A DNA stretch of 54,529 nucleotides from Acidobacteriota bacterium. Its GTDB lineage: Bacteria; Acidobacteriota; Terriglobia; Bryobacterales; Bryobacteraceae. This document shows, in pieces, positions 1 through 54,529 of this stretch; position 1 is the first letter of the stretch; the number at the start of each line of letters is the position of its first letter. The DNA is taken from the NCBI GenBank assembly GCA_016870995.1, contig VFZU01000027.1, positions 1 through 54,529 of the forward strand, in the 5' to 3' direction. Both the position numbers and the translations under genes were made by a program. A model generated the notes under the pieces. The model did not search any database. It saw only the letters and a program-made list of their open reading frames with translations, and was not told the origin of the DNA.

Positions 1-124
1 CTCCTTCCGCAGCCCCGGAATCGTGTTTGTTTTCTCTCGACATCGAACATCTCCTTTCGAACATTTTCTCTATGAAATGTCCCAGGGAGCTGTCCATCAA
101 AATCGCGGAGCGGGAGAATTTCGT

Positions 125-1459
125 ATGCAAGCCTCTGAGCAACTCGGCCTGCGACTTACTCGTGAGCTGGGAAATCGAGCCAAGTATGGTGGATTTGTCT
201 ATCCCATCCTGATGGCAACCGTCGCGTTGCAAACCAGACTTCCGTTCGACTACCCAATGCTATTTGGCGTAGGCGCAGTCTTGACTCTTGCTGGATCTTA
301 TTGGCGCTTTCATGCTGCTTCGAAAGCCGTAACTGCCAATGAGGACTGGCACAGAATCCGCGAAGAACTTCGTGTTGCCAGTATCTTGCTCGCGGTGGTC
401 TGGTCCGGCCTGTCCGGTCTTGCCATCATCGAGGTTCCGAATAGCGATTTCTCGATCATGCTCCTCTTCACGCTCCTTGGGTGGGCAAGCATCGGTGCCA
501 ATGTGTTCGCTCCAGACCACAGGCTCGCTCAGGTTTTTGTTCATTTGAATTTGCTACCGGCCCTGGTTTGGTCTGTTTTGGTGCGAGATCGCTTCACGCT
601 GTTCATGCCACTTATCTATGTCCTCACCTGGGCTTTCTTGTTGCTCTTGATCCGCCGGAGCTATTCCCACTCAAAGGCACTCATTGAATCTCAGGTAGAG
701 TTGGAACAACAAGCGCAACAGCTACGACTGGCACGTGATCAGGCGCAAGAAGCTTCTCGTGCGCGGACTCAATTCCTCGCCAACATGAGTCATGAAATCC
801 GCACCCCGCTCAATGGCATTCTTGGTGTGGCGGAACTCATGAAGGAGTCAAGCCTCAATGATGACCAACGTGAACTTGTCGGAATCATGAATCAAAGCGG
901 GCGCCACCTACTGGCGCTTGTCAACGATCTCTTCGATCTCTCTAGGATCAACGTGGGCAAACTTCAGCTCGAAGCGTTGCCGTTTGATGTTCGCCGCCTG
1001 GTCGACGAAGTCAGTCGCCCGCTTCAACTGGCGGCAGAAGAAAAAGGCCTTGAGTGGCGGGTGAATATCCGCAAAGAAGTTCCGGCGACCTGCGTTGGCG
1101 ACCCGGTTCGTGTTCGCCAGGTCCTCTCGAATCTACTCAGCAACGCTCTCAAGTTCACCGATCGCGGCGGCGTCACCGTGGAGCTTGGCATGACCGATGG
1201 CGAACACCTGCGCTTCGAAGTTGAGGACACCGGCATAGGCATCGAGCCCGAAAAGCTCAAGGGGATCTTTGAGGAATTCGAACAAGCCGACCGCACCACG
1301 ACACGCCGCTTTGGCGGCACAGGGCTTGGTCTTGCGATTGCCACGAAGTTGGCTCAAATCATGGGCGGTCGTATCGGTGTCCAAAGCGTTCCCGGCCAGG
1401 GTTCGTTGTTCTGGTTTGAACTCGGTGTTCAGCCGCCTATTTCAGAAATCCACTCGTAA
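125..1459 (+). CDS. membrane-bound sensor histidine kinase
   Basis: Sensor kinase of 444 residues. The N-terminal half holds about six hydrophobic segments with short loops and no evident periplasmic domain, so the ligand is probably sensed in the membrane. A short coiled coil (EQQAQQLRLARDQAQEASRA) leads into the HisKA box FLANMSHEIRTPLNGI, with the phospho-acceptor His near residue 223. The ATPase domain follows with N-box LSNLLSNALKFT, G1 DTGIGI and G2 GGTGLGLAI. There is no receiver domain and no response regulator gene beside it, so it looks like an orphan kinase. I chose ATG at 125 because GGGAGA lies just upstream at good spacing; the frame is open back to the window edge, with GTG at 23 and ATG at 77 as alternatives. 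Its 3' end overlaps the convergent dioxygenase gene by 23 bases. Confidence 0.88.
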   Translation: MQASEQLGLRLTRELGNRAKYGGFVYPILMATVALQTRLPFDYPMLFGVGAVLTLAGSYWRFHAASKAVTANEDWHRIREELRVASILLAVVWSGLSGLAIIEVPNSDFSIMLLFTLLGWASIGANVFAPDHRLAQVFVHLNLLPALVWSVLVRDRFTLFMPLIYVLTWAFLLLLIRRSYSHSKALIESQVELEQQAQQLRLARDQAQEASRARTQFLANMSHEIRTPLNGILGVAELMKESSLNDDQRELVGIMNQSGRHLLALVNDLFDLSRINVGKLQLEALPFDVRRLVDEVSRPLQLAAEEKGLEWRVNIRKEVPATCVGDPVRVRQVLSNLLSNALKFTDRGGVTVELGMTDGEHLRFEVEDTGIGIEPEKLKGIFEEFEQADRTTTRRFGGTGLGLAIATKLAQIMGGRIGVQSVPGQGSLFWFELGVQPPISEIHS

Positions 1460-2213
1460 GCGCCACCTCCGCAGATATCGCGTCATTCAACGGATCGTCG
1501 AGCGCGAGCAATTTACGCAACTCTGGCGTCAACCGCGCTTGTGTTTCGGCGCGTAGCAATCGCTTCTGATATTGTTGCTGCGGCTTATCCGCGCGGCAAT
1601 AGAAGGCATGCATGGCACGGCGATGGCCCCCGGTGCGGTTCGCGGTTCCGCCATGCCAGGTGTGTGCATTGCAGATCACCACAGTACCCGCCTTTCCTGT
1701 CACTAAAATCTGCTCGGGGTGAGCGGCAAAAGGGTCCGCCATTTGTTCCTGTGGGCGCTGGCCCCAACGATGCGAACCCGGCACCACCCGCGTCGCCCCG
1801 TTGTCGGGCGTAAAGTCATCGAGCATGAAAATAGTGTTGGCCACCCAATAGCCCCGCTCATCGGCGATCGCGTTCATATCCACATGCAGTGGTTGGTCGG
1901 CCTCGCTCATCGGGTTCGTGGATCGCACGTTCAGGCTCGACAACTTAAATTCTTCGCCGAGAATATGCGCCTTGGCTTCGAGGACTTCCGGCATCCGCAC
2001 CGCCCACTCGAACACGTCTCCTTTGTCGACGCAATTGGCCAGCCGTCTGGCCCCGGTTTCCTTTTTAAACTCCGATCCAGCGTTCTCTCCTTCGTGCTCA
2101 AACAGCTCTTCGATCCGTTCGCGCAATTGCTGAAGCCGGTCGGCTGGCACCAGGCCAGGCAACACGAGAAAACCGTCCCGATCCAGAGCCTCAAATTGTT
2201 CTGTGCTTAACAT
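1437..2213 (-). CDS. phytanoyl-CoA dioxygenase (PhyH) family protein
   Basis: Predicted Fe(II)/2-oxoglutarate-dependent oxygenase of 258 residues, cytosolic. The N-terminus (MLSTEQFEALDRDGFLVLPG) is the usual opening of the PhyH family. The metal-binding pair is visible as H-V-D in LHVDMNAIADERGYW and a distal His in AHTWHGGTANRTGGHRRAMH, whose Arg residues would bind 2-oxoglutarate. The frame stays open upstream to 3215, but that part is antisense to waaF; the start at 2213 gives the family N-terminus and lies back to back with waaF. The substrate cannot be told from sequence. It overlaps the sensor kinase gene tail to tail. Confidence 0.88.
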   Translation of the reverse strand: MLSTEQFEALDRDGFLVLPGLVPADRLQQLRERIEELFEHEGENAGSEFKKETGARRLANCVDKGDVFEWAVRMPEVLEAKAHILGEEFKLSSLNVRSTNPMSEADQPLHVDMNAIADERGYWVANTIFMLDDFTPDNGATRVVPGSHRWGQRPQEQMADPFAAHPEQILVTGKAGTVVICNAHTWHGGTANRTGGHRRAMHAFYCRADKPQQQYQKRLLRAETQARLTPELRKLLALDDPLNDAISAEVALTSGFLK

Positions 2214-2219
2214 GCTGAG

Positions 2220-3188
2220 ATGGATTATATGCGGATTATTGTCAGGGCGACCAATTGGCTCGGCGATGCCATTATGTGCCTGCCCGCCTTGGAGGCTCTC
2301 CGCGCCCATCACCCCACCGCGCACATCACGATTCTCGGCCATCCCTGGATTGCCGATCTTTACAGCCGTGAATCCTTCTGCGACGCCACCATTGCTTACC
2401 CCAAGACTTGGCGCGCCAAGCTGGAACTTGCCAGATCGCTGCGAGGTAAATTCGACAAAGCCCTGCTCTTGCAAAACGCCTTCGAAGCTGCCGCATTCAT
2501 GACCCTGGCGGGCGCACCTGTCCGCACTGGATACAATCGCGATGGCCGCCGCTTGCTGCTCACGCAAGCGATCCCAACTCCCAAAATCGGTCACGAGCGT
2601 TTCTATTACCTTGAGCTCCTTCGGCTGGCTGGTTGGATCCCCGGCTACGACCCCGAGTCTCCCATTCATCTCAAGGGCATCACCCGGCAACCCGAAAATA
2701 CAATCGGCGTCAGCCCTGGGGCAGCCTTCGGCAGCGCGAAACGTTGGTACCCCGATCGCTTCGCAGATGCGGCGGCACAGATCGCAAGAGAGCATAACTC
2801 GCGAGTTGCACTCTTTGGCAGTGCCGCCGACAAAGACAGTGTCGATATTATCCAAAGCGAACTCGAAGCCCGCAACGTCCCTGTTGACAACTACGTTGGC
2901 CGCACTACGCTCACCGAGTTCATCCAACTCGCTGCCAATTGCCGCCTCATGCTCACCAATGATTCCGGTGCCATGCATGTGGCCTACGCGGTGGGTACAC
3001 CCAGCGTCACCGTCTTCGGTTCCACAGATCACATCGGTACTGGGCCGGTGGGCCCCCACGCACGGATTGTGCGCGAACCGGTCGACTGCGCTCCCTGCAA
3101 GCTTCGTGAATGTCCGATTGACCACCGCTGCATGACGCGCATTTCCGCCGACCGAGTAGCGCAAGAGGCCCTCGTCTTGCTGAAATAG
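2220..3188 (+). CDS. waaF: ADP-heptose:LPS heptosyltransferase II-like (GT9)
   Basis: Glycosyltransferase family 9 enzyme of 322 residues that adds heptose to the lipopolysaccharide inner core at the cytoplasmic face. The N-terminal Rossmann start VRATNWLGDAIMCLPALEAL is the WaaF signature. The nucleotide-sugar site is recognisable in LTNDSGAMHVAYAVGTPSV followed by FGSTD. The C-terminus carries the Cys-rich CAPCKLRECPIDHRCM stretch typical of WaaF rather than WaaC. ATG at 2220 or at 2229 could be the start; 2229 gives the cleaner family N-terminus. It is first in a tight plus-strand operon with a second heptosyltransferase, implying a Gram-negative outer membrane with a heptose-containing core. 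Confidence 0.9.
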   Translation: MDYMRIIVRATNWLGDAIMCLPALEALRAHHPTAHITILGHPWIADLYSRESFCDATIAYPKTWRAKLELARSLRGKFDKALLLQNAFEAAAFMTLAGAPVRTGYNRDGRRLLLTQAIPTPKIGHERFYYLELLRLAGWIPGYDPESPIHLKGITRQPENTIGVSPGAAFGSAKRWYPDRFADAAAQIAREHNSRVALFGSAADKDSVDIIQSELEARNVPVDNYVGRTTLTEFIQLAANCRLMLTNDSGAMHVAYAVGTPSVTVFGSTDHIGTGPVGPHARIVREPVDCAPCKLRECPIDHRCMTRISADRVAQEALVLLK

Positions 3189-3192
3189 AAGA

Positions 3193-3516
3193 TTGGACAC
3201 TCGTAACAAGATCATTCCCCTCGCTGAGGCCGCCGCCCGTATCGCCGCTGAAGCCCTGACCCCGGTTCAGCTCGACTGCGACCCGCTCCTAGCCCCGGTC
3301 CTGGCCCAGTTGGGCACGCCGCTTTATGCCTTCATTGGTGAGCATGATCATCCTTACCTGTCGGCCCAGGCTCGCGCCGAGCTCGCCGCCAGCCTGAAGC
3401 AAGTCCGCTATGTCTCTTTGGGTTTCTGGCCAGGCGCAACCGACCTTCGCTCCGAGGAAGCGGCCGCCCGCCGGGATCTGGAACAGTTGGTCATTCGCAA
3501 GAGCGAGGTACGATAG
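3193..3516 (+). CDS. small protein resembling a degenerate heptose-phosphate adenylyltransferase domain
   Basis: Protein of 107 residues starting at TTG 3193, squeezed between two heptosyltransferase genes with 4-base gaps. The opening DTRNKIIPLAEAAARIA and the following CDPLLAPVLAQL recall the N-terminal strand and helix of RfaE2/HldE-type adenylyltransferases. The HxGH nucleotide-binding motif is not visible and the length is short for that family. It could be a degenerate or regulatory relative, or an unrelated small protein. The resemblance is my inference from a short stretch. The operon position argues that it is translated and works with heptose or LPS metabolism. Confidence 0.55.
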   Translation: MDTRNKIIPLAEAAARIAAEALTPVQLDCDPLLAPVLAQLGTPLYAFIGEHDHPYLSAQARAELAASLKQVRYVSLGFWPGATDLRSEEAAARRDLEQLVIRKSEVR

Positions 3517-3520
3517 CCCT

Positions 3521-4450
3521 TTGTTCCGGATCCTCGTCGTCCGTCTTGGGGCCATGGGCGACATTCTCCACACCATCCCAGCCGTTGAGCGTCTCCGCCT
3601 GAGCTACCCCAACGCGGAAATCGCCTGGGTTTTGGAACCACGTTGGCTCCCACTTCTCAGCGGCACTGGACTGGTGAACCACTTGCTTCCTCTCGATCGG
3701 CGCAGTTGGTTAAGCGTCTGGATGGCGGCGCGCTGGTTGCGCCGCTGGGCGCCCGACATTGCCTATGACTTCCAGGGGCTATTCAAGAGCGCCATTACGG
3801 CTGCCATCAGTCAGGCTCCAATCCGCATCGGTTTTGATGCTGCAAGTCTGCGCGAACGCGATTGCGGTGTCTTTTACACAAACACGGTTACCCCTCAGGC
3901 TGCTCACGTCGTTCTCCAAAATCTTGAGCTCACTGGTTTGGCTTCTATACCCTCTGGCAATCCCGCCCCCAAAGGCTTTTCGGAAGGCAGGCTGCCTGCG
4001 GAAGCCTTTGTGCTCGCTGCGCCCTTTGCCGGCTGGAAGTCGAAACAGTGGCCCATCGAACGCTACGAAGAGATCGGCCGCCGCCTCTGGCAGCAGCGTC
4101 GTACCCGCCTTGTGTTGAATGTCATGCCGGGCGCCCAATTGCCCGAGAGCGAATTCCTGCTCCGCCACGAAAGCGGCATCGATGGGCTCATCGATGCCAC
4201 TCACCGCGCAAAAGCGGTTCTTGGCCTCGATAGCGGCCCCCTCCATCTCGCCGCCTTGCTCAACAAGCCCGGCGTTGCTCTGTTTGGCCCTACAGATCCC
4301 GCCCGCAATGGTCCGCATGGCGGCACCATCCGCACCTTGCGCGCCTCGGGCTTTGAAACTACCTACAAGCGCGGCAATGAAATCGCGGATAGCATGTTGG
4401 CTCTCGACATCGATCGCGTCTGGCATTCCCTCGCCGAGGTCCTCCCATGA
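3521..4450 (+). CDS. waaC: heptosyltransferase I-like (GT9)
   Basis: Second GT9 glycosyltransferase, 309 residues from TTG 3521, which gives the family start LFRILVVRLGAMGDILHTIP. The donor-binding segment appears as LGLDSGPLHLAALLNKPGVA and FGPTDPARNGP. It lacks the Cys-rich tail of WaaF, which fits WaaC, the enzyme that adds the first heptose to Kdo. The start is 4 bases after the preceding stop and an AGCGAGG-like ribosome site lies upstream. Its stop overlaps the next start (ATGA at 4447-4450), so it is translationally coupled to the methyltransferase gene. Exact acceptor specificity is inferred from family resemblance. Confidence 0.85.
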   Translation: MFRILVVRLGAMGDILHTIPAVERLRLSYPNAEIAWVLEPRWLPLLSGTGLVNHLLPLDRRSWLSVWMAARWLRRWAPDIAYDFQGLFKSAITAAISQAPIRIGFDAASLRERDCGVFYTNTVTPQAAHVVLQNLELTGLASIPSGNPAPKGFSEGRLPAEAFVLAAPFAGWKSKQWPIERYEEIGRRLWQQRRTRLVLNVMPGAQLPESEFLLRHESGIDGLIDATHRAKAVLGLDSGPLHLAALLNKPGVALFGPTDPARNGPHGGTIRTLRASGFETTYKRGNEIADSMLALDIDRVWHSLAEVLP

Positions 4451-4992
4451 GAAAGCACTTCTTCCCCAAGCCCTACGCAGACACCGTGATGCGGCTACGT
4501 GTGCCGAGCGGCTTCTTGCTGGCTATCTGCTTTGGCCTGCTCGCCCAGCCCAGCGCCTCAAGCATGCTGTACGGTCCACTCGTCGCGTTTCCCGGGCTTG
4601 CCCTCCGCGGCTGGGCTGCCGGGCATTTGCGCAAGAATCAGGATCTGGCCGATGGAGGTCCCTACGCTTGGACCCGCAACCCGCTCTACCTCGGCACGCT
4701 GCTCGTCGCCCTCGGTCTTGCCGTTGCTGCTCGAAGTTGGATCGTCTATTCGATAACAGTGGCTGTTTTCACGTTCGTCTACCTGCCCGTCATCGAGCAG
4801 GAAGAACAGCACCTCGTTAAGCTCTTTCCCGGCTATCGCGAATATGCCGAACGTGTTCCCCTCCTCTGGCCTGCGCCTCCCAAACAGCCGGGCCACGGCA
4901 CCTTTGACGCAAGCCTCTATATCAAGAATCAAGAATGGAAGGCTCTCGCCGCCTACCTGATCGGAATGGCCTACCTGCTGTGGAAAATGTAA
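4447..4992 (+). CDS. isoprenylcysteine carboxyl methyltransferase (ICMT/PEMT-like) membrane protein
   Basis: Integral membrane methyltransferase-like protein of 181 residues with about four hydrophobic helices. The conserved catalytic region of this family is clear: GGPYAWTRNPLYLG, followed by a glutamate-rich EQEEQHL and a GYREYAERVP stretch near the C-terminus. Bacterial members methylate small hydrophobic or lipid substrates using SAM; the real substrate is unknown and isoprenylcysteine is not implied. It is coupled to waaC by an ATGA overlap, and its 3' end overlaps the trmJ start. The position suggests a link to envelope lipid or LPS modification, but that is inference. Confidence 0.82.
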   Translation: MRKHFFPKPYADTVMRLRVPSGFLLAICFGLLAQPSASSMLYGPLVAFPGLALRGWAAGHLRKNQDLADGGPYAWTRNPLYLGTLLVALGLAVAARSWIVYSITVAVFTFVYLPVIEQEEQHLVKLFPGYREYAERVPLLWPAPPKQPGHGTFDASLYIKNQEWKALAAYLIGMAYLLWKM

Positions 4993-5660
4993 GCGTTGTT
5001 CTCGTCGAACCCCGCAACCCGCTCAACATTGGGGCCGCCGGGCGTGCCATGGCCAACTTTGGGTTTCTCGACATGCGCCTGGTCGATGCCTACCGTGTTG
5101 CAGCCGACGAGGCCCGCTCTGGCCCCCATGCTGAAGAAGTACTCAAGCGCTCTCGCGACTTCGCCACCCTCTCTGAAGCTATCGCCGATGCCACGCTCGT
5201 CGTCGGCACAACCAGCGCGTCCAAGCGCGATGTTCACATCTCGATCCAGCGTCTTGAGGAGGCTGCGCAGATGATCCAACAGCACAACGGCCGTGTCGCT
5301 ATTCTCTTCGGCAGCGAAAAGTTTGGCCTTTCCAATGAGCACATGGGCTACTGTCACTCCCTGGTTCGCATTCCCACCGTCGAAGACGCCACCAGCATGA
5401 ATCTGGGGCAGGCCGTCTCTGTCACTCTTTACGAACTGATCCGCCGTAGCCCCCAAACCGATCTCGCTCCCGCCGGCATGCTTGACGAATTTGTCGCCAG
5501 GCTTTACGAAGCTTTACAACTCGCCGGCTACGTTCATCACGACAATGTAATCGAGAAGCTACGCCGCCTGACCCGCCGCATGAACCTTCGCGAACACGAT
5601 GCCGTGATGTGGCTCGGGATGGTCCGCCAACTTCTCTGGAAGTTAAAAAGCGAAAATTAA
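4980..5660 (+). CDS. trmJ: SPOUT tRNA/rRNA methyltransferase, TrmJ-like
   Basis: RNA 2'-O-methyltransferase of the SpoU/TrmH superfamily, 226 residues from GTG 4980. The three knot motifs are visible: NPLNIGAAGRAMANFGF, FGSEKFGLSNE, and SMNLGQAVSVTLYE. TrmJ enzymes methylate the ribose at position 32 of tRNA, and the C-terminal extension after motif 3 fits TrmJ better than TrmL. The frame also offers ATG 4935, but that adds a tail lying entirely inside the upstream gene; GTG 4980 begins right at the conserved VSVVLVEPRNPLN strand. It overlaps the methyltransferase gene by 13 bases. Confidence 0.87.
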   Translation: MENVSVVLVEPRNPLNIGAAGRAMANFGFLDMRLVDAYRVAADEARSGPHAEEVLKRSRDFATLSEAIADATLVVGTTSASKRDVHISIQRLEEAAQMIQQHNGRVAILFGSEKFGLSNEHMGYCHSLVRIPTVEDATSMNLGQAVSVTLYELIRRSPQTDLAPAGMLDEFVARLYEALQLAGYVHHDNVIEKLRRLTRRMNLREHDAVMWLGMVRQLLWKLKSEN

Positions 5661-5664
5661 ATTT

Positions 5665-5883
5665 ATGACTCGCGTAGAACTCCAATACGAACTCACCAAG
5701 CCCCTCGGCGATGCCGATTACCAGAGACTTTCCCGTCTCCTCAGCGTCTATGGGGTGATGAGCTACAAACTCAAGCAGGATCTCACTGGCATGATGGTCG
5801 AATACGATGCCTCCCGCTTGAACCCCGACGGCGTAGATCGCGTCCTTCACGGTAACGGTTTGCCCGTGAAACGCATTTCATAA
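5665..5883 (+). CDS. small conserved-looking hypothetical protein
   Basis: Protein of 72 residues, 4 bases after trmJ and 18 bases before the next gene. I do not recognise a named family. The alternation of short strands and two amphipathic helices (VELQYELTK, DYQRLSRLLSVYG, GMMVEYDASRLN, PDGVDRVLHGNGLPV) suggests a ferredoxin-like beta-alpha-beta fold of the size of heavy-metal-associated domains, but it has no Cys pair, so metal binding is unlikely. There is no signal peptide. Codon use and operon spacing match its neighbours, so I believe it is translated. Confidence 0.65.
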   Translation: MTRVELQYELTKPLGDADYQRLSRLLSVYGVMSYKLKQDLTGMMVEYDASRLNPDGVDRVLHGNGLPVKRIS

Positions 5884-5901
5884 AGGTAAGGAGTATTTCC
5901 C

Positions 5902-7629
5902 ATGCGTCTGTGTTCTCTTCTCGCCATCGCGGCCGCGCTGGTTGGCCAACAACCAGTTCAGCCTCAACTCCACGCCGAGAAGCCTGGACGTATCACTGGC
6001 AAAGTGCTGAATGCAGTGACCAGTGAGCCGGTTCGCAAAGCGACGGTCACGCTGCAGCCCGCAGGCACCCAGCAAGGGCCGGGTGGCGGCGGGGGGATTT
6101 TTCCCTTTGGCGGCATGCGAAGTGGGATGAGCGCGGCCACCGACAACGCCGGTAATTTTGTTTTCGAAAATGTTGCGCCTGGCTCCTATCGGGTTTCGGG
6201 AGATAAGACCGGTTTCATCAAGAATAATTTCTCCGGCCGAGCTGGCTCCAATGGCAATCGCGTTGACGTTGCTGCTGGTTCTGAAAAAGCCGATGTGGTT
6301 GTGCGTTTGGTCCCGCAAGGGATCGTCAGCGGCCGCATTCTTGACGAAGACGGCGAGCCGATGGAGGGCGTCGGTGTCAGTTTGATCCGGCCGCAGATGG
6401 TGATGGCCCAGCGCCGATTTATGGGGCAGGGCGGTAACCAGACTAACGACAAAGGCGAGTTCCGCATCAACAACGTTGCTCCGGGAAAATACTACGTGGT
6501 GGTTCAGCGTATGGTCATGGGCGGTGCGCCGATTCAGCAGGCTGGCGAAGAGTTTTCCTACCCTCGCCTGTTTTTCCCAGGCGTCGAATCTCTCGACCAG
6601 GCGCAACGCATCGATGTCGGTCCGGGTCAGGAATTCTCGGCGGTTCAGATGACCATGCGCAAGGCCCGCGTTTATCGGGTTCGGGGCCGCGTTGATGGCA
6701 TCCAATCTTCAGGCGATGCCGCAGCAGGGAATCGTGGCCGTCGCGGAGGCGGCGGGATGGTCGTCATGTTGCGGCCCGATGGGGGTGGCAATGAAATGCT
6801 GATGGGGCCTGGCGGATTTGGGCCTGGTATGGGCGCAGGACAGGTTCGCGCCGACGGTACCTTTGAACTGGCTTCGGTCACCCCAGGTGCTTACAGGCTT
6901 GTTGTCAGCAATTTCGGCGATGGCCGTCCGCGCATCCATGGCAGTCTTAAGCTCAGTGTTGGCAACAACAACGTTGAAGGCGTGGTCGTCACGCCCATGA
7001 CCCCAGTGTCGTTTCAGGGCAACGTGATTGTCGAAGGCGATAAAGCCGCTGTCAATCTCAAGTCGGTCCGCATCCAGGCAAATTCAGACATGAGCTTGAA
7101 CCAGCCCATCGAAGTCGCCGAAGACGGAACCTTTAAATTCACCGATCTGTCTCCCGAAAAAGTCCGCTTCTCAGTCTCCGGTGCCGCGTCCACCTACCTC
7201 AAGGCAATCAACATTGGAGGTCAGGACGTCAAGGATGCCGGCATTGATCTCTCGAGCAGCGGCGGTGGCAACATTGAAGTTGTTCTCTCCACGAAAGTCG
7301 CCAAGGTCGATGGCAACGTCGAAAAGCAGAAACAGGATGATGCTCCCGGTACCGTGATCATCGCCAAAGTTGGACCTGCCGGAGAACTCATTTCCCTCAA
7401 TATGAACGCTCGCGTTGAAGACTCCGGAAGATTTTCATTGGTAAGTCTCCCGCCTGGCGAATACAAGCTTTTCGCCGTTGAAGAAGTGGATTTGACCACT
7501 GCCTCCGACCCCGAATTCCTCAAGAAGTTCGAAGAACGCGCTGCCTCTGTAAGGATTGGTGAAGGGGAATCAAAGAACGTCTCGATCAAGCAGATTCGTT
7601 ACGCCGAGACCACCTCGACATCCTTATAG
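5902..7629 (+). CDS. secreted carboxypeptidase-regulatory-like domain protein
   Basis: Exported protein of 575 residues with signal peptide MRLCSLLAIAAALVGQQPVQ. It contains a series of transthyretin-like beta domains of the CarboxypepD_reg type: residues about 30-110 (ITGKVLNAVTSEPVRKATV), about 135-210 (VSGRILDEDGEPMEGVGV), and further Ig-like repeats to the end. Such domains are structural or adhesive and carry no catalytic residues. Two Gly/Met-rich inserts are present (near residues 58-75 and 270-315). It lacks a TonB-dependent barrel, so it is a stand-alone secreted protein. An AAGGTAAGGAG ribosome site lies before ATG 5902. Its 3' end overlaps apbE by 31 bases in convergent orientation. 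Confidence 0.85.
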   Translation: MRLCSLLAIAAALVGQQPVQPQLHAEKPGRITGKVLNAVTSEPVRKATVTLQPAGTQQGPGGGGGIFPFGGMRSGMSAATDNAGNFVFENVAPGSYRVSGDKTGFIKNNFSGRAGSNGNRVDVAAGSEKADVVVRLVPQGIVSGRILDEDGEPMEGVGVSLIRPQMVMAQRRFMGQGGNQTNDKGEFRINNVAPGKYYVVVQRMVMGGAPIQQAGEEFSYPRLFFPGVESLDQAQRIDVGPGQEFSAVQMTMRKARVYRVRGRVDGIQSSGDAAAGNRGRRGGGGMVVMLRPDGGGNEMLMGPGGFGPGMGAGQVRADGTFELASVTPGAYRLVVSNFGDGRPRIHGSLKLSVGNNNVEGVVVTPMTPVSFQGNVIVEGDKAAVNLKSVRIQANSDMSLNQPIEVAEDGTFKFTDLSPEKVRFSVSGAASTYLKAINIGGQDVKDAGIDLSSSGGGNIEVVLSTKVAKVDGNVEKQKQDDAPGTVIIAKVGPAGELISLNMNARVEDSGRFSLVSLPPGEYKLFAVEEVDLTTASDPEFLKKFEERAASVRIGEGESKNVSIKQIRYAETTSTSL

Positions 7630-8339
7630 CTTTTCGTTAATTGGGCCCGTTCCAGCGGATCCAGAATCAAGCAAGCCGTCGCCAGCGCATCCGCTGTCAT
7701 GCTGTCAGGCGCCAGCACACTCACCGTTTCCTGCTTCAGCACTTTCTCCATCCTGCGTGGGTCGAGCACGTGCCCGGGTTGGTAAGTGTTCCCGCTGGTC
7801 GAGACCGCTCGCCGCGTCATGCGCCTTTGGATACCCTGAAACTCGACCACCCATCCCGCCTCTCCCGGTGGCGCATCTCCGGTCAGCACATCCCCCGAGG
7901 AAGCGATCAGGAACCGCTTCACTCCTGCCTCCCGCAACACTTTTGCTACTTCATCGTTGGCGAAGCCTTTGGCGATCCCCCCAAGATCGAGCAGCATCCC
8001 CTCTTTTGTCAAAGTGACGGTGCGGTTGCCCAATGCCATATATTGATACCCCACCGATTTGCCTCGCACCGTCACATCGAACGCCCCGCCTGACAATAGC
8101 GACAGGCGCGACGCGAACGTGAGCACGTCGAACAGTTCCCGGCTCACGAGGGTCGCCACGCCAGGCTTCAATCGGTTGATTTCGCTATCTGGTTTGTAGT
8201 GGCTCAACCGCGCATCGAGTGCCTCGAACCGCCGCTTGGCCGCAACCAGAGCCTCCGTCGCATCCCCACGCTTCCACGCAGTGATGCGCATCAGCGTTCC
8301 CATGCAGGGAAACGAACTATTGGTCTTCCGCCACTCCAT
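7599..8339 (-). CDS. apbE: FAD:protein FMN transferase (ApbE family)
   Basis: Flavin transferase of 246 residues that would attach FMN to a Thr of a target flavoprotein using FAD and Mg2+. Visible family motifs are the N-terminal MGTLMRITAW, the ALDARLSHYKPDSEINRL stretch, DLGGIAKGFAND, and HVLDPR, followed by DSMTADALATACLI with the metal-binding Asp. Unlike many ApbE proteins it shows no signal peptide or lipobox, so it may act in the cytoplasm. It overlaps the 3' end of the upstream cytochrome/SUMF1 gene by 23 bases and follows it in the same operon. The flavoprotein target is not in this window. Confidence 0.88.
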   Translation of the reverse strand: MEWRKTNSSFPCMGTLMRITAWKRGDATEALVAAKRRFEALDARLSHYKPDSEINRLKPGVATLVSRELFDVLTFASRLSLLSGGAFDVTVRGKSVGYQYMALGNRTVTLTKEGMLLDLGGIAKGFANDEVAKVLREAGVKRFLIASSGDVLTGDAPPGEAGWVVEFQGIQRRMTRRAVSTSGNTYQPGHVLDPRRMEKVLKQETVSVLAPDSMTADALATACLILDPLERAQLTKSYKDVEVVSA

Positions 8340-9462
8340 TGTTCCAGTATCGGTGCATTTCTTCAGGCGGAGGTACCTTCAGCGGCCGCACCAGGCGGAA
8401 CCCGAGGCCCAGCGCATCGGTGTGGTACCAGATCGATTTCGGCAGATTCGGGTCCTGCTGCTTCCAGCTGGCATCAGAAGCAAAACGCGCCGTGCAACTT
8501 ACGCGATCCGGCTTATCCGCCCACGATCCACCACGCGCGCTATGCGGGTAAGAAGTCTTCGATGGATACCACGCCTTCGGGTCCTTGTAGGCATCCGCGT
8601 AGTATTGATCCGTCGTCCACTCCATCACGTTCCCCAACATGTCGTAAAGCCCAAACGCATTCGGCTTCTTCGTCCCCACCAGTTCATATTGCTTCTTGGA
8701 GAACACAGCCACTCCCGCAAGGTCTGCCGGAGCCGGGGCGTTCGCTTTGCACGCGTATTCCCACTCCGCCTCAGTCGGTAAGCGGTAAAAGTGTCCAGTC
8801 TTGGAACTCAACCATTGCGCATACTTGTTCGCGGCGTGATGCGTCATCGAAATCGCAGGATACCCTTCGATTCCCATACCGAACGACATCTCAACATAAG
8901 GCTTGGTCGGTCGGCTCACCGCATCAACAGCGATATTGGCGCCCGTTTCTTCCCCTGACAAGTTGGCAAACATGAACAACCGGTATTCGTTCCAGGTCAC
9001 TTCGCGAGGAGCCATCCAGAACGCCTCAATACTCACTTCATGTTCTGGCGATTCATCCTTCACCGCGTTGTTGCCCATCTTGAACTTGCCCGCCGGGATC
9101 GGCACCATCTCATACGGCACATCCGTCCCCGGGATCGCGGCCTTGTAAGGTTTCATCACCTTATCTTTAGCCGACGATTTTAAAATCTGCCAGTGCAGGT
9201 TCTTCGTTAGGGCCAGATCGTCTTCCATGGTCTTTTGAGCTTCCGGATAGCTCAAGCCTTCAGCCACCCATTGCGTCAGGGTCGCTTTGTCCTTGGCGCT
9301 CAGCGGCGGCCCACCCGGTGGCATTGTCGCAAGGGATCCAACAATCCGATCTTTCTTGCGCACAAAAAAAGCCCGGTCATGACAAGCAGCGCACTGCTTG
9401 TCGATGACCGGCTTTACTTCACTCACAAAATCAACAGCAAAAAAAGCAAACAGCAGAATCAT
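8317..9462 (-). CDS. exported fusion of a cytochrome c motif and a SUMF1/FGE-like domain
   Basis: Protein of 381 residues. After a short signal sequence (MILLFAFFAVDF) a haem c motif CAACH sits at residues 24-28, with a likely distal Met in TMPPGGPPLS about 20-25 residues on. This arrangement is known from planctomycete-type cytochromes. From about residue 120 a formylglycine-generating-enzyme-like fold follows (MVPIPAGKFKMGN, HEVSIEAFWMAPREVTWNEY, LPTEAEWEYACKA, NVMEWTTDQYY, ARGGSWADKPDRVSC, LGFRLVRP). Only one Cys is seen in the region where true FGE carries a Cys pair, so sulfatase activation is doubtful. It is coupled to the upstream oxidoreductase by a 4-base overlap and carries a strong terminator-like hairpin in its 5' coding region. 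Confidence 0.85.
   Translation of the reverse strand: MILLFAFFAVDFVSEVKPVIDKQCAACHDRAFFVRKKDRIVGSLATMPPGGPPLSAKDKATLTQWVAEGLSYPEAQKTMEDDLALTKNLHWQILKSSAKDKVMKPYKAAIPGTDVPYEMVPIPAGKFKMGNNAVKDESPEHEVSIEAFWMAPREVTWNEYRLFMFANLSGEETGANIAVDAVSRPTKPYVEMSFGMGIEGYPAISMTHHAANKYAQWLSSKTGHFYRLPTEAEWEYACKANAPAPADLAGVAVFSKKQYELVGTKKPNAFGLYDMLGNVMEWTTDQYYADAYKDPKAWYPSKTSYPHSARGGSWADKPDRVSCTARFASDASWKQQDPNLPKSIWYHTDALGLGFRLVRPLKVPPPEEMHRYWNNGVAEDQ
9364..9415 (-). terminator. terminator-like hairpin inside the 5' coding region of the cytochrome/SUMF1 gene
   Basis: On the minus strand two 22-base arms (9394-9415 and 9368-9389) pair almost perfectly around a 4-base loop (9390-9393), with one bulged base on each side. 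A run of seven U follows at 9370-9364. It lies about 48-100 bases into the gene and encodes the CAACH haem motif. The structure is read directly from the sequence; activity as a terminator or attenuator is inference. Confidence 0.5.
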
Positions 9463-10730
9463 ACAAACTTCGTGATCCCCGGCTTTGCCATCGGCATATC
9501 CGGCAAGCTTCCCTTCGCATCGAACGGATCCGGGAACGTCGAGAGCTTCGAGTTCTCAATCTGCTCCCAGGTAATCTGCGCGCCTGTGTAAGCAGCAGTG
9601 CGGCCGTGAATTGCGAGCAGCGTCGAAGACACCATGCGGTCGCCCTTGTTCACGACTTCACCCTTGCGAACAGCCGCAAACAGAATGTCGTGCTCGTACT
9701 GGTAGCCGTCATTCTTCTGCCCTTCAAACTGCCAGAGCGTCTTGCCCTTGTGATCTTCAACGATCGGCAGCGGACCCCGGCCAATCGTTACCTTGCCCTG
9801 TGTGCCGAGAATGTAGTCTGCATTCTCGTTGTAGATGCCCGGGATCTGGCGATGCGCGATAAACGCCCGTGCCCCATTCGGGTACAGGTAGTTCGCCTCG
9901 AAATGGTCGAAAATGTTGCCGCCTTCTTGCGGAATCTGCCGTCCACCATGCGCCACGCACGACACTGGCGGCTGATCCTTGAAGCACCATGCCACTTTGT
10001 CCACCGAGTGAACGGCCTGTTCGACGAAGCCGTCTCCGCACGTCCAAACGAAGTTGTACCAGTTCTTGGTCTGCCATTCGACGTCGCTCATGCCGGCAGG
10101 CCGCGCTGATGCAGGCGGCATCGGCTTGACCGGGCCCGTGTAATATGTCGCATAGTAAGACAACACATCACCGATAATCCCAGCGTGGATCTGCTCCATC
10201 AGCTGTGAGATGTGCTTCGAGTAGCGCCACATGAACCCGTCGACGATGCACTTGTTCTTGGCCTTGGCCATCTTCACTGACTCGATCACGCTGCGAACAC
10301 CCGTCGGGTCCACGGCCATCGGCTTCTCGGTGAACACGTGCTTATTCTTCTCCACCGCATAGCGGAGCTGCACCGGCCGGAATCCCGGCGGCGTGCAAAG
10401 CAGCACGACATCGATGTCAGAATCGATCACTTTCTGATAGGCGTCGAAGCCAAGATATTTGCTTCCATCCGCCACCTTCACCTTGGGCCCGTTGATGCGG
10501 CCAATCCGGCCAAGTGACGCATTGATCTGATCGGTCGAGACATCGGCAACGGCCGTGAGCTCGGCGTAATCGTCGGCTTTCAGCGCCTGGCTCGCAGCCC
10601 CGGTGCCGCGGCCGCCCGCTCCAACCAGTCCAACTTTGATGGCATTGGTTACCGTCTGTGCCTTAATGATGGCGGGTGCGGCAAGGATGCTTGCCGCCTT
10701 CAAAAAATCGCGACGTGGTGTTTCAGACAT
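9459..10730 (-). CDS. Tat-exported Gfo/Idh/MocA family oxidoreductase
   Basis: NAD(P)-dependent sugar or inositol-type oxidoreductase of 423 residues. The N-terminus RRDFLKAASILAAPAIIKA is a twin-arginine signal, so the folded protein is exported with its cofactor. The Rossmann motif VGLVGAGGRGTG follows at about residues 32-44, and the catalytic EKP triplet is present in HVFTEKPMAVDP. The C-terminal domain has the family pattern including the conserved GGRQIPQEGGNIFDHF stretch. It overlaps the downstream cytochrome/SUMF1 gene by 4 bases. The substrate cannot be assigned. A 35-base gap separates it from the divergent O-acetylation genes. Confidence 0.9.
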   Translation of the reverse strand: MSETPRRDFLKAASILAAPAIIKAQTVTNAIKVGLVGAGGRGTGAASQALKADDYAELTAVADVSTDQINASLGRIGRINGPKVKVADGSKYLGFDAYQKVIDSDIDVVLLCTPPGFRPVQLRYAVEKNKHVFTEKPMAVDPTGVRSVIESVKMAKAKNKCIVDGFMWRYSKHISQLMEQIHAGIIGDVLSYYATYYTGPVKPMPPASARPAGMSDVEWQTKNWYNFVWTCGDGFVEQAVHSVDKVAWCFKDQPPVSCVAHGGRQIPQEGGNIFDHFEANYLYPNGARAFIAHRQIPGIYNENADYILGTQGKVTIGRGPLPIVEDHKGKTLWQFEGQKNDGYQYEHDILFAAVRKGEVVNKGDRMVSSTLLAIHGRTAAYTGAQITWEQIENSKLSTFPDPFDAKGSLPDMPMAKPGITKFV

Positions 10731-10765
10731 AAAACCTGAGTTTATCTCAATACAATGGAAAAGAC

Positions 10766-11833
10766 GTGCGTGGAATCTTCAAGTTACTCCTGGGTGTTGC
10801 GATCTTTCTTGCCGCGGACGCCGCCGCCTTCCGCTCCGGTTGGTATGCCCCTTACCTTGAGCCCAACTCCAGCGCCGGCATGCTCCAGTTGACGCTCTCC
10901 CGGGCTCGCAAGCACCAGTCCGAATGGACCGAGCCCCTCGTTTTGACCCTCGGCGACTCCCGCATGAACTACTCCTCCAAGCTCGCCAACGAGCATGCGG
11001 CCAAGAACAAGTACCCCTTCCGTCTCTCGCATGGCGGAGTCGCGGGCACCAACCCCCGTGTCTGGCACTATATCCTGCGTGAACTCGATCCCACCGCTCG
11101 CCGCTACAAAGCCATCGTCTTTCCCGTCGATAGCTTCGACGACGAAGACACCTTCATTGACTACAACGACTACCCGATCGACATAAACTACCTCTCTCTT
11201 CTCCTCCGTTGGTCCGATATCCCGGCCTACCCGCAAAGCTACGCAACCCCCAAATATGCGCTCGAAGCCTGGAAGGCCAGCCTGTTCAAGGGCGCCGCTC
11301 TCCAACAGGACATCCTCGCTCTCTTCCTGAATCCCGCCAAGCGCCTCGAGGAAGCTCGAACCACCCGTGACTGGTGGCCCAACGGCAGCTACGATTACCT
11401 CGAAGAAGAGCGCAGCGTCGCGGGCCTCGCCATCGATTGGACCACTCGCGCCGTCACCATCCCGCCCGGCGTCGATCGCCAAGTCATCGAAACCGTTCTG
11501 CTCCGTCCCAACGCGCCTCAAACCGGCCGCTACGGGCAATACCGCCGGCGCTGGTTCAACGAACTCTTCGCCCGCTACCAGAACAGCCCAACCAAGCTCA
11601 TCTTCGTCATGCTGCCCCGGGGCCCGATTGTGCGCCCGCCAGTGCAGACCGTTTCAAGCGTCATCCGCGACTTTGCCAAACAGGGCCGCATCACGCTCGG
11701 CGACGAACACCGCTTCGAATCCCTCGAAAAACCCGAACTCTTCCGCGATGGCCTTCATATGAATCGCGCTGGCTCCACGCTCTACGGTGAAATGCTCACC
11801 GACGATCTTCAAAGGATTCTCGGTGCTATTTAA
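10766..11833 (+). CDS. SGNH-type hydrolase/acyltransferase partner of MBOAT (AlgX/AlgJ-like)
   Basis: Exported or membrane-anchored protein of 355 residues with an N-terminal hydrophobic segment (IFKLLLGVAIFLAADAAAF). The catalytic-type motifs of the SGNH superfamily are visible: Ser in LTLGDSRMNYSS and an Asp/His pair in RDGLHMNRAGSTLYGEM. GTG 10766 is preceded by GGAAAAG at good spacing. It overlaps the MBOAT gene by 11 bases. In alginate, cellulose and peptidoglycan O-acetylation systems such a periplasmic protein takes the acetyl group that the MBOAT protein delivers and transfers it to the polymer. The assignment rests on the motifs and this pairing. Confidence 0.75.
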   Translation: MRGIFKLLLGVAIFLAADAAAFRSGWYAPYLEPNSSAGMLQLTLSRARKHQSEWTEPLVLTLGDSRMNYSSKLANEHAAKNKYPFRLSHGGVAGTNPRVWHYILRELDPTARRYKAIVFPVDSFDDEDTFIDYNDYPIDINYLSLLLRWSDIPAYPQSYATPKYALEAWKASLFKGAALQQDILALFLNPAKRLEEARTTRDWWPNGSYDYLEEERSVAGLAIDWTTRAVTIPPGVDRQVIETVLLRPNAPQTGRYGQYRRRWFNELFARYQNSPTKLIFVMLPRGPIVRPPVQTVSSVIRDFAKQGRITLGDEHRFESLEKPELFRDGLHMNRAGSTLYGEMLTDDLQRILGAI

Positions 11834-13160
11834 CACGCTTGCCTTCTTTTGGTTCATGCTTGCTACTCTGGCAGGCTTCTACCTCCTGCCTCTGTCATTG
11901 CGCCGCTATTGGCTTCTCGCCGCAAGCTACTACTTCTACGCCAGTTGGAACCTCAAGTTCCTCACCCTCCTCATCGGCGTCACCCTCGTCGATTACCTCG
12001 CCGGTCTAATCGTCGATAGCCGCCAGGGTCCCTCCCGAAAACTCGCTCTCATCGTCAGCCTCGCTGTAAATCTCTCCGTCCTCGTCTTCTTTAAGTACTT
12101 CCACTTCCTCACCGCCCATCGTTTCAACATCGAGATCATCCTGCCCATCGGGATCAGCTTTCACATTTTTCAAAGCATGTCCTACGTCATCGATGTCTAT
12201 CGCCGACAGCAGGCTCCCGTTCGCAATCCTCTCGACTACGCCCTATTCCTCGCCTTCTTTCCACAACTCGTCGCCGGCCCCATCGTTCGCGCCCGGCAGT
12301 TCTTTGTCGACCTCAACCCCTGGACGCGCCCCTCCACGGAAGACCTCACCCGCGGCATCTTCCTTCTTGTCCTCGGCCTGACCAAAAAAATGGCTTTCGC
12401 CGACAACTTCGCGAAAATCAGCGATGGCTATTTCAACAACCTCGCGGCGCATCCCGGCATCCTCGACGCCTGGACAGGTACCTTCGCCTTCGCCCTCCAG
12501 ATCTTCTTCGACTTCTCCGGCTACACAGACATGGCCATCGGCATGGCCAAGCTCCTTGGCTTTCATTTCCCTCTCAACTTCAAGCGCCCCTATCTCTCCG
12601 GTAGCATCACCGAATTCTGGCGCCGCTGGCACATCTCTCTGTCTTCCTGGCTGCGCGACTATCTATACATCCCCCTCGGCGGCAATCGCAAGGGCCCGCT
12701 GCGCACCTACATCAACCTCATCCTCACCATGTTGCTCGGCGGCCTCTGGCATGGAGCCAGTTTCAACTTCATCCTCTGGGGCGCGTGGCACGGCTTGTTG
12801 CTCGCCATCGAAAGACTCTTTGGGTTGGACAAACCGCAGTGGTGGTGCGCTCCGATCACCTTCGTTCTTGTCCTCCACGGATGGGTGTTCTTCCGCGCGG
12901 CCACGCTCGACGGTGCATTCTTCGTCATCGAACATCTCTGGCGCGGCCCGCTGGGCACGCTTCTTTTCAACCCCTGGCAATGGGCCCTTGCCGCGCTCGC
13001 TACTCTTGTGGCCCTCCTCGAAGAACGCTTCACTCTCGAAGATCGCCTGGTCATTGGCAGTGCGCTCGTATTCGCTCTCGCCATTGCGATGATGCTGCTG
13101 GTTCTCGAGATCTTTGCCGTTACCGATGTGGAGATCCCCTTCGTCTACTTCCAGTTCTGA
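11823..13160 (+). CDS. MBOAT family O-acyltransferase (AlgI-like)
   Basis: Polytopic membrane acyltransferase of 445 residues from GTG 11823 (VLFNTLAFFWFMLATLAGFY). It carries the hallmark AlgI/DltB motifs: PQLVAGPIVRARQF, FDFSGYTDMAIGMAKLLGF, FWRRWHISLSSWLRDYLYIPLGGNR, and the invariant His in GGLWHGASFNFILWGAWHG. Its role is to move an acyl group, probably acetyl, across the membrane to the partner encoded just upstream, for O-acetylation of an exopolysaccharide or cell wall polymer. The two genes overlap, so expression is coupled. No polymer synthase lies beside them, so the acceptor is unknown. Confidence 0.92.
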   Translation: MLFNTLAFFWFMLATLAGFYLLPLSLRRYWLLAASYYFYASWNLKFLTLLIGVTLVDYLAGLIVDSRQGPSRKLALIVSLAVNLSVLVFFKYFHFLTAHRFNIEIILPIGISFHIFQSMSYVIDVYRRQQAPVRNPLDYALFLAFFPQLVAGPIVRARQFFVDLNPWTRPSTEDLTRGIFLLVLGLTKKMAFADNFAKISDGYFNNLAAHPGILDAWTGTFAFALQIFFDFSGYTDMAIGMAKLLGFHFPLNFKRPYLSGSITEFWRRWHISLSSWLRDYLYIPLGGNRKGPLRTYINLILTMLLGGLWHGASFNFILWGAWHGLLLAIERLFGLDKPQWWCAPITFVLVLHGWVFFRAATLDGAFFVIEHLWRGPLGTLLFNPWQWALAALATLVALLEERFTLEDRLVIGSALVFALAIAMMLLVLEIFAVTDVEIPFVYFQF

Positions 13161-13185
13161 GCTTGGCTGTGATAAACCTTTCACA

Positions 13186-14073
13186 ATGATGTGGACTCGC
13201 CGCACCCTCCTTGCCTCTCCTCTATTAGCTGCCCCATTCAAGCAGCCCATCGGGATCAACCTCTACACAGTTCGTAACTCTTTGGCCAAGGCTCCCGGGT
13301 CAACCTATGAGGCCCTGGCGAAGATCGGCATCTCAACGATCGAGGTCCGTCCCGTCCACCTCCTGCAACATGCAAGTTTCATTAAGGCTACTGGCCTCAA
13401 GCCAGTCCACATGTTTATCGAGACTCCGATCATTACGGGCGCCTGGGCGGAATGGGCGGGCTTTAGTAAAGCCATGGCCGCCCGCATGAAGATGCCCGCG
13501 CCGCCTGCCCCTGCATCTCGGCCCACCCTCGACGAGATGATCGACCTTGCCAAGACTCACGGAGTCCAACGTATCGGCACCAGCATGCTCCTCGCAGGCG
13601 AGCGAGCCAATGCCATTGATGCGATCAACCGCGCTGCCGAAACCTGCGCCAAAGCTGGCATCGAACTCTTTTATCACAATCACGCTTTCGAGTTTGATGG
13701 CAACAAAGGCCAGCGCTTAATCGATCGCCTCCACAAAGAGCTCAGCCCCAAAGTCCGCTTCGAATTGGACATCTTCTGGGTCTCCATCACCGGCAATTCC
13801 CCGCTTGAAATGCTCGGCAAATGGCAGGGGCGTGTCCGCTCCATTCATCTCAAGGACCTCGCTCCAAACGTCTCCCGCCCGGCTCAGGAAATCGACGTTG
13901 CTCCAACCGCCTTCCGCGAACTGGGCCAAGGCATCCTGCCACTGCCGAAGATTCTCAAAGCTGCCAGAAAAGCGGGCGTCGAACACTTCCTCATCGAACT
14001 CGACTACGCTCCTGGCGATCCACTCGACAGCGTTCGCAAGTGCTGCGACCACCTTAAGTCCGTCTCCGTCTAG
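13186..14073 (+). CDS. exported sugar phosphate isomerase/epimerase-like TIM barrel protein
   Basis: Protein of 295 residues of the AP-endonuclease-2-like xylose isomerase superfamily. The N-terminus MMWTRRTLLASPLLAAPF has a twin-arginine-like signal. Metal-ligand positions are recognisable in LFYHNHAFEF, FELDIFW, SIHLKDL and HFLIELDYAP. Members of this exported group are frequent in Acidobacteria and Planctomycetes and are thought to act on sugars, but the substrate is unknown. The frame extends upstream to 13114, yet that part lies in the MBOAT gene, and ATG 13186 gives the signal peptide. Its 3' end overlaps a small minus-strand membrane gene by 20 bases. Confidence 0.85.
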   Translation: MMWTRRTLLASPLLAAPFKQPIGINLYTVRNSLAKAPGSTYEALAKIGISTIEVRPVHLLQHASFIKATGLKPVHMFIETPIITGAWAEWAGFSKAMAARMKMPAPPAPASRPTLDEMIDLAKTHGVQRIGTSMLLAGERANAIDAINRAAETCAKAGIELFYHNHAFEFDGNKGQRLIDRLHKELSPKVRFELDIFWVSITGNSPLEMLGKWQGRVRSIHLKDLAPNVSRPAQEIDVAPTAFRELGQGILPLPKILKAARKAGVEHFLIELDYAPGDPLDSVRKCCDHLKSVSV

Positions 14074-14254
14074 CCCGCGACAGGATCATCACTGTCAGGA
14101 TCATCATGATCTGCACCACAACCAGGCTGCTCTTCACGGCCCCTGTTGAAACCAGATAGAGATCCACGGCCCCGATGCCAAGCAGTATCGACACTTGAAT
14201 CAAACGTGCTACCCACACACTGATCACGCTAAAGCAGGCTACGTGAGAAGCCAA
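14054..14254 (-). CDS. small two-helix membrane protein, hypothetical
   Basis: Open frame of 66 residues from TTG 14254; GTG 14227 is an equally likely start. It encodes two hydrophobic helices (ISVWVARLIQVSILLGIGA and SSLVVVQIMMILTVMIL) and a basic tail RARRRRT, a normal topology for a tiny inner membrane protein. I do not recognise a family. It follows the thioredoxin-like gene on the same strand after a 58-base gap and overlaps the sugar isomerase gene by 20 bases. It could be a chance hydrophobic frame. Confidence 0.4.
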   Translation of the reverse strand: MASHVACFSVISVWVARLIQVSILLGIGAVDLYLVSTGAVKSSLVVVQIMMILTVMILSRARRRRT

Positions 14255-14312
14255 GCAGCCCTCGTACTATTCCGGTGGCCTAAGCACCCCACGGGCGCTC
14301 ATTCCGGCCCCT

Positions 14313-14672
14313 TCAACCCGGCTTGTGAACGGGCACATCCTCAACAAAAACCACCCCCAGATCCTCAAACCCCTCTTTGTCGAACCCTTCGATTCTTTTG
14401 CTCACCCGGCCCGCCTCATCGATTACGAACAGCGTCGGCACATACTCGACCCCGAACCGATTGCTGAGTGGATAGCCATCCTCCACCCGGTCGAAGACCA
14501 TCTCGATCTTCACCCCAAATTGCTCAGCAAATTTGGCCGTTGCCGCTTCGTCGTCCTGGGAAACTCCGATCACCCGATGTGTGGCCCGATTCAAGAACGG
14601 CATCCCGAACTTGCACGTTGGGCAAGTCACCTTGAAGAAGGCCAGCACGCAGTTTGGCGGGACCTCAAACAT
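14313..14672 (-). CDS. thioredoxin-like/redoxin protein
   Basis: Thioredoxin-fold protein of 119 residues with active-site CPTC in FFKVTCPTCKFGMPFLNR and the cis-Pro loop in VEYVPTLFVIDEAG. The spacing between them and the insert VIGVSQDDEAATAKFAEQFG place it with TlpA/AhpC-TSA-like redoxins. There is no signal peptide or membrane anchor, so it probably acts in the cytoplasm. It starts 5 bases after the STAS gene stop and is read in the same operon as a two-component system. A thiol redox role is likely; the partner is unknown. Confidence 0.8.
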   Translation of the reverse strand: MFEVPPNCVLAFFKVTCPTCKFGMPFLNRATHRVIGVSQDDEAATAKFAEQFGVKIEMVFDRVEDGYPLSNRFGVEYVPTLFVIDEAGRVSKRIEGFDKEGFEDLGVVFVEDVPVHKPG

Positions 14673-14677
14673 CCCGA

Positions 14678-15085
14678 CTACTTTTCTTCCTTAGCCTTCC
14701 GCTGTGCCTGCACAAAGCTCAAAATGTCGAACTTCTGGATCTCCCGATCCGGGAAGAAGCTATTTACCGCCTCTTGCTCATCCTTGAACACCTGAAACAC
14801 CGTGGCCAGTTTGGTCAGCACCATCAGTTCCATGTCGCGCTCTGATGGGCTCAGGATCCGTAAGCCGCCTCCCGCCCGCTGCAGGGTCGAAAAGCAATTC
14901 ACAAGCATGCCCAACCCGCTGGAATCGATGTAATCCACCTTCTCCAGATTCACCACGACCTTCTGCTGATTGGCGATATCCGCCGTTGAATGTTCTCTCA
15001 GCAGCTGGCATGGCTCTCCGGCAACCAGCGATCCATCCAGATCCAGTATCTTAATGCCTTCCCGCGATCTCTCTTTGATTTGCAT
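14678..15085 (-). CDS. STAS domain protein, anti-anti-sigma factor-like
   Basis: Single STAS domain of 135 residues with the SpoIIAA-type phosphorylation loop YIDSSGLGMLV, the Ser being the usual target of an anti-sigma kinase. A C-terminal helix rich in Lys and Glu (FVQAQRKAKEEK) extends past the domain. The start at 15085 lies inside the upstream histidine kinase gene, a 35-base same-strand overlap, so the two are probably co-translated. No RsbW-type kinase is in the window. Likely a partner-switching regulator in the same transcript as the two-component system. Confidence 0.85.
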   Translation of the reverse strand: MQIKERSREGIKILDLDGSLVAGEPCQLLREHSTADIANQQKVVVNLEKVDYIDSSGLGMLVNCFSTLQRAGGGLRILSPSERDMELMVLTKLATVFQVFKDEQEAVNSFFPDREIQKFDILSFVQAQRKAKEEK

Positions 15086-16529
15086 ATTCGTTCGCTTGCT
15101 TAATGGTGGCAGCAGCCATGGGCAGAGTCACTTGAAACGTGGTCCCTACGTCAACTTCGCTGATCACCTTGATTTCTCCATGGTGCGCTTTCACAATCCA
15201 AGATACAAAACTGAGTCCCAGGCCCAGCCCTTTTTCCCCGCCACTCTCCTTCATGGGCACTCGATAGAACCGATCGAACAGATGCGGCAGATGTTCCGGG
15301 GCGATCCCTTCTCCATTGTCGCGAATCTCTAACTCAAAGGTGTCCTCCAGTGGACGCGCCTTCAAACTCACCTCGACAAATCCCGCCTCGCGAGTGTACT
15401 TGATGCCGTTGTCGATCAGGTTGTACAGCAACCTTTCAATCTGAATTCGGTCCGCCATGATCTTCGCTGACTTCGGCAAACTTGCCGTCAGCTTCACGGC
15501 CCGGTACTGCGCTGGAATTTCCAACTCCTCCAGCACTTCCTGCGCCAGTGGTACCAAATCCAGCTCCTGAAACTGCATCGCCAACTGCCCGCTCTCCGCT
15601 TTGGCCAGATTCAGCAACGCCCTTACGATCTGCGACAGCCGGTCGATATCCTCGAGCGCCCCCTCGATCGCCACGCGCAACTCCTCTTCGTTCCGCGCCG
15701 TCATCATCGCCACTTCCAGTTGTCCCCGCACCACGGTAATCGGAGTCCGCAACTCGTGAGACACATCCGTCGAGAACTGCCGCATCATTTGAAAGCTCTT
15801 CTCCAGCCTGGCCACCATGCCATTGAAGCTCTCGATCATGTGATCCAACTCGTCGCGCGAACCCCGCGGTGGCACACGCAACGACAAGTTCGATTCCGAC
15901 ACCTGGCTCATCTGCGCCGCCACTTCCGTCACCGGCTGCATCGCCCGCCGCGCCAGCAACCACCCCAGAAAAGCCGCCGTCAGAATGAAGAACGGCAACG
16001 CAGCAAAGTAATCGACGCTGAACTCATCGATTACCTTTTGGCTCGGCGTAAAGTTGCGCCCGAGAGCCACAAAATATTGATGGCCATTCTCGCTCAGCGT
16101 CCCTTGCCGCACCATAAAGACCTGGCCACGGAAGTTCGGATGATACGTGTAGGAAGGCTTCGAGTCGTTCAATACTTGCGTGATCACCGCCGGGCTTTGA
16201 AAACCCATCTCGCGGTACATTTCCGAGCTCTCCAGCACCTCGCCCTTGTCGTCGGCGATCATGTAGATCAGCCGCAAGCGCTCAACGATCGAAGCCTCTT
16301 CTTTATCGTTAGGGTCGTAGCTCCACTCAAGAGCACCCGCCGCGTTGATCCGCAGAAACCCCTTACAGGCGGCCCACTCTTCGTCGAGCAAACCTTGCAC
16401 AGTAGTTTCGATCACCCCACTCAGCATCCCGCGCAGCACAAACCCAAACCCAGTCAGCAGGATTGCAAAGAAAATCGTATAGCTCAGCGCCAGGCGAAAC
16501 CGCAGCCCTCGAAAAAGTTGGCGCTTCAT
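15051..16529 (-). CDS. two-component sensor histidine kinase, HAMP type
   Basis: Sensor kinase of 492 residues. The first transmembrane helix is at about residues 14-32 (LSYTIFFAILLTGFGFVL), then a periplasmic domain of about 140 residues, a second helix (AALPFFILTAAFLGWLLARR) and a HAMP region (MQPVTEVAAQMSQV). The HisKA box is FSTDVSHELRTPITVV; the ATPase domain shows NLIDNGIKYT, DNGEGI and KGLGLGLSFV. The layout resembles CusS-type heavy-metal or envelope sensors, but the ligand is not evident. It is 8 bases downstream of its response regulator gene on the same strand, so they form a pair. Its last 35 bases overlap the STAS gene. Confidence 0.92.
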   Translation of the reverse strand: MKRQLFRGLRFRLALSYTIFFAILLTGFGFVLRGMLSGVIETTVQGLLDEEWAACKGFLRINAAGALEWSYDPNDKEEASIVERLRLIYMIADDKGEVLESSEMYREMGFQSPAVITQVLNDSKPSYTYHPNFRGQVFMVRQGTLSENGHQYFVALGRNFTPSQKVIDEFSVDYFAALPFFILTAAFLGWLLARRAMQPVTEVAAQMSQVSESNLSLRVPPRGSRDELDHMIESFNGMVARLEKSFQMMRQFSTDVSHELRTPITVVRGQLEVAMMTARNEEELRVAIEGALEDIDRLSQIVRALLNLAKAESGQLAMQFQELDLVPLAQEVLEELEIPAQYRAVKLTASLPKSAKIMADRIQIERLLYNLIDNGIKYTREAGFVEVSLKARPLEDTFELEIRDNGEGIAPEHLPHLFDRFYRVPMKESGGEKGLGLGLSFVSWIVKAHHGEIKVISEVDVGTTFQVTLPMAAATIKQANEYANQREIAGRH

Positions 16530-16537
16530 GGCAACTG

Positions 16538-17230
16538 CTAATTAGCCTTGTCGGCTCTTCCCTCGGGTAACTCCAGCATGTAGCCCACGCCGCGCACCGT
16601 GTGGATCAGTTTCTGCGTGTAACGGTCGTCGATCTTGCTTCGCAAGTGCCGGATGTAGACGTCCACGATGTTGGTCAACCCGTCGTAGTCCATGTCCCAC
16701 ACGTTTTCTACGATCATCGTGCGGCTCAATGGGCGGCCCTTATTCCGCATCAGATACTCAAGAATCGAGAATTCCTTCGGCGCCAGTTCGATGTTCTCTC
16801 CCGAATGCGTCACCTTCCGCCGGATGCAATCGAGCGTCAACTCGCCCACCACCAGTTTTTCTGGCGTCGGTTGCCCGCGCCGCAACAAGACCCTGACTCT
16901 CGCTAGCAATTCCACAAACGCGAATGGCTTCGTTAGATAATCGTCGGCGCCCAATTCGAGCCCCTTCACACGATCCTCAACCGCTCCCCGCGCACTCAGA
17001 ATCAACACCGGCGGATTCGTCTTGCGGTTCCTGATCTTCTCAAGCACCTTCATGCCGTCCATTTCCGGCAACATCAGGTCCAGAGTGATCAAGTCATAGT
17101 CGGTCGCGTGCACCAGGTCTAAAGCCGTTTGGCCATCCGGTGCAATATCTACTGAATACCCGGCGCTTTCAAGGCCGCGTCCGAGAAAGTCTGCAATTCT
17201 TTTCTCGTCTTCTACCACAAGGATGCGCAT
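16538..17230 (-). CDS. OmpR/PhoB-family response regulator
   Basis: DNA-binding response regulator of 230 residues. The receiver domain (residues 1-115) shows the acidic pocket VVEDE, phospho-acceptor Asp51 in LITLDLMLPEMDG, and the switch Lys in DYLTKPFAFVELLARV. The C-terminal winged helix (about 125-222) has the recognition region SRTMIVENVWDMDYDGLTNIVDVYIRHLRSKID and ends in a typical VRGVGYML. It is the first gene of an operon with the cognate kinase, STAS protein and redoxin. Closest in style to CusR-like regulators; targets are not evident from the window. Confidence 0.94.
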   Translation of the reverse strand: MRILVVEDEKRIADFLGRGLESAGYSVDIAPDGQTALDLVHATDYDLITLDLMLPEMDGMKVLEKIRNRKTNPPVLILSARGAVEDRVKGLELGADDYLTKPFAFVELLARVRVLLRRGQPTPEKLVVGELTLDCIRRKVTHSGENIELAPKEFSILEYLMRNKGRPLSRTMIVENVWDMDYDGLTNIVDVYIRHLRSKIDDRYTQKLIHTVRGVGYMLELPEGRADKAN

Positions 17231-17277
17231 GTCATTAACTTATTTCTCAACCATATCACCAGTCCATGCGCTGTTTT

Positions 17278-18141
17278 CTATACGTTTCGTAATGGGGCCT
17301 GTTCAAGCACCCAGCCATAAATCAAACTGCTCGCCAGCCATCCGACGCTCGCCACGCCCAAATAAACCAACTCACCTCTGCTTGCCGCAATTCCGCAGCT
17401 AAACATCCCGATCACCTGCAAGAATCCATAAGGAAAAAAATGTCCCATCGTAAATCGCCAGGCTCCTGAATCCAGAGGAGACAACACGCTGAAGTGGTGA
17501 CCAATCGCCAGTGCCGCGAGCATACCCGTCAAAGCCGCCAAAGGATTCAGGCCAACCGTCAACAACACGGCAAGCCCGATCAGCACTCCTCCCTTTCGCC
17601 ACAACACCCGGTAACCTCTCACCGGCGAAAGCTTCCACCGCAACCTTCCCCCCAATCCGTCCAAAGCAAAAAGATTCTGCGCCAACGTGGTCAAACACAA
17701 CACCACCAACAGTGAAAGTACTGGATACGCATCCTCGTTCGGATGGGCAGACAATAGCCGGTACAAGGTCCCCGCAACACCCAGCAGCGCGGCCAGCCAG
17801 AAATCCAAAGTTCGGGCCAGCTGTCTCAGCTCCAACATCGGCAATATCCGCCACAACCAGGGGCTCGATTGCGTCTCCGGCTTGGTGAATGGCCGCAGCA
17901 ACCTGGTTTGCCAAACTTCCAGCGGCCACAGCTTCATTCGTATCTCCGGGATGCGAGCGAGTGGTGCCGCCAGCGCAGGCAACATCATCACCAAGCCCAG
18001 CACCGTCCAAATGAAAACCATGCTCTCCGGCTGCATCGACAACAATAACGCGAAGAAAAAGAAGTTATTCCCCTGAATCGAATTCAGCGTCCGCACCTCA
18101 CGGTACGCCGTAACGAAGATCGCCCGTAAAAGCGCTGCCAC
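17278..18141 (-). CDS. ABC transporter membrane subunit (putative)
   Basis: Polytopic membrane protein of 287 residues with about six or seven hydrophobic helices. It starts at GTG 18141, directly after the stop of the ABC ATPase gene, so the pair is co-translated and this is most likely the permease half. I do not see a strong ABC-2 motif. Family resemblance is weak, so the role rests mainly on context. The substrate is unknown. The 47 bases downstream of the response regulator start and this gene's end leave little room for a terminator. Confidence 0.7.
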   Translation of the reverse strand: MAALLRAIFVTAYREVRTLNSIQGNNFFFFALLLSMQPESMVFIWTVLGLVMMLPALAAPLARIPEIRMKLWPLEVWQTRLLRPFTKPETQSSPWLWRILPMLELRQLARTLDFWLAALLGVAGTLYRLLSAHPNEDAYPVLSLLVVLCLTTLAQNLFALDGLGGRLRWKLSPVRGYRVLWRKGGVLIGLAVLLTVGLNPLAALTGMLAALAIGHHFSVLSPLDSGAWRFTMGHFFPYGFLQVIGMFSCGIAASRGELVYLGVASVGWLASSLIYGWVLEQAPLRNV

Positions 18142-18876
18142 CTAAAACCACTCCAGCGCGGGCAGCGCCCCTGCCTTCACCACGTCCAGATAATGCGCCC
18201 TCAATTCCCCTTCGGCCTTCGCCTCGCTACGCCAAACCACCTTGCCGCCATCCAGCAGCAATACTTCGTCCGCCAGCCTTTCCACGTGCATCAACATGTG
18301 CGAGCTCACGATCAACCCCGCTCCGCGTCGCTTCAGCTCATTCAGCAGCGCCAGCACCGTTTCGCAACTCGCCGGGTCCAGTCCCTCGAAAGGTTCATCC
18401 AGGATCAAGAGCTTCGGCGCATGCAACACCGCCAGCGCCAGCGCGGTCTTCTTTCTCATCCCGTAGGAGCAGGCGGCTGCAAACCGCCCACGCCCCTCTG
18501 CCAGACCCAACAACTCAAGCAACTCCTCAATGCGGACTTTTGCGTCTGCCCCATTCAACCCATACAACTCCGCGCCCAATCGCAAGTGTTCCTCGATGCT
18601 CAAGGCATCAAACAACCCCAGATGCTCCGGCATCACGCCAACTTCGCGCCGCCAGGCTCGCGACGCCGATTGCGGCCGTTGCCCTAGAACGCTCACCGCT
18701 CCCCCCGATTCCGACTCCAGTCCCGACAGCACCCTCAGGCACGTGGATTTCCCCGCACCATTTGGTCCTACCAGTACCGCGGCCCTCCCTGGAACTAATT
18801 CCAGTGAAAATCCCTCCAAAGCGACAAACGTCCCATAGGAGACGCTCAACATCCGGCAATCGACAATCACACTCAC
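18142..18876 (-). CDS. ABC transporter ATP-binding protein
   Basis: ATPase subunit of 244 residues. Walker A is GPNGAGKST at residues 37-45, Walker B is LLILDEPFEGLDP, and the H-loop His lies in LIVSSHMLMHVERLADE. The signature region reads CSYGMRKK, a variant of the LSGGQ motif common in ABC-2 type exporters. It is transcribed together with the membrane subunit that follows it. The upstream region is shared with the divergent bactofilin gene. Substrate cannot be inferred. Confidence 0.92.
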   Translation of the reverse strand: MSVIVDCRMLSVSYGTFVALEGFSLELVPGRAAVLVGPNGAGKSTCLRVLSGLESESGGAVSVLGQRPQSASRAWRREVGVMPEHLGLFDALSIEEHLRLGAELYGLNGADAKVRIEELLELLGLAEGRGRFAAACSYGMRKKTALALAVLHAPKLLILDEPFEGLDPASCETVLALLNELKRRGAGLIVSSHMLMHVERLADEVLLLDGGKVVWRSEAKAEGELRAHYLDVVKAGALPALEWF

Positions 18877-18990
18877 AATTCAGTCCTACGGGTGATTTTC
18901 GTACTTGGTTCCATTTTGATTTGCTTTGATACCCTTAAATTCGCTAGCCTTTTTACTGAAACGTAATCCTCTCACAGGAGTCCCCAAGCC
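18877..18990. promoter_or_regulatory. intergenic region between divergent ABC and bactofilin genes
   Basis: These 114 bases separate two divergent genes and must hold both promoters. An AT-richer stretch around 18910-18960 is the likely promoter core, but I cannot pick a convincing -35/-10 pair. An ACAGGAG ribosome site precedes the bactofilin ATG at 18991. Confidence 0.4.
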
Positions 18991-19542
18991 ATGTGGAATC
19001 GCCGCAAAGAAGAAGAGCCCACCGCCCGTCCGACGGGTGCCGCAGCCTCAACCGTAGGCGGCAACGAAGGAATGCCCATGCAAACCACGCCTTCCCGCTT
19101 TGACCATGATGCCCCGCCGGCACCCCGCACGGCAACCATCGGCAAAGGTGTCTCCATCACCGGCCAGATTTGGTCCAAAGAGGATTTGATTATCGATGGC
19201 GAGGTCGACGGAACTATTGAAGCTGCCGATCACAAAGTCACCATCGGCCCCAATGGCAAGGTGAAGGCCACCATCAAGTCCAAGGACATCGTCGTAATTG
19301 GCGCAGTTCAGGGCAACGTCGAAGCTGCCGAAAAGATCGACATCAAGAAGGATGCCCGCCTGTTTGGCGACATCAAGACCGCCCGCATCTCCATCGAAGA
19401 CGGCGCGATCTTCAAGGGCTCGATCGACATCATCCGCAACGAAACCCCCAAGCCGGCAGCCAAGCCGCAGCCCACGGCCGCCGCTCCTGCCACGCAGCAA
19501 ACCTTGGCAGCTTCCGCGGGGGGCTCCGACCCCAAACGCTAA
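18991..19542 (+). CDS. bactofilin (polymer-forming cytoskeletal protein)
   Basis: Bactofilin of 183 residues. The central DUF583 beta-helix (about residues 48-150) is built from regular hydrophobic/Gly steps such as GVSITGQIWSKEDLIIDGEV, HKVTIGPNGKVKATIKSKDI and IGAVQGNVEAAEKIDIKKDA. The N-terminal tail (about 45 residues, charged) and the Pro/Ala-rich C-terminal tail are disordered, as usual. Bactofilins self-assemble into nucleotide-free filaments that organise cell shape or wall enzymes at the membrane. It heads a plus-strand run with a methyltransferase and a LolC/E-like permease. Confidence 0.92.
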   Translation: MWNRRKEEEPTARPTGAAASTVGGNEGMPMQTTPSRFDHDAPPAPRTATIGKGVSITGQIWSKEDLIIDGEVDGTIEAADHKVTIGPNGKVKATIKSKDIVVIGAVQGNVEAAEKIDIKKDARLFGDIKTARISIEDGAIFKGSIDIIRNETPKPAAKPQPTAAAPATQQTLAASAGGSDPKR

Positions 19543-19554
19543 CAGCAGCTACAC

Positions 19555-19566
19555 TTAGTACTTAAG
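19555..19566. repeat. 12-base motif TTAGTACTTAAG, copy 1
   Basis: A near-palindromic 12-mer just 5 bases before the methyltransferase ATG. The same 12-mer recurs at 48817-48828 upstream of the TPR lipoprotein gene. In both copies it is followed within a base by TTC. It might be a promoter element or an operator; function is unknown. Confidence 0.35.
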
Positions 19567-19570
19567 TTCG

Positions 19571-20287
19571 ATGGCGAATCCGTTTAAGGCACTCCTCCGC
19601 GCCGTGCAGGGATCTGATGATTCCGCAACCAGTCTGCGCCCGGAGCGTCCTCAGGTCCCGCCTTCGATCGAGCAACCGCAAGCTCGGCCCCCTGTTGTGG
19701 CACCTCCACAGCTTCGCCCCAGTCCAGCCCTGCGCCAATTCGTTCGCTCGCTCGACACTACCCGCGACCTTCGCCTCCTCGACCTCGGCGGAGCCAACGC
19801 CGCCAACATCCAGTTCATGACCCAACTGGGCACCCGTCTCTATTCCGAAGACTTTTTCGCCACCCTCGAAGATTGCTTCGGCGATGGAGATTACTACGAG
19901 AACCAGCGCGATCCAGCCCGCGTCGACAGCTTCCTGATTCAAACATTCTCCGAGCAACGCGGCCCCTTCGATGGAGCTCTGGTGTGGGATTGCCTTCAGT
20001 TCCTCCGCCCGTCGCTCCTCGACAAGACCATCGATCACCTCCATCGCGTTCTCGAACCCGGCGCGCACATCATCGCCTATTTCTCCGCGGATGAGCGAGC
20101 TCAAACCATCCCGCAATACCAATTCAAGATCAACGACCAACAGTCGCTTTTCCTCGAACAACGGGGAGAGATGCCTCCGGGCCAGGCCTTCTCCAACCGC
20201 AACATCGAACGCCTATTTGAAGACTTTGCCGCTACCAAGTTCTTCCTCAGCCGCGACCAGATCCGCGAAGTCCTCGTGCGCCGCTAA
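19571..20287 (+). CDS. SAM-dependent methyltransferase-like protein
   Basis: Protein of 238 residues with a disordered Pro-rich N-terminus (to about residue 50) and a class I methyltransferase-like core. Motif I is RLLDLGGANAANIQFM, then a YSEDFF strand in the motif II position, and a FDGALVWDCLQFL strand with HRVLEPGAHIIAYF as motifs IV/V. The SAM-binding loop has GG rather than the usual GxGxG, so activity is not certain. It follows the bactofilin gene closely and precedes the permease gene by 2 bases. The substrate is unknown. Confidence 0.72.
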   Translation: MANPFKALLRAVQGSDDSATSLRPERPQVPPSIEQPQARPPVVAPPQLRPSPALRQFVRSLDTTRDLRLLDLGGANAANIQFMTQLGTRLYSEDFFATLEDCFGDGDYYENQRDPARVDSFLIQTFSEQRGPFDGALVWDCLQFLRPSLLDKTIDHLHRVLEPGAHIIAYFSADERAQTIPQYQFKINDQQSLFLEQRGEMPPGQAFSNRNIERLFEDFAATKFFLSRDQIREVLVRR

Positions 20288-20289
20288 CC

Positions 20290-21516
20290 GTGCCTCTCCC
20301 TTTCGAACTCTTTGTCGCCCAGCGATACCTCAAAGCCAAACGCCGTCAAGCTGCCGTTTCCATCATCACGGCAATTTCGATCATCGGCGTCGCTGCCGGC
20401 GTCATGGCGCTTGTCATCGCCATCGCGATTAACAATGGCTTCCGCTCCACGCTCCAAAAGAATCTCCTGGGGGCCACCGCCCACGTAACGGTCACCGAAA
20501 GAGTTCCCGGTGACGGTATTGCCAACTACAACCAGCTCGCGGAAACCATCGCCAAACTGCCTGGCACGGTCGAAGCCACTCCCGCCCTCTACGAGAAAGT
20601 CTTCGTCAACGCGGGCGGCACCAGCAACGGCGCGGTCATCAAAGGCCTCGACCTCAAAAGCGCCCGTCTCAAAACCGACCTCATTCCTTACGTCAAGCAG
20701 GGCAATCTCGATCAACTCCAGCAGCCGGACAACATCCTCATCGGCACCAAACTGGCGGCCTCCATGGGGCTTCGCATCGGCAACTACATTCAGGTCATCA
20801 ACCCATTAGGAGAACTCACCCCCTTCGGCCCTCGCCCCTCCTACCACCGCATGCGCATTGGCGGCATCGTCGAAACTGGCTTCTACGATGTCGACGCAAA
20901 TTTCACCTTCATGGAGTTATCCAGCCTCCAGCGCATGATGAGTCTCTCTGATGTCGTGAACGCCGTCGAGGTCAAAGTGGCTGACATCCAGGCTGCCCCC
21001 GCTTATGCAGAACTGGCGCAAGGCGCAATCGGCAACAAATACACCGTCACACACTGGATGGAGCAGAATCGCCAATTGCTCGGCGCCCTCCGTATGGAAC
21101 GCATCGTCAGCCTCATCACCATCGGCCTCATCCAACTCATCGCCGCTCTCAATATCTTCATCACCCTCGTCATGATGGTGATGGAGAAACAACGCGACAT
21201 TGCCATCCTTCTCTCGATCGGTACCCGCCGCGAGCAAATCCGCCGCATCTTCATTTATCAGGGCCTTCTCATCGGTGCCGTCGGCTCTGCCATCGGCCTG
21301 GTGCTTGGCTACGGCATCAGCTACTTCGCCAACAAATACCGCCTCATCGAACTCAGCGAAGAAATCTATTCCATCCCCTACGTTCCTTTCGAACCGAATC
21401 CCCTCGATGCCCTTTGGATCGTCGGCTTCGCCTTGTTGGTCTCCCTGCTCGCCACTCTTTATCCAGCCAATTCGGCCACCAGGATTGCCCCGGCCGAAGC
21501 GTTGCGATATGAATAA
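20290..21516 (+). CDS. LolC/LolE-type ABC transporter permease
   Basis: Membrane protein of 408 residues from GTG 20290. It has the LolCDE permease plan: an N-terminal helix (AAVSIITAISIIGVAAGVMA), a large periplasmic MacB-like domain (about residues 50-255), and three C-terminal helices of the FtsX domain (LITIGLIQLIAALNIFITLV, GLLIGAVGSAIGLVLGYGIS, DALWIVGFALLVSLLATLYP). LolC/E proteins extract lipoproteins from the inner membrane for transport to the outer membrane. No LolD ATPase gene follows, so its ATPase must lie elsewhere. The presence of LPS genes in the window fits an outer membrane role. Confidence 0.87.
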   Translation: MPLPFELFVAQRYLKAKRRQAAVSIITAISIIGVAAGVMALVIAIAINNGFRSTLQKNLLGATAHVTVTERVPGDGIANYNQLAETIAKLPGTVEATPALYEKVFVNAGGTSNGAVIKGLDLKSARLKTDLIPYVKQGNLDQLQQPDNILIGTKLAASMGLRIGNYIQVINPLGELTPFGPRPSYHRMRIGGIVETGFYDVDANFTFMELSSLQRMMSLSDVVNAVEVKVADIQAAPAYAELAQGAIGNKYTVTHWMEQNRQLLGALRMERIVSLITIGLIQLIAALNIFITLVMMVMEKQRDIAILLSIGTRREQIRRIFIYQGLLIGAVGSAIGLVLGYGISYFANKYRLIELSEEIYSIPYVPFEPNPLDALWIVGFALLVSLLATLYPANSATRIAPAEALRYE

Positions 21517-21519
21517 CTC

Positions 21520-21963
21520 GTGATCGCACTCATTGCTTTCCTCTTGCTTGCCGCCGCTCCTGAAGATCGCGGCCTGGGAGTCTGGAGATTCCTTCCTGCT
21601 GAGTCCACCTATGAATCGGGCCCGGCGCCAAAAGAGTCCAGGCGTCAATGGCTCGCTGATGGCGAATGGGTGCGCTTCATTCACGACGGGATCAGCGCTC
21701 AGGGCAAGCCGTTTCACACCGAGTTCAAAGCCAAATACGATGGCAACCCTCACCCTGTCATTGGCGGCAGCCTCTACGATGCCGTCTCCTTGAAGCTCCT
21801 CAATCCAAGTAAGCTCGAGCAGACCTTCACGATGAACGGCAAAATTACCGTCCGCGCCACCCGCACGATCTCACCCGATGGCAAGCGCATGACAATCATC
21901 GCCCTTGGCGACAAATTCAAGAACACTCTGATCTATGAAAGAGTGCCCACTTCCCAGAAGTAG
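21520..21963 (+). CDS. secreted hypothetical protein
   Basis: Protein of 147 residues from GTG 21520, 3 bases after the permease stop, with a short signal peptide (MIALIAFLLLAAAPED). The mature part, GVWRFLPAESTYESGPAPKE and then a run of beta strands (HTEFKAKYDGNPHPVIGGSL, FTMNGKITVRATRTISPDGK), looks like a small beta-barrel of lipocalin-like or DUF size. I do not recognise a named function. It ends 3 bases before the convergent rmuC gene. Confidence 0.72.
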   Translation: MIALIAFLLLAAAPEDRGLGVWRFLPAESTYESGPAPKESRRQWLADGEWVRFIHDGISAQGKPFHTEFKAKYDGNPHPVIGGSLYDAVSLKLLNPSKLEQTFTMNGKITVRATRTISPDGKRMTIIALGDKFKNTLIYERVPTSQK

Positions 21964-21966
21964 TAG

Positions 21967-23121
21967 CTAGATTTCCTCGAACGTATCTCTTGTCTCCCCG
22001 GCACCCAGTGCCTTCTCCTCCACGCCCTTCAGCCGCCGCTGGATCACCCGCGTCCGCTGCTCCGCATCATCAATCGTTTTCGCCGCCGAATCCAACTTCT
22101 CCCTCACTTTGCCCAGCACCGCGTGATACTTCAAAAACTCACCTTTCACTACGCCTAAGAGCTCCCAAACTTCGCTCGACCGCTTCTGGATCTCAAGCGT
22201 TCTGAACCCCATCTGCAAGCTATTCAAGAGTGCCAGCAGCGTCGACGGCCCAGCCAGCGTCACGCGCAATTCCCGCTGCACTTCGTCCACAAACAAAGTC
22301 CGCCTCATCATCTCCGCGTACAGGCCTTCCGTCGGCAAAAATAATATCCCGAAGTCCGTAGTCATCGGCGGCGCGATGTACTTGTCGCGAATCGATTTTG
22401 CAAACACCTTGACGCGCTTCTCAAGTTCATCGATGGCTTTCGCTACTCCCGCCGCATCGCCCACTTCAGAGGCCTCCACCAGCCTCTGGTAATCCTCCAT
22501 CGGAAACTTCGCATCAATTGGCAACCACACGGTCGTCTCGTGCCCAGGCAGCTTTACTGCAAACTCAACGCGCTCCGTGGTTCCCGTTACCGCGACGTTC
22601 TTGCCATACTGATCCGGCGTCAGTACTTGATCGAGCAACGCCCCCAATTGCACCTCGCCCCAAGTCCCGCGTGTCTTCACATTCCCCAAGACCTTCTTCA
22701 AATCCCCTACGCCCACCGCCAGCGTCTGCATCTCGCCCAGCCCTTGGTGCACCTGCTCGAGCCTCTCGCTCACCTGCTTGAAGCTCTCGCTCAGTCGCTT
22801 CTCGAGCGTCGTTTGCAGCTTCTCGTCCACTGTGGCCCGCATCAGCTCAAGCTTCCCGTCAAGCTCCTTGCGCATGCCAGTTGTCATCTCGCTGGCTTCA
22901 CGGCGAAACTGCGAAAACTCATCCACCAAATCGCCGCTTCTCCGCTGTACCTGCTCCATCTTCGAGTCAAGATCTGACCGCATGCCAGCCGCGATTTCAT
23001 TCACCTCGCGCCGGAACCGGGAGAACTCTTCCAGCACCTCGCCAGAACCGCTCTTCCGGCTCACCAGCACCACCAGAATCCCGACCTGCAGCAGAATAAC
23101 GACAACCAGCAGTTCAGTCAT
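21967..23121 (-). CDS. rmuC: DNA recombination protein RmuC
   Basis: RmuC family protein of 384 residues. It has an N-terminal membrane helix (LLVVVILLQVGILVVLVS), a long coiled-coil region (about residues 30-130), and the conserved RmuC core containing KTRGTWGEVQLGALLDQVL, VWLPIDAKFPMEDYQRL, KYIAPPMTTDFGILFLPTEG and the LAGPSTLLALLNSLQMGFR stretch. RmuC limits inversions at short inverted repeats and has a nuclease-like fold. It is likely cotranscribed with the exported hypothetical gene just upstream. Confidence 0.93.
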   Translation of the reverse strand: MTELLVVVILLQVGILVVLVSRKSGSGEVLEEFSRFRREVNEIAAGMRSDLDSKMEQVQRRSGDLVDEFSQFRREASEMTTGMRKELDGKLELMRATVDEKLQTTLEKRLSESFKQVSERLEQVHQGLGEMQTLAVGVGDLKKVLGNVKTRGTWGEVQLGALLDQVLTPDQYGKNVAVTGTTERVEFAVKLPGHETTVWLPIDAKFPMEDYQRLVEASEVGDAAGVAKAIDELEKRVKVFAKSIRDKYIAPPMTTDFGILFLPTEGLYAEMMRRTLFVDEVQRELRVTLAGPSTLLALLNSLQMGFRTLEIQKRSSEVWELLGVVKGEFLKYHAVLGKVREKLDSAAKTIDDAEQRTRVIQRRLKGVEEKALGAGETRDTFEEI

Positions 23122-23124
23122 TGT

Positions 23125-23727
23125 TTAGTACCGCGTTAGCTTGGTTGATTTTCCTGACCGCACACTGGGAATCGTCAGCGCGCCGCCGCCCAAAGTAAAA
23201 GGCCCTTCCGCCGCCTTTCCGTCGGGCAGCAATAGCGTCATGCGGCCCTTATCAATTTGATACTTGGCCTGCTGTGTTTGAAACGGCAGCAGAAAAAGCG
23301 ACTTGCCTCCTGCGGAAAAGAAGATCCGCATTTCGAGCTTCTGTCCGTCCATTTCTCGCAGCCCCACCCATTCCCCAATCACTGTGGGCTTGCCGGGTGG
23401 TTGCTTGCCGACACGCGACAAATTCATGGACACTTCCTTGCCCTGAAACAGGATCAGCCTTCCCGGGGTAGCCAGATTGATGGTTTGCCGGTTTGGCGGT
23501 CCTCCCTCCATCAGTGGCGGCAACACCATCTCATTGCCCTCGATCTTGTACGTCCCGGTTACAATCGCACCTGGCCTCACCAGCACCACTCCGCCAGTCT
23601 TAAACTCATACATCGCTCCAATGCCGCCCTTGGTCACAGCAACGGTCCGCCATCGTCCAAGCAACGCATCAGGCACATTTTGCGCCAGCATCAGTCCAGC
23701 GCCGCAGATCAACACAAACAATCTCAT
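23125..23727 (-). CDS. secreted hypothetical protein
   Basis: Protein of 200 residues with a signal peptide (MRLFVLICGAGLMLAQ) followed by NVPDALLGRWRTVAVTKGG. The mature protein is a series of beta strands with a repeated motif of type G(R/E)W, as in small lipocalin-like or DUF domains that measure cell envelope stress. I do not recognise a family with certainty. It lies 3 bases upstream of rmuC on the same strand. A 41-base gap separates it from the divergent asparagine synthase gene. Confidence 0.72.
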   Translation of the reverse strand: MRLFVLICGAGLMLAQNVPDALLGRWRTVAVTKGGIGAMYEFKTGGVVLVRPGAIVTGTYKIEGNEMVLPPLMEGGPPNRQTINLATPGRLILFQGKEVSMNLSRVGKQPPGKPTVIGEWVGLREMDGQKLEMRIFFSAGGKSLFLLPFQTQQAKYQIDKGRMTLLLPDGKAAEGPFTLGGGALTIPSVRSGKSTKLTRY

Positions 23728-23768
23728 CAGTCTTATCGTAACCGCCCCAATGCTGCGAAACTAAGAAA

Positions 23769-25688
23769 ATGTGCGGCATCGCTGGCTTTACGCATCTTGG
23801 TTCCCCGGCGGAGCCAGGCCGCATCGCGCACATCACTCAAACTATTACCCACCGAGGCCCAGATCAACAGGGCCACTTTGAAGACTCCACCGTCTCCCTG
23901 GGTGCCGTCCGCCTCAAGATTATCGATCTTGGCTCAGGCGACCAACCCATTCGCTCCGAAGATGGAAATTCCGTGATTGTCTTCAACGGCGAGGTCTACA
24001 ACTTCAACGAACTCCGCGCTGAACTCGAATCCCTCGGTCACCGCTTCCGCACGCATTGCGACACCGAGGTAGTCCTTGAAGCCTACCGCGCCTGGGGCTT
24101 CTCCAGCTTCAAGCGCCTCCGTGGCATGTTTGCCTTCGCAATCTGGGATCAACGCAAACGCGAGCTCTTTGTCGTTCGCGATCGCCTCGGCATCAAGCCC
24201 CTTTACTTCTATCAGCACAACGAAGATCTCATCTTCGGCTCAGAGCTCAAGGTCCTGCTCGATCACCCCGCGGTTCCTCGCCAACTTGATCTCGAAGGGC
24301 TCACCTACTACCTCTCCCTCAACTACGTCCCACAGCCTTACACTCTCGCCGCCGGTATCAACAAAGTTCGGCCCGGCTGCTTCCTTAAGTGGCGCGAAGG
24401 TCAACTCACCCAGGAACCCTATTGGACCCTCGCCTTCAACCCCGAGCCCAATATGACCCTTGCGGCTGCCACCGCCGAGCTCGACCATCTAATGCAGCTC
24501 TCCACCAAAGAGCACCTCATCGCTGACGTTCCCCTTGGTATTTGGGCCTCTGGCGGAGTCGATTCGACGACCGTTCTCCACTACGCCACCCAACAGGCCG
24601 GTCGGCGCCTGAAAACATTTTCCGTCTCTTTTGTCGGCCGCAATTTCGACGAATCCCCATGGTTCCGCGAAGTCGCCAAAGTCTACGATACCGACCATCA
24701 CGAATTCGATGTAAACCCCACCTCAGGCCTCATTGACGCGATCGAGCAACTCGCTTTCTACTCAGACGAACCCAGCGCCGACGCCGGTGCCCTCCCCGTC
24801 TGGTTCCTCTCCAAAATGTCTCGCCAGCATGTCACGGTTGCTCTGTCCGGCGAAGGCGCGGACGAACTCTTTGCTGGCTATCAGACTTATCTCGCCGATC
24901 AATACGCCACCCAGGCCCGTCGCGTGCCGCGCTGGCTCCGCAAATCAGGCCTCGGTCTTCTCAACCTCTGGCCCGCCTCTGACGACAAGATCAGCCTTGA
25001 GTACAAAACGAAGCGCTTTCTCGCCGGCTCGCTTGAGTCTGTTGAGGAAGCCCACCTCTACTGGAACGGCACTAACTCTCTGACGGCCAAACGCCAGCTT
25101 GCCCCCGGCCTCAATCACCGCCCGGCCTCTGATCTTTACCGCCGCCTGCCCACCGAGTCCGCCACCGTAGGCGAACTCAACCGCCACCTCTGGCTCGATC
25201 AGTCCTACTATCTCCCCGACGACATTCTCTACAAGTGCGACCGCATGTCCATGGCTCACTCCCTCGAAGTGCGCCCGCCATTCCTCGATCACCGCATCGT
25301 CGAATTCGCTGCCCGCGTCCCACAGCATCTCAAGCTCCACGACGGCACTCTCAAGTTCATCCTGCGTGAACTGGTCCGCGGAAAAATCCCGCCGAGTGTC
25401 CTTTCCCGTCCCAAGCAGGGCTTCGACATCCCTACCCACCACTGGTTCCGCACAGTCCTCAAGCCTCTCCTGCTCGACACCGTAACAGAGAGGGCCGTTC
25501 GTGAATCCCAAATTTTCTCCTGGCCGGCCATCGAAAAGATGATCAACCAGCACATGTCGCGCCGCATCAACGCCGGTTACCCGCTCTGGGGCCTGCTCAC
25601 ACTCTTTCTTTGGATGAAACGATGGAATATCAAAACTCAGGCGGCGGCTACGGATTCCGTTCCTCGTCAGACCGCAACTATCAGCTAA
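23769..25688 (+). CDS. asnB: asparagine synthase (glutamine-hydrolysing)
   Basis: Amidotransferase of 639 residues. The N-terminal Ntn glutaminase starts MCGIAGF with nucleophile Cys2, and shows HRGPDQQGHF and RDRLGIKPLYFY. The C-terminal synthetase domain has the pyrophosphate loop WASGGVDSTTVLHYA at about residues 259-273, and ALSGEGADELFAGY. It makes asparagine from aspartate, Gln and ATP, or, in polysaccharide loci, amidates sugar acids or O-antigen parts. Next to a GT39 glycosyltransferase the second role is possible. It overlaps that gene by 67 bases. Confidence 0.94.
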   Translation: MCGIAGFTHLGSPAEPGRIAHITQTITHRGPDQQGHFEDSTVSLGAVRLKIIDLGSGDQPIRSEDGNSVIVFNGEVYNFNELRAELESLGHRFRTHCDTEVVLEAYRAWGFSSFKRLRGMFAFAIWDQRKRELFVVRDRLGIKPLYFYQHNEDLIFGSELKVLLDHPAVPRQLDLEGLTYYLSLNYVPQPYTLAAGINKVRPGCFLKWREGQLTQEPYWTLAFNPEPNMTLAAATAELDHLMQLSTKEHLIADVPLGIWASGGVDSTTVLHYATQQAGRRLKTFSVSFVGRNFDESPWFREVAKVYDTDHHEFDVNPTSGLIDAIEQLAFYSDEPSADAGALPVWFLSKMSRQHVTVALSGEGADELFAGYQTYLADQYATQARRVPRWLRKSGLGLLNLWPASDDKISLEYKTKRFLAGSLESVEEAHLYWNGTNSLTAKRQLAPGLNHRPASDLYRRLPTESATVGELNRHLWLDQSYYLPDDILYKCDRMSMAHSLEVRPPFLDHRIVEFAARVPQHLKLHDGTLKFILRELVRGKIPPSVLSRPKQGFDIPTHHWFRTVLKPLLLDTVTERAVRESQIFSWPAIEKMINQHMSRRINAGYPLWGLLTLFLWMKRWNIKTQAAATDSVPRQTATIS

Positions 25689-27415
25689 TCGTCATCATCT
25701 TCGCTGCGCTGATTTATATCCCGTCGATATTCAGCCCCCCTTCGCTCATGGACGACGTCGACGCCGTCCAGGCGCAGATCGCCCGCAACATGCTCGAGTC
25801 CGGCGACTGGATTACCGCCCGTCTCAACGGCATCGCCTACCTGGAAAAATCTCCCCTCGTTTACTGGCTCATGGCCATCTGCTTCAAGTTGTTCGGCGTT
25901 TCCGATTGGGCTGCCCGCATCCCCATCGCTCTTTCTTCGATCGCCCTCGCCTCGCTCACTGCCCGCATCGCCTCCTGGGCCTCTGGTCCTCGTCTCGGCC
26001 TCACTGCCGGCCTCGTCATGGCCACCAGCCTCGGTCTCTGGCTCTTCACACGCATCCTGATTCCAGACGTCATCCTCACCTTCACGATCGCCCTCGCTCT
26101 CTGGTCATTCCTCCGAGCACTCGATCGGGAAGAGCGCAACCCACGCTTCTGGTCCAATACCTTCAGTGTCGCCATCGCTCTCGGCCTCCTGCTCAAGGGC
26201 CTCATCGCTCTCGTCTTTCCGGGCGCCGCCGCAGTAATCTACCTCATTCTCACCGGCCAGCTCTTCGCCTCCAACACCTGGCGTTGCCTCCGCATCCTTG
26301 AAGGCCTGCTGATTCTCATCGGCATCGCTGCTCCCTGGCATATTGCCGCTACACTCGCCAACCCTCCCCACTTCGACTTCACCATGCGCAGCGTGCCCGG
26401 CGAATACCATGGCTTCTTCTGGTTCTACTTCTTCAACGAACACGTCTTCCGCTTCCTCAACATGCGCCACCCGCGTGATTACAACACGGTCCCGCGCCTC
26501 GCCTTCTGGCTCTTCCATCTCCTGTGGCTCTTCCCCTGGTCGCTAAACTTTTTTGCCTTCCGGGCCCCCAACTCCGAGCGCCACCGCAACCTCATCCTGC
26601 TCTGCTTCTGCTGGGCCGGCTTCATGCTGCTCTTCTTCACGTTCTCAACCACGCAGGAGTATTACTCCATGCCCTGCTACCCAGCCCTCGCCATCCTCCT
26701 CGCCTCCTCACTGGTCAGCGAATCCCGCTGGCCCACGCGCGCCATCGGCGCAATCTCTCTGATGGCCCTGACGGCAATCATCTTCCTGCTCACTCAGGTC
26801 TGGAACCTCCCCACTCCTGGCGACATTTCAAGAGCCCTCGCCACCCAAAACCCCGACGCCTACACTCTTTCCCTCGGCCACATGGGCGACCTCACCATCG
26901 CGAGCTTCGCCTACTTACGTACGCCCCTCATCATCGCCGGCATTGCTTTCCTCATCGGCACCATCGGAGCCTGGCTCCCCATCCGCGCGGCCATCATCTC
27001 TCTCGCCCTCATGAGCGTTGTCTTTCTAAACGCCGCCCGCATCGCCATGATCACTTTTGATCCTTACCTCGCTTCCCGACCCCTCGCTCAAGCTCTCGCG
27101 GCAGCTCCTGAAGGCACCTGGATTGCGGACAATCAGTACTACACTTTCTCGAGCATCTTCTTCTACACCAACAAACGCGCACTTCTCCTCAACGGCCGCG
27201 TCAACAACCTGGAATACGGCAGCTACGCCCCCGGCGCACCCCAAGTCTTCATCAACGACGTGCAATTCAAACAGCGCTGGCTCAGCCCCCAACGCCACTA
27301 CCTAACGATCGAAAAGCCCAGCGTACAAAGGGTCCAAAAGCTTCTCGGCGAAGCCAAGCTCATCGAAGTCAAAGAATCCGGCGGCAAATACCTCTACACC
27401 AACCTGCCGCTTTAA
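25622..27415 (+). CDS. ArnT/GT39-type membrane glycosyltransferase
   Basis: Polytopic glycosyltransferase of 597 residues from ATG 25622. The first helix (LIVIIFAALIYIPSIFSPPS) is followed by the catalytic loop LMDDVDAVQAQIARNMLESG, in which the conserved acidic pair of GT39/GT83 enzymes is visible, then WITARLNGIAYLEKSPLVYW. About eleven further helices follow, with a small C-terminal domain. Enzymes of this type transfer a sugar from a polyprenyl-phosphate carrier to lipid A, protein or glycan in the periplasm. The start lies inside asnB, with a long same-strand overlap, so the two genes are coupled. Confidence 0.86.
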   Translation: MEYQNSGGGYGFRSSSDRNYQLIVIIFAALIYIPSIFSPPSLMDDVDAVQAQIARNMLESGDWITARLNGIAYLEKSPLVYWLMAICFKLFGVSDWAARIPIALSSIALASLTARIASWASGPRLGLTAGLVMATSLGLWLFTRILIPDVILTFTIALALWSFLRALDREERNPRFWSNTFSVAIALGLLLKGLIALVFPGAAAVIYLILTGQLFASNTWRCLRILEGLLILIGIAAPWHIAATLANPPHFDFTMRSVPGEYHGFFWFYFFNEHVFRFLNMRHPRDYNTVPRLAFWLFHLLWLFPWSLNFFAFRAPNSERHRNLILLCFCWAGFMLLFFTFSTTQEYYSMPCYPALAILLASSLVSESRWPTRAIGAISLMALTAIIFLLTQVWNLPTPGDISRALATQNPDAYTLSLGHMGDLTIASFAYLRTPLIIAGIAFLIGTIGAWLPIRAAIISLALMSVVFLNAARIAMITFDPYLASRPLAQALAAAPEGTWIADNQYYTFSSIFFYTNKRALLLNGRVNNLEYGSYAPGAPQVFINDVQFKQRWLSPQRHYLTIEKPSVQRVQKLLGEAKLIEVKESGGKYLYTNLPL

Positions 27416-27425
27416 TTTCCCTTTC

Positions 27426-28388
27426 ATGCCTACCCATCATCAGCACTACACTGCGGTTCCTTTTTATAGGCCAGAAATCGAAGAGTTGCGTTTCTTGCCC
27501 GAAGGCCCGCGCGTTCTTCAGAACTTCGAGACAAGGGAAAAGACACTTGCCTGGGTAGCCATTCAACACTCGGCAGACTCGACTCACGGAAGCATCAACC
27601 TGCTCGATTTGGAATCGGGTACGAACGATTCAAGGCCCCTTCCTGGACGCCCTGGTTTTTTCGCAGAGACTACGAAGCCAGGAGTCCTTCTTGTTGGCCT
27701 CGACCGGAAGTTGGTACTCTTTGACCTTTCGACCAACACCGTAGAGGACCTCGGCCTTCGGGTCACAGAGGATCCCCGAGTCATCATCAATGATGGAGTC
27801 GCTGTACCCGGAGGAGTTCTATTCGGAACCAAAGACCTTCGATTCAAGGATCCAATTGCCGCACTTTACTTCTACGATGAGTCGACTAAAGCGGTGCGCA
27901 CCATTCTCGATCAACAGACTTGCTCAAACGGCAAAGCAGTCCTCGGCGATCACCTCATCGATATCGATTCTTCTCCAAAGTCGATAAGTCGATATCGGAT
28001 CGAGGGGAACTTCGAAAAGGTAACGAATCCTTCCTTGATCAGACCCGCTGGCGATTTGATCGGATACCCAGATGGATTACGCCCGATCAACGAAGACAGT
28101 GTGCTGGTCGCCTTTTACAACCCAGAGCACATCAGCGACGGAGTCGCTCAGCAGATTCGGGTTTCCGATGGAGCCATCCAGTGCGAGTGGCGCATCCCAG
28201 GTTCCCCACGTGTCACTTGTCCTGAGTTCGTAGCAGTGGATGGCCGTGTGAAGGTCCTCTTTGTGACTGCCGTCGAAGGGATGCCGCCCGAGATAATGGC
28301 GATCGCCCCTCACGCCGGCTCTTTTTTCCTTGCAGACACACCCTCAGACTTCCGCATGCCCACAAGGCCGCCACTTGTCCAGCTCTAG
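27426..28388 (+). CDS. SMP-30/gluconolactonase-like beta-propeller protein
   Basis: Protein of 320 residues with the SMP-30/LRE plan. The metal site is recognisable from its four usual positions: Glu in RFLPEGPRVL, Asn-Asp in IINDGVAVPGGVLFGT, an Asn in QQTCSNGKAVL, and the YPDGLR Asp. Members hydrolyse sugar lactones. No signal peptide is present. It starts 10 bases after the GT39 gene stop. Its base composition (more T and A, e.g. in third positions) is somewhat less GC-skewed than its neighbours, which may point to a separate origin. Confidence 0.8.
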   Translation: MPTHHQHYTAVPFYRPEIEELRFLPEGPRVLQNFETREKTLAWVAIQHSADSTHGSINLLDLESGTNDSRPLPGRPGFFAETTKPGVLLVGLDRKLVLFDLSTNTVEDLGLRVTEDPRVIINDGVAVPGGVLFGTKDLRFKDPIAALYFYDESTKAVRTILDQQTCSNGKAVLGDHLIDIDSSPKSISRYRIEGNFEKVTNPSLIRPAGDLIGYPDGLRPINEDSVLVAFYNPEHISDGVAQQIRVSDGAIQCEWRIPGSPRVTCPEFVAVDGRVKVLFVTAVEGMPPEIMAIAPHAGSFFLADTPSDFRMPTRPPLVQL

Positions 28389-28444
28389 CTTTTTGCTGCT
28401 TCCGCAACATCGACTCGAGAAGCTGTTCACTGATTGCCAACCCA

Positions 28445-29173
28445 TCACCGAGCCCAACAAACTGACTCAATGATCTTGTCGAAGTATTGTGCCGCCCTTT
28501 CCGAACTCTCATAGTAATCAACTGCTACAGCCAGCGTCGCTCCGACCCATCTCCACCTTTTTCCGTTCGATGTCCTTCCGGACAGAAACAGGCCAACTTG
28601 GTCCCCATACTTTCAACTTCGCACCTCAATCTGCTCGGAATCGGCTAGTCTTGACTCCTGCGGAAGTCCTGCGTGCCATGCGTATCCACTAAATACGTGA
28701 AGAGTTGCCTTGTCAAAGCTCAACGTCCAGTGGGAATCGTGTTCACCAAATTTGGGCCCTTTGAATTTCTTCTTTACAGGGCGAACCATGAGTGAACCGC
28801 CAATATACTTGCTTCTAGCCTCAAGTTCGGTGGGACACTGCGGCAAGACACGAGGAACCTCTCCCGCGGCTTGAAGCAACACCACCAGAACTTCAGAGCG
28901 GTTCTGATTCTTTTTAACTTGTGGTTCCCACCCCGCTTTCCGAATGCTAATGAACATTCCTGCCTCTTTGAGGAGAAAGTATCCATCTTTGTCGGTTGTC
29001 GCCCCGCCATTGAATCCCGCTCCAGACGCGATCACCAATGCCTCTGAAACAAAAGTCCCAGCTTGGTCAACGACTCTCCCCTCCAACTTGGAACTGAAAG
29101 GCCATTGGGCGGCAAAGCCAACTGGTGGACAGAGCAGCAAGAGTACCAAATTCGAGACGAGAAGCCAGATCAT
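28445..29173 (-). CDS. exported carboxypeptidase-regulatory-like protein interrupted by an in-frame TGA
   Basis: The frame starts at 29173 with a signal peptide (LVSNLVLLLLCPPVGFAAQ) and a transthyretin-like domain (KLEGRVVDQAGTFVSEALVI). It reaches a TGA at 28613-28615 after 186 residues, but continues in frame for 55 more codons to a TGA at 28445-28447. The extension begins KYGDQVGLFLSGRTSNGKR and contains WRWVG and QYFDKIIESVCW. From memory, this is the C-terminal pattern (GKRWRW..., FD.II...C) of a family of small exported acidobacterial proteins, so the first stop seems premature. CGA or TGG would be one base away. It is the last gene of an ECF sigma operon. Confidence 0.7.
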
Positions 29174-29194
29174 GCTTTCGATTCTACGTACTCT

Positions 29195-29497
29195 TCAAGT
29201 TGGAGATTTCATGCTGACTCGCCACCGCAAAAACACCATTGCTGTCGCCATCGCAATGGGGCACAGCAAGGAGCCAGCGGTCGTCCACCCATCGACCTGT
29301 TGCCCTACCATTATCACCCAACAAGTGACAACCGAAGCCAACCCATAGCCACCCATCACAACCCAACCCGCCCGGCTCATCTGCTGCGACTTCCGCTCCA
29401 GTTTCCGCATCAGCCGTCTCTCAAACTCAGGCCCAAGCTTCGGCTCCGGCCCGCTGAGCGACTCCCGCAACATCAACTCAAAACGATCTTCACTCAT
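29195..29497 (-). CDS. small membrane protein, putative anti-sigma factor
   Basis: Protein of 100 residues from ATG 29497 (a GAAAGGA site lies upstream). The N-terminal cytoplasmic part (SEDRFELMLRESLSGPEPKL) is followed by two membrane helices (AGWVVMGGYGLASVVTCWVI and AGSLLCPIAMATAMVFLRW). It has no zinc motif. The gene overlaps the ECF sigma gene by 8 bases, the usual place of the cognate anti-sigma factor, so I infer that role. The sequence alone would not prove it. Confidence 0.65.
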   Translation of the reverse strand: MSEDRFELMLRESLSGPEPKLGPEFERRLMRKLERKSQQMSRAGWVVMGGYGLASVVTCWVIMVGQQVDGWTTAGSLLCPIAMATAMVFLRWRVSMKSPT

Positions 29498-30059
29498 CGC
29501 CAAATCCTTTCTCCTTCAGCCGGTATTCAAGCAGCTTCCTCGCCCGATGCAGATAAGACTTCACCGTATTCTCCGGCACGCCCAACAACTCAGCGACTTC
29601 ACTCATCCCTGCCCCCAGCCAATAGTAAAGCCGCAACGCCGATTGATAAACCTCGGGCAACTCTCCAATACACTCCGCCAGTGCGAGGTCCCGCTCCCTC
29701 ATTTCCATCTGCAACTCTGGCCCGGGCCGTGGCGACACCAGCCGCTCCAGCACTTTCTCCCCACCATGCGGCTTCCGAAACCGAACCCGCGACTTCAAAT
29801 TCACTGACAAATTGAAAGCAATCCGGTACACCCAACTCCCGAACTCAGCCTCTCCCCGAAACTCCCGAATCGCCCCATGTGCCTTCCAGAACACCTCTTG
29901 TGTCACATCCTCCGCTTCCGCCTTAAACTCCCTTCCCAGGATCGACAAAGCAAGTCGAAATGCGCGCTGGCTATGCCGCGCGACAAGCTCGGCGAAAGCC
30001 TTCTGGCTCCCGCCTTGCGTTGCTTCAACGAGCTGACGATCCGTTTCCACCAATCTCAA
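29490..30059 (-). CDS. RNA polymerase sigma factor, ECF family
   Basis: ECF sigma factor of 189 residues. Region 2 includes AFAELVARHSQRAFRLALSI and the -10 recognition stretch EAEDVTQEVFWKAHGAIREF; region 4 has LPEVYQSALRLYYWLGAGMSEVAELLGVPENTVKSYLHRARKLL, the -35 recognition helix-turn-helix. It lies between a DUF6249-like membrane protein gene and a putative anti-sigma gene, all with 4 to 8 base overlaps, so the operon probably autoregulates. Its targets are not known. Confidence 0.93.
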   Translation of the reverse strand: MRLVETDRQLVEATQGGSQKAFAELVARHSQRAFRLALSILGREFKAEAEDVTQEVFWKAHGAIREFRGEAEFGSWVYRIAFNLSVNLKSRVRFRKPHGGEKVLERLVSPRPGPELQMEMRERDLALAECIGELPEVYQSALRLYYWLGAGMSEVAELLGVPENTVKSYLHRARKLLEYRLKEKGFGDE

Positions 30060-30430
30060 CGCTCAGACTTACGGCTCATCAAATCGAATGCAATCAGTCC
30101 CACACCCAAAAACAAAAAGGGCAAAGGTACCACCCACAATCGATGATTCTCGCCTGTCAGAACGAGGTACATCATCACCATCGCTCCAGCCGCAAGACTC
30201 AGCAGCACGATCCCCAAAATCGGCAGCACCCTTTGCGAATCCATACCACCCGCATTCGTCGAAGGCTCGAGTGGCAACTCCGGCAGCGGAATCCCTTTTT
30301 CCATCGCAATCAGCCGTTCCTGATGAATGATCTCAAGCCGCTTCTGCTTCGTCTGATGGGTCACAAACAGATACCCAACAATCCCGCCAGCCAGCGCCAG
30401 CGCGCCCATTCCTTCTCCAATCGATGCCAT
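30056..30430 (-). CDS. DUF6249-like membrane protein
   Basis: Protein of 124 residues with three hydrophobic stretches: an N-terminal helix (GALALAGGIVGYLFVTH), and two further helices (VLPILGIVLLSLAAGAMVMM and VVPLPFLFLGVGLIAFDLM). A conserved cytoplasmic segment KQKRLEIIHQERLIAMEKGIP sits between them, a pattern I know from DUF6249-type proteins that often sit beside ECF sigma genes. It is the first gene of the operon and overlaps the sigma gene by 4 bases. Function unknown; a role in envelope stress sensing is inference. Confidence 0.72.
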   Translation of the reverse strand: MASIGEGMGALALAGGIVGYLFVTHQTKQKRLEIIHQERLIAMEKGIPLPELPLEPSTNAGGMDSQRVLPILGIVLLSLAAGAMVMMYLVLTGENHRLWVVPLPFLFLGVGLIAFDLMSRKSER

Positions 30431-30513
30431 GCTTCATTCTCCTCGGCCTTAAGACAGGGTGTGCCAAAAAACGGTTGCAAAAATCCCTCAATAGTTAGCG
30501 GTATGCTGAAGCC

Positions 30514-31728
30514 GTGAGTCCGTTGTTCCTGCTTGCCCTCGCTCTGCAGTCCCCCATTGAAGAGGGCATCAAACTCCTCGACGCGGGAAAGCCCGCCGAA
30601 GCCGAAGCCCAGTTCCTCAAAGCCGTCGCCGCTGACGCCAAAGACTACTCTGCCTACTTCAACCTCGCCTTCGCCCAGTCCATGCAGAACAAGGACGCCG
30701 AGGCCACCTCGAGCTACCGCAAGGTCCTCGAACTCCAGCCCGGCCTTTATGAAGCCCAACTCAATCTCGGCATCCTTCTCCTCCGTCAAAAGCTCCCCAA
30801 CGAAGCCGCTCCGCTGCTCGATGCCGCCGCCACCCAGAAACCCGATCAATTCCGCCCCAACTACTACCTCGGCGAAGCCCTCATCGAGATCAACAAAGGC
30901 GCTGCCGCCGAGCAAGCCTACCGCCGCGCCTTCGCCATCAATCCCAAGTCTCCAGAGGCTGTCCAGGGCCTCGGCCAATCCCTCCTCAATCAGGGCAAAA
31001 CAGCCGAAGGCGCCGTCTTCATCGAACAGGCCGCTGCAATGGACCCCAACTTTCAGCCCGCCCTCCTCCACCTCGCCAGCGTCTATGAAGCCGACAAAAA
31101 CTTCGACGCCGCCATTGCCATCTATCGCCGCTTCCCCAACGACACTGCCGCCCGCGAACGTCTCGGCGAGCTCCTCATCAATACCGGCAAGGCAGGCAGC
31201 GCCATCCCTGAGCTGGAAGCTGCCGTCAAGGCCTCACCCACGGTCGCCAATCTCACCGCCCTTGCCACTGCCTATCTCCAAAACAAGCAGCCCGAGAAGT
31301 GCCAGCCCATCATGGACGCCGCCCTCCGCCTCGAACCCAACAACGGCGAGCTCCGCATCCTCTACGGTCGCCTTCTCCGCGACCTCCGCAAGTTCGATCT
31401 CGCGGCCAACCAGTTCGCTCTCGCCGCCAAGATCAATCCCCAATCTGCTGACGCCTGGTCCGATCTAGCCATGGTCACCGTCATGATGGAGCGCTACGAT
31501 GTGGCTCTCCCCGCCCTCGACAAAGTCAAACAACTCAACGCCGAAAAGCCCGGTCACAAATATCTCCGCGCCATCACCCTCGACAAAGTCCGCCAAAACC
31601 GCGCGCAATCCAAGCTCGCCATCGCCGCCTACCAGGACTTTCTCAACGTTGCCGGCGGCAAGTTTCCTGACGAAGAGTTCAAGGCCCGCCAGCGCCTCAA
31701 GCTCCTCGAGAATGAAGTAAACCGATGA
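30514..31728 (+). CDS. exported tetratricopeptide repeat protein
   Basis: TPR protein of 404 residues from GTG 30514, with a short hydrophobic N-terminus (PLFLLALALQSP). Roughly ten 34-residue repeats run the length of the protein, for example GIKLLDAGKPAEAEAQFLKA, YFNLAFAQSMQNKDAEATSS and NLGILLLRQKLPNEAAPLLD. TPR arrays serve as protein-binding scaffolds. It overlaps the next gene by 4 bases and begins a four-gene operon with two small exported proteins and a sulfatase. Confidence 0.85.
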   Translation: MSPLFLLALALQSPIEEGIKLLDAGKPAEAEAQFLKAVAADAKDYSAYFNLAFAQSMQNKDAEATSSYRKVLELQPGLYEAQLNLGILLLRQKLPNEAAPLLDAAATQKPDQFRPNYYLGEALIEINKGAAAEQAYRRAFAINPKSPEAVQGLGQSLLNQGKTAEGAVFIEQAAAMDPNFQPALLHLASVYEADKNFDAAIAIYRRFPNDTAARERLGELLINTGKAGSAIPELEAAVKASPTVANLTALATAYLQNKQPEKCQPIMDAALRLEPNNGELRILYGRLLRDLRKFDLAANQFALAAKINPQSADAWSDLAMVTVMMERYDVALPALDKVKQLNAEKPGHKYLRAITLDKVRQNRAQSKLAIAAYQDFLNVAGGKFPDEEFKARQRLKLLENEVNR

Positions 31729-32093
31729 TCCTCGCCACGCTCCTGCTCTTAATGCAAATCCCCGATGCGGTTCAAAACGAGCCCATCGCTGAAAAGCGCT
31801 ATCAGCTTGCCCTCGATACCGCCACCAAGGCCGCAGTCGACAAGAACTACAATCTTGCCGCCGAAGCCTCCGAGTTCGCCCTAAAATCCCTGGAGGACAT
31901 GGGCAAGCCCCCTCACAAAAACGGCGGCAACTACAAAAAGGCCGAACTCCGTACCCGCGAGATCCTCCGCCGCGTCGATGCATTGATCAAGGAAGCCGGC
32001 ATCGACGAACGTCCAACCATCGAAGCCGCTCAGTCCCGCATCAACACGGTCCACGAGAAACTTCTCGAAGGAGTAATGAGCAAAAAGCCATGA
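31725..32093 (+). CDS. small exported hypothetical protein
   Basis: Protein of 122 residues with a hydrophobic N-terminus (ILATLLLLMQIPDA), coupled to the TPR gene by an ATGA overlap. The rest is helical and rich in Ala, Lys and Glu (KRYQLALDTATKAAVDKNYN, EASEFALKSLEDMGKPPHKN, KAELRTREILRRVDALIKEA), similar to a TPR-like or coiled-coil module. No family is recognised. It probably binds its neighbours; that is inference. Confidence 0.7.
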   Translation: MILATLLLLMQIPDAVQNEPIAEKRYQLALDTATKAAVDKNYNLAAEASEFALKSLEDMGKPPHKNGGNYKKAELRTREILRRVDALIKEAGIDERPTIEAAQSRINTVHEKLLEGVMSKKP

Positions 32094-32731
32094 CCCGCCG
32101 CCTCCTCTTCGCTCTCCCGTTCGCAACACTTCTCAAAGCTCAAAAAGACTTCCTCACTGCAGACGAAATCGAGCGCGTCCGCATCACCCAGGAACCCAAC
32201 GAGCGCCTCAAGCTCTACCTCCTCTTTGCTCGCCAGCGAGTCGATCAACTTGAGCAACTCTTCGCCAAAGAGAAAGCCGGCCGCTCCATCCTCATTCACG
32301 ACCTCCTCGATCAGTACGCCAAGATCATCGAGGCAATGGACATCGTTGTCGACGACGCCCTCCGCCGCGGCCTCCTCGTCGAAGAAGGCGTTCAAACCGT
32401 CATGAAGGCCGAGCAGAACATGCTCAAGAAACTTGAGAAGTTCTCCGAGCTCGAAGCCAAGGATCTCTCCCGCTACGAGTTCGCCCTCACCACGGCAATC
32501 GAAACTACCCGCGACTCGATCGAATCCAGCCAGGAAGATCTCGCCGCTCGCGGCAAGCGCGTCGTCGACGACAACAAGAAGCAAAAGGCCGACCGCGAAG
32601 CCCTCCTGTCCACCGCCGAAAAAGAAGAAAAGGCTGCCGCCGAAAAGAAAGTCGAAGGCGACCCTAAGCTCAAAGGCCGCAAGCCACCCACGCTCCGTAA
32701 AAAAGGCGAAGTCGTCCCCGACAAACCCTAA
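32090..32731 (+). CDS. exported helical hypothetical protein
   Basis: Protein of 213 residues with a short N-terminal signal (MTRRLLFALPFATLLKAQ) and an almost entirely helical, charged mature part (ERVRITQEPNERLKLYLLFA, QRVDQLEQLFAKEKAGRSIL, EAEQ-type heptads), ending in a Lys-rich tail. It overlaps the preceding gene by 4 bases. I see no catalytic motif. With the TPR protein it may form an envelope scaffold. Confidence 0.7.
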   Translation: MTRRLLFALPFATLLKAQKDFLTADEIERVRITQEPNERLKLYLLFARQRVDQLEQLFAKEKAGRSILIHDLLDQYAKIIEAMDIVVDDALRRGLLVEEGVQTVMKAEQNMLKKLEKFSELEAKDLSRYEFALTTAIETTRDSIESSQEDLAARGKRVVDDNKKQKADREALLSTAEKEEKAAAEKKVEGDPKLKGRKPPTLRKKGEVVPDKP

Positions 32732-32734
32732 GCC

Positions 32735-34282
32735 ATGCTCGACCGTCGCAGCTTTCTCAACCTCGGCCTCGCGGCCGCCGCACCTGCTTCACGTCGAGCC
32801 AACATCGTCCTCATCCTCGCAGATGACATGGGCTTCTCAGATCTTTCTTGCTACGGCAGCGAAATCGAAACACCCAACCTCGACGCTCTCGCGAGCCGAG
32901 GCGTTCGCTTCACTCACTTCTACAACACGGCTCGTTGCTGCCCCTCACGCGCCTCATTGCTCACTGGCCTCTACTCACACCAGGCCGGCGTAGGCCATAT
33001 GCTGGAAGACCGCAAGCTCCCCGGCTACCGTGGTCGACTCAATCCCGATTGCAAAACCATTGCCGAGGTCCTTGTCGTCGCTGGCTACCGATCCACGATG
33101 GCTGGCAAATGGCACGTCGCAAATGACACTCCAGCTCAGCGCGACACATGGCCCATGCAGCGCGGCTTCTCCCGCTACTACGGCGCAATGGCCGGTGGCG
33201 TCAATTACTTTAAGCCTGGTCCGATCTATGAGGACAACCAGCGCACCGGCCTTGCCGAGGGCTTCTACACAGACCTCCTCGGCGATGCTTCGATTCGCTT
33301 CATCAACGAGTCCGTTGCCGCGCAAAAACCTTTCTTTCACTACACCGCCTTCACTGCGCCCCACTGGCCGCTCCATGCCCCAGCCGATGACATCAAGCGC
33401 TTCGAAGACATTTACAAAGTTGGCTGGGATGAAATCCGCGCTCGCCGTTACAGGCGTCAACTGGATCTCGGGATCCTCAGTTCACGATGGCCGCTCTCGC
33501 CTCGCGACTCCGTAGCTCCTCCCTGGCCAACAGCCCCCAATCAAGACTGGCAAGCCTCCCGTATGGCCGCCCACGCCGCCATGGTCTATCGCCTCGATCT
33601 CAATGTCGGCCGCATCGTCGAAGCCGTTCGCAAGGCTGGCCAAATCGACAACACTCTGTTCCTCTTCCTCTCTGACAACGGTGCCAGCAACGAATCGATC
33701 GCCCGCCGCCGCGCCGATGTCTGGGCTCCTGAAGGCAGCCCGCCCGGTGGCAATATTGTCGGCGCAGCCCCCGGCCCCTCCACTACTTATTCAAGCTTCG
33801 GCCCCGATTGGGCCCACGTTTCAAACACGCCCTTTCGTCTCCACAAGCAGTGGGTCCACGAAGGCGGCATCTCAACGCCTCTCATTGCCTCCTGGGGCAA
33901 CCAGCTCAAGCCCAATCGCCTCGATCACACACCCGGCCATCTCATCGACCTCATGCCAACCTGTGCTGAAGCTGCCGGTCTCGCGCCGCCCTCTTTCTGC
34001 GAAGGTCGCTCCCTCATTCCCAATCTCAAGGGCCGTCCAAACCAATCTCCCAGGGACCTGTTCTGGGAGCATCAGGGCAACCGCGCCATCCGCTCCGGCA
34101 ACTTCAAGCTCGTGGCCCAACACAAAGGCCCATGGGAACTTTATGATCTTGCTGCCGACCGCACCGAACTCAACAACCTCGCCGAAAAACAACTGCGCCG
34201 GGTCACGGATCTGACCCGGCGCTACGAAGCCTGGATGAAGAGCTGCCACGTCGAGCCGTGGGCGACGCTCCCCAAGCCTTAG
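32735..34282 (+). CDS. Tat-exported arylsulfatase (Cys type)
   Basis: Sulfatase of 515 residues. An RRSFLNLGLAAAAPA Tat signal leads into the catalytic core ANIVLILADDMGFSDLSCYG with the metal-binding Asp pair. The active-site motif is CCPSRASLLTG, i.e. the C-x-P-S-R form whose Cys must be converted to formylglycine by FGE. Further metal or substrate residues are seen in GKWHVAN, SDNGASNES and the C-terminal WEHQGNRAIRSGNFKLV. It would remove sulfate from a sulfated glycan or ester. It follows the helical protein gene by 3 bases and overlaps the convergent SDR gene by 4 bases. Confidence 0.9.
   Translation: MLDRRSFLNLGLAAAAPASRRANIVLILADDMGFSDLSCYGSEIETPNLDALASRGVRFTHFYNTARCCPSRASLLTGLYSHQAGVGHMLEDRKLPGYRGRLNPDCKTIAEVLVVAGYRSTMAGKWHVANDTPAQRDTWPMQRGFSRYYGAMAGGVNYFKPGPIYEDNQRTGLAEGFYTDLLGDASIRFINESVAAQKPFFHYTAFTAPHWPLHAPADDIKRFEDIYKVGWDEIRARRYRRQLDLGILSSRWPLSPRDSVAPPWPTAPNQDWQASRMAAHAAMVYRLDLNVGRIVEAVRKAGQIDNTLFLFLSDNGASNESIARRRADVWAPEGSPPGGNIVGAAPGPSTTYSSFGPDWAHVSNTPFRLHKQWVHEGGISTPLIASWGNQLKPNRLDHTPGHLIDLMPTCAEAAGLAPPSFCEGRSLIPNLKGRPNQSPRDLFWEHQGNRAIRSGNFKLVAQHKGPWELYDLAADRTELNNLAEKQLRRVTDLTRRYEAWMKSCHVEPWATLPKP
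34190..34222 (-). terminator. candidate terminator of the SDR transcript, inside the sulfatase 3' end
   Basis: Two perfect 11-base arms (34195-34205 and 34212-34222) flank a 6-base loop. On the minus strand the hairpin comes about 57 bases after the SDR stop and is followed by AGTTGTTTTT, a slightly offset U-tract, so it could end the SDR transcript. On the plus strand no U-tract follows. The arms lie in sulfatase codons, so the pairing could also be chance. Confidence 0.35.
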
Positions 34283-35016
34283 ATCTTGGTTCCGCCGCTC
34301 ACCGCAATGCTCTGTCCGGTGATCCAGCGACCGCCTTCCCCTGCCAGCGCCGCGATCGCATCGGCCACATCCTCCGGCTGGCCCAGCCGCGGAATCGCCT
34401 GAATCGCCTTCGACACGCTGTCCCCGTGATTGTCCACGATCGGAGCTGCCATGTCCGTCGCGATAATCCCGGGCGCCACGGCATTGACAGTGATGCCTCT
34501 CTTGCCAAACTCACCGGCAAGCTGAATCGTCAACGTCTCCACCGCACCCTTGGTGGCTGAATAAGAGGGGATCCCCTCGAACGACCGCGTTGCCACAACG
34601 CTCGACAAATTGATGATCCGCCCGTTATCGTTGATTTTCGGCGCCAGCTTCTGCGTCACGAAGAACAGCCCCTTTACGTTCACATTGAACTGCTTGTCAA
34701 ACTGCTCTTCCGTCGTCTCGGCCAGTCCGACGAACTCTGCCACTCCCGCGTTGTTCACGAGAATGTCGATGTTGCCAGGAATCTGTTCGGCCAGCTTCAC
34801 CGCTCCCGCTACTTTGCTCAAATCGGCATGTATTGCCTTGGCCTTATTGCCGGTCTTCGCGATCTCGGCAACTACCGCCTCGGCGGATTCTTTGCTCACG
34901 CTGTAGTGTACAAATACTTCGGCGCCTTCCTTGGCGAGCTTGAGGGCGGTGGCCCGTCCAATCCCGCGGCTGGCGCCCGTTACGACTGCAATCTTGTTGG
35001 TAAGTGAGTGTGTCAT
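34279..35016 (-). CDS. short-chain dehydrogenase/reductase, FabG-like
   Basis: SDR of 245 residues from ATG 35016. The NAD(P) motif is TGASRGIGRA near the N-terminus, the structural NNAG motif is present, and the catalytic Ser (LSSVVATR) and YSATKGAVE with Tyr and Lys are intact. It resembles 3-oxoacyl-[acyl carrier protein] reductase-like proteins, but the true substrate is unknown. It is 49 bases downstream of a TetR gene on the same strand, which may control it. It overlaps the convergent sulfatase gene by 4 bases. Confidence 0.92.
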   Translation of the reverse strand: MTHSLTNKIAVVTGASRGIGRATALKLAKEGAEVFVHYSVSKESAEAVVAEIAKTGNKAKAIHADLSKVAGAVKLAEQIPGNIDILVNNAGVAEFVGLAETTEEQFDKQFNVNVKGLFFVTQKLAPKINDNGRIINLSSVVATRSFEGIPSYSATKGAVETLTIQLAGEFGKRGITVNAVAPGIIATDMAAPIVDNHGDSVSKAIQAIPRLGQPEDVADAIAALAGEGGRWITGQSIAVSGGTKI

Positions 35017-35065
35017 GCTTTTTGGACTCAACATTCCAAAATCGGTCGCAACTTTTTTAGAACAG

Positions 35066-35620
35066 TTAGTCCAAAATCTTCAACCCGTGCTGGATCACCT
35101 GTTCGAGCAACGCCTCCTCCGGCTTCACCCTCACGAGCGACAGCACCGCTACCATCGTTCCCAACAGCGCTCCAGCCCCCACTTCCACCTGCTTCTCTGT
35201 CATTCCACCTTCCCGTCGCAAGATTCCGGCAAACATCTGTCGATGTTCTTCAAGCGCCCCTTCCACCCGCTGTTTCACCTCATCATCAGAAGCCGACAAC
35301 TCCGACCCCAGCGTCAACAGGTAACACCCCTGCCCCTGCATCGTCGCCAGCTTCGCAAAGAACTCCTTCAATATCTTTCGCGCCCCGCACTTCCGCGCCG
35401 CAGCCTGCTCCCGGATTTGCGTCCCCTCATCGCAAGCTGCATCCAAAGTCGCCAGCAACAACCCCCGTTTATCCCCAAACGAGTTGTACAAGCTCGCCCG
35501 CGACAATCCCGTCGCCTCCGTCAGGTCCTCGATGCTCGCCGCTTCGTAGCCCGCCCGGTGAAACACTTCCTTCGCCTTCGCGATCACCGCGCATCGGTCG
35601 AATTCCAGTGGTCTTCCCAT
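35066..35620 (-). CDS. TetR/AcrR family transcriptional regulator
   Basis: Regulator of 184 residues. The N-terminal helix-turn-helix is plain: VFHRAGYEAASIEDLTEATG and LSRASLYNSFGDKRGLLLAT. The C-terminal ligand domain is helical and variable; it fits TetR regulators with the C-terminal domain of the AcrR type. It lies upstream of an SDR on the same strand and divergently, with only 24 bases between, from the rhodanese gene; either could be its target. A ligand cannot be guessed. Confidence 0.93.
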   Translation of the reverse strand: MGRPLEFDRCAVIAKAKEVFHRAGYEAASIEDLTEATGLSRASLYNSFGDKRGLLLATLDAACDEGTQIREQAAARKCGARKILKEFFAKLATMQGQGCYLLTLGSELSASDDEVKQRVEGALEEHRQMFAGILRREGGMTEKQVEVGAGALLGTMVAVLSLVRVKPEEALLEQVIQHGLKILD

Positions 35621-35644
35621 AATTCCTTTAGATACACTTTATCC

Positions 35645-36016
35645 ATGAAAAGGCTCATCGTAGCGATGGCCTTCGCGTTGGCTGCCTTTGCCCAAACCCG
35701 GCAGATCACCGACGCTGAAGACCTCGCCAAACTCCTCAAAGATGAGAAGAACATGTTCTTCCTCGACGTCCGCGAACCCAAGGAGATCGAAGAACTCGGA
35801 TCCCTCAAGGGTTACGTAAATATTCCCATTGGCGAACTCGAAAAGCGTATGTCCGAGGTCCCCAAGAACAAGACCATCATCACCGCTTGAAACGGCGGAG
35901 GCCGAGCCGCGCGTGCCGCGGACATGCTCACCAAAGCCGGTTACAAAGTAGCCGCATCCTGTGGACTCAAAGATTGGCGCGAGAAGAAGAAACCTCTCGT
36001 CGGAGTCAAGCCTTAG
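35645..36016 (+). CDS. exported rhodanese with TGA (probable selenocysteine) at the catalytic position
   Basis: Starts at ATG 35645 with signal peptide MKRLIVAMAFALAAFAQ. A single rhodanese domain follows (FFLDVREPKEIEELGSLKG, VNIPIGELEKRM). After TIITA at residue 81 comes TGA at 35888-35890, then the frame continues with NGGGRAARAADMLTKAGYKV and SCGLKDW to TAG at 36014-36016. Read through, it is 123 residues, and TGA falls exactly at the catalytic Cys of the C-x-x-G-x-R loop, giving U-N-G-G-G-R. Cys106, placed where rhodaneses have the first Gly of a GG pair, could form a selenenylsulfide with Sec82. A nonsense mutation is the alternative, but the exact site makes Sec more likely. Convergent with the GT gene (11-base overlap). 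Confidence 0.75.
35891..35929 (+). promoter_or_regulatory. candidate bacterial SECIS element
   Basis: Directly after the TGA, the RNA can form a stem of CCGCG (35907-35911) with CGCGG (35917-35921) around the loop CGTGC (35912-35916), extended by GAG (35904-35906) with CTC (35927-35929) across a 5-base bulge. The loop begins about 22 bases after the UGA and contains G and U, in line with the position of SelB-binding loops. In GC-rich DNA such a stem can arise by chance. Confidence 0.45.
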
Positions 36017-37130
36017 GCACAAACGTGCCGTCGGCCTTGAGTACATAAGTTTTTCCGCGCCACTCGATCGTATTGCCAAAGAACCCTGCCAGCCAAAACC
36101 CGAAGCTCAGCAGATCCTGTATTGGCAATTGGTAGAAGTGGCGCGGATGAAAGCTATCGTTCAACACTCCATTCGAAGTCGCGAACGCAACCGTAAACCG
36201 CAACATCAACGCCGCCCCAAGAAACCCCACCTCAAATCCCGTCAACGGCCACACCATTAACAGAATCGGCAGAGGATTCGTAAAGAACTGCCCCACATAC
36301 CCCGCCGGCCGCGACCTCCGCGTCGATCTCGCCCATCGCAATCGATGCGCGAAGTTCTTCTCAAGACCCTCAGCCCCAATTCGATGCTCCACCACATAAC
36401 TCGAAAGCATTGAGTTCCATCCCTTCTCCACAACCTTCTGCCCCAACACAAAATCTTCCGCCAGATAATCCTTCAAACTCGCCCACCCGCCAATCGCCTC
36501 AATCGCCGTCCGTCGCGCCACAACCGTCGGCCCCACCGTAAACTTCATCCCATCCAGCATCCGCGCCACCAGCACGCCCGCGACGAACTCGGTGTTCATC
36601 CCCAACGCTTCGGTCTGGCTCCACAAGCTGTCCCCCGCCACCGCCCGGTAAGGACAAGTTGCTACGCCCAACTTCGCATCTGCCTCAAACTCTCCAGCCA
36701 CCACGCTCAACAACTCGGGCGTCACGCGAATGTCTGAATCTGCCATCACCACCACTTCACGCGAAGCCGCCTCGCACAGCTTCTCCAGGCTCCAAACCTT
36801 CGCATTCGCGTAACCTGGTTCCCCCACAATCAACAATCGCGAAACCACATTCGGATACGCGATCTGCAATCGTTCCACCACACCCCGCGCCGGATCCTTT
36901 GCGGAAGCGAGCGCAAACACGATCTCCCAAGCCCCCGCATACTGCTGCTCAAAAAACGAACGCAGGTTCTCTTCAAGCCCAAGGTCCACGCCTTTCAAAG
37001 GCTTCAATATGGAGATCCCCAACGTCCCGCGCCGCGCCGGCACGACGCTCAGATACCGATACACTGCCCCCAAAACAAGGAAACAATAAATCAGCGTTCC
37101 GAGCGCCAACAGCCAAAGCAGCGAAGTCAT
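36006..37130 (-). CDS. GT21/HpnI-like ceramide or hopanoid glycosyltransferase
   Basis: Membrane glycosyltransferase of 374 residues. It begins with one N-terminal helix (LLALGTLIYCFLVLGAVYRY), then a GT2/GT21 catalytic domain: ISILKPLKGVDLGLEENLRS, ADSDIRVTPELL (metal-binding D-x-D), AEDFVLG, and the HRLRWARSTRRSRP motif of (Q/R)xxRW type. C-terminal helices follow. Its nearest known relatives are ceramide glucosyltransferase and HpnI, which adds N-acetylglucosamine to bacteriohopanetetrol; which of these it is cannot be decided here. No hopanoid genes lie nearby. Confidence 0.8.
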   Translation of the reverse strand: MTSLLWLLALGTLIYCFLVLGAVYRYLSVVPARRGTLGISILKPLKGVDLGLEENLRSFFEQQYAGAWEIVFALASAKDPARGVVERLQIAYPNVVSRLLIVGEPGYANAKVWSLEKLCEAASREVVVMADSDIRVTPELLSVVAGEFEADAKLGVATCPYRAVAGDSLWSQTEALGMNTEFVAGVLVARMLDGMKFTVGPTVVARRTAIEAIGGWASLKDYLAEDFVLGQKVVEKGWNSMLSSYVVEHRIGAEGLEKNFAHRLRWARSTRRSRPAGYVGQFFTNPLPILLMVWPLTGFEVGFLGAALMLRFTVAFATSNGVLNDSFHPRHFYQLPIQDLLSFGFWLAGFFGNTIEWRGKTYVLKADGTFVPKA

Positions 37131-39071
37131 TTACTCGACAGGCGTCTTACTGCGATCCGCTTCGGCAAGCAAAGCGACAAAGTCGTCGAACTTCTTCGCG
37201 CCCAGATCCCCATGCCGCCGGTTGCGAACCGACACAGTACCCGCGTCCACTTCGCGATCTCCGATCACCAGCATGTAAGGAATCTTCTGCAGTTGCGCTT
37301 CGCGGATCTTGAAGTTCACCTTCTCGTTCCGCTTATCGATTTCGACGCGATAACCCTGCTCCTTCAGCTTCGCCGCCAACTCATCGGCGTACACATTCGC
37401 CCGGTCCGTTACCGGCAACAGTGCCACCTGCACAGGCGCCAGCCACACCGGGAACGCACCCGCGTAATGCTCAACCAGAATGCCGAAGAACCGCTCCACG
37501 CTGCCAAACAGCGCACGGTGCACCATCATCGGCGTGTGCTTCGTTCCGTCCTCGCCGATGTAGTTCAACTTGAATCGCCGCGGCAGGTTGAAGTCAAACT
37601 GCACTGTCGAAAGCTGCCACTTTCGTCCGATCGCATCCACCAGCTTCACGTCGATCTTCGGCCCATAAAACGCGGCCTCATCCGGCATTACCTTCACTGC
37701 CAGCCCTAGCTTGTCCACTGCATTTCGCAGCGCATTTTCAGCCAGTTGCCACTCCTCAGGCGTTCCTACATACTTGTCCGAAATGCCGCCATCCCACGTC
37801 GAAAGCTCAGCTTCGTACTTCTCAAATCCAAACGTCTTCAAAGTATCGAACGCAAACTCGAGACACCCCATCACTTCGCTCTCTACCTGTTCCGGCGTGC
37901 AGAAGATATGCGCATCGTCCTGGCAGAATCCACGCACGCGCAACAGCCCGTGCAGTGTCCCGGACCGTTCATACCGGTACACCGTTCCCAACTCGCCCAG
38001 CCTCACAGGAAGATCCCGGTAGCTGTACTGCTTGTTGTCGTAGATCAGGATGTGGCACGGACAGTTCATCGGCTTCAGCTGATACGTCGCATCGTCGAGC
38101 TCCATCGGGACAAACATGTTCTCCCCATAGAAATTCGCATGCCCCGACACTTCCCACAATTGCCGCCGCGCCACGTGCGGCGTTACCACCAGGTCATACC
38201 CACGCGACAGATACGCATCGCGCATCCAGTCTTCCATGATCTTGCGCACCAGCGCGCCCTTCGGATGGAAGAAGATCAGCCCAGGCCCGGCCAATTCCTG
38301 AATCGAGATCAGATCCAGTTCCTTACCCAATTTGCGGTGATCCCGCTTTTTGGCCTCTTCAAGCTGCTTCAAAAACTCGTCGAGGTCCTTTTGCGAAAAC
38401 CACGCCGTCCCATAGATCCGCTGCAGTTGCTGCCGCTTCTCGTCGCCCTTCCAATACGCTCCCGCCACGCTCAACAATTTGAACGCCTTCAGCTTCTTCG
38501 TCGACGGCACATGCGGTCCCCGGCAGAAATCGATGAAATGCGGCCCCAGCGTGTACTCGCTAAAGATGTCATCGGCCCGCTCGGTGATCAACTCCACCTT
38601 CATCGGCTCGTTCATCTCCGTATACTTCGCGATCCCTTCGGGCTTCGGCATCAGCTTCCGATCAAACGTCAGATCCCGGTCGCGGATCTCAGCCATCTTC
38701 TTCTCGAGTTTTTCGAGATCCTCAGGCGTAAACGGCTCCTTGCGATCAAAATCGTAGTAAAAACCGTTCTCGATCGGCGGGCCGATTCCCAGTTTCGTCT
38801 CCGGATACAACTCCAGCACCGCCGCAGCCAACAAGTGCGCCGTCGAGTGACGATACACTTCCAGCGCAGCCTCGTCCTTCGTCGTCAAGATGCTCAGCGA
38901 CGCATCTCCTTCGAGCGGCCGCGTCAGATCCCACAGCCCTCCGTTCACTTTCGCGACAATTGCATCTTCCGCCAACCGCTTCGAAATCAAAGCAGCGACA
39001 TCAAGCGGACGGGTCCCGGCGGGGAATGCCTTCTGGCTCCCGTCAGGCAGGGTTACAAGGACTTCACTCAT
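37131..39071 (-). CDS. thrS: threonyl-tRNA synthetase
   Basis: Complete ThrRS of 646 residues. The N-terminal TGS domain is followed by the editing domain with the HSTAHLLAAAVLELYP motif (H-x3-H type) and PIENGFYYDFDRKE. The class II catalytic core has MNCPCHILIYDNKQYSYRDL with zinc-binding Cys, the RYERSGTLHGLLRVRGFCQD motif 2, and LFGSVERFFGILVEHY motif 3. The anticodon-binding domain follows at the C-terminus (APVQVALLPVTDRANVYADE). It charges tRNA-Thr. It stands 1 base from the downstream GT gene and is divergent from an ECF sigma gene. Confidence 0.97.
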   Translation of the reverse strand: MSEVLVTLPDGSQKAFPAGTRPLDVAALISKRLAEDAIVAKVNGGLWDLTRPLEGDASLSILTTKDEAALEVYRHSTAHLLAAAVLELYPETKLGIGPPIENGFYYDFDRKEPFTPEDLEKLEKKMAEIRDRDLTFDRKLMPKPEGIAKYTEMNEPMKVELITERADDIFSEYTLGPHFIDFCRGPHVPSTKKLKAFKLLSVAGAYWKGDEKRQQLQRIYGTAWFSQKDLDEFLKQLEEAKKRDHRKLGKELDLISIQELAGPGLIFFHPKGALVRKIMEDWMRDAYLSRGYDLVVTPHVARRQLWEVSGHANFYGENMFVPMELDDATYQLKPMNCPCHILIYDNKQYSYRDLPVRLGELGTVYRYERSGTLHGLLRVRGFCQDDAHIFCTPEQVESEVMGCLEFAFDTLKTFGFEKYEAELSTWDGGISDKYVGTPEEWQLAENALRNAVDKLGLAVKVMPDEAAFYGPKIDVKLVDAIGRKWQLSTVQFDFNLPRRFKLNYIGEDGTKHTPMMVHRALFGSVERFFGILVEHYAGAFPVWLAPVQVALLPVTDRANVYADELAAKLKEQGYRVEIDKRNEKVNFKIREAQLQKIPYMLVIGDREVDAGTVSVRNRRHGDLGAKKFDDFVALLAEADRSKTPVE

Positions 39072-39148
39072 GGATTTTGGGGATTCAATTTCAGCGTAGC
39101 ATGGGCTTCTCGCGTAACTTTTCAGTCCCTCGAAACGAAAAGGCTAGA
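39072..39148. promoter_or_regulatory. divergent promoter region thrS / ECF sigma
   Basis: These 77 bases separate thrS (minus) from the ECF sigma gene (plus). GTAACTTTT at about 39112-39120, followed after about 16 bases by a CGAAAA-like block, has the AAC and CG core of many ECF promoters, so the sigma factor may autoregulate. This is a weak match. Confidence 0.3.
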
Positions 39149-39775
39149 ATGAGCGCAGTAATGACTTCCACGGAGCCGCCAACAGACGAGCATCTCGTCG
39201 AACTGGCAAAAACAGGTGACAACGGAGCGTTTCCCGAACTGGTAAAACGCTATAGTCGCCGCATCCTTCGCGTCGCTCGCAACATCACTAACAATGACGA
39301 GGACTCAGAAGACGTGCTGCAAGAAACGTTCATGAAAGCGTACACTCACCTGGATGGCTTCCAGGGCAACAGCAGGTTTTACACTTGGCTGGTCCGCATT
39401 GCCATGAACGAATCCCTCATGAAACTGCGCAAGCGCAAGACTGGCCGCGTGGTTTCCCTCGACGAAGAGCTATCCACCGGTGAGGACACCATCACGCGCG
39501 AAATTGCTGTCTGGGAGGGCAACCCCGAAGACAGGTACTCCCAGGAAGAGCTCCGCGAACTCCTCGACACAACCATCGCCAGCCTCCCCGAAGGCTTCCG
39601 CACCGTATTCGTTCTGCGCGATGTCGAAGAATTGTCTACCGAAGAAACTGCTGATATGCTCGGGCTGAGCATTCCCGCCGTGAAGAGCCGCCTGCTTCGT
39701 GCCCGCCTCCAACTTCGCGAAAAGCTCACCCGCGTGTTCAAACAGAAGGGGGACGACGCGTTTGCCTTCCTGTAA
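39149..39775 (+). CDS. RNA polymerase sigma factor, ECF (RpoE-like)
   Basis: ECF sigma factor of 208 residues from ATG 39149 (ATG 39161 is an alternative). Region 2 has FPELVKRYSRRILRVARNIT, DSEDVLQETFMKAYTHLDGF and FYTWLVRIAMNESLMKLRKR; region 4 has LPEGFRTVFVLRDVEELSTE and ETADMLGLSIPAVKSRLLRA. Its gene overlaps a zinc-finger anti-sigma gene by 14 bases, so it is a classical sigma/anti-sigma pair controlled at the membrane or by redox. A sulfatase gene is the third member of the transcript. Confidence 0.95.
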   Translation: MSAVMTSTEPPTDEHLVELAKTGDNGAFPELVKRYSRRILRVARNITNNDEDSEDVLQETFMKAYTHLDGFQGNSRFYTWLVRIAMNESLMKLRKRKTGRVVSLDEELSTGEDTITREIAVWEGNPEDRYSQEELRELLDTTIASLPEGFRTVFVLRDVEELSTEETADMLGLSIPAVKSRLLRARLQLREKLTRVFKQKGDDAFAFL

Positions 39776-40010
39776 AGACTTCCTCCGCGAGCTCACCGAC
39801 TATCTCGATTCCTGTCTCGATCCAGAGACCAAAAAAGAACTCGATAAGCACGTCGAAGAGTGCCCAACTTGCTGGGTGATCCTCGACACCACCAAGAAGA
39901 CTCTCAAGATCTACAAGGGCTGCGCGCCCAAAGCCGTTCCCGCCGCACTTGAGGACAAGCTCATGGCTGCAGTTCAAGCGAAGATGGCCGAACGGAAATG
40001 CGGCCAGTAG
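39762..40010 (+). CDS. zinc-binding anti-sigma factor (ZAS-type)
   Basis: Small protein of 82 residues from TTG 39762, overlapping the sigma gene. It carries the anti-sigma zinc motif H-x3-C-x2-C in DKHVEECPTCW with an upstream Cys in SCKDFLRELTDYLDSCLDPE. There is no transmembrane helix, so unlike many anti-sigmas it is cytosolic and may respond to redox state, like RsrA. It overlaps the sulfatase gene by 13 bases. The start choice depends on the family N-terminus and the overlap, not on a strong ribosome site. Confidence 0.85.
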   Translation: MPSCKDFLRELTDYLDSCLDPETKKELDKHVEECPTCWVILDTTKKTLKIYKGCAPKAVPAALEDKLMAAVQAKMAERKCGQ

Positions 40011-41386
40011 CGCCCCTGACTCGTCGCGGCTTTCTTGCCGCCTTCCAGCCCAAGCCTCGCCCTAACTTTGTCTTCGTCCTCGTCGACGATCTCCGTTGGG
40101 ACGAACTCGCTTGTTCCGGCCATCCGTTCGCGCAGACTCCCAACATCAACCGTCTGGCCCGCGAAGGTGCAATGTTTCGCAACGCCTTCGCCACCACGCC
40201 GCTTTGCTCTCCCAGTCGCGCCACTTTTCTCACCGGTCTCCAAACTCACTCTCACGGAATCCTCGACAACGTCGACCGCAGTCCCCAGAGCCACCGCCTC
40301 ATTACCTGGCCCCGGTTGCTTCACAACAACGGCTATGACACCGCCTTCATCGGCAAGTGGCACATGGGCGTCGACGATTCCCCTCGGCCCGGCTTCAATC
40401 GTTGGGTCAGCTTCCCCGGTCAGGGCGAATCGATCGATCCTCTCCTCAACGAAAACGGCAAAACCGCCCGCGTCAAAGGCTATATCACTGACATCCTCAC
40501 CTCTCGCTCCATCGAAGTCATTAACGCGAAACGAACCCAACCCTTCTGTCTCTACCTCGCCCACAAGGCCATCCACCCTTCCATCACTCAAAACGCCGAC
40601 GGAACCGTCACCGGCTTCGGCACCGCCGATGAATTCATCGTTGCTCCTCGCCATAAGAACCTCTACGCCGCAGCCCAAATCCCCCGCCGCAGCAATTATC
40701 AAGTCCCGCCCCGCAACAAACCAGCCCTCCAGCAGGTCATTGCCGGCGTCGAGCCTCTTAGCCCGAAAACAGCCACCGACGACGCTACCATCCTCAACCG
40801 CATGCGCATGACCAAGGCCATCGACGAGGGCATTGGCGAAATGCGATCCGCTCTTGAGCGCTCGGGCCAACTCGACAACACCGTTTTCATCCTCACCTCC
40901 GACCATGGCTATTTCTATGGCGAGCACTGCCTCAACCCCGAACGCCGCCTCGCCTACGAAGAAACCATCCGCATCCCGCTCATCATGCGCGCCCCGGGGC
41001 GCATCAAGCCCGGCATCAAGCCCGAACAGATGGTCGCCTCGGTCGACATCGCCCCTACGATGCTCGACCTCGCTGGCATCTCTACGACCCAACCGTTCCA
41101 CGGCCAATCCCTGGCTCCACTCCTTCAAAACAAGCGAATCCCATGGCGCAATGAACTCTTGTTTGAGTACGTTACCGACAAAGTCTTCCCGCGCATTCGC
41201 AACATGGGCTACCGCGCCATCCGCACCGATCGTCACAAGTACATCGAGTATCGCAACCTCAAAGAATCGAACGAGCTCTACGACCTGAAGTCCGACCCCT
41301 TCGAGCTCAACAACCTGATCGCCTCCAGCCCCGAACTACCTCGCCTGAAGCAAAGGCTCCAATCTCTTGAGCAACGCTTCGCCTGA
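39998..41386 (+). CDS. exported sulfatase (Cys type), second copy
   Basis: Sulfatase of 462 residues. The N-terminus PLTRRGFLAAF resembles a short Tat signal. The core starts NFVFVLVDDLRWDELACSG; the formylglycine motif is CSPSRATFLTG. Further conserved parts are GKWHMGVDDSPRPGFNRW, LTSDHGYFYGEH and NMGYRAIRTDRHKYIEYR. It belongs to the group of iduronate- or heparan-type sulfatases common in glycan-degrading soil bacteria, but the exact substrate is not known. It overlaps the anti-sigma gene by 13 bases, so ECF control is likely. Confidence 0.9.
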   Translation: MRPVAPLTRRGFLAAFQPKPRPNFVFVLVDDLRWDELACSGHPFAQTPNINRLAREGAMFRNAFATTPLCSPSRATFLTGLQTHSHGILDNVDRSPQSHRLITWPRLLHNNGYDTAFIGKWHMGVDDSPRPGFNRWVSFPGQGESIDPLLNENGKTARVKGYITDILTSRSIEVINAKRTQPFCLYLAHKAIHPSITQNADGTVTGFGTADEFIVAPRHKNLYAAAQIPRRSNYQVPPRNKPALQQVIAGVEPLSPKTATDDATILNRMRMTKAIDEGIGEMRSALERSGQLDNTVFILTSDHGYFYGEHCLNPERRLAYEETIRIPLIMRAPGRIKPGIKPEQMVASVDIAPTMLDLAGISTTQPFHGQSLAPLLQNKRIPWRNELLFEYVTDKVFPRIRNMGYRAIRTDRHKYIEYRNLKESNELYDLKSDPFELNNLIASSPELPRLKQRLQSLEQRFA

Positions 41387-41446
41387 AGCAAACGCCCTGG
41401 GACCCGTATCAATCAGTTCAGGCATGGGATCACTCGTAGCCGATTC

Positions 41447-42046
41447 TCACAGCTTTGCTGGAATCTCGTGGCTCTCGAGCACCCGCAAAAACTCCCGCAC
41501 CCCAGGTCGGCATTGCCACTGCACCCGCAACACATTTCCTGAATGCAGAATCATCGGAAACTGTCCACGCGTCGAACCCTTGTTCTGTTCATCGAGTAAG
41601 TGATCTCCCAGCGGTCTTGGGTTCAGGCTCGACGAAAACGTCAACTCCACGCAGTCATCAAAGTGCGCGCTATGCTCGCTCAGAGTCCAGCGTGAAATCC
41701 GCTGCGCCCCAGCAAACCGGCTTAATTCCACCTTAGCCACCTGCAAATCGTCTGGTGGCAGATGCGTATTCTGATAAGGCCGCCATTTGAGGGACATCGA
41801 TCCATTGCCAATCGCCACAAGCCAGGCCTGCGGTCCAAAGCAATCCCGAACCTGCCGAATCGTGTAGATCTCAATCAGCAGCAGAAATCCCACGACAATC
41901 CATACCCATGGAAGCCGCAACGCCTGCCAGCTCAGCATCCCCATCATCGGGAGATACAGCAAACAGTTCACGATGGGGCCGGTCGGTGAAATCCGATAAA
42001 CCATCAGCGATCCAAGCGGCACCTCGTCGGCCCGCAGAAAGCGCAT
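41447..42046 (-). CDS. hypothetical membrane protein at end of the ABC operon
   Basis: Protein of 199 residues with two close N-terminal membrane helices (IVNCLLYLPMMGMLSWQALR and WVWIVVGFLLLIEIYTI) and a soluble C-terminal beta-rich domain (SMSLKWRPYQNTHLPPDDLQ, HFDDCVELTFSS), a layout reminiscent of bacterial PH-like membrane proteins. I do not recognise a family. It begins immediately after the permease stop (TAA followed by ATG), so it is the last gene of a seven-gene operon and may help the exporter. Confidence 0.7.
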   Translation of the reverse strand: MRFLRADEVPLGSLMVYRISPTGPIVNCLLYLPMMGMLSWQALRLPWVWIVVGFLLLIEIYTIRQVRDCFGPQAWLVAIGNGSMSLKWRPYQNTHLPPDDLQVAKVELSRFAGAQRISRWTLSEHSAHFDDCVELTFSSSLNPRPLGDHLLDEQNKGSTRGQFPMILHSGNVLRVQWQCRPGVREFLRVLESHEIPAKL

Positions 42047-43117
42047 TTAGTCCGCTCCGTAATTGATCTCGAGCTTCCTCACGTAGATGGACGCAAATGT
42101 CAATACCATCCCCGCCGCCGCAAACACTCCCATCACTGCGATGGGCGCTGCAATTGGTGCCGCCGTTGTCGCCAGCAACTTCAACGGCTCCGGGATATCT
42201 CCGCTCAACGGAGCCACCACCGGGCATAGCGCTTGCAGGTAGTAAATGATGCTCAACTGCTTCAGCATTGTTGGCAGAAACCAGTTCATGCCCTCCCAGA
42301 ACAAGATCCCTGTCGCCGGAATCAGCGGGTTTTTCATGATGATTCCAGCCGCCAGGAAGATGCTTCCGTATCCGACGCATCCCAGCGCCGTCACGCCGAG
42401 GTAGCTCACCAGATGTGCCCATCCCTCTCCAGCCAGATATTCATTCACTTCACGGCTTGAATGGGCTCCCAGCATCAGTGCAAACTGCAGTGCCGCGCTG
42501 GTACAAAAAATAGCAATCGTCGCTACCAATCCAGCCAGATACTTGCCCACCATCAAAACTTCCCGTTTTACGGGCGCTAGCAGATAGTGGTGCAGGCTCT
42601 GATCCAGCATCTCTCCCCGAAACAGGTTCATAAAGATCCCGACGCAACCGAAGAACACTGCGAGCCGCAGAAAGAAGTATTGAAACGCTCCGGCAAATGC
42701 CCGGATGCTGTCGCTCAGTCGCGCCTCGTCCCGATTCCGCTTCTCGGTCAGCTTGCCCTCAACAAACATCAGTTCCCAGGTGTTCGTTCCGTCGCTGTAC
42801 CGAACAAACTCAAACTTCTTCCTCCGCTTGAACTTCGTGAACGGTACCTTGTCGTCCACCAGCTTCCTCGTAACATCATCCACGCTCATGCCCGTCTGGA
42901 TTGCTGCTGTAACTGCTGCCGCATTCGGAGCCGCTCTTTGGATTTCCATTTGCGCATCCCTCTGGTTCTGCACGCGGATCGCATTGATTCCGAATAACAG
43001 TGCTGGCAAGAATGCGAGCGCGTACACCCACAGCCCTCGCTTTGCGAAGAGCGTCTTCTTCCATTCCAGACTCACGATCGTCAAAATTTGCCGCTGCCAC
43101 AGTGCGAAGCCCGTCAT
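42047..43117 (-). CDS. ABC-2 type transporter permease
   Basis: Permease of 356 residues of the ABC-2/NatB type: an N-terminal helix ([20 protein letters not shown]), a large extracytoplasmic domain (residues about 45-150) and five C-terminal helices ([56 protein letters not shown], and others). The start overlaps the ATPase stop by 4 bases (ATGA). With its ATPase it forms a complete exporter; substrate unknown. The central domain contains a run of charged residues typical for periplasmic contacts. Confidence 0.85.
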
Positions 43118-44058
43118 TTTTGCGCTCCTTCATCTCCAATCAGATACTCATAAAGCGAATTCACACCATCATCGGCGGGTGCGATGGTCTCGATGTTGAT
43201 CCCTTCCATCACCAACCGATTCAGCAGCTTGTGAAACTGGCTTGAGTTTGTGGTCTTCACCAGAATTCCCTGAAAATCGGGATGAATCCGCGCTTCCACT
43301 ACATGGTCGAATTGAAAAATCTTCGAAGCCATCTCCGACGGCTTGTCGCATCGAATCACGATCTGGTGTGGCCGGTCCGAAATCTCTTCGCGGACTCCGC
43401 GAATCGCCCCTTCCGCCACGACATATCCGTTGGCGAGCAAGATCACCTGGTCGGAAATCATGTCTACTTCATGCAAGACGTGGCTGGACACAATCACATG
43501 CGCCCCGCGCTCAGCTTGCTCACGAAACAGAGCGATCGTCTCAGATCGCACGAGCGGATCGAGGCCATTCAGCGGCTCATCCAGAATCAACACCTGCGGC
43601 TGATGTGCAATCGCTTGCGCCAGCCGGATTCTCTGCCGCATCCCTTTCGAGTACGCAGCCACCTTCCGCTTGGCAGGCTCCACCAGATTCACTTTTTCGA
43701 TTGCCTGCCACGCCTTCGCCTCAGCGACTTTGGCATCCCAGCCTTGTAGCATTAGCGACGCATGAACGAATTGGAATCCGGTATACCCCCGCGGAAACGA
43801 ATCGAACTGAGTGCAGTACCCAAGAATTCGAAATAGTTTCTCTGATTCGTCAGGCCGGATTCCACGCACAGAGATGCTTCCGCGAGTGGCCCTCACCAGT
43901 CCGGTCATCAGGTTCATTAACGTTGTCTTGCCGCTGCCGTTCGGCCCAACAAGACTCGTGATTCCCGGCGGAATCGAGAGGTTCACACGGTTCACGCCCA
44001 GCACTTCTCCGTAGAAGCGCGACACATTATCGAAAACGATTTCTTCGTTTGTCGCCAT
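43114..44058 (-). CDS. ABC transporter ATP-binding protein
   Basis: ATPase of 314 residues from ATG 44058, whose start overlaps the upstream permease stop (TAATG). Walker A is GPNGSGKTT, the signature is YSKGMRQR (ABC-2 type variant), Walker [14 protein letters not shown], and the H-loop His lies in [20 protein letters not shown]-terminal regulatory extension of about 80 residues follows. It pairs with the permease downstream. The frame continues upstream to 44118, but that part lies inside the permease gene. Confidence 0.93.
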
Positions 44059-44918
44059 TACCGCACAATCTCCTTCGGGCGAATCTTGCGCTCCAACATC
44101 AGCAAGCAGATGACACACACAGCGATAAACGAGAGCCAGGCCTCGAACGGTTCGAGGCCGGTCGAGGTTTCGATGTTCAGTTGGTCAGACCAGATCGTGT
44201 ACATGATCCGCGACAGGTCGATCATCGCCCCGTAGTCCGTACGCAGGATGGAGTTGATGATGCCCGCCAGGCCGGCGCCGATGCCAAAGACGCCGAGAAT
44301 CAGCGCTCCCGCCACGACCTTCCATTTCACCCATGCCGACAATGCCACTGAAAGCAACGAAAGCAGAAGGATCCAGGCCACCTGGCCCAGGACGACCGCC
44401 CGCAGAATGAACCAGTTGTTCGACAACCAATCCCCTCCCGCTTGCGACACCTGCAGGATGAAGAGCAACACTCCCGGCACCCAGGTAATGATCGACAAAA
44501 GTATGAACAGTACAGACACTTTTCCAATCACATACTCGGTTCGCGAAAACGGCCTCGAGAAATAAGTTGGCAAGGCGTTGTTTGCCAGATCTGGCGCGAT
44601 CAGGCTTGGTCCGATCAGCGCCGTCAGAATGTAAGCCATCGCTCCTTGAAAGTTCATCAGAAAGCGGAAGAACGACGAATCAATCTTTAGAAACTCCGGT
44701 GCAGGAACACCCATGCTCGTAAACACCGACAGGTTGTTGACCAGATAGATGTAGCCTGCGCACCCCAACGGAAAGAAGAAGCAGGCCACCAGAAACCCCG
44801 TCAGAAATCTGCTTTGAAACAGCCGCTCGTAGCAGTACCTTGGCAACACCAGAAACCGCGTTCGCGGTGGCGTCAATGGCCCCGCATAGGTCGTGTATGT
44901 GCGTTTATAGACAGCCAT
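44058..44918 (-). CDS. ABC-2 type transporter permease
   Basis: Permease of 286 residues with six helices, e.g. [60 protein letters not shown] and [20 protein letters not shown]. The start overlaps the ATPase stop by one base (TAATG). It pairs with the ATPase at 44918-45844. A 9-base-arm palindrome (44139-44159) in its codons has no U-tract and is not counted as a terminator. Substrate unknown. Confidence 0.88.
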
Positions 44919-45844
44919 TATTGATTCATCGCCTTCAGGAAGATATCTTCCAGCGTGTCCTTGCGGTAATTCAGGCGGCGCAGTTCGAGATCCTTTTCAC
45001 TTGCCACTTTGAACAAGTCTCTGAAGCTGAATTCCGCGGGCAGCACCATCTTCCACCGGCCCTTGCCGGCCATGGCGCAAGTCGCTCCCAGCGATTCCAT
45101 CGCTGCCGCGAAACCCTCATCGTCGCCCACAGTTTCCAGTTCCACAAATCTCTTGTTCGCCCTACGCTCCGCTTCGAGATCCGCGTAATGCACAATCGAC
45201 CCACCTTTGAGAATGATCACTTCCTCGCAGGTGTCTTCCACATCGCGCAGCAGGTGGGAGCAAAGTACGATTCTCATTCCGGCGTTGTCGCGCATTTCCC
45301 GAATCATCTTCAGCATGCGACGCCGTGCGGGCGGATCCAGTCCGTTCGTCGGCTCATCCAGAATCACGAGCTTCGGCCCATGCACGATTGCCTGCGCCAG
45401 CTTCGCTAGTTGCTTCATACCCAGCGAATAAGTGCCTAGCTTTCGGTAGCGTGCTTCGCCCAGCCCGACATAGAACAGGCACTCGTGCGCTCGCTCTAGT
45501 GCCGTCTCCGGCGGCAGCCCCGATAGCTCGCCCATCATCCTGATAAACGTCACCGCGTTCATATCTGCGATAAACGAATCATTCTCGGGCATGTAGCCGA
45601 TCAGCGATCGAACATGCCGCGTGTCTTTGTTTACGTCGTAACCAAAAACACGCGCCGTCCCGCAGGACGGCGCGTAAAAGCCCAGCAGTGTATTGATCAA
45701 TGTCGACTTGCCCGCGCCATTCGGTCCCAGCAATCCAATCGTTCTGCCCTTCAGTTCCACCTGCAATTGATTGAGGATCAATCGCGAACCAAGCGTTACA
45801 GAAAGATTGTCAAGCTGAATCACCGCGTCGGGAGTAGTGCTCAT
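44918..45844 (-). CDS. ABC transporter ATP-binding protein
   Basis: ATPase of 308 residues. Walker A is GPNGAGKST, the signature is YSLGMKQL, Walker [14 protein letters not shown], and the H-loop His lies in [19 protein letters not shown]-terminal extension of about 80 residues follows. It starts 4 bases inside the FecR gene (ATGA overlap) and is coupled to the permease that follows. A hairpin with a U-tract lies at codons 57-67. Confidence 0.93.
45644..45675 (-). terminator. terminator-like hairpin inside an ABC ATPase gene
   Basis: On the minus strand two perfect 11-base GC-rich arms (45665-45675 and 45650-45660) flank a TGCG loop and are followed by GTTTTT. It is read in the sense direction, about 170-200 bases into the ATPase gene. 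It might cut expression of the downstream exporter genes relative to sigma and FecR. Terminator activity is inference. Confidence 0.4.
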
Positions 45845-48255
45845 TGTTTTGTTATTTTCTTCCTCAAGCCTGTGTTGCCCATAATCGAGCTGAGCAACTG
45901 CGGCATCATCGGAGTTCCTTTGCCCATCGACATCAAGCTATCCAGGCCAAGGCCGAAGAAGCCGCTCGATGAGGAAACCCGAATCGAATCCGGTCCTGCG
46001 TACGCCACGATCAGTACCGGTTCGCTGCCCAATTCTGGCAACGCCATACCAAAATTAGCGTACAGGATCGCTGAAGCATTCACTTCCGCATCCGCAGGCA
46101 GCAGGCTGATGAACTTCTGGCTTAGAGGCAGGCTCAACTGAGTCGTCCGGTTTTGCAGCGCCTTCACAATCGTGTCCCGATTGCCCGCCGCCACCATGTA
46201 GCCACCCGAATATACGAAGTGAATCTCAACCGGCATTGCCGAGTGCTTCACTTGATAGAACCTCTGTCCATTGGCCGTCTGTTCGGTCAGCGAGAGCGTG
46301 CCGTGTGCTCCGTTGCTATGCGTGTTGAATGCTTCCACAACACGGCGTAGCGTCGTCGTCAGTCGTCCGGCATCGTAAACCTCGGTGGCGAACACGTAAG
46401 CCGGCACGGGCAGCAAAGCTCCGTCCACAGCCATCGTTACTTCTCCACCCAGCGGTCCGGCGATATCGTTGATCACGCTGATCCCGATTTGCTTTTCGAG
46501 CTCGGCTACCTGCGCGCCAGTCATGCTGAAGAATTCCTCAGCCATCGACCGGGCATCCTTGGTCACAGCGCTCATAGCGAACGTAGCGTCAGGGGAGATG
46601 TAATCGAGCGACGGCATCGGCGCCGGGGCGGCCAGCCAGCTTGCAATTCCAGAGCGCGCAGCCGAGAAGCCCACCGAGGCGCTTGCATTGGCGCGCCCGG
46701 CGATATCGCGGCGTTCCACCATCAGGTGGCGCACTTGGTTGATCCCCGTCATGTTGTTGTTTACGGAACCGGTGAGAATTTGTGCCAGGTCCACCGCAAG
46801 AATCCAGCCAGCACCTTTCGCATAGCTCTTCTTCACGCTGGATGCCAGTTGCGAATTCTCAAACCCGCTCTGCTCGGCAGGCCGTTCGCCCACGATCAGC
46901 ATCGCGTCAGTCAGCAAAACATGGTCGCTGCCGAATTGCTTCAATTCCGGCTCCAGCGCCATACGTGCGTTCGCTCCCTTTACTTCTGCCATCAGCACAG
47001 GGTGGCCCACCGAACGGTTCGGCCCGATCGATGCCGCAATTACGATCTCCTCGCCCAACTGGTTGCCAACCGTGCGCAGCCGCTCGGCCAACTCGCGAAC
47101 CTGGCCCACTTCCTTGCTGCTCCACCATTCCTTCAAGACAGGGCTCTGCTTCATGCGTTCTTCAAAGATTTTGGTCGCATCAGCCACAGTTCCAGAGATG
47201 TTCGGGATCGCCGCAAACACCACGGTATCGGCGGGCAGGCGCGACAAGAGCCGCGATTGCGTCCGCAGTGCCGGCATCGGCAAGGCTTCGATCTGCTTTG
47301 AGATCTTCGACAGCTCGCTTATCATGGCCATGTATTTGGCCGAATCCTTCGACCAGGCAATCTGCTCTTCCACATTGGTGCGCTTCAGCATTGCCTGCGA
47401 ACCCGTGGTCTGCCCAGGCAGCAAGTCTTCCGCCTTGCCTCCCTGGTCCACTACGATGTGGCCTTCCACCACCGCAACTTGAGTGCCGCGCAAACCAGCC
47501 GCCACCGAGAAGATCGTGCCCTTCACTGACACGGTGCTTTCACGGGTCGCCACCTTGAGTGAACCCTTCTTTTGCTTGGCTGCCTGCACCAGGATGTTGC
47601 CGCGCTCGAGGCGAATCGTCGATCCGCTGTAAGCCGCTGAAATGCTCAGCTCCGCGCGCTCGTTCATTTCGATGAGCGAACCGTCAGGCAGCCGCACCAC
47701 GGCTGAAGATCCCTTCGCCGTGCGAACCGCTTCCCCTTCCTGCAGCGGCGTCCCAAGCTTCACCGCAACTAGGCCGGCCGCAGACACTTTGTAGATATCG
47801 CCCGATACGTTGGCGATCTCAGCCCGTGCTCCGCTCGGAGCCATCAGCCGGTCGAGCGAATCCATCGTGAAATAGCCTGTCGTCAGGATCAGCCCCGCTG
47901 CAATCGCCCACGGCAATACCGTCCGTGTCGTCGAACGCTGACGGCTCACTTGAGGCATAGTCCGCACATTGCCCTTCAATTCTTCCAATTGACGGCGGTA
48001 GGCTGGGTTGCTCGCCAAGTGGTCTTCGACCAGCATCTTTTGGGCTTCGGTCAGTTCGTTGCGCAGGTATGGCTTCAACATCGCGCCAAAATCCGCTTCC
48101 GTCCGCAACCGGTCCGGAATCACTCTGCCCAGCTCCGTATTCAGGCTGGACAGTACTTTGGCTGTTGCTTCCCGGCTTTGCTCCGCGCTCGGTTCGTTGC
48201 TCTGCATCGCCCGGATCGCGTCGTCGAGATTGATCTTCTTCTTGTTGGGTTCCAT
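45841..48255 (-). CDS. large FecR-domain membrane protein, putative anti-sigma regulator
   Basis: Protein of 804 residues. A cytoplasmic helical N-terminus (about 1-105, with [20 protein letters not shown]) is like that of anti-sigma factors but lacks the zinc Cys. A single helix ([19 protein letters not shown]) follows, then a FecR domain (about 145-255, with [20 protein letters not shown] and [18 protein letters not shown]). The last 500 residues are exported and resemble DUF3352-like proteins ([40 protein letters not shown]). It is 5 bases downstream of an ECF sigma gene, so a sigma-regulating role is likely. The function of the long C-terminus is unknown. Confidence 0.8.
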
Positions 48256-48260
48256 TGTTG

Positions 48261-48749
48261 TTAGATCTCCTTTTGCAGTTTTTGCCGGGTCCGAAACAGG
48301 GTTACGGCTACCAGAGTTTCACTCATGTCGAGCAGCTTTGCAATTTCCTTATTCCCGTATCCTTCGATGAAGCGCAGCACGAACATCTCGGCCCACTTCG
48401 CGTCAATCCGGGATAGCGCATCGCGCAATCGCGTATTCAATTCCTGCCGCGCATTTGAAGAGGGTTCATTCGCCATTTCTTCGATGGACGAGGTCTTCGT
48501 CTTGCGCGACCGGATCATATCCAGTGCCGCATTCACCGCGGCCCGCCTCAGGTAGGGTTCCGGTTGGTCAATAATCCCCAAGGACGGGTCACGGCGAAGA
48601 AAACGCAAAAACACGGTCTGTAATACGTCTTCCGCATCTTCGGCATTGCCTAGGATGCGATATGCGGAACGGTATACCGAATCGCTGGATTCTCGGTACA
48701 CTCGCTCAAACTCGGTGCTGACCATAGGTTCATGATCGGTGGCAATCAT
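48261..48749 (-). CDS. RNA polymerase sigma factor, ECF family
   Basis: ECF sigma factor of 162 residues. Region 2 is EFERVYRESSDSVYRSAYRI and EDAEDVLQTVFLRFLRRDPS; region 4 is DAKWAEMFVLRFIEGYGNKE and IAKLLDMSETLVAVTLFRTR. ATG 48749 or ATG 48725 could be the start. It is the first gene of the seven-gene operon with the FecR protein and two ABC exporters, and lies divergent to the TPR lipoprotein gene, so both could respond to it. Confidence 0.93.
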   Translation of the reverse strand: MIATDHEPMVSTEFERVYRESSDSVYRSAYRILGNAEDAEDVLQTVFLRFLRRDPSLGIIDQPEPYLRRAAVNAALDMIRSRKTKTSSIEEMANEPSSNARQELNTRLRDALSRIDAKWAEMFVLRFIEGYGNKEIAKLLDMSETLVAVTLFRTRQKLQKEI

Positions 48750-48893
48750 TCTGTTTACAAGGCCCCTCTATTGTTCAGGACGATGGCCCTTTCGATTTCT
48801 TACAGCGTGCAACGGTTTAGTACTTAAGGTTCAGGTGAGGTGCCCCCAAGAGAGCGCTATGATGTTAAGGAACTCCAACAGGTGCAGACCGTG
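48750..48893. promoter_or_regulatory. divergent intergenic region between ECF sigma and TPR lipoprotein genes
   Basis: At 144 bases this is the longest gap in the window and must hold promoters for both the sigma operon and the exosortase-type locus. It contains the 12-base motif at 48817-48828. I find no clear -35/-10 pair and no tRNA or small RNA. An AGGTG ribosome site precedes GTG/ATG at 48891/48894. Confidence 0.4.
48817..48828. repeat. 12-base motif TTAGTACTTAAG, copy 2
   Basis: Identical to the copy at 19555-19566, and likewise in a short region upstream of a plus-strand start. It is followed by GTTC. The role is unknown; promoter element or operator are options. Confidence 0.35.
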
Positions 48894-51209
48894 ATGAATA
48901 CGACCAAAATTGCCGCCGTCCTGATTCTTGTTCTTGCTTTTGCAGGTTGCGATAGCGATCCCAAAGTAGCCAGGCAGAAATATCTCGATACTGGTGACCG
49001 TTACTTCAAGAACGGCAAGTACCGAGAAGCCATCATTTTCTACAAGCGCTCTCTTGAAAAGGACGCTCGTTTTGCTCCGGCTTATTATGCTCTTGCCGAA
49101 GCGGAAATGAAGCAGGGTGCCCCCATCAACGCCATGCGGGCCTACCAGCGCTGCGTCGAACTCGATCAGGCAAACACCGCGGCAGCCACCAAGCTCGCCG
49201 AAATCTATCTCGCCATCTACTCCAAGAGCGAATCGAAGCCCAAGCAGTACCTCAAGGACATCGAAGTCATCTCAAAGCGCCTTCTCGACAAGGACCCCAA
49301 GAGCTTCGACGGCCTTCGCCTTCGCGGCTTCCTCAAGCTCGCCGATAACGATCTCAAGGGCGCCCTCGAGGACATGCAGTCCGCAGATCGTTCCAAGCCC
49401 TTCCAGAAAGAACTCTCAACGGTTCTCTTCCAGGTCATGATGCAGAGCGGTATGCGCGACGAAGCCATCGCCTACATCAGTAAGGCGATCGCAGCCGACA
49501 AAGAGAATGCCGCCAACTACGATGTTCTCTACGCCGAATACGCCAGGAAGGAAATGATCCCTGAGGCCGAAGAGGTTCTCAAGCGCAAAATCGCTGCCCT
49601 CACCAAGCAGCCAGTTCTCAAGATCCAGTTGGCAGCGCATTATTTTGCGGCCAAGCAATACGACAAGATGCAAACGTCTCTCGACGAGATCCTTGCATTC
49701 AGCAAGAACTCGAAAGAAATCGAACAGCCCCGCATGATCGTTGGAGATTTCTACTTCAAGATTCGCGACTTTGAACGGGCTCTCAAGCAGTTCGAGGAAG
49801 GCGCCAAAGAAGATGTCGCCAAGAAGCACGACTACCAGAAGCGTGTTGTCGAAACCTACATCTACATGAATAAGAAGACCGACGCTGTTCGTCTGGTTGA
49901 AGAGATCCTCAAGGAAGACCCGAAGGACAACGATGCGATGGCCATGCGTGCCACCCTCGCCCTCCAGAGTGGTTCGAAGGATCAGGTTGACTCCGCGATT
50001 ACGGATCTTTCGAGCACCGTTTCGCGCGATCCCAAGAACCATGCCATGCGCCTCAGCCTCGCAAAGGCGCATATGGCTCGTGGCGATGCTGATCAGGCGA
50101 TGATTCAGCTGACAGAAGCGCTTAAGATCCGCCCTGACTTCCAGGTCGCGAAAATCATGCTCTCGCAGCTTTATCTTCAGAAACAGGAATTCGGTAAGGC
50201 TCTTGAGTACGCAAACCAGGTCCTTGCCTTCGATCCGAACGAAGTCCGCGGTCGCTTGCTGCGTGCCACTGCTCTTTATGGCACTCGCGATTACCCCGGT
50301 GCCCAAAAGGATTTGGATCTCATTCTTGGTCGCTACCCCACCATGGGCGATGCCCTCTACATGACGGCTCGCATTCAACTCGACACCGACAAGAAGCCTG
50401 AAGCGCTGACCACCTTCGAGAATATGATGAAGGCCAATCCGAGCGACACTCGCGGCTTGCTCGGTACCGTCGAAACCTACTTACAACTCGGCAAGAGCGA
50501 TATCGCCGTCAAGACCATCGAAGCAGAACTGGTCAAATCTCCAGATCGCAATGACATCCGCAACGCTTTGGCCAACACAACGGTTCGCGTTGGCAATTAC
50601 GAACGCGCTATTCCGGAGTTCCAGAAACTCCTTGCCGCCAATCCCAAAGATCCTTCGGTCGTAGTGCGATTGGCTGAAGTCTATAAGCGTATGGGCGACG
50701 ACGCAAACGCGATCAAGTACTTCAAGCAGGCGGGCACTCTGTTGCCAAACGATCCGCTCGCTCCGCTGAACCTTGCGATGATTTATGACCGCATGGGCAA
50801 GCAAGCCGAGTCCAAGCCGATCTACGAACAGGTCGTCAAGCTCGACCCGGGCAATGTCCTCGCTCTCAATAATCTGGCCATGATCATGGCCGATCAAGGT
50901 TCCGATCTTGACCTTGCTCTTTCCTACGCGGAACGTGCCAAGCAGAAGCTGCCCACCAACACGGACATTTCAGACACCCTTGGCTTGATCTACATCAAGA
51001 AAAATCTTGCCGACCAGGCGATCAACATCTTCGCCGACATCGTCAAGAAAGACCCCAATCGCTATGTGTATCATTACCATCTGGCGATGGCCTACTATTA
51101 AAAAGGCGACAAGGCGAATGCCAAAAAGGCTGCTCAGGTGGCGCTCACCAAGACGCCTCCCAAGCAGGACGAACAACGCATTCGCGAGCTCCTCGCCAAG
51201 TGCGGATAA
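48894..51209 (+). CDS. TPR lipoprotein (PrsT-like), interrupted by in-frame TAA
   Basis: Starts MNTTKIAAVLILVLAFAGCD, a lipoprotein signal with lipobox Cys19. About twenty TPR units follow, for example YFKNGKYREAIIFYKRSLEK and QLTEALKIRPDFQVAKIMLS. The architecture matches PrsT, the TPR lipoprotein of exosortase/PEP-CTERM loci (TIGR02917, from memory). The frame hits TAA at 51099-51101 in the last TPR helix (AMAYY, then KGDKANAKKAAQVALTKTPP) and goes on for 35 codons to TAA 51207-51209. CAA, AAA or TTA would repair it by one base. The loss would remove only the last helix, so the shortened protein may still work. Confidence 0.8.
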
Positions 51210-51218
51210 GCTAGTGTA

Positions 51219-54200
51219 GTGAAGATTTGTACCGCCCTGCTCCTGGTTGCCCCTCTCATGGGGCAACAGGCGCTTTTGAAGTCCGGCATCACCTACTCGA
51301 TTCAGCTCACAGGCGCCGTTTCTCACGAAACGGCGTTTTCTTTTGTCTGCGGAGCTGACCGCCTCAGCAAGACCTTCAACGCCGGAGACAATGATTGGAC
51401 CTTCCTGTTTCGTCCCTCCGCGGATTGCCGCTACAACACGCGGCTCAAGGCTACCGTTACCAGCTACGGCATCACCAACAAGGTTGAGATCGAACCGAAT
51501 GGCGAGCACTCAAAAGCGACACCCATCCAACTCGGCGCGGTTGTTTTTGCAACCGGTGACAATGCCAACTATCTTGGCAACGTCCAGGATGAAGACTGGT
51601 ACCGCTTCCGCTTTGAAGGCGGCAAACCCAGGCTGATCGGGTTTCAGGTCGACTTGATGGAGCGGGACAATCTGCCCGTTGATGTTTCGATCTTCCGCAT
51701 CGTGAACGGTCAGCCAGTTCTCTTTACCGAAGGGGAAGACCCTGTGTCGGTGCCACATGAAGTTCAGGCTCTTCCCGGCAACAAGTACACGACCCGTGTG
51801 TTCAAAGAAGCTGGTGACTACTACGTTCGTGTGCTTGCGAACCACCCTGAATACCGCCTCCGCACCCGTCTATACGATCTGCCTCCCTACTCGGACCCGA
51901 AGCAGGCAATCCGCGCTGGCGTCGACTATCTGCTTGGTGCCGGTGATAGCTGGCACGCCAATACTCCACGCCGTGGTGGGGTCTTTAATCGCATCGCCAA
52001 TGTTCATCAGGAGACCTCGCTTTGTGTCGCCTGTCACGTCACCCACTTCACCCAGCGTGCACAACTCTACGCTGCTCGCCAGGGCTATGGGGTCGAGATG
52101 CGTAACTCGCAGCAGTTCCTTGCTGAACGCTTCTACAACAACCCCCGGCCGCTCTATGGTTTCGAGAAGCAAGGTGCCGTGTGGGCTCGAGTCATCTCCG
52201 CACCTGCCAATGTCCTTGGCCGCATGTCGCATTTGATGGATCTGTTTGAGCAGCAGGTCAGCGGCGAGACCCGTCCCAGCTTCCACGATGGTGTCCGCAA
52301 GTACCTCAAGCTTTACTACGACGGTCGGACTCAGTTGCCCCCGGATGAGACGAATGGCAATCAGCCGCTCGTAAGCAATTATGAAGTCGCCTGGTATGCC
52401 TGGGAGGTCACGCGTGATCCCGGGATTGCCAAGCTCCTCGAGCAGGATCAGCACAAGAACCTGATCGACATCTGCTATCAAACTCTGGCCCTCGCTGCGG
52501 TGGACAAGGTGAAGTATGCCGGCAAGATCGCTCGAAACGCCGAGAAGCTCCTATCGCTGCAACGGGAGACGGGACAGTGGTCGATGAAGCTCGAGCCCAA
52601 TGAAAAGGATGTCGAGTTCCAAACCGGGCACGCGCTTTGGGCCCTAGCTGCGGCTGGCATCCCCAAAGAGAACCCCCAAGTGGCGAAAGGGCTACGGCAT
52701 CTGCTGGCTCGCCAGCAGGAATTCGGCGGCTGGCTCGATCCTTTGCAGAGTTTTGAGAACTTCCGTACCCCGTTCCGCGAAACCCAAATGGCCGTGCTCG
52801 CCTTGAGTGCCTACTATCCCAATACGGAAGCAAAGAAGGGCTGGGGATCGACAGCAGATCAATTGCCCTCGAGCGGGGAGACTTTGCTCGAAGCCCTTGA
52901 CCGCATCTGGGATAAGCCTACCGCCGAGGTTTTGGTGCAGGTCCGCAAGCATGCAATCGGTAAAGATCCCATCGTTCGCCAGATGGCGACCGAGGTGCTA
53001 GGGCGCCTGGCGCTGACGGAAGATCTGGCCTTGCTCAAGACGAATCTGGCAGACTCAAGCAAGCTCGTGCAGCGCACTGCTGCCTGGGCCATGCGTCAAG
53101 TGTTGAGCCGACGCGCCACCGGTAACAACGTTCTGCTCGAAGCTCTTGCGAGCAAGGATCCGAGGATGGAATGGGGCGCGACGCGGGTCTTCGCAACGCA
53201 CTTCAGAGAACTCGCCCTCGATAACCGCTTTGCCGACGCTTTGATTGCCAAGACTTCCTCCATCAGTCTGCCTGTTCAGATGCAGGCATGGAAGGGGCTT
53301 TGGCAGCTATGGTTCTGGAGCCCCGATGACGGGGTGAAAGACCGTGTTGAGAATGCATTCCTTGCTGGGCTCAAGAAGCCGCAACACGAATGGGTCGAGC
53401 GCAATCTCCGCGAAGGCATCTACAACCTTGGCGACGAGAACATCCGCTACATGTACAACAACTGGGTGCCGCTGATGGCCAAGGAGGAGGATCGCGAAGC
53501 TGTGATCCGCGGCCGCCTGAAGCATGAGGCGCGACTGGCCGACAAGTACTCGAAGTTCCTGGTCGCAGAATCGGACGCAAGCCGCAAGCGCCTGCTCGCT
53601 GCCATCACCGAGTTCCATCTGCGCCGGGCGGACACCTATGATCTCAAGGCAGATCCGCACTCGGTCGCTCCTCCGATCTACAACCGGATTGGTAACGATA
53701 TCGAGCAGACCGTCTTGTTTGGCGAGAGCAATACGAAGTTCGCTAGTGCGCTTCTGCCTTTTGCGGAAAGTGCAGACCCGGAGATGCGCCGGCTTGTGAT
53801 GCAGGCGGCGTTGCTCACGCGCGACCCTCGCTTCGGAACTGTCACGAAGATCAGCGGGCCCGCGGGCGCGGCGCGCGACCAACTGGTGGCGATTGCCAAG
53901 AAGAATCCGGCCGACGAGGTGAATCTCGAAGTTCTGAAGGCCTTCAATGCGGCACCGCCCAGACCGCGCACGATGACGCGGACTGTTAGCTCAACTGGCG
54001 CTCGGCCGGACGAGAGCTACTTCCGCGGCTATGTACAGCCGATTCTCGAGAAGCGCGGCAAGGACGGCTATGCGTGCGTGCAGTGCCATGCGAGCCACGC
54101 GATCTTTGACGGAAGCTGGGGTTCGGCGATGAGGGTTGTCAACTTGGAGAACCCTGAAGAAAGCTTGATCCTGAAAAAGCCGATCTCGAACGCCGAGAGC

Positions 54201-54311
54201 GAAGGCGTTGCCGGCAGCAATACTGTTCCTCATGGAGGCGGTGTCCGATTCGAGAAGGACTCGCCGGAATACAACACGATCCTCAATTGGATCCGCGGAG
54301 CCAAGCCCTGA
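51219..54311 (+). CDS. exported PPC/toroid/HEAT/cytochrome multi-domain protein
   Basis: Protein of 1030 residues from GTG 51219, with a signal peptide (MKICTALLLVAPLMGQQA). Domains in order: a PPC-like beta domain (about residues 90-220, EIEPNGEHSKATPIQLG, YYVRVLANHPEYRLRTRLY), a haem c motif CVACH at 269-273, a terpenoid-cyclase-like alpha toroid with repeats such as FQTGHALWALAAAGIPKENP and GLRHLLARQQEFGGWLDP (about 400-545), HEAT-like helices to about 900, and a second haem motif CVQCH at 953-957. It probably passes electrons at the periplasmic face, with a ligand-binding toroid; the substrate is unknown. It overlaps the CAAX-protease-like start (TGATG). Confidence 0.85.
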   Translation: MKICTALLLVAPLMGQQALLKSGITYSIQLTGAVSHETAFSFVCGADRLSKTFNAGDNDWTFLFRPSADCRYNTRLKATVTSYGITNKVEIEPNGEHSKATPIQLGAVVFATGDNANYLGNVQDEDWYRFRFEGGKPRLIGFQVDLMERDNLPVDVSIFRIVNGQPVLFTEGEDPVSVPHEVQALPGNKYTTRVFKEAGDYYVRVLANHPEYRLRTRLYDLPPYSDPKQAIRAGVDYLLGAGDSWHANTPRRGGVFNRIANVHQETSLCVACHVTHFTQRAQLYAARQGYGVEMRNSQQFLAERFYNNPRPLYGFEKQGAVWARVISAPANVLGRMSHLMDLFEQQVSGETRPSFHDGVRKYLKLYYDGRTQLPPDETNGNQPLVSNYEVAWYAWEVTRDPGIAKLLEQDQHKNLIDICYQTLALAAVDKVKYAGKIARNAEKLLSLQRETGQWSMKLEPNEKDVEFQTGHALWALAAAGIPKENPQVAKGLRHLLARQQEFGGWLDPLQSFENFRTPFRETQMAVLALSAYYPNTEAKKGWGSTADQLPSSGETLLEALDRIWDKPTAEVLVQVRKHAIGKDPIVRQMATEVLGRLALTEDLALLKTNLADSSKLVQRTAAWAMRQVLSRRATGNNVLLEALASKDPRMEWGATRVFATHFRELALDNRFADALIAKTSSISLPVQMQAWKGLWQLWFWSPDDGVKDRVENAFLAGLKKPQHEWVERNLREGIYNLGDENIRYMYNNWVPLMAKEEDREAVIRGRLKHEARLADKYSKFLVAESDASRKRLLAAITEFHLRRADTYDLKADPHSVAPPIYNRIGNDIEQTVLFGESNTKFASALLPFAESADPEMRRLVMQAALLTRDPRFGTVTKISGPAGAARDQLVAIAKKNPADEVNLEVLKAFNAAPPRPRTMTRTVSSTGARPDESYFRGYVQPILEKRGKDGYACVQCHASHAIFDGSWGSAMRVVNLENPEESLILKKPISNAESEGVAGSNTVPHGGGVRFEKDSPEYNTILNWIRGAKP
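51314..51344 (+). terminator. terminator-like hairpin at the start of the 1030-aa gene
   Basis: A perfect 9-base stem (51314-51322 with 51327-51335) with a TCAC loop is followed at once by TTTTCTTTT (51336-51344), a textbook intrinsic terminator. It lies sense-strand about 96-126 bases into the coding frame, so it could act as an attenuator relieved by translation. Terminator activity is inference. Confidence 0.5.
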
Positions 54312-54529
54312 TGCTGAATCATCCTAACGTGCCCTATGTGGCACCCTTTCTGACTTTTATCGCGATGCTCGCGATTCAGAAGAACTTGGCCTTTCTCGGA
54401 GACTGGGAGTACGCGGTTCGCGTAGCGATTGTCGCTGCTTAGATCTGGTATTTTTCGCGGAAGGTACTCGACTTCAAAGTGCGCTTCTTCATGGGAAGCC
54501 TGGCGATGGGGATCGGGGCGTTTGTGCTT
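54311..54529 (+). pseudogene. CAAX-protease-related membrane protein, interrupted by TAG, cut by window edge
   Basis: ATG at 54311 overlaps the previous TGA. The frame runs MLNHPNVPYVAPFLTFIAML, then hits TAG at 54440-54442 after 43 codons, and continues IWYFSRKVLDFKVRFFMGSL to the window edge. WEYAVRV, FSRKVLDFK and GSLAMG resemble the N-terminal helices of the CAAX prenyl protease-related proteins of exosortase loci (TIGR03008, from memory). The TAG lies within a membrane helix; TTG, TGG, TCG or CAG are one base away. Since it is also partial, the integrity of the full protein cannot be judged. Confidence 0.55.

Follow-up and report, generated by a model that had tools for sequence, protein, structure and literature searches.

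A rhodanese of exported type in Acidobacteriota very likely decoded with selenocysteine at its catalytic position

Does the TGA in the middle of a small rhodanese frame of an acidobacterial genome terminate the protein, or does it encode selenocysteine (Sec)? The window, by which we mean the whole stretch of 54,529 nucleotides analysed here, is contig C27 of a host assembly of 5.72 Mb in 215 contigs, which is 98.99% complete. Its rhodanese frame contains a single in-frame TGA, at residue 82, and yields 123 residues when this codon is read through. All features of the locus are given in Table 1.

Table 1. Positions of the features at the rhodanese locus within the window
Feature	Position	Strand	Remarks
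Sec rhodanese gene (predicted)	35645..36016	+	single-domain, exported-type; 123 residues with Sec82; start ATG at 35645, stop TAG at 36014-36016
TGA codon read as Sec82 (predicted)	35888..35890	+	catalytic position, UxxGxR loop
Rhodanese domain PF00581	35714..35983	+	Pfam match
Cys106 codon TGT	35960..35962	+	candidate resolving residue
Signal-peptide-like N terminus, residues 1-16	35645..35692	+	simple hydropathy score 2.73
SECIS hairpin (predicted)	35907..35921	+	5-bp stem, 35907-35911 with 35917-35921; apical loop CGUGC, 35912-35916
-10-like box TACACT	35633..35638	+	ends 6 nt before the ATG
Divergent TetR-type regulator gene	35066..35620	-	PF00440; in 2 of 8 genus genomes

The rhodanese frame and its surroundings

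The sequence-only reading of this DNA had placed the TGA exactly at the codon of the catalytic cysteine and had taken the gene for a selenoprotein gene. The position is confirmed by the frame itself, by a PF00581 match that spans both sides of the TGA, and by the alignment column in which the codon falls. With Cys substituted for Sec82 in the query, this match covers residues 24-113 (E 3.7e-14; 53.4 bits against a gathering score of 22.2). The active loop reads U-N-G-G-G-R from U82 to R87. As had been described, the remaining N-G-G-G-R and the C-terminal half of the domain follow in frame up to the stop codon. The six-residue loop is of the CxxGxR type, and C or U at position 82 and R87 are invariant in the 53 aligned sequences of alignment A5; a second alignment (A1) holds 22 sequences. 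Besides the position of Sec82, the only cysteine of the protein is Cys106.

The N-terminus (MKRLIVAMAFALAAFA) resembles a signal peptide, for which we infer cleavage after AFA. Among the 59 family members described below, 48 pass the same simple hydropathy score, their start codons having been chosen mechanically. The rhodanese is thus apparently exported or membrane-anchored.

The neighbouring genes offer little that is conserved. The TetR-type regulator, to which importance had been attached as an adjacent gene, is real, as judged by its PF00440 match, but a similar gene was found in only two of eight genus-level genomes. TetR-linked regulation was therefore rejected as a trait of the family, and the gene is probably a neighbour outside the Sec rhodanese system. 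On the other side follows a convergent, glycosyltransferase-like gene (PF13506). When open reading frames of at least 90 aa in the flanks were grouped, no conserved operon partner was seen among the 25 clusters listed: the largest consist of frames that coincide or overlap with the rhodanese gene itself, and the largest neighbour-like ones comprise 12 and 9 of the 59 loci. In 24 of the 59 members, the chosen ATG is preceded by a box of the form TANA[C/A]T that ends at a distance of 6-7 nt. A looser form of the box occurs within the same range at 3 of 26 picked genes of the window and at 12 of 659 ATG triplets on the forward strand. This arrangement suggests a leaderless mRNA.

Conservation of the TGA among relatives

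The most trivial explanation would be a pseudogene or a sequencing error, that is, a Cys codon turned into TGA in this strain or assembly with a dead tail behind it. The frame is indeed interrupted by a single TGA, which differs from a Cys codon by one base. Other interrupted frames in the window had been raised earlier as a weakness of the case; a simple gene map of the window contains only two gaps longer than 250 bases, which is compatible with their presence as well as with their absence. The relatives contradict such a lesion. From 67 sequences, 59 distinct family members remained after eight with identical DNA over the compared stretch were dropped. All of them have the codon in question in one alignment column, where 42 carry TGA and the other 17 a Cys codon. 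The earlier argument that TGA could hardly have fallen on this codon by chance is borne out by these numbers, and far from being unique to the strain, the TGA is common to many relatives.

Furthermore, the part behind the TGA is under purifying selection. In seven close members the codons +1 to +36 show a mean dN of 0.066 at a mean dS of 0.94 (20 of 21 pairs usable), and the 60 codons before the TGA in the same members have means of 0.138 and 1.19, respectively. A hairpin tied to the TGA covaries as well (see below). Hence, a UGA aligned with Cys in homologues is kept in other species together with a conserved downstream part, and a pseudogene or sequencing error appears so improbable that we rejected it. 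We consider it very likely that the frame encodes a Sec-decoded rhodanese of exported type, the UGA of which is read with the help of a SECIS element. Thus, what had been observed at this locus is confirmed and its interpretation as a selenoprotein is supported. Gene callers that treat TGA as a stop would break such a gene.

The TGA form is widespread. A homologue at E < 1e-15 with one in-frame TGA is present in 28 of 61 genomes (the host and 60 relatives). Carriers with names include a Bryobacter sp. (L070), two loci of Candidatus Solibacter (L098, L102) and a Luteitalea sp. (L104); the catalytic codon of Candidatus Sulfopaludibacter (L078) is one for Cys. In a sample of 396 genomes of the phylum, the 13 best matches, from seven families, all contain one TGA, its position at the catalytic codon having been checked at the loci that were fetched. 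Thirty loci were taken from the search of the relatives, in which seven further listed matches at E < 1e-15, six of them with a TGA, were left unaligned. Of the 80 retained out of 430 relatives, 37 (L070-L106) were counted; the remaining 43 (L107-L149, 31-45% identity) were left out, and none of these has a TGA inside the match. An in-frame TGA or TAG also occurs in weaker, more distant matches, for instance in G059, G020 and G009 and in several of the phylum sample. Two sequences, titled Acidimicrobiia (L088) and Arcobacter (L090), are placed among acidobacterial sequences in the tree and were therefore taken as misnamed bins.

Superimposing the catalytic residue on a tree of the 59 rows, calculated with this residue masked, requires seven changes between Sec and Cys, at least four of which cannot be avoided given the well-supported branches of this tree, itself based on a short alignment; the changes are counted without direction. 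Sec and Cys have thus been exchanged repeatedly.

A hairpin downstream of the TGA and the selenocysteine machinery of the host

It had been suggested to look for a bacterial SECIS element in the bases following the TGA. A covarying hairpin of this type is found there. It begins 16 nt after the UGA, and if the latter is counted as nucleotides 1-3, its stem pairs nucleotides 20-24 with 30-34. The complete 5-bp stem is present in 33 of 42 Sec members, compared to one of 17 Cys members, and 35 of the 42 have the loop CGUGC. Four independent pairs (starred branches) were available, too few for the 0.05 level to be reached; averaged over them, Sec is accompanied by the loop in 3.8 and by the stem in 3.0 of the four. 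Numerous versions with either residue, in which the hairpin is kept or missing accordingly, form a ready-made series in which to study why Sec takes the place of a catalytic Cys.

In 39 distinct Sec rows, 92.3% of the cells are paired. The covariation is 0.365, compared to a mean of 0.143 in shuffled alignments, none of 500 shuffles being as high, on sequences that are the same ones in which the stem had been spotted by eye. At one stem position, 18 rows have G-C and 16 the reverse, C-G. Versions of the stem slid along the alignment reach at most 0.119, and the 17 Cys rows give 0.043, which is below their own shuffle mean. Covariation is weak by another measure, pairs changed on both sides, for which 98 of 500 shuffles were as high. 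The hairpin also constrains synonymous codons: the Arg codon at +8, which lies in the loop, is CGT in 37 of the 41 Sec members with Arg there. CGT makes up 26 of the 300 Arg codons elsewhere in these genes and none of six at +8 in Cys members; the rows are related by descent, so that the Fisher value is descriptive only. Between the seven close members no difference is seen in codons +6 to +11, with dS elsewhere at about 1; a few single codons elsewhere are invariant too.

For bacterial SECIS elements, Fig. 2 of a 2026 review (PMC13188914) gives a loop of 3-9 nt, a stem of 4-16 bp, a G within the first two bases of the loop, a spacing of 16-37 nt between UGA and loop and a minimum free energy (MFE) of at most -7.5 kcal/mol. 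The hairpin lies within all limits of that figure, with a loop of 5 nt, a stem of 5 bp, G as the second loop base, a distance of 21 nt and an MFE of -7.8 kcal/mol if one flanking base per side is included (-6.5 for the bare 15 nt). When the 45 nt after the UGA are folded, the MFE structure (-14.8) includes the stem; the stem is absent from the folds of the 57 nt after the UGA and of 63 nt including the UGA, and RNAalifold did not return it from the 42 sequences. Rfam gave no match over the gathering score in the window and, near the gene, one match at chance level (E 2.5). Five Sec members (L017, L021, L031, L083, L106), in which the loop is without the CGT codon, have deviating or incomplete stems and may use another hairpin.

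A second prerequisite is the machinery itself, whose absence from the genome had been named as an argument against Sec. The search for selA, selB, selC and selD found all four in the host: selA with 467.9 bits (above the curated cut-off), selB with 358.1 bits (cut-off 242.25), the tRNA-Sec gene selC with 73.1 bits (cut-off 47) and selD with 369.4 bits (cut-off 125). ARAGORN classifies the selC product as tRNA-SeC with the anticodon TCA. Judged by its gene content, the host should indeed make selenocysteine.

The selD gene of the host (L150, C3:70063-70986, minus strand) has an in-frame TGA of its own, within AAGUASK, presumably where SelD has its active site. It is followed by an 8-bp hairpin with the loop GGU. 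With the T of the TGA as nucleotide 1, this hairpin and the rhodanese stem both end at nucleotide 34. SelD is therefore probably a selenoprotein too, and a second host gene would need UGA to be read as Sec.

Across genomes the machinery is less informative. Among those at least 90% complete, a strong tRNA-Sec was found in 23 of 23 with the Sec rhodanese and in 22 of 28 without it, and a SelB over the cut-off in 22 of 23 and 23 of 28, respectively (p 0.027 for tRNA-Sec, 0.20 for SelB). Over all 61 genomes the co-occurrence is not significant (p 0.12 and 0.32). With a machinery that is near-universal in this sample, its co-occurrence with the Sec rhodanese says little on its own. A strong tRNA-Sec is missing from three genomes that have the TGA form, and a SelB over the cut-off from three; the only one of these exceptions that is not clearly an incomplete assembly is G010, 92% complete and without SelB. 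A genome of the same genus as the host (G006, 4 contigs, 98% complete) has neither the Sec rhodanese nor a SelB over the cut-off nor a tRNA-Sec above 60 bits; the Sec trait has probably been lost there, within the genus.

Cys106, possible chemistry and known rhodaneses

Cys106 had been proposed to occupy the usual GG position of the fold and to pair with Sec82. The first part holds, as Cys106 takes the place of the first Gly in the GG of other members. A Cys 24 residues after the catalytic position is shared by 34 of 42 Sec members and 9 of 17 Cys members. The eight remaining Sec members have Gly (6) or Met (2) instead; therefore Cys106 is not required for the use of Sec. Because its position follows the strand next to the catalytic strand of the rhodanese fold, a contact with the loop is plausible. 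The conservation of Cys106 fits the proposed pairing with Sec82.

Decoding of the UGA by SelB and tRNA-Sec, helped by the hairpin just downstream, is supported to the extent that sequence allows. For the protein the following mechanism can be proposed. Beyond the cytoplasm, Sec82 of the UxxGxR loop would attack a sulfane-sulfur donor and bind its sulfur in a selenosulfide. Cys106, which should lie next to the loop, would then close a Se-S bond and release sulfide, or pass the sulfur on, and a thiol system would re-reduce the enzyme. This catalytic scheme has in our view about even chances of being correct. We are more tentative about its evolutionary extension: possibly, an exported clade of Acidobacteriota converted a one-nucleophile sulfurtransferase into a selenium redox enzyme with two catalytic residues, acting as an extracytoplasmic sulfane-sulfur or persulfide reductase, in which Cys106 replaced the first Gly of GG as resolving residue and was kept as partner while Sec and Cys were swapped repeatedly. 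The conserved second Cys makes a Sec-Cys mechanism in a rhodanese open to direct testing.

Two other assignments of function were weighed. Rhodanese catalysis needs one nucleophile, and the protein could be a plain sulfurtransferase in which Sec merely speeds up the usual ping-pong reaction and Cys106 is structural. Branches with GG and without Cys106 which nevertheless carry Sec (L025, L032-L035) would agree with this. On the other hand, Cys106 is found in 34 of 42 Sec members though GG is usual elsewhere in the fold, and we regard a plain sulfurtransferase as rather unlikely. In this second Sec branch with the usual GG, several members show lipobox-like or lipoprotein-like starts.

Alternatively, the protein might be a thiol-dependent redox enzyme resembling peroxidases, disulfide reductases or arsenate reductases, with a Se-S cycle between Sec82 and Cys106 driven by an oxidant. 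Enzymes of the Cdc25 or ACR2 type have five residues between Cys and Arg; here four lie between U82 and R87, as in rhodaneses, so that the protein does not belong to that type, and its nearest relatives in Pfam, NCBIfam and PDB are rhodaneses. A conserved partner Cys106 of Sec or Cys in an exported-type protein speaks for such an enzyme, as does the statement in PMC9312934 that predicted prokaryotic selenoproteins mostly resemble thiol oxidoreductases. All in all, we hold this function, too, to be rather unlikely.

The closest solved structures by profile (6mxv, 1yt8, 5ve3; E 4.4e-29 to 7.4e-22) have the same domain, but no Cys at the position of Cys106 in the best three sequences aligned. In NCBIfam, no model scored over its cut-off with the rhodanese of the window. 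PspE-type thiosulfate sulfurtransferases are small single-domain rhodaneses, too, and PspE is exported; they have an active-site Cys, and the protein stays below the cut-offs of both models (NF007627, 34.6 bits versus 102; TIGR02981, 32 bits versus 126.3).

That Sec-containing rhodaneses may be known had been stated correctly: the review PMC13188914 distinguishes five rhodanese-like selenoprotein forms. Its forms 2 (MBM9537886.1) and 4 (MCY3690685.1) are listed there with PF00581 and the motif UxxG. Like the protein described here, they have a rhodanese domain with one Sec as the first residue of a CxxGxR-type loop, and residues 82-85 (UNGG) match the listed motif. This comparison is by description only, and one of these forms may be the same family. 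A membership in form 3 was rejected: NF041203 (rhodanese_LYCAU, a rhodanese-related (seleno)protein) reaches 38.5 bits on residues 6-117 where its cut-off demands as much as 115, and its listed motif is CxU instead of UxxG. Form 5 (TsoB, NF045694) is absent among the 14 NCBIfam families found at E up to 0.01. Thus, the rhodanese of the window is very probably a further selenoprotein of a kind known in outline, with the conserved second Cys as its distinctive feature; the present description of Cys106 and of the exported-type N-terminus covers only the acidobacterial members.

In the open-licence PMC literature on selenoproteins or rhodaneses of Acidobacteria/Acidobacteriota and on Solibacter usitatus, no title or passage that came up dealt with this family. 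Elsewhere, a Sargasso Sea table (PMC1088965) counts three Sec-containing rhodanese-related sulfurtransferases, and a survey table (PMC5029168) has an entry for a sulfurtransferase homologous to a rhodanese-like protein. For the Acidobacteriota, to which a well-supported selenoprotein family is added here, the figures given in an early survey (PMC1794560) are four selenoproteins in three families.
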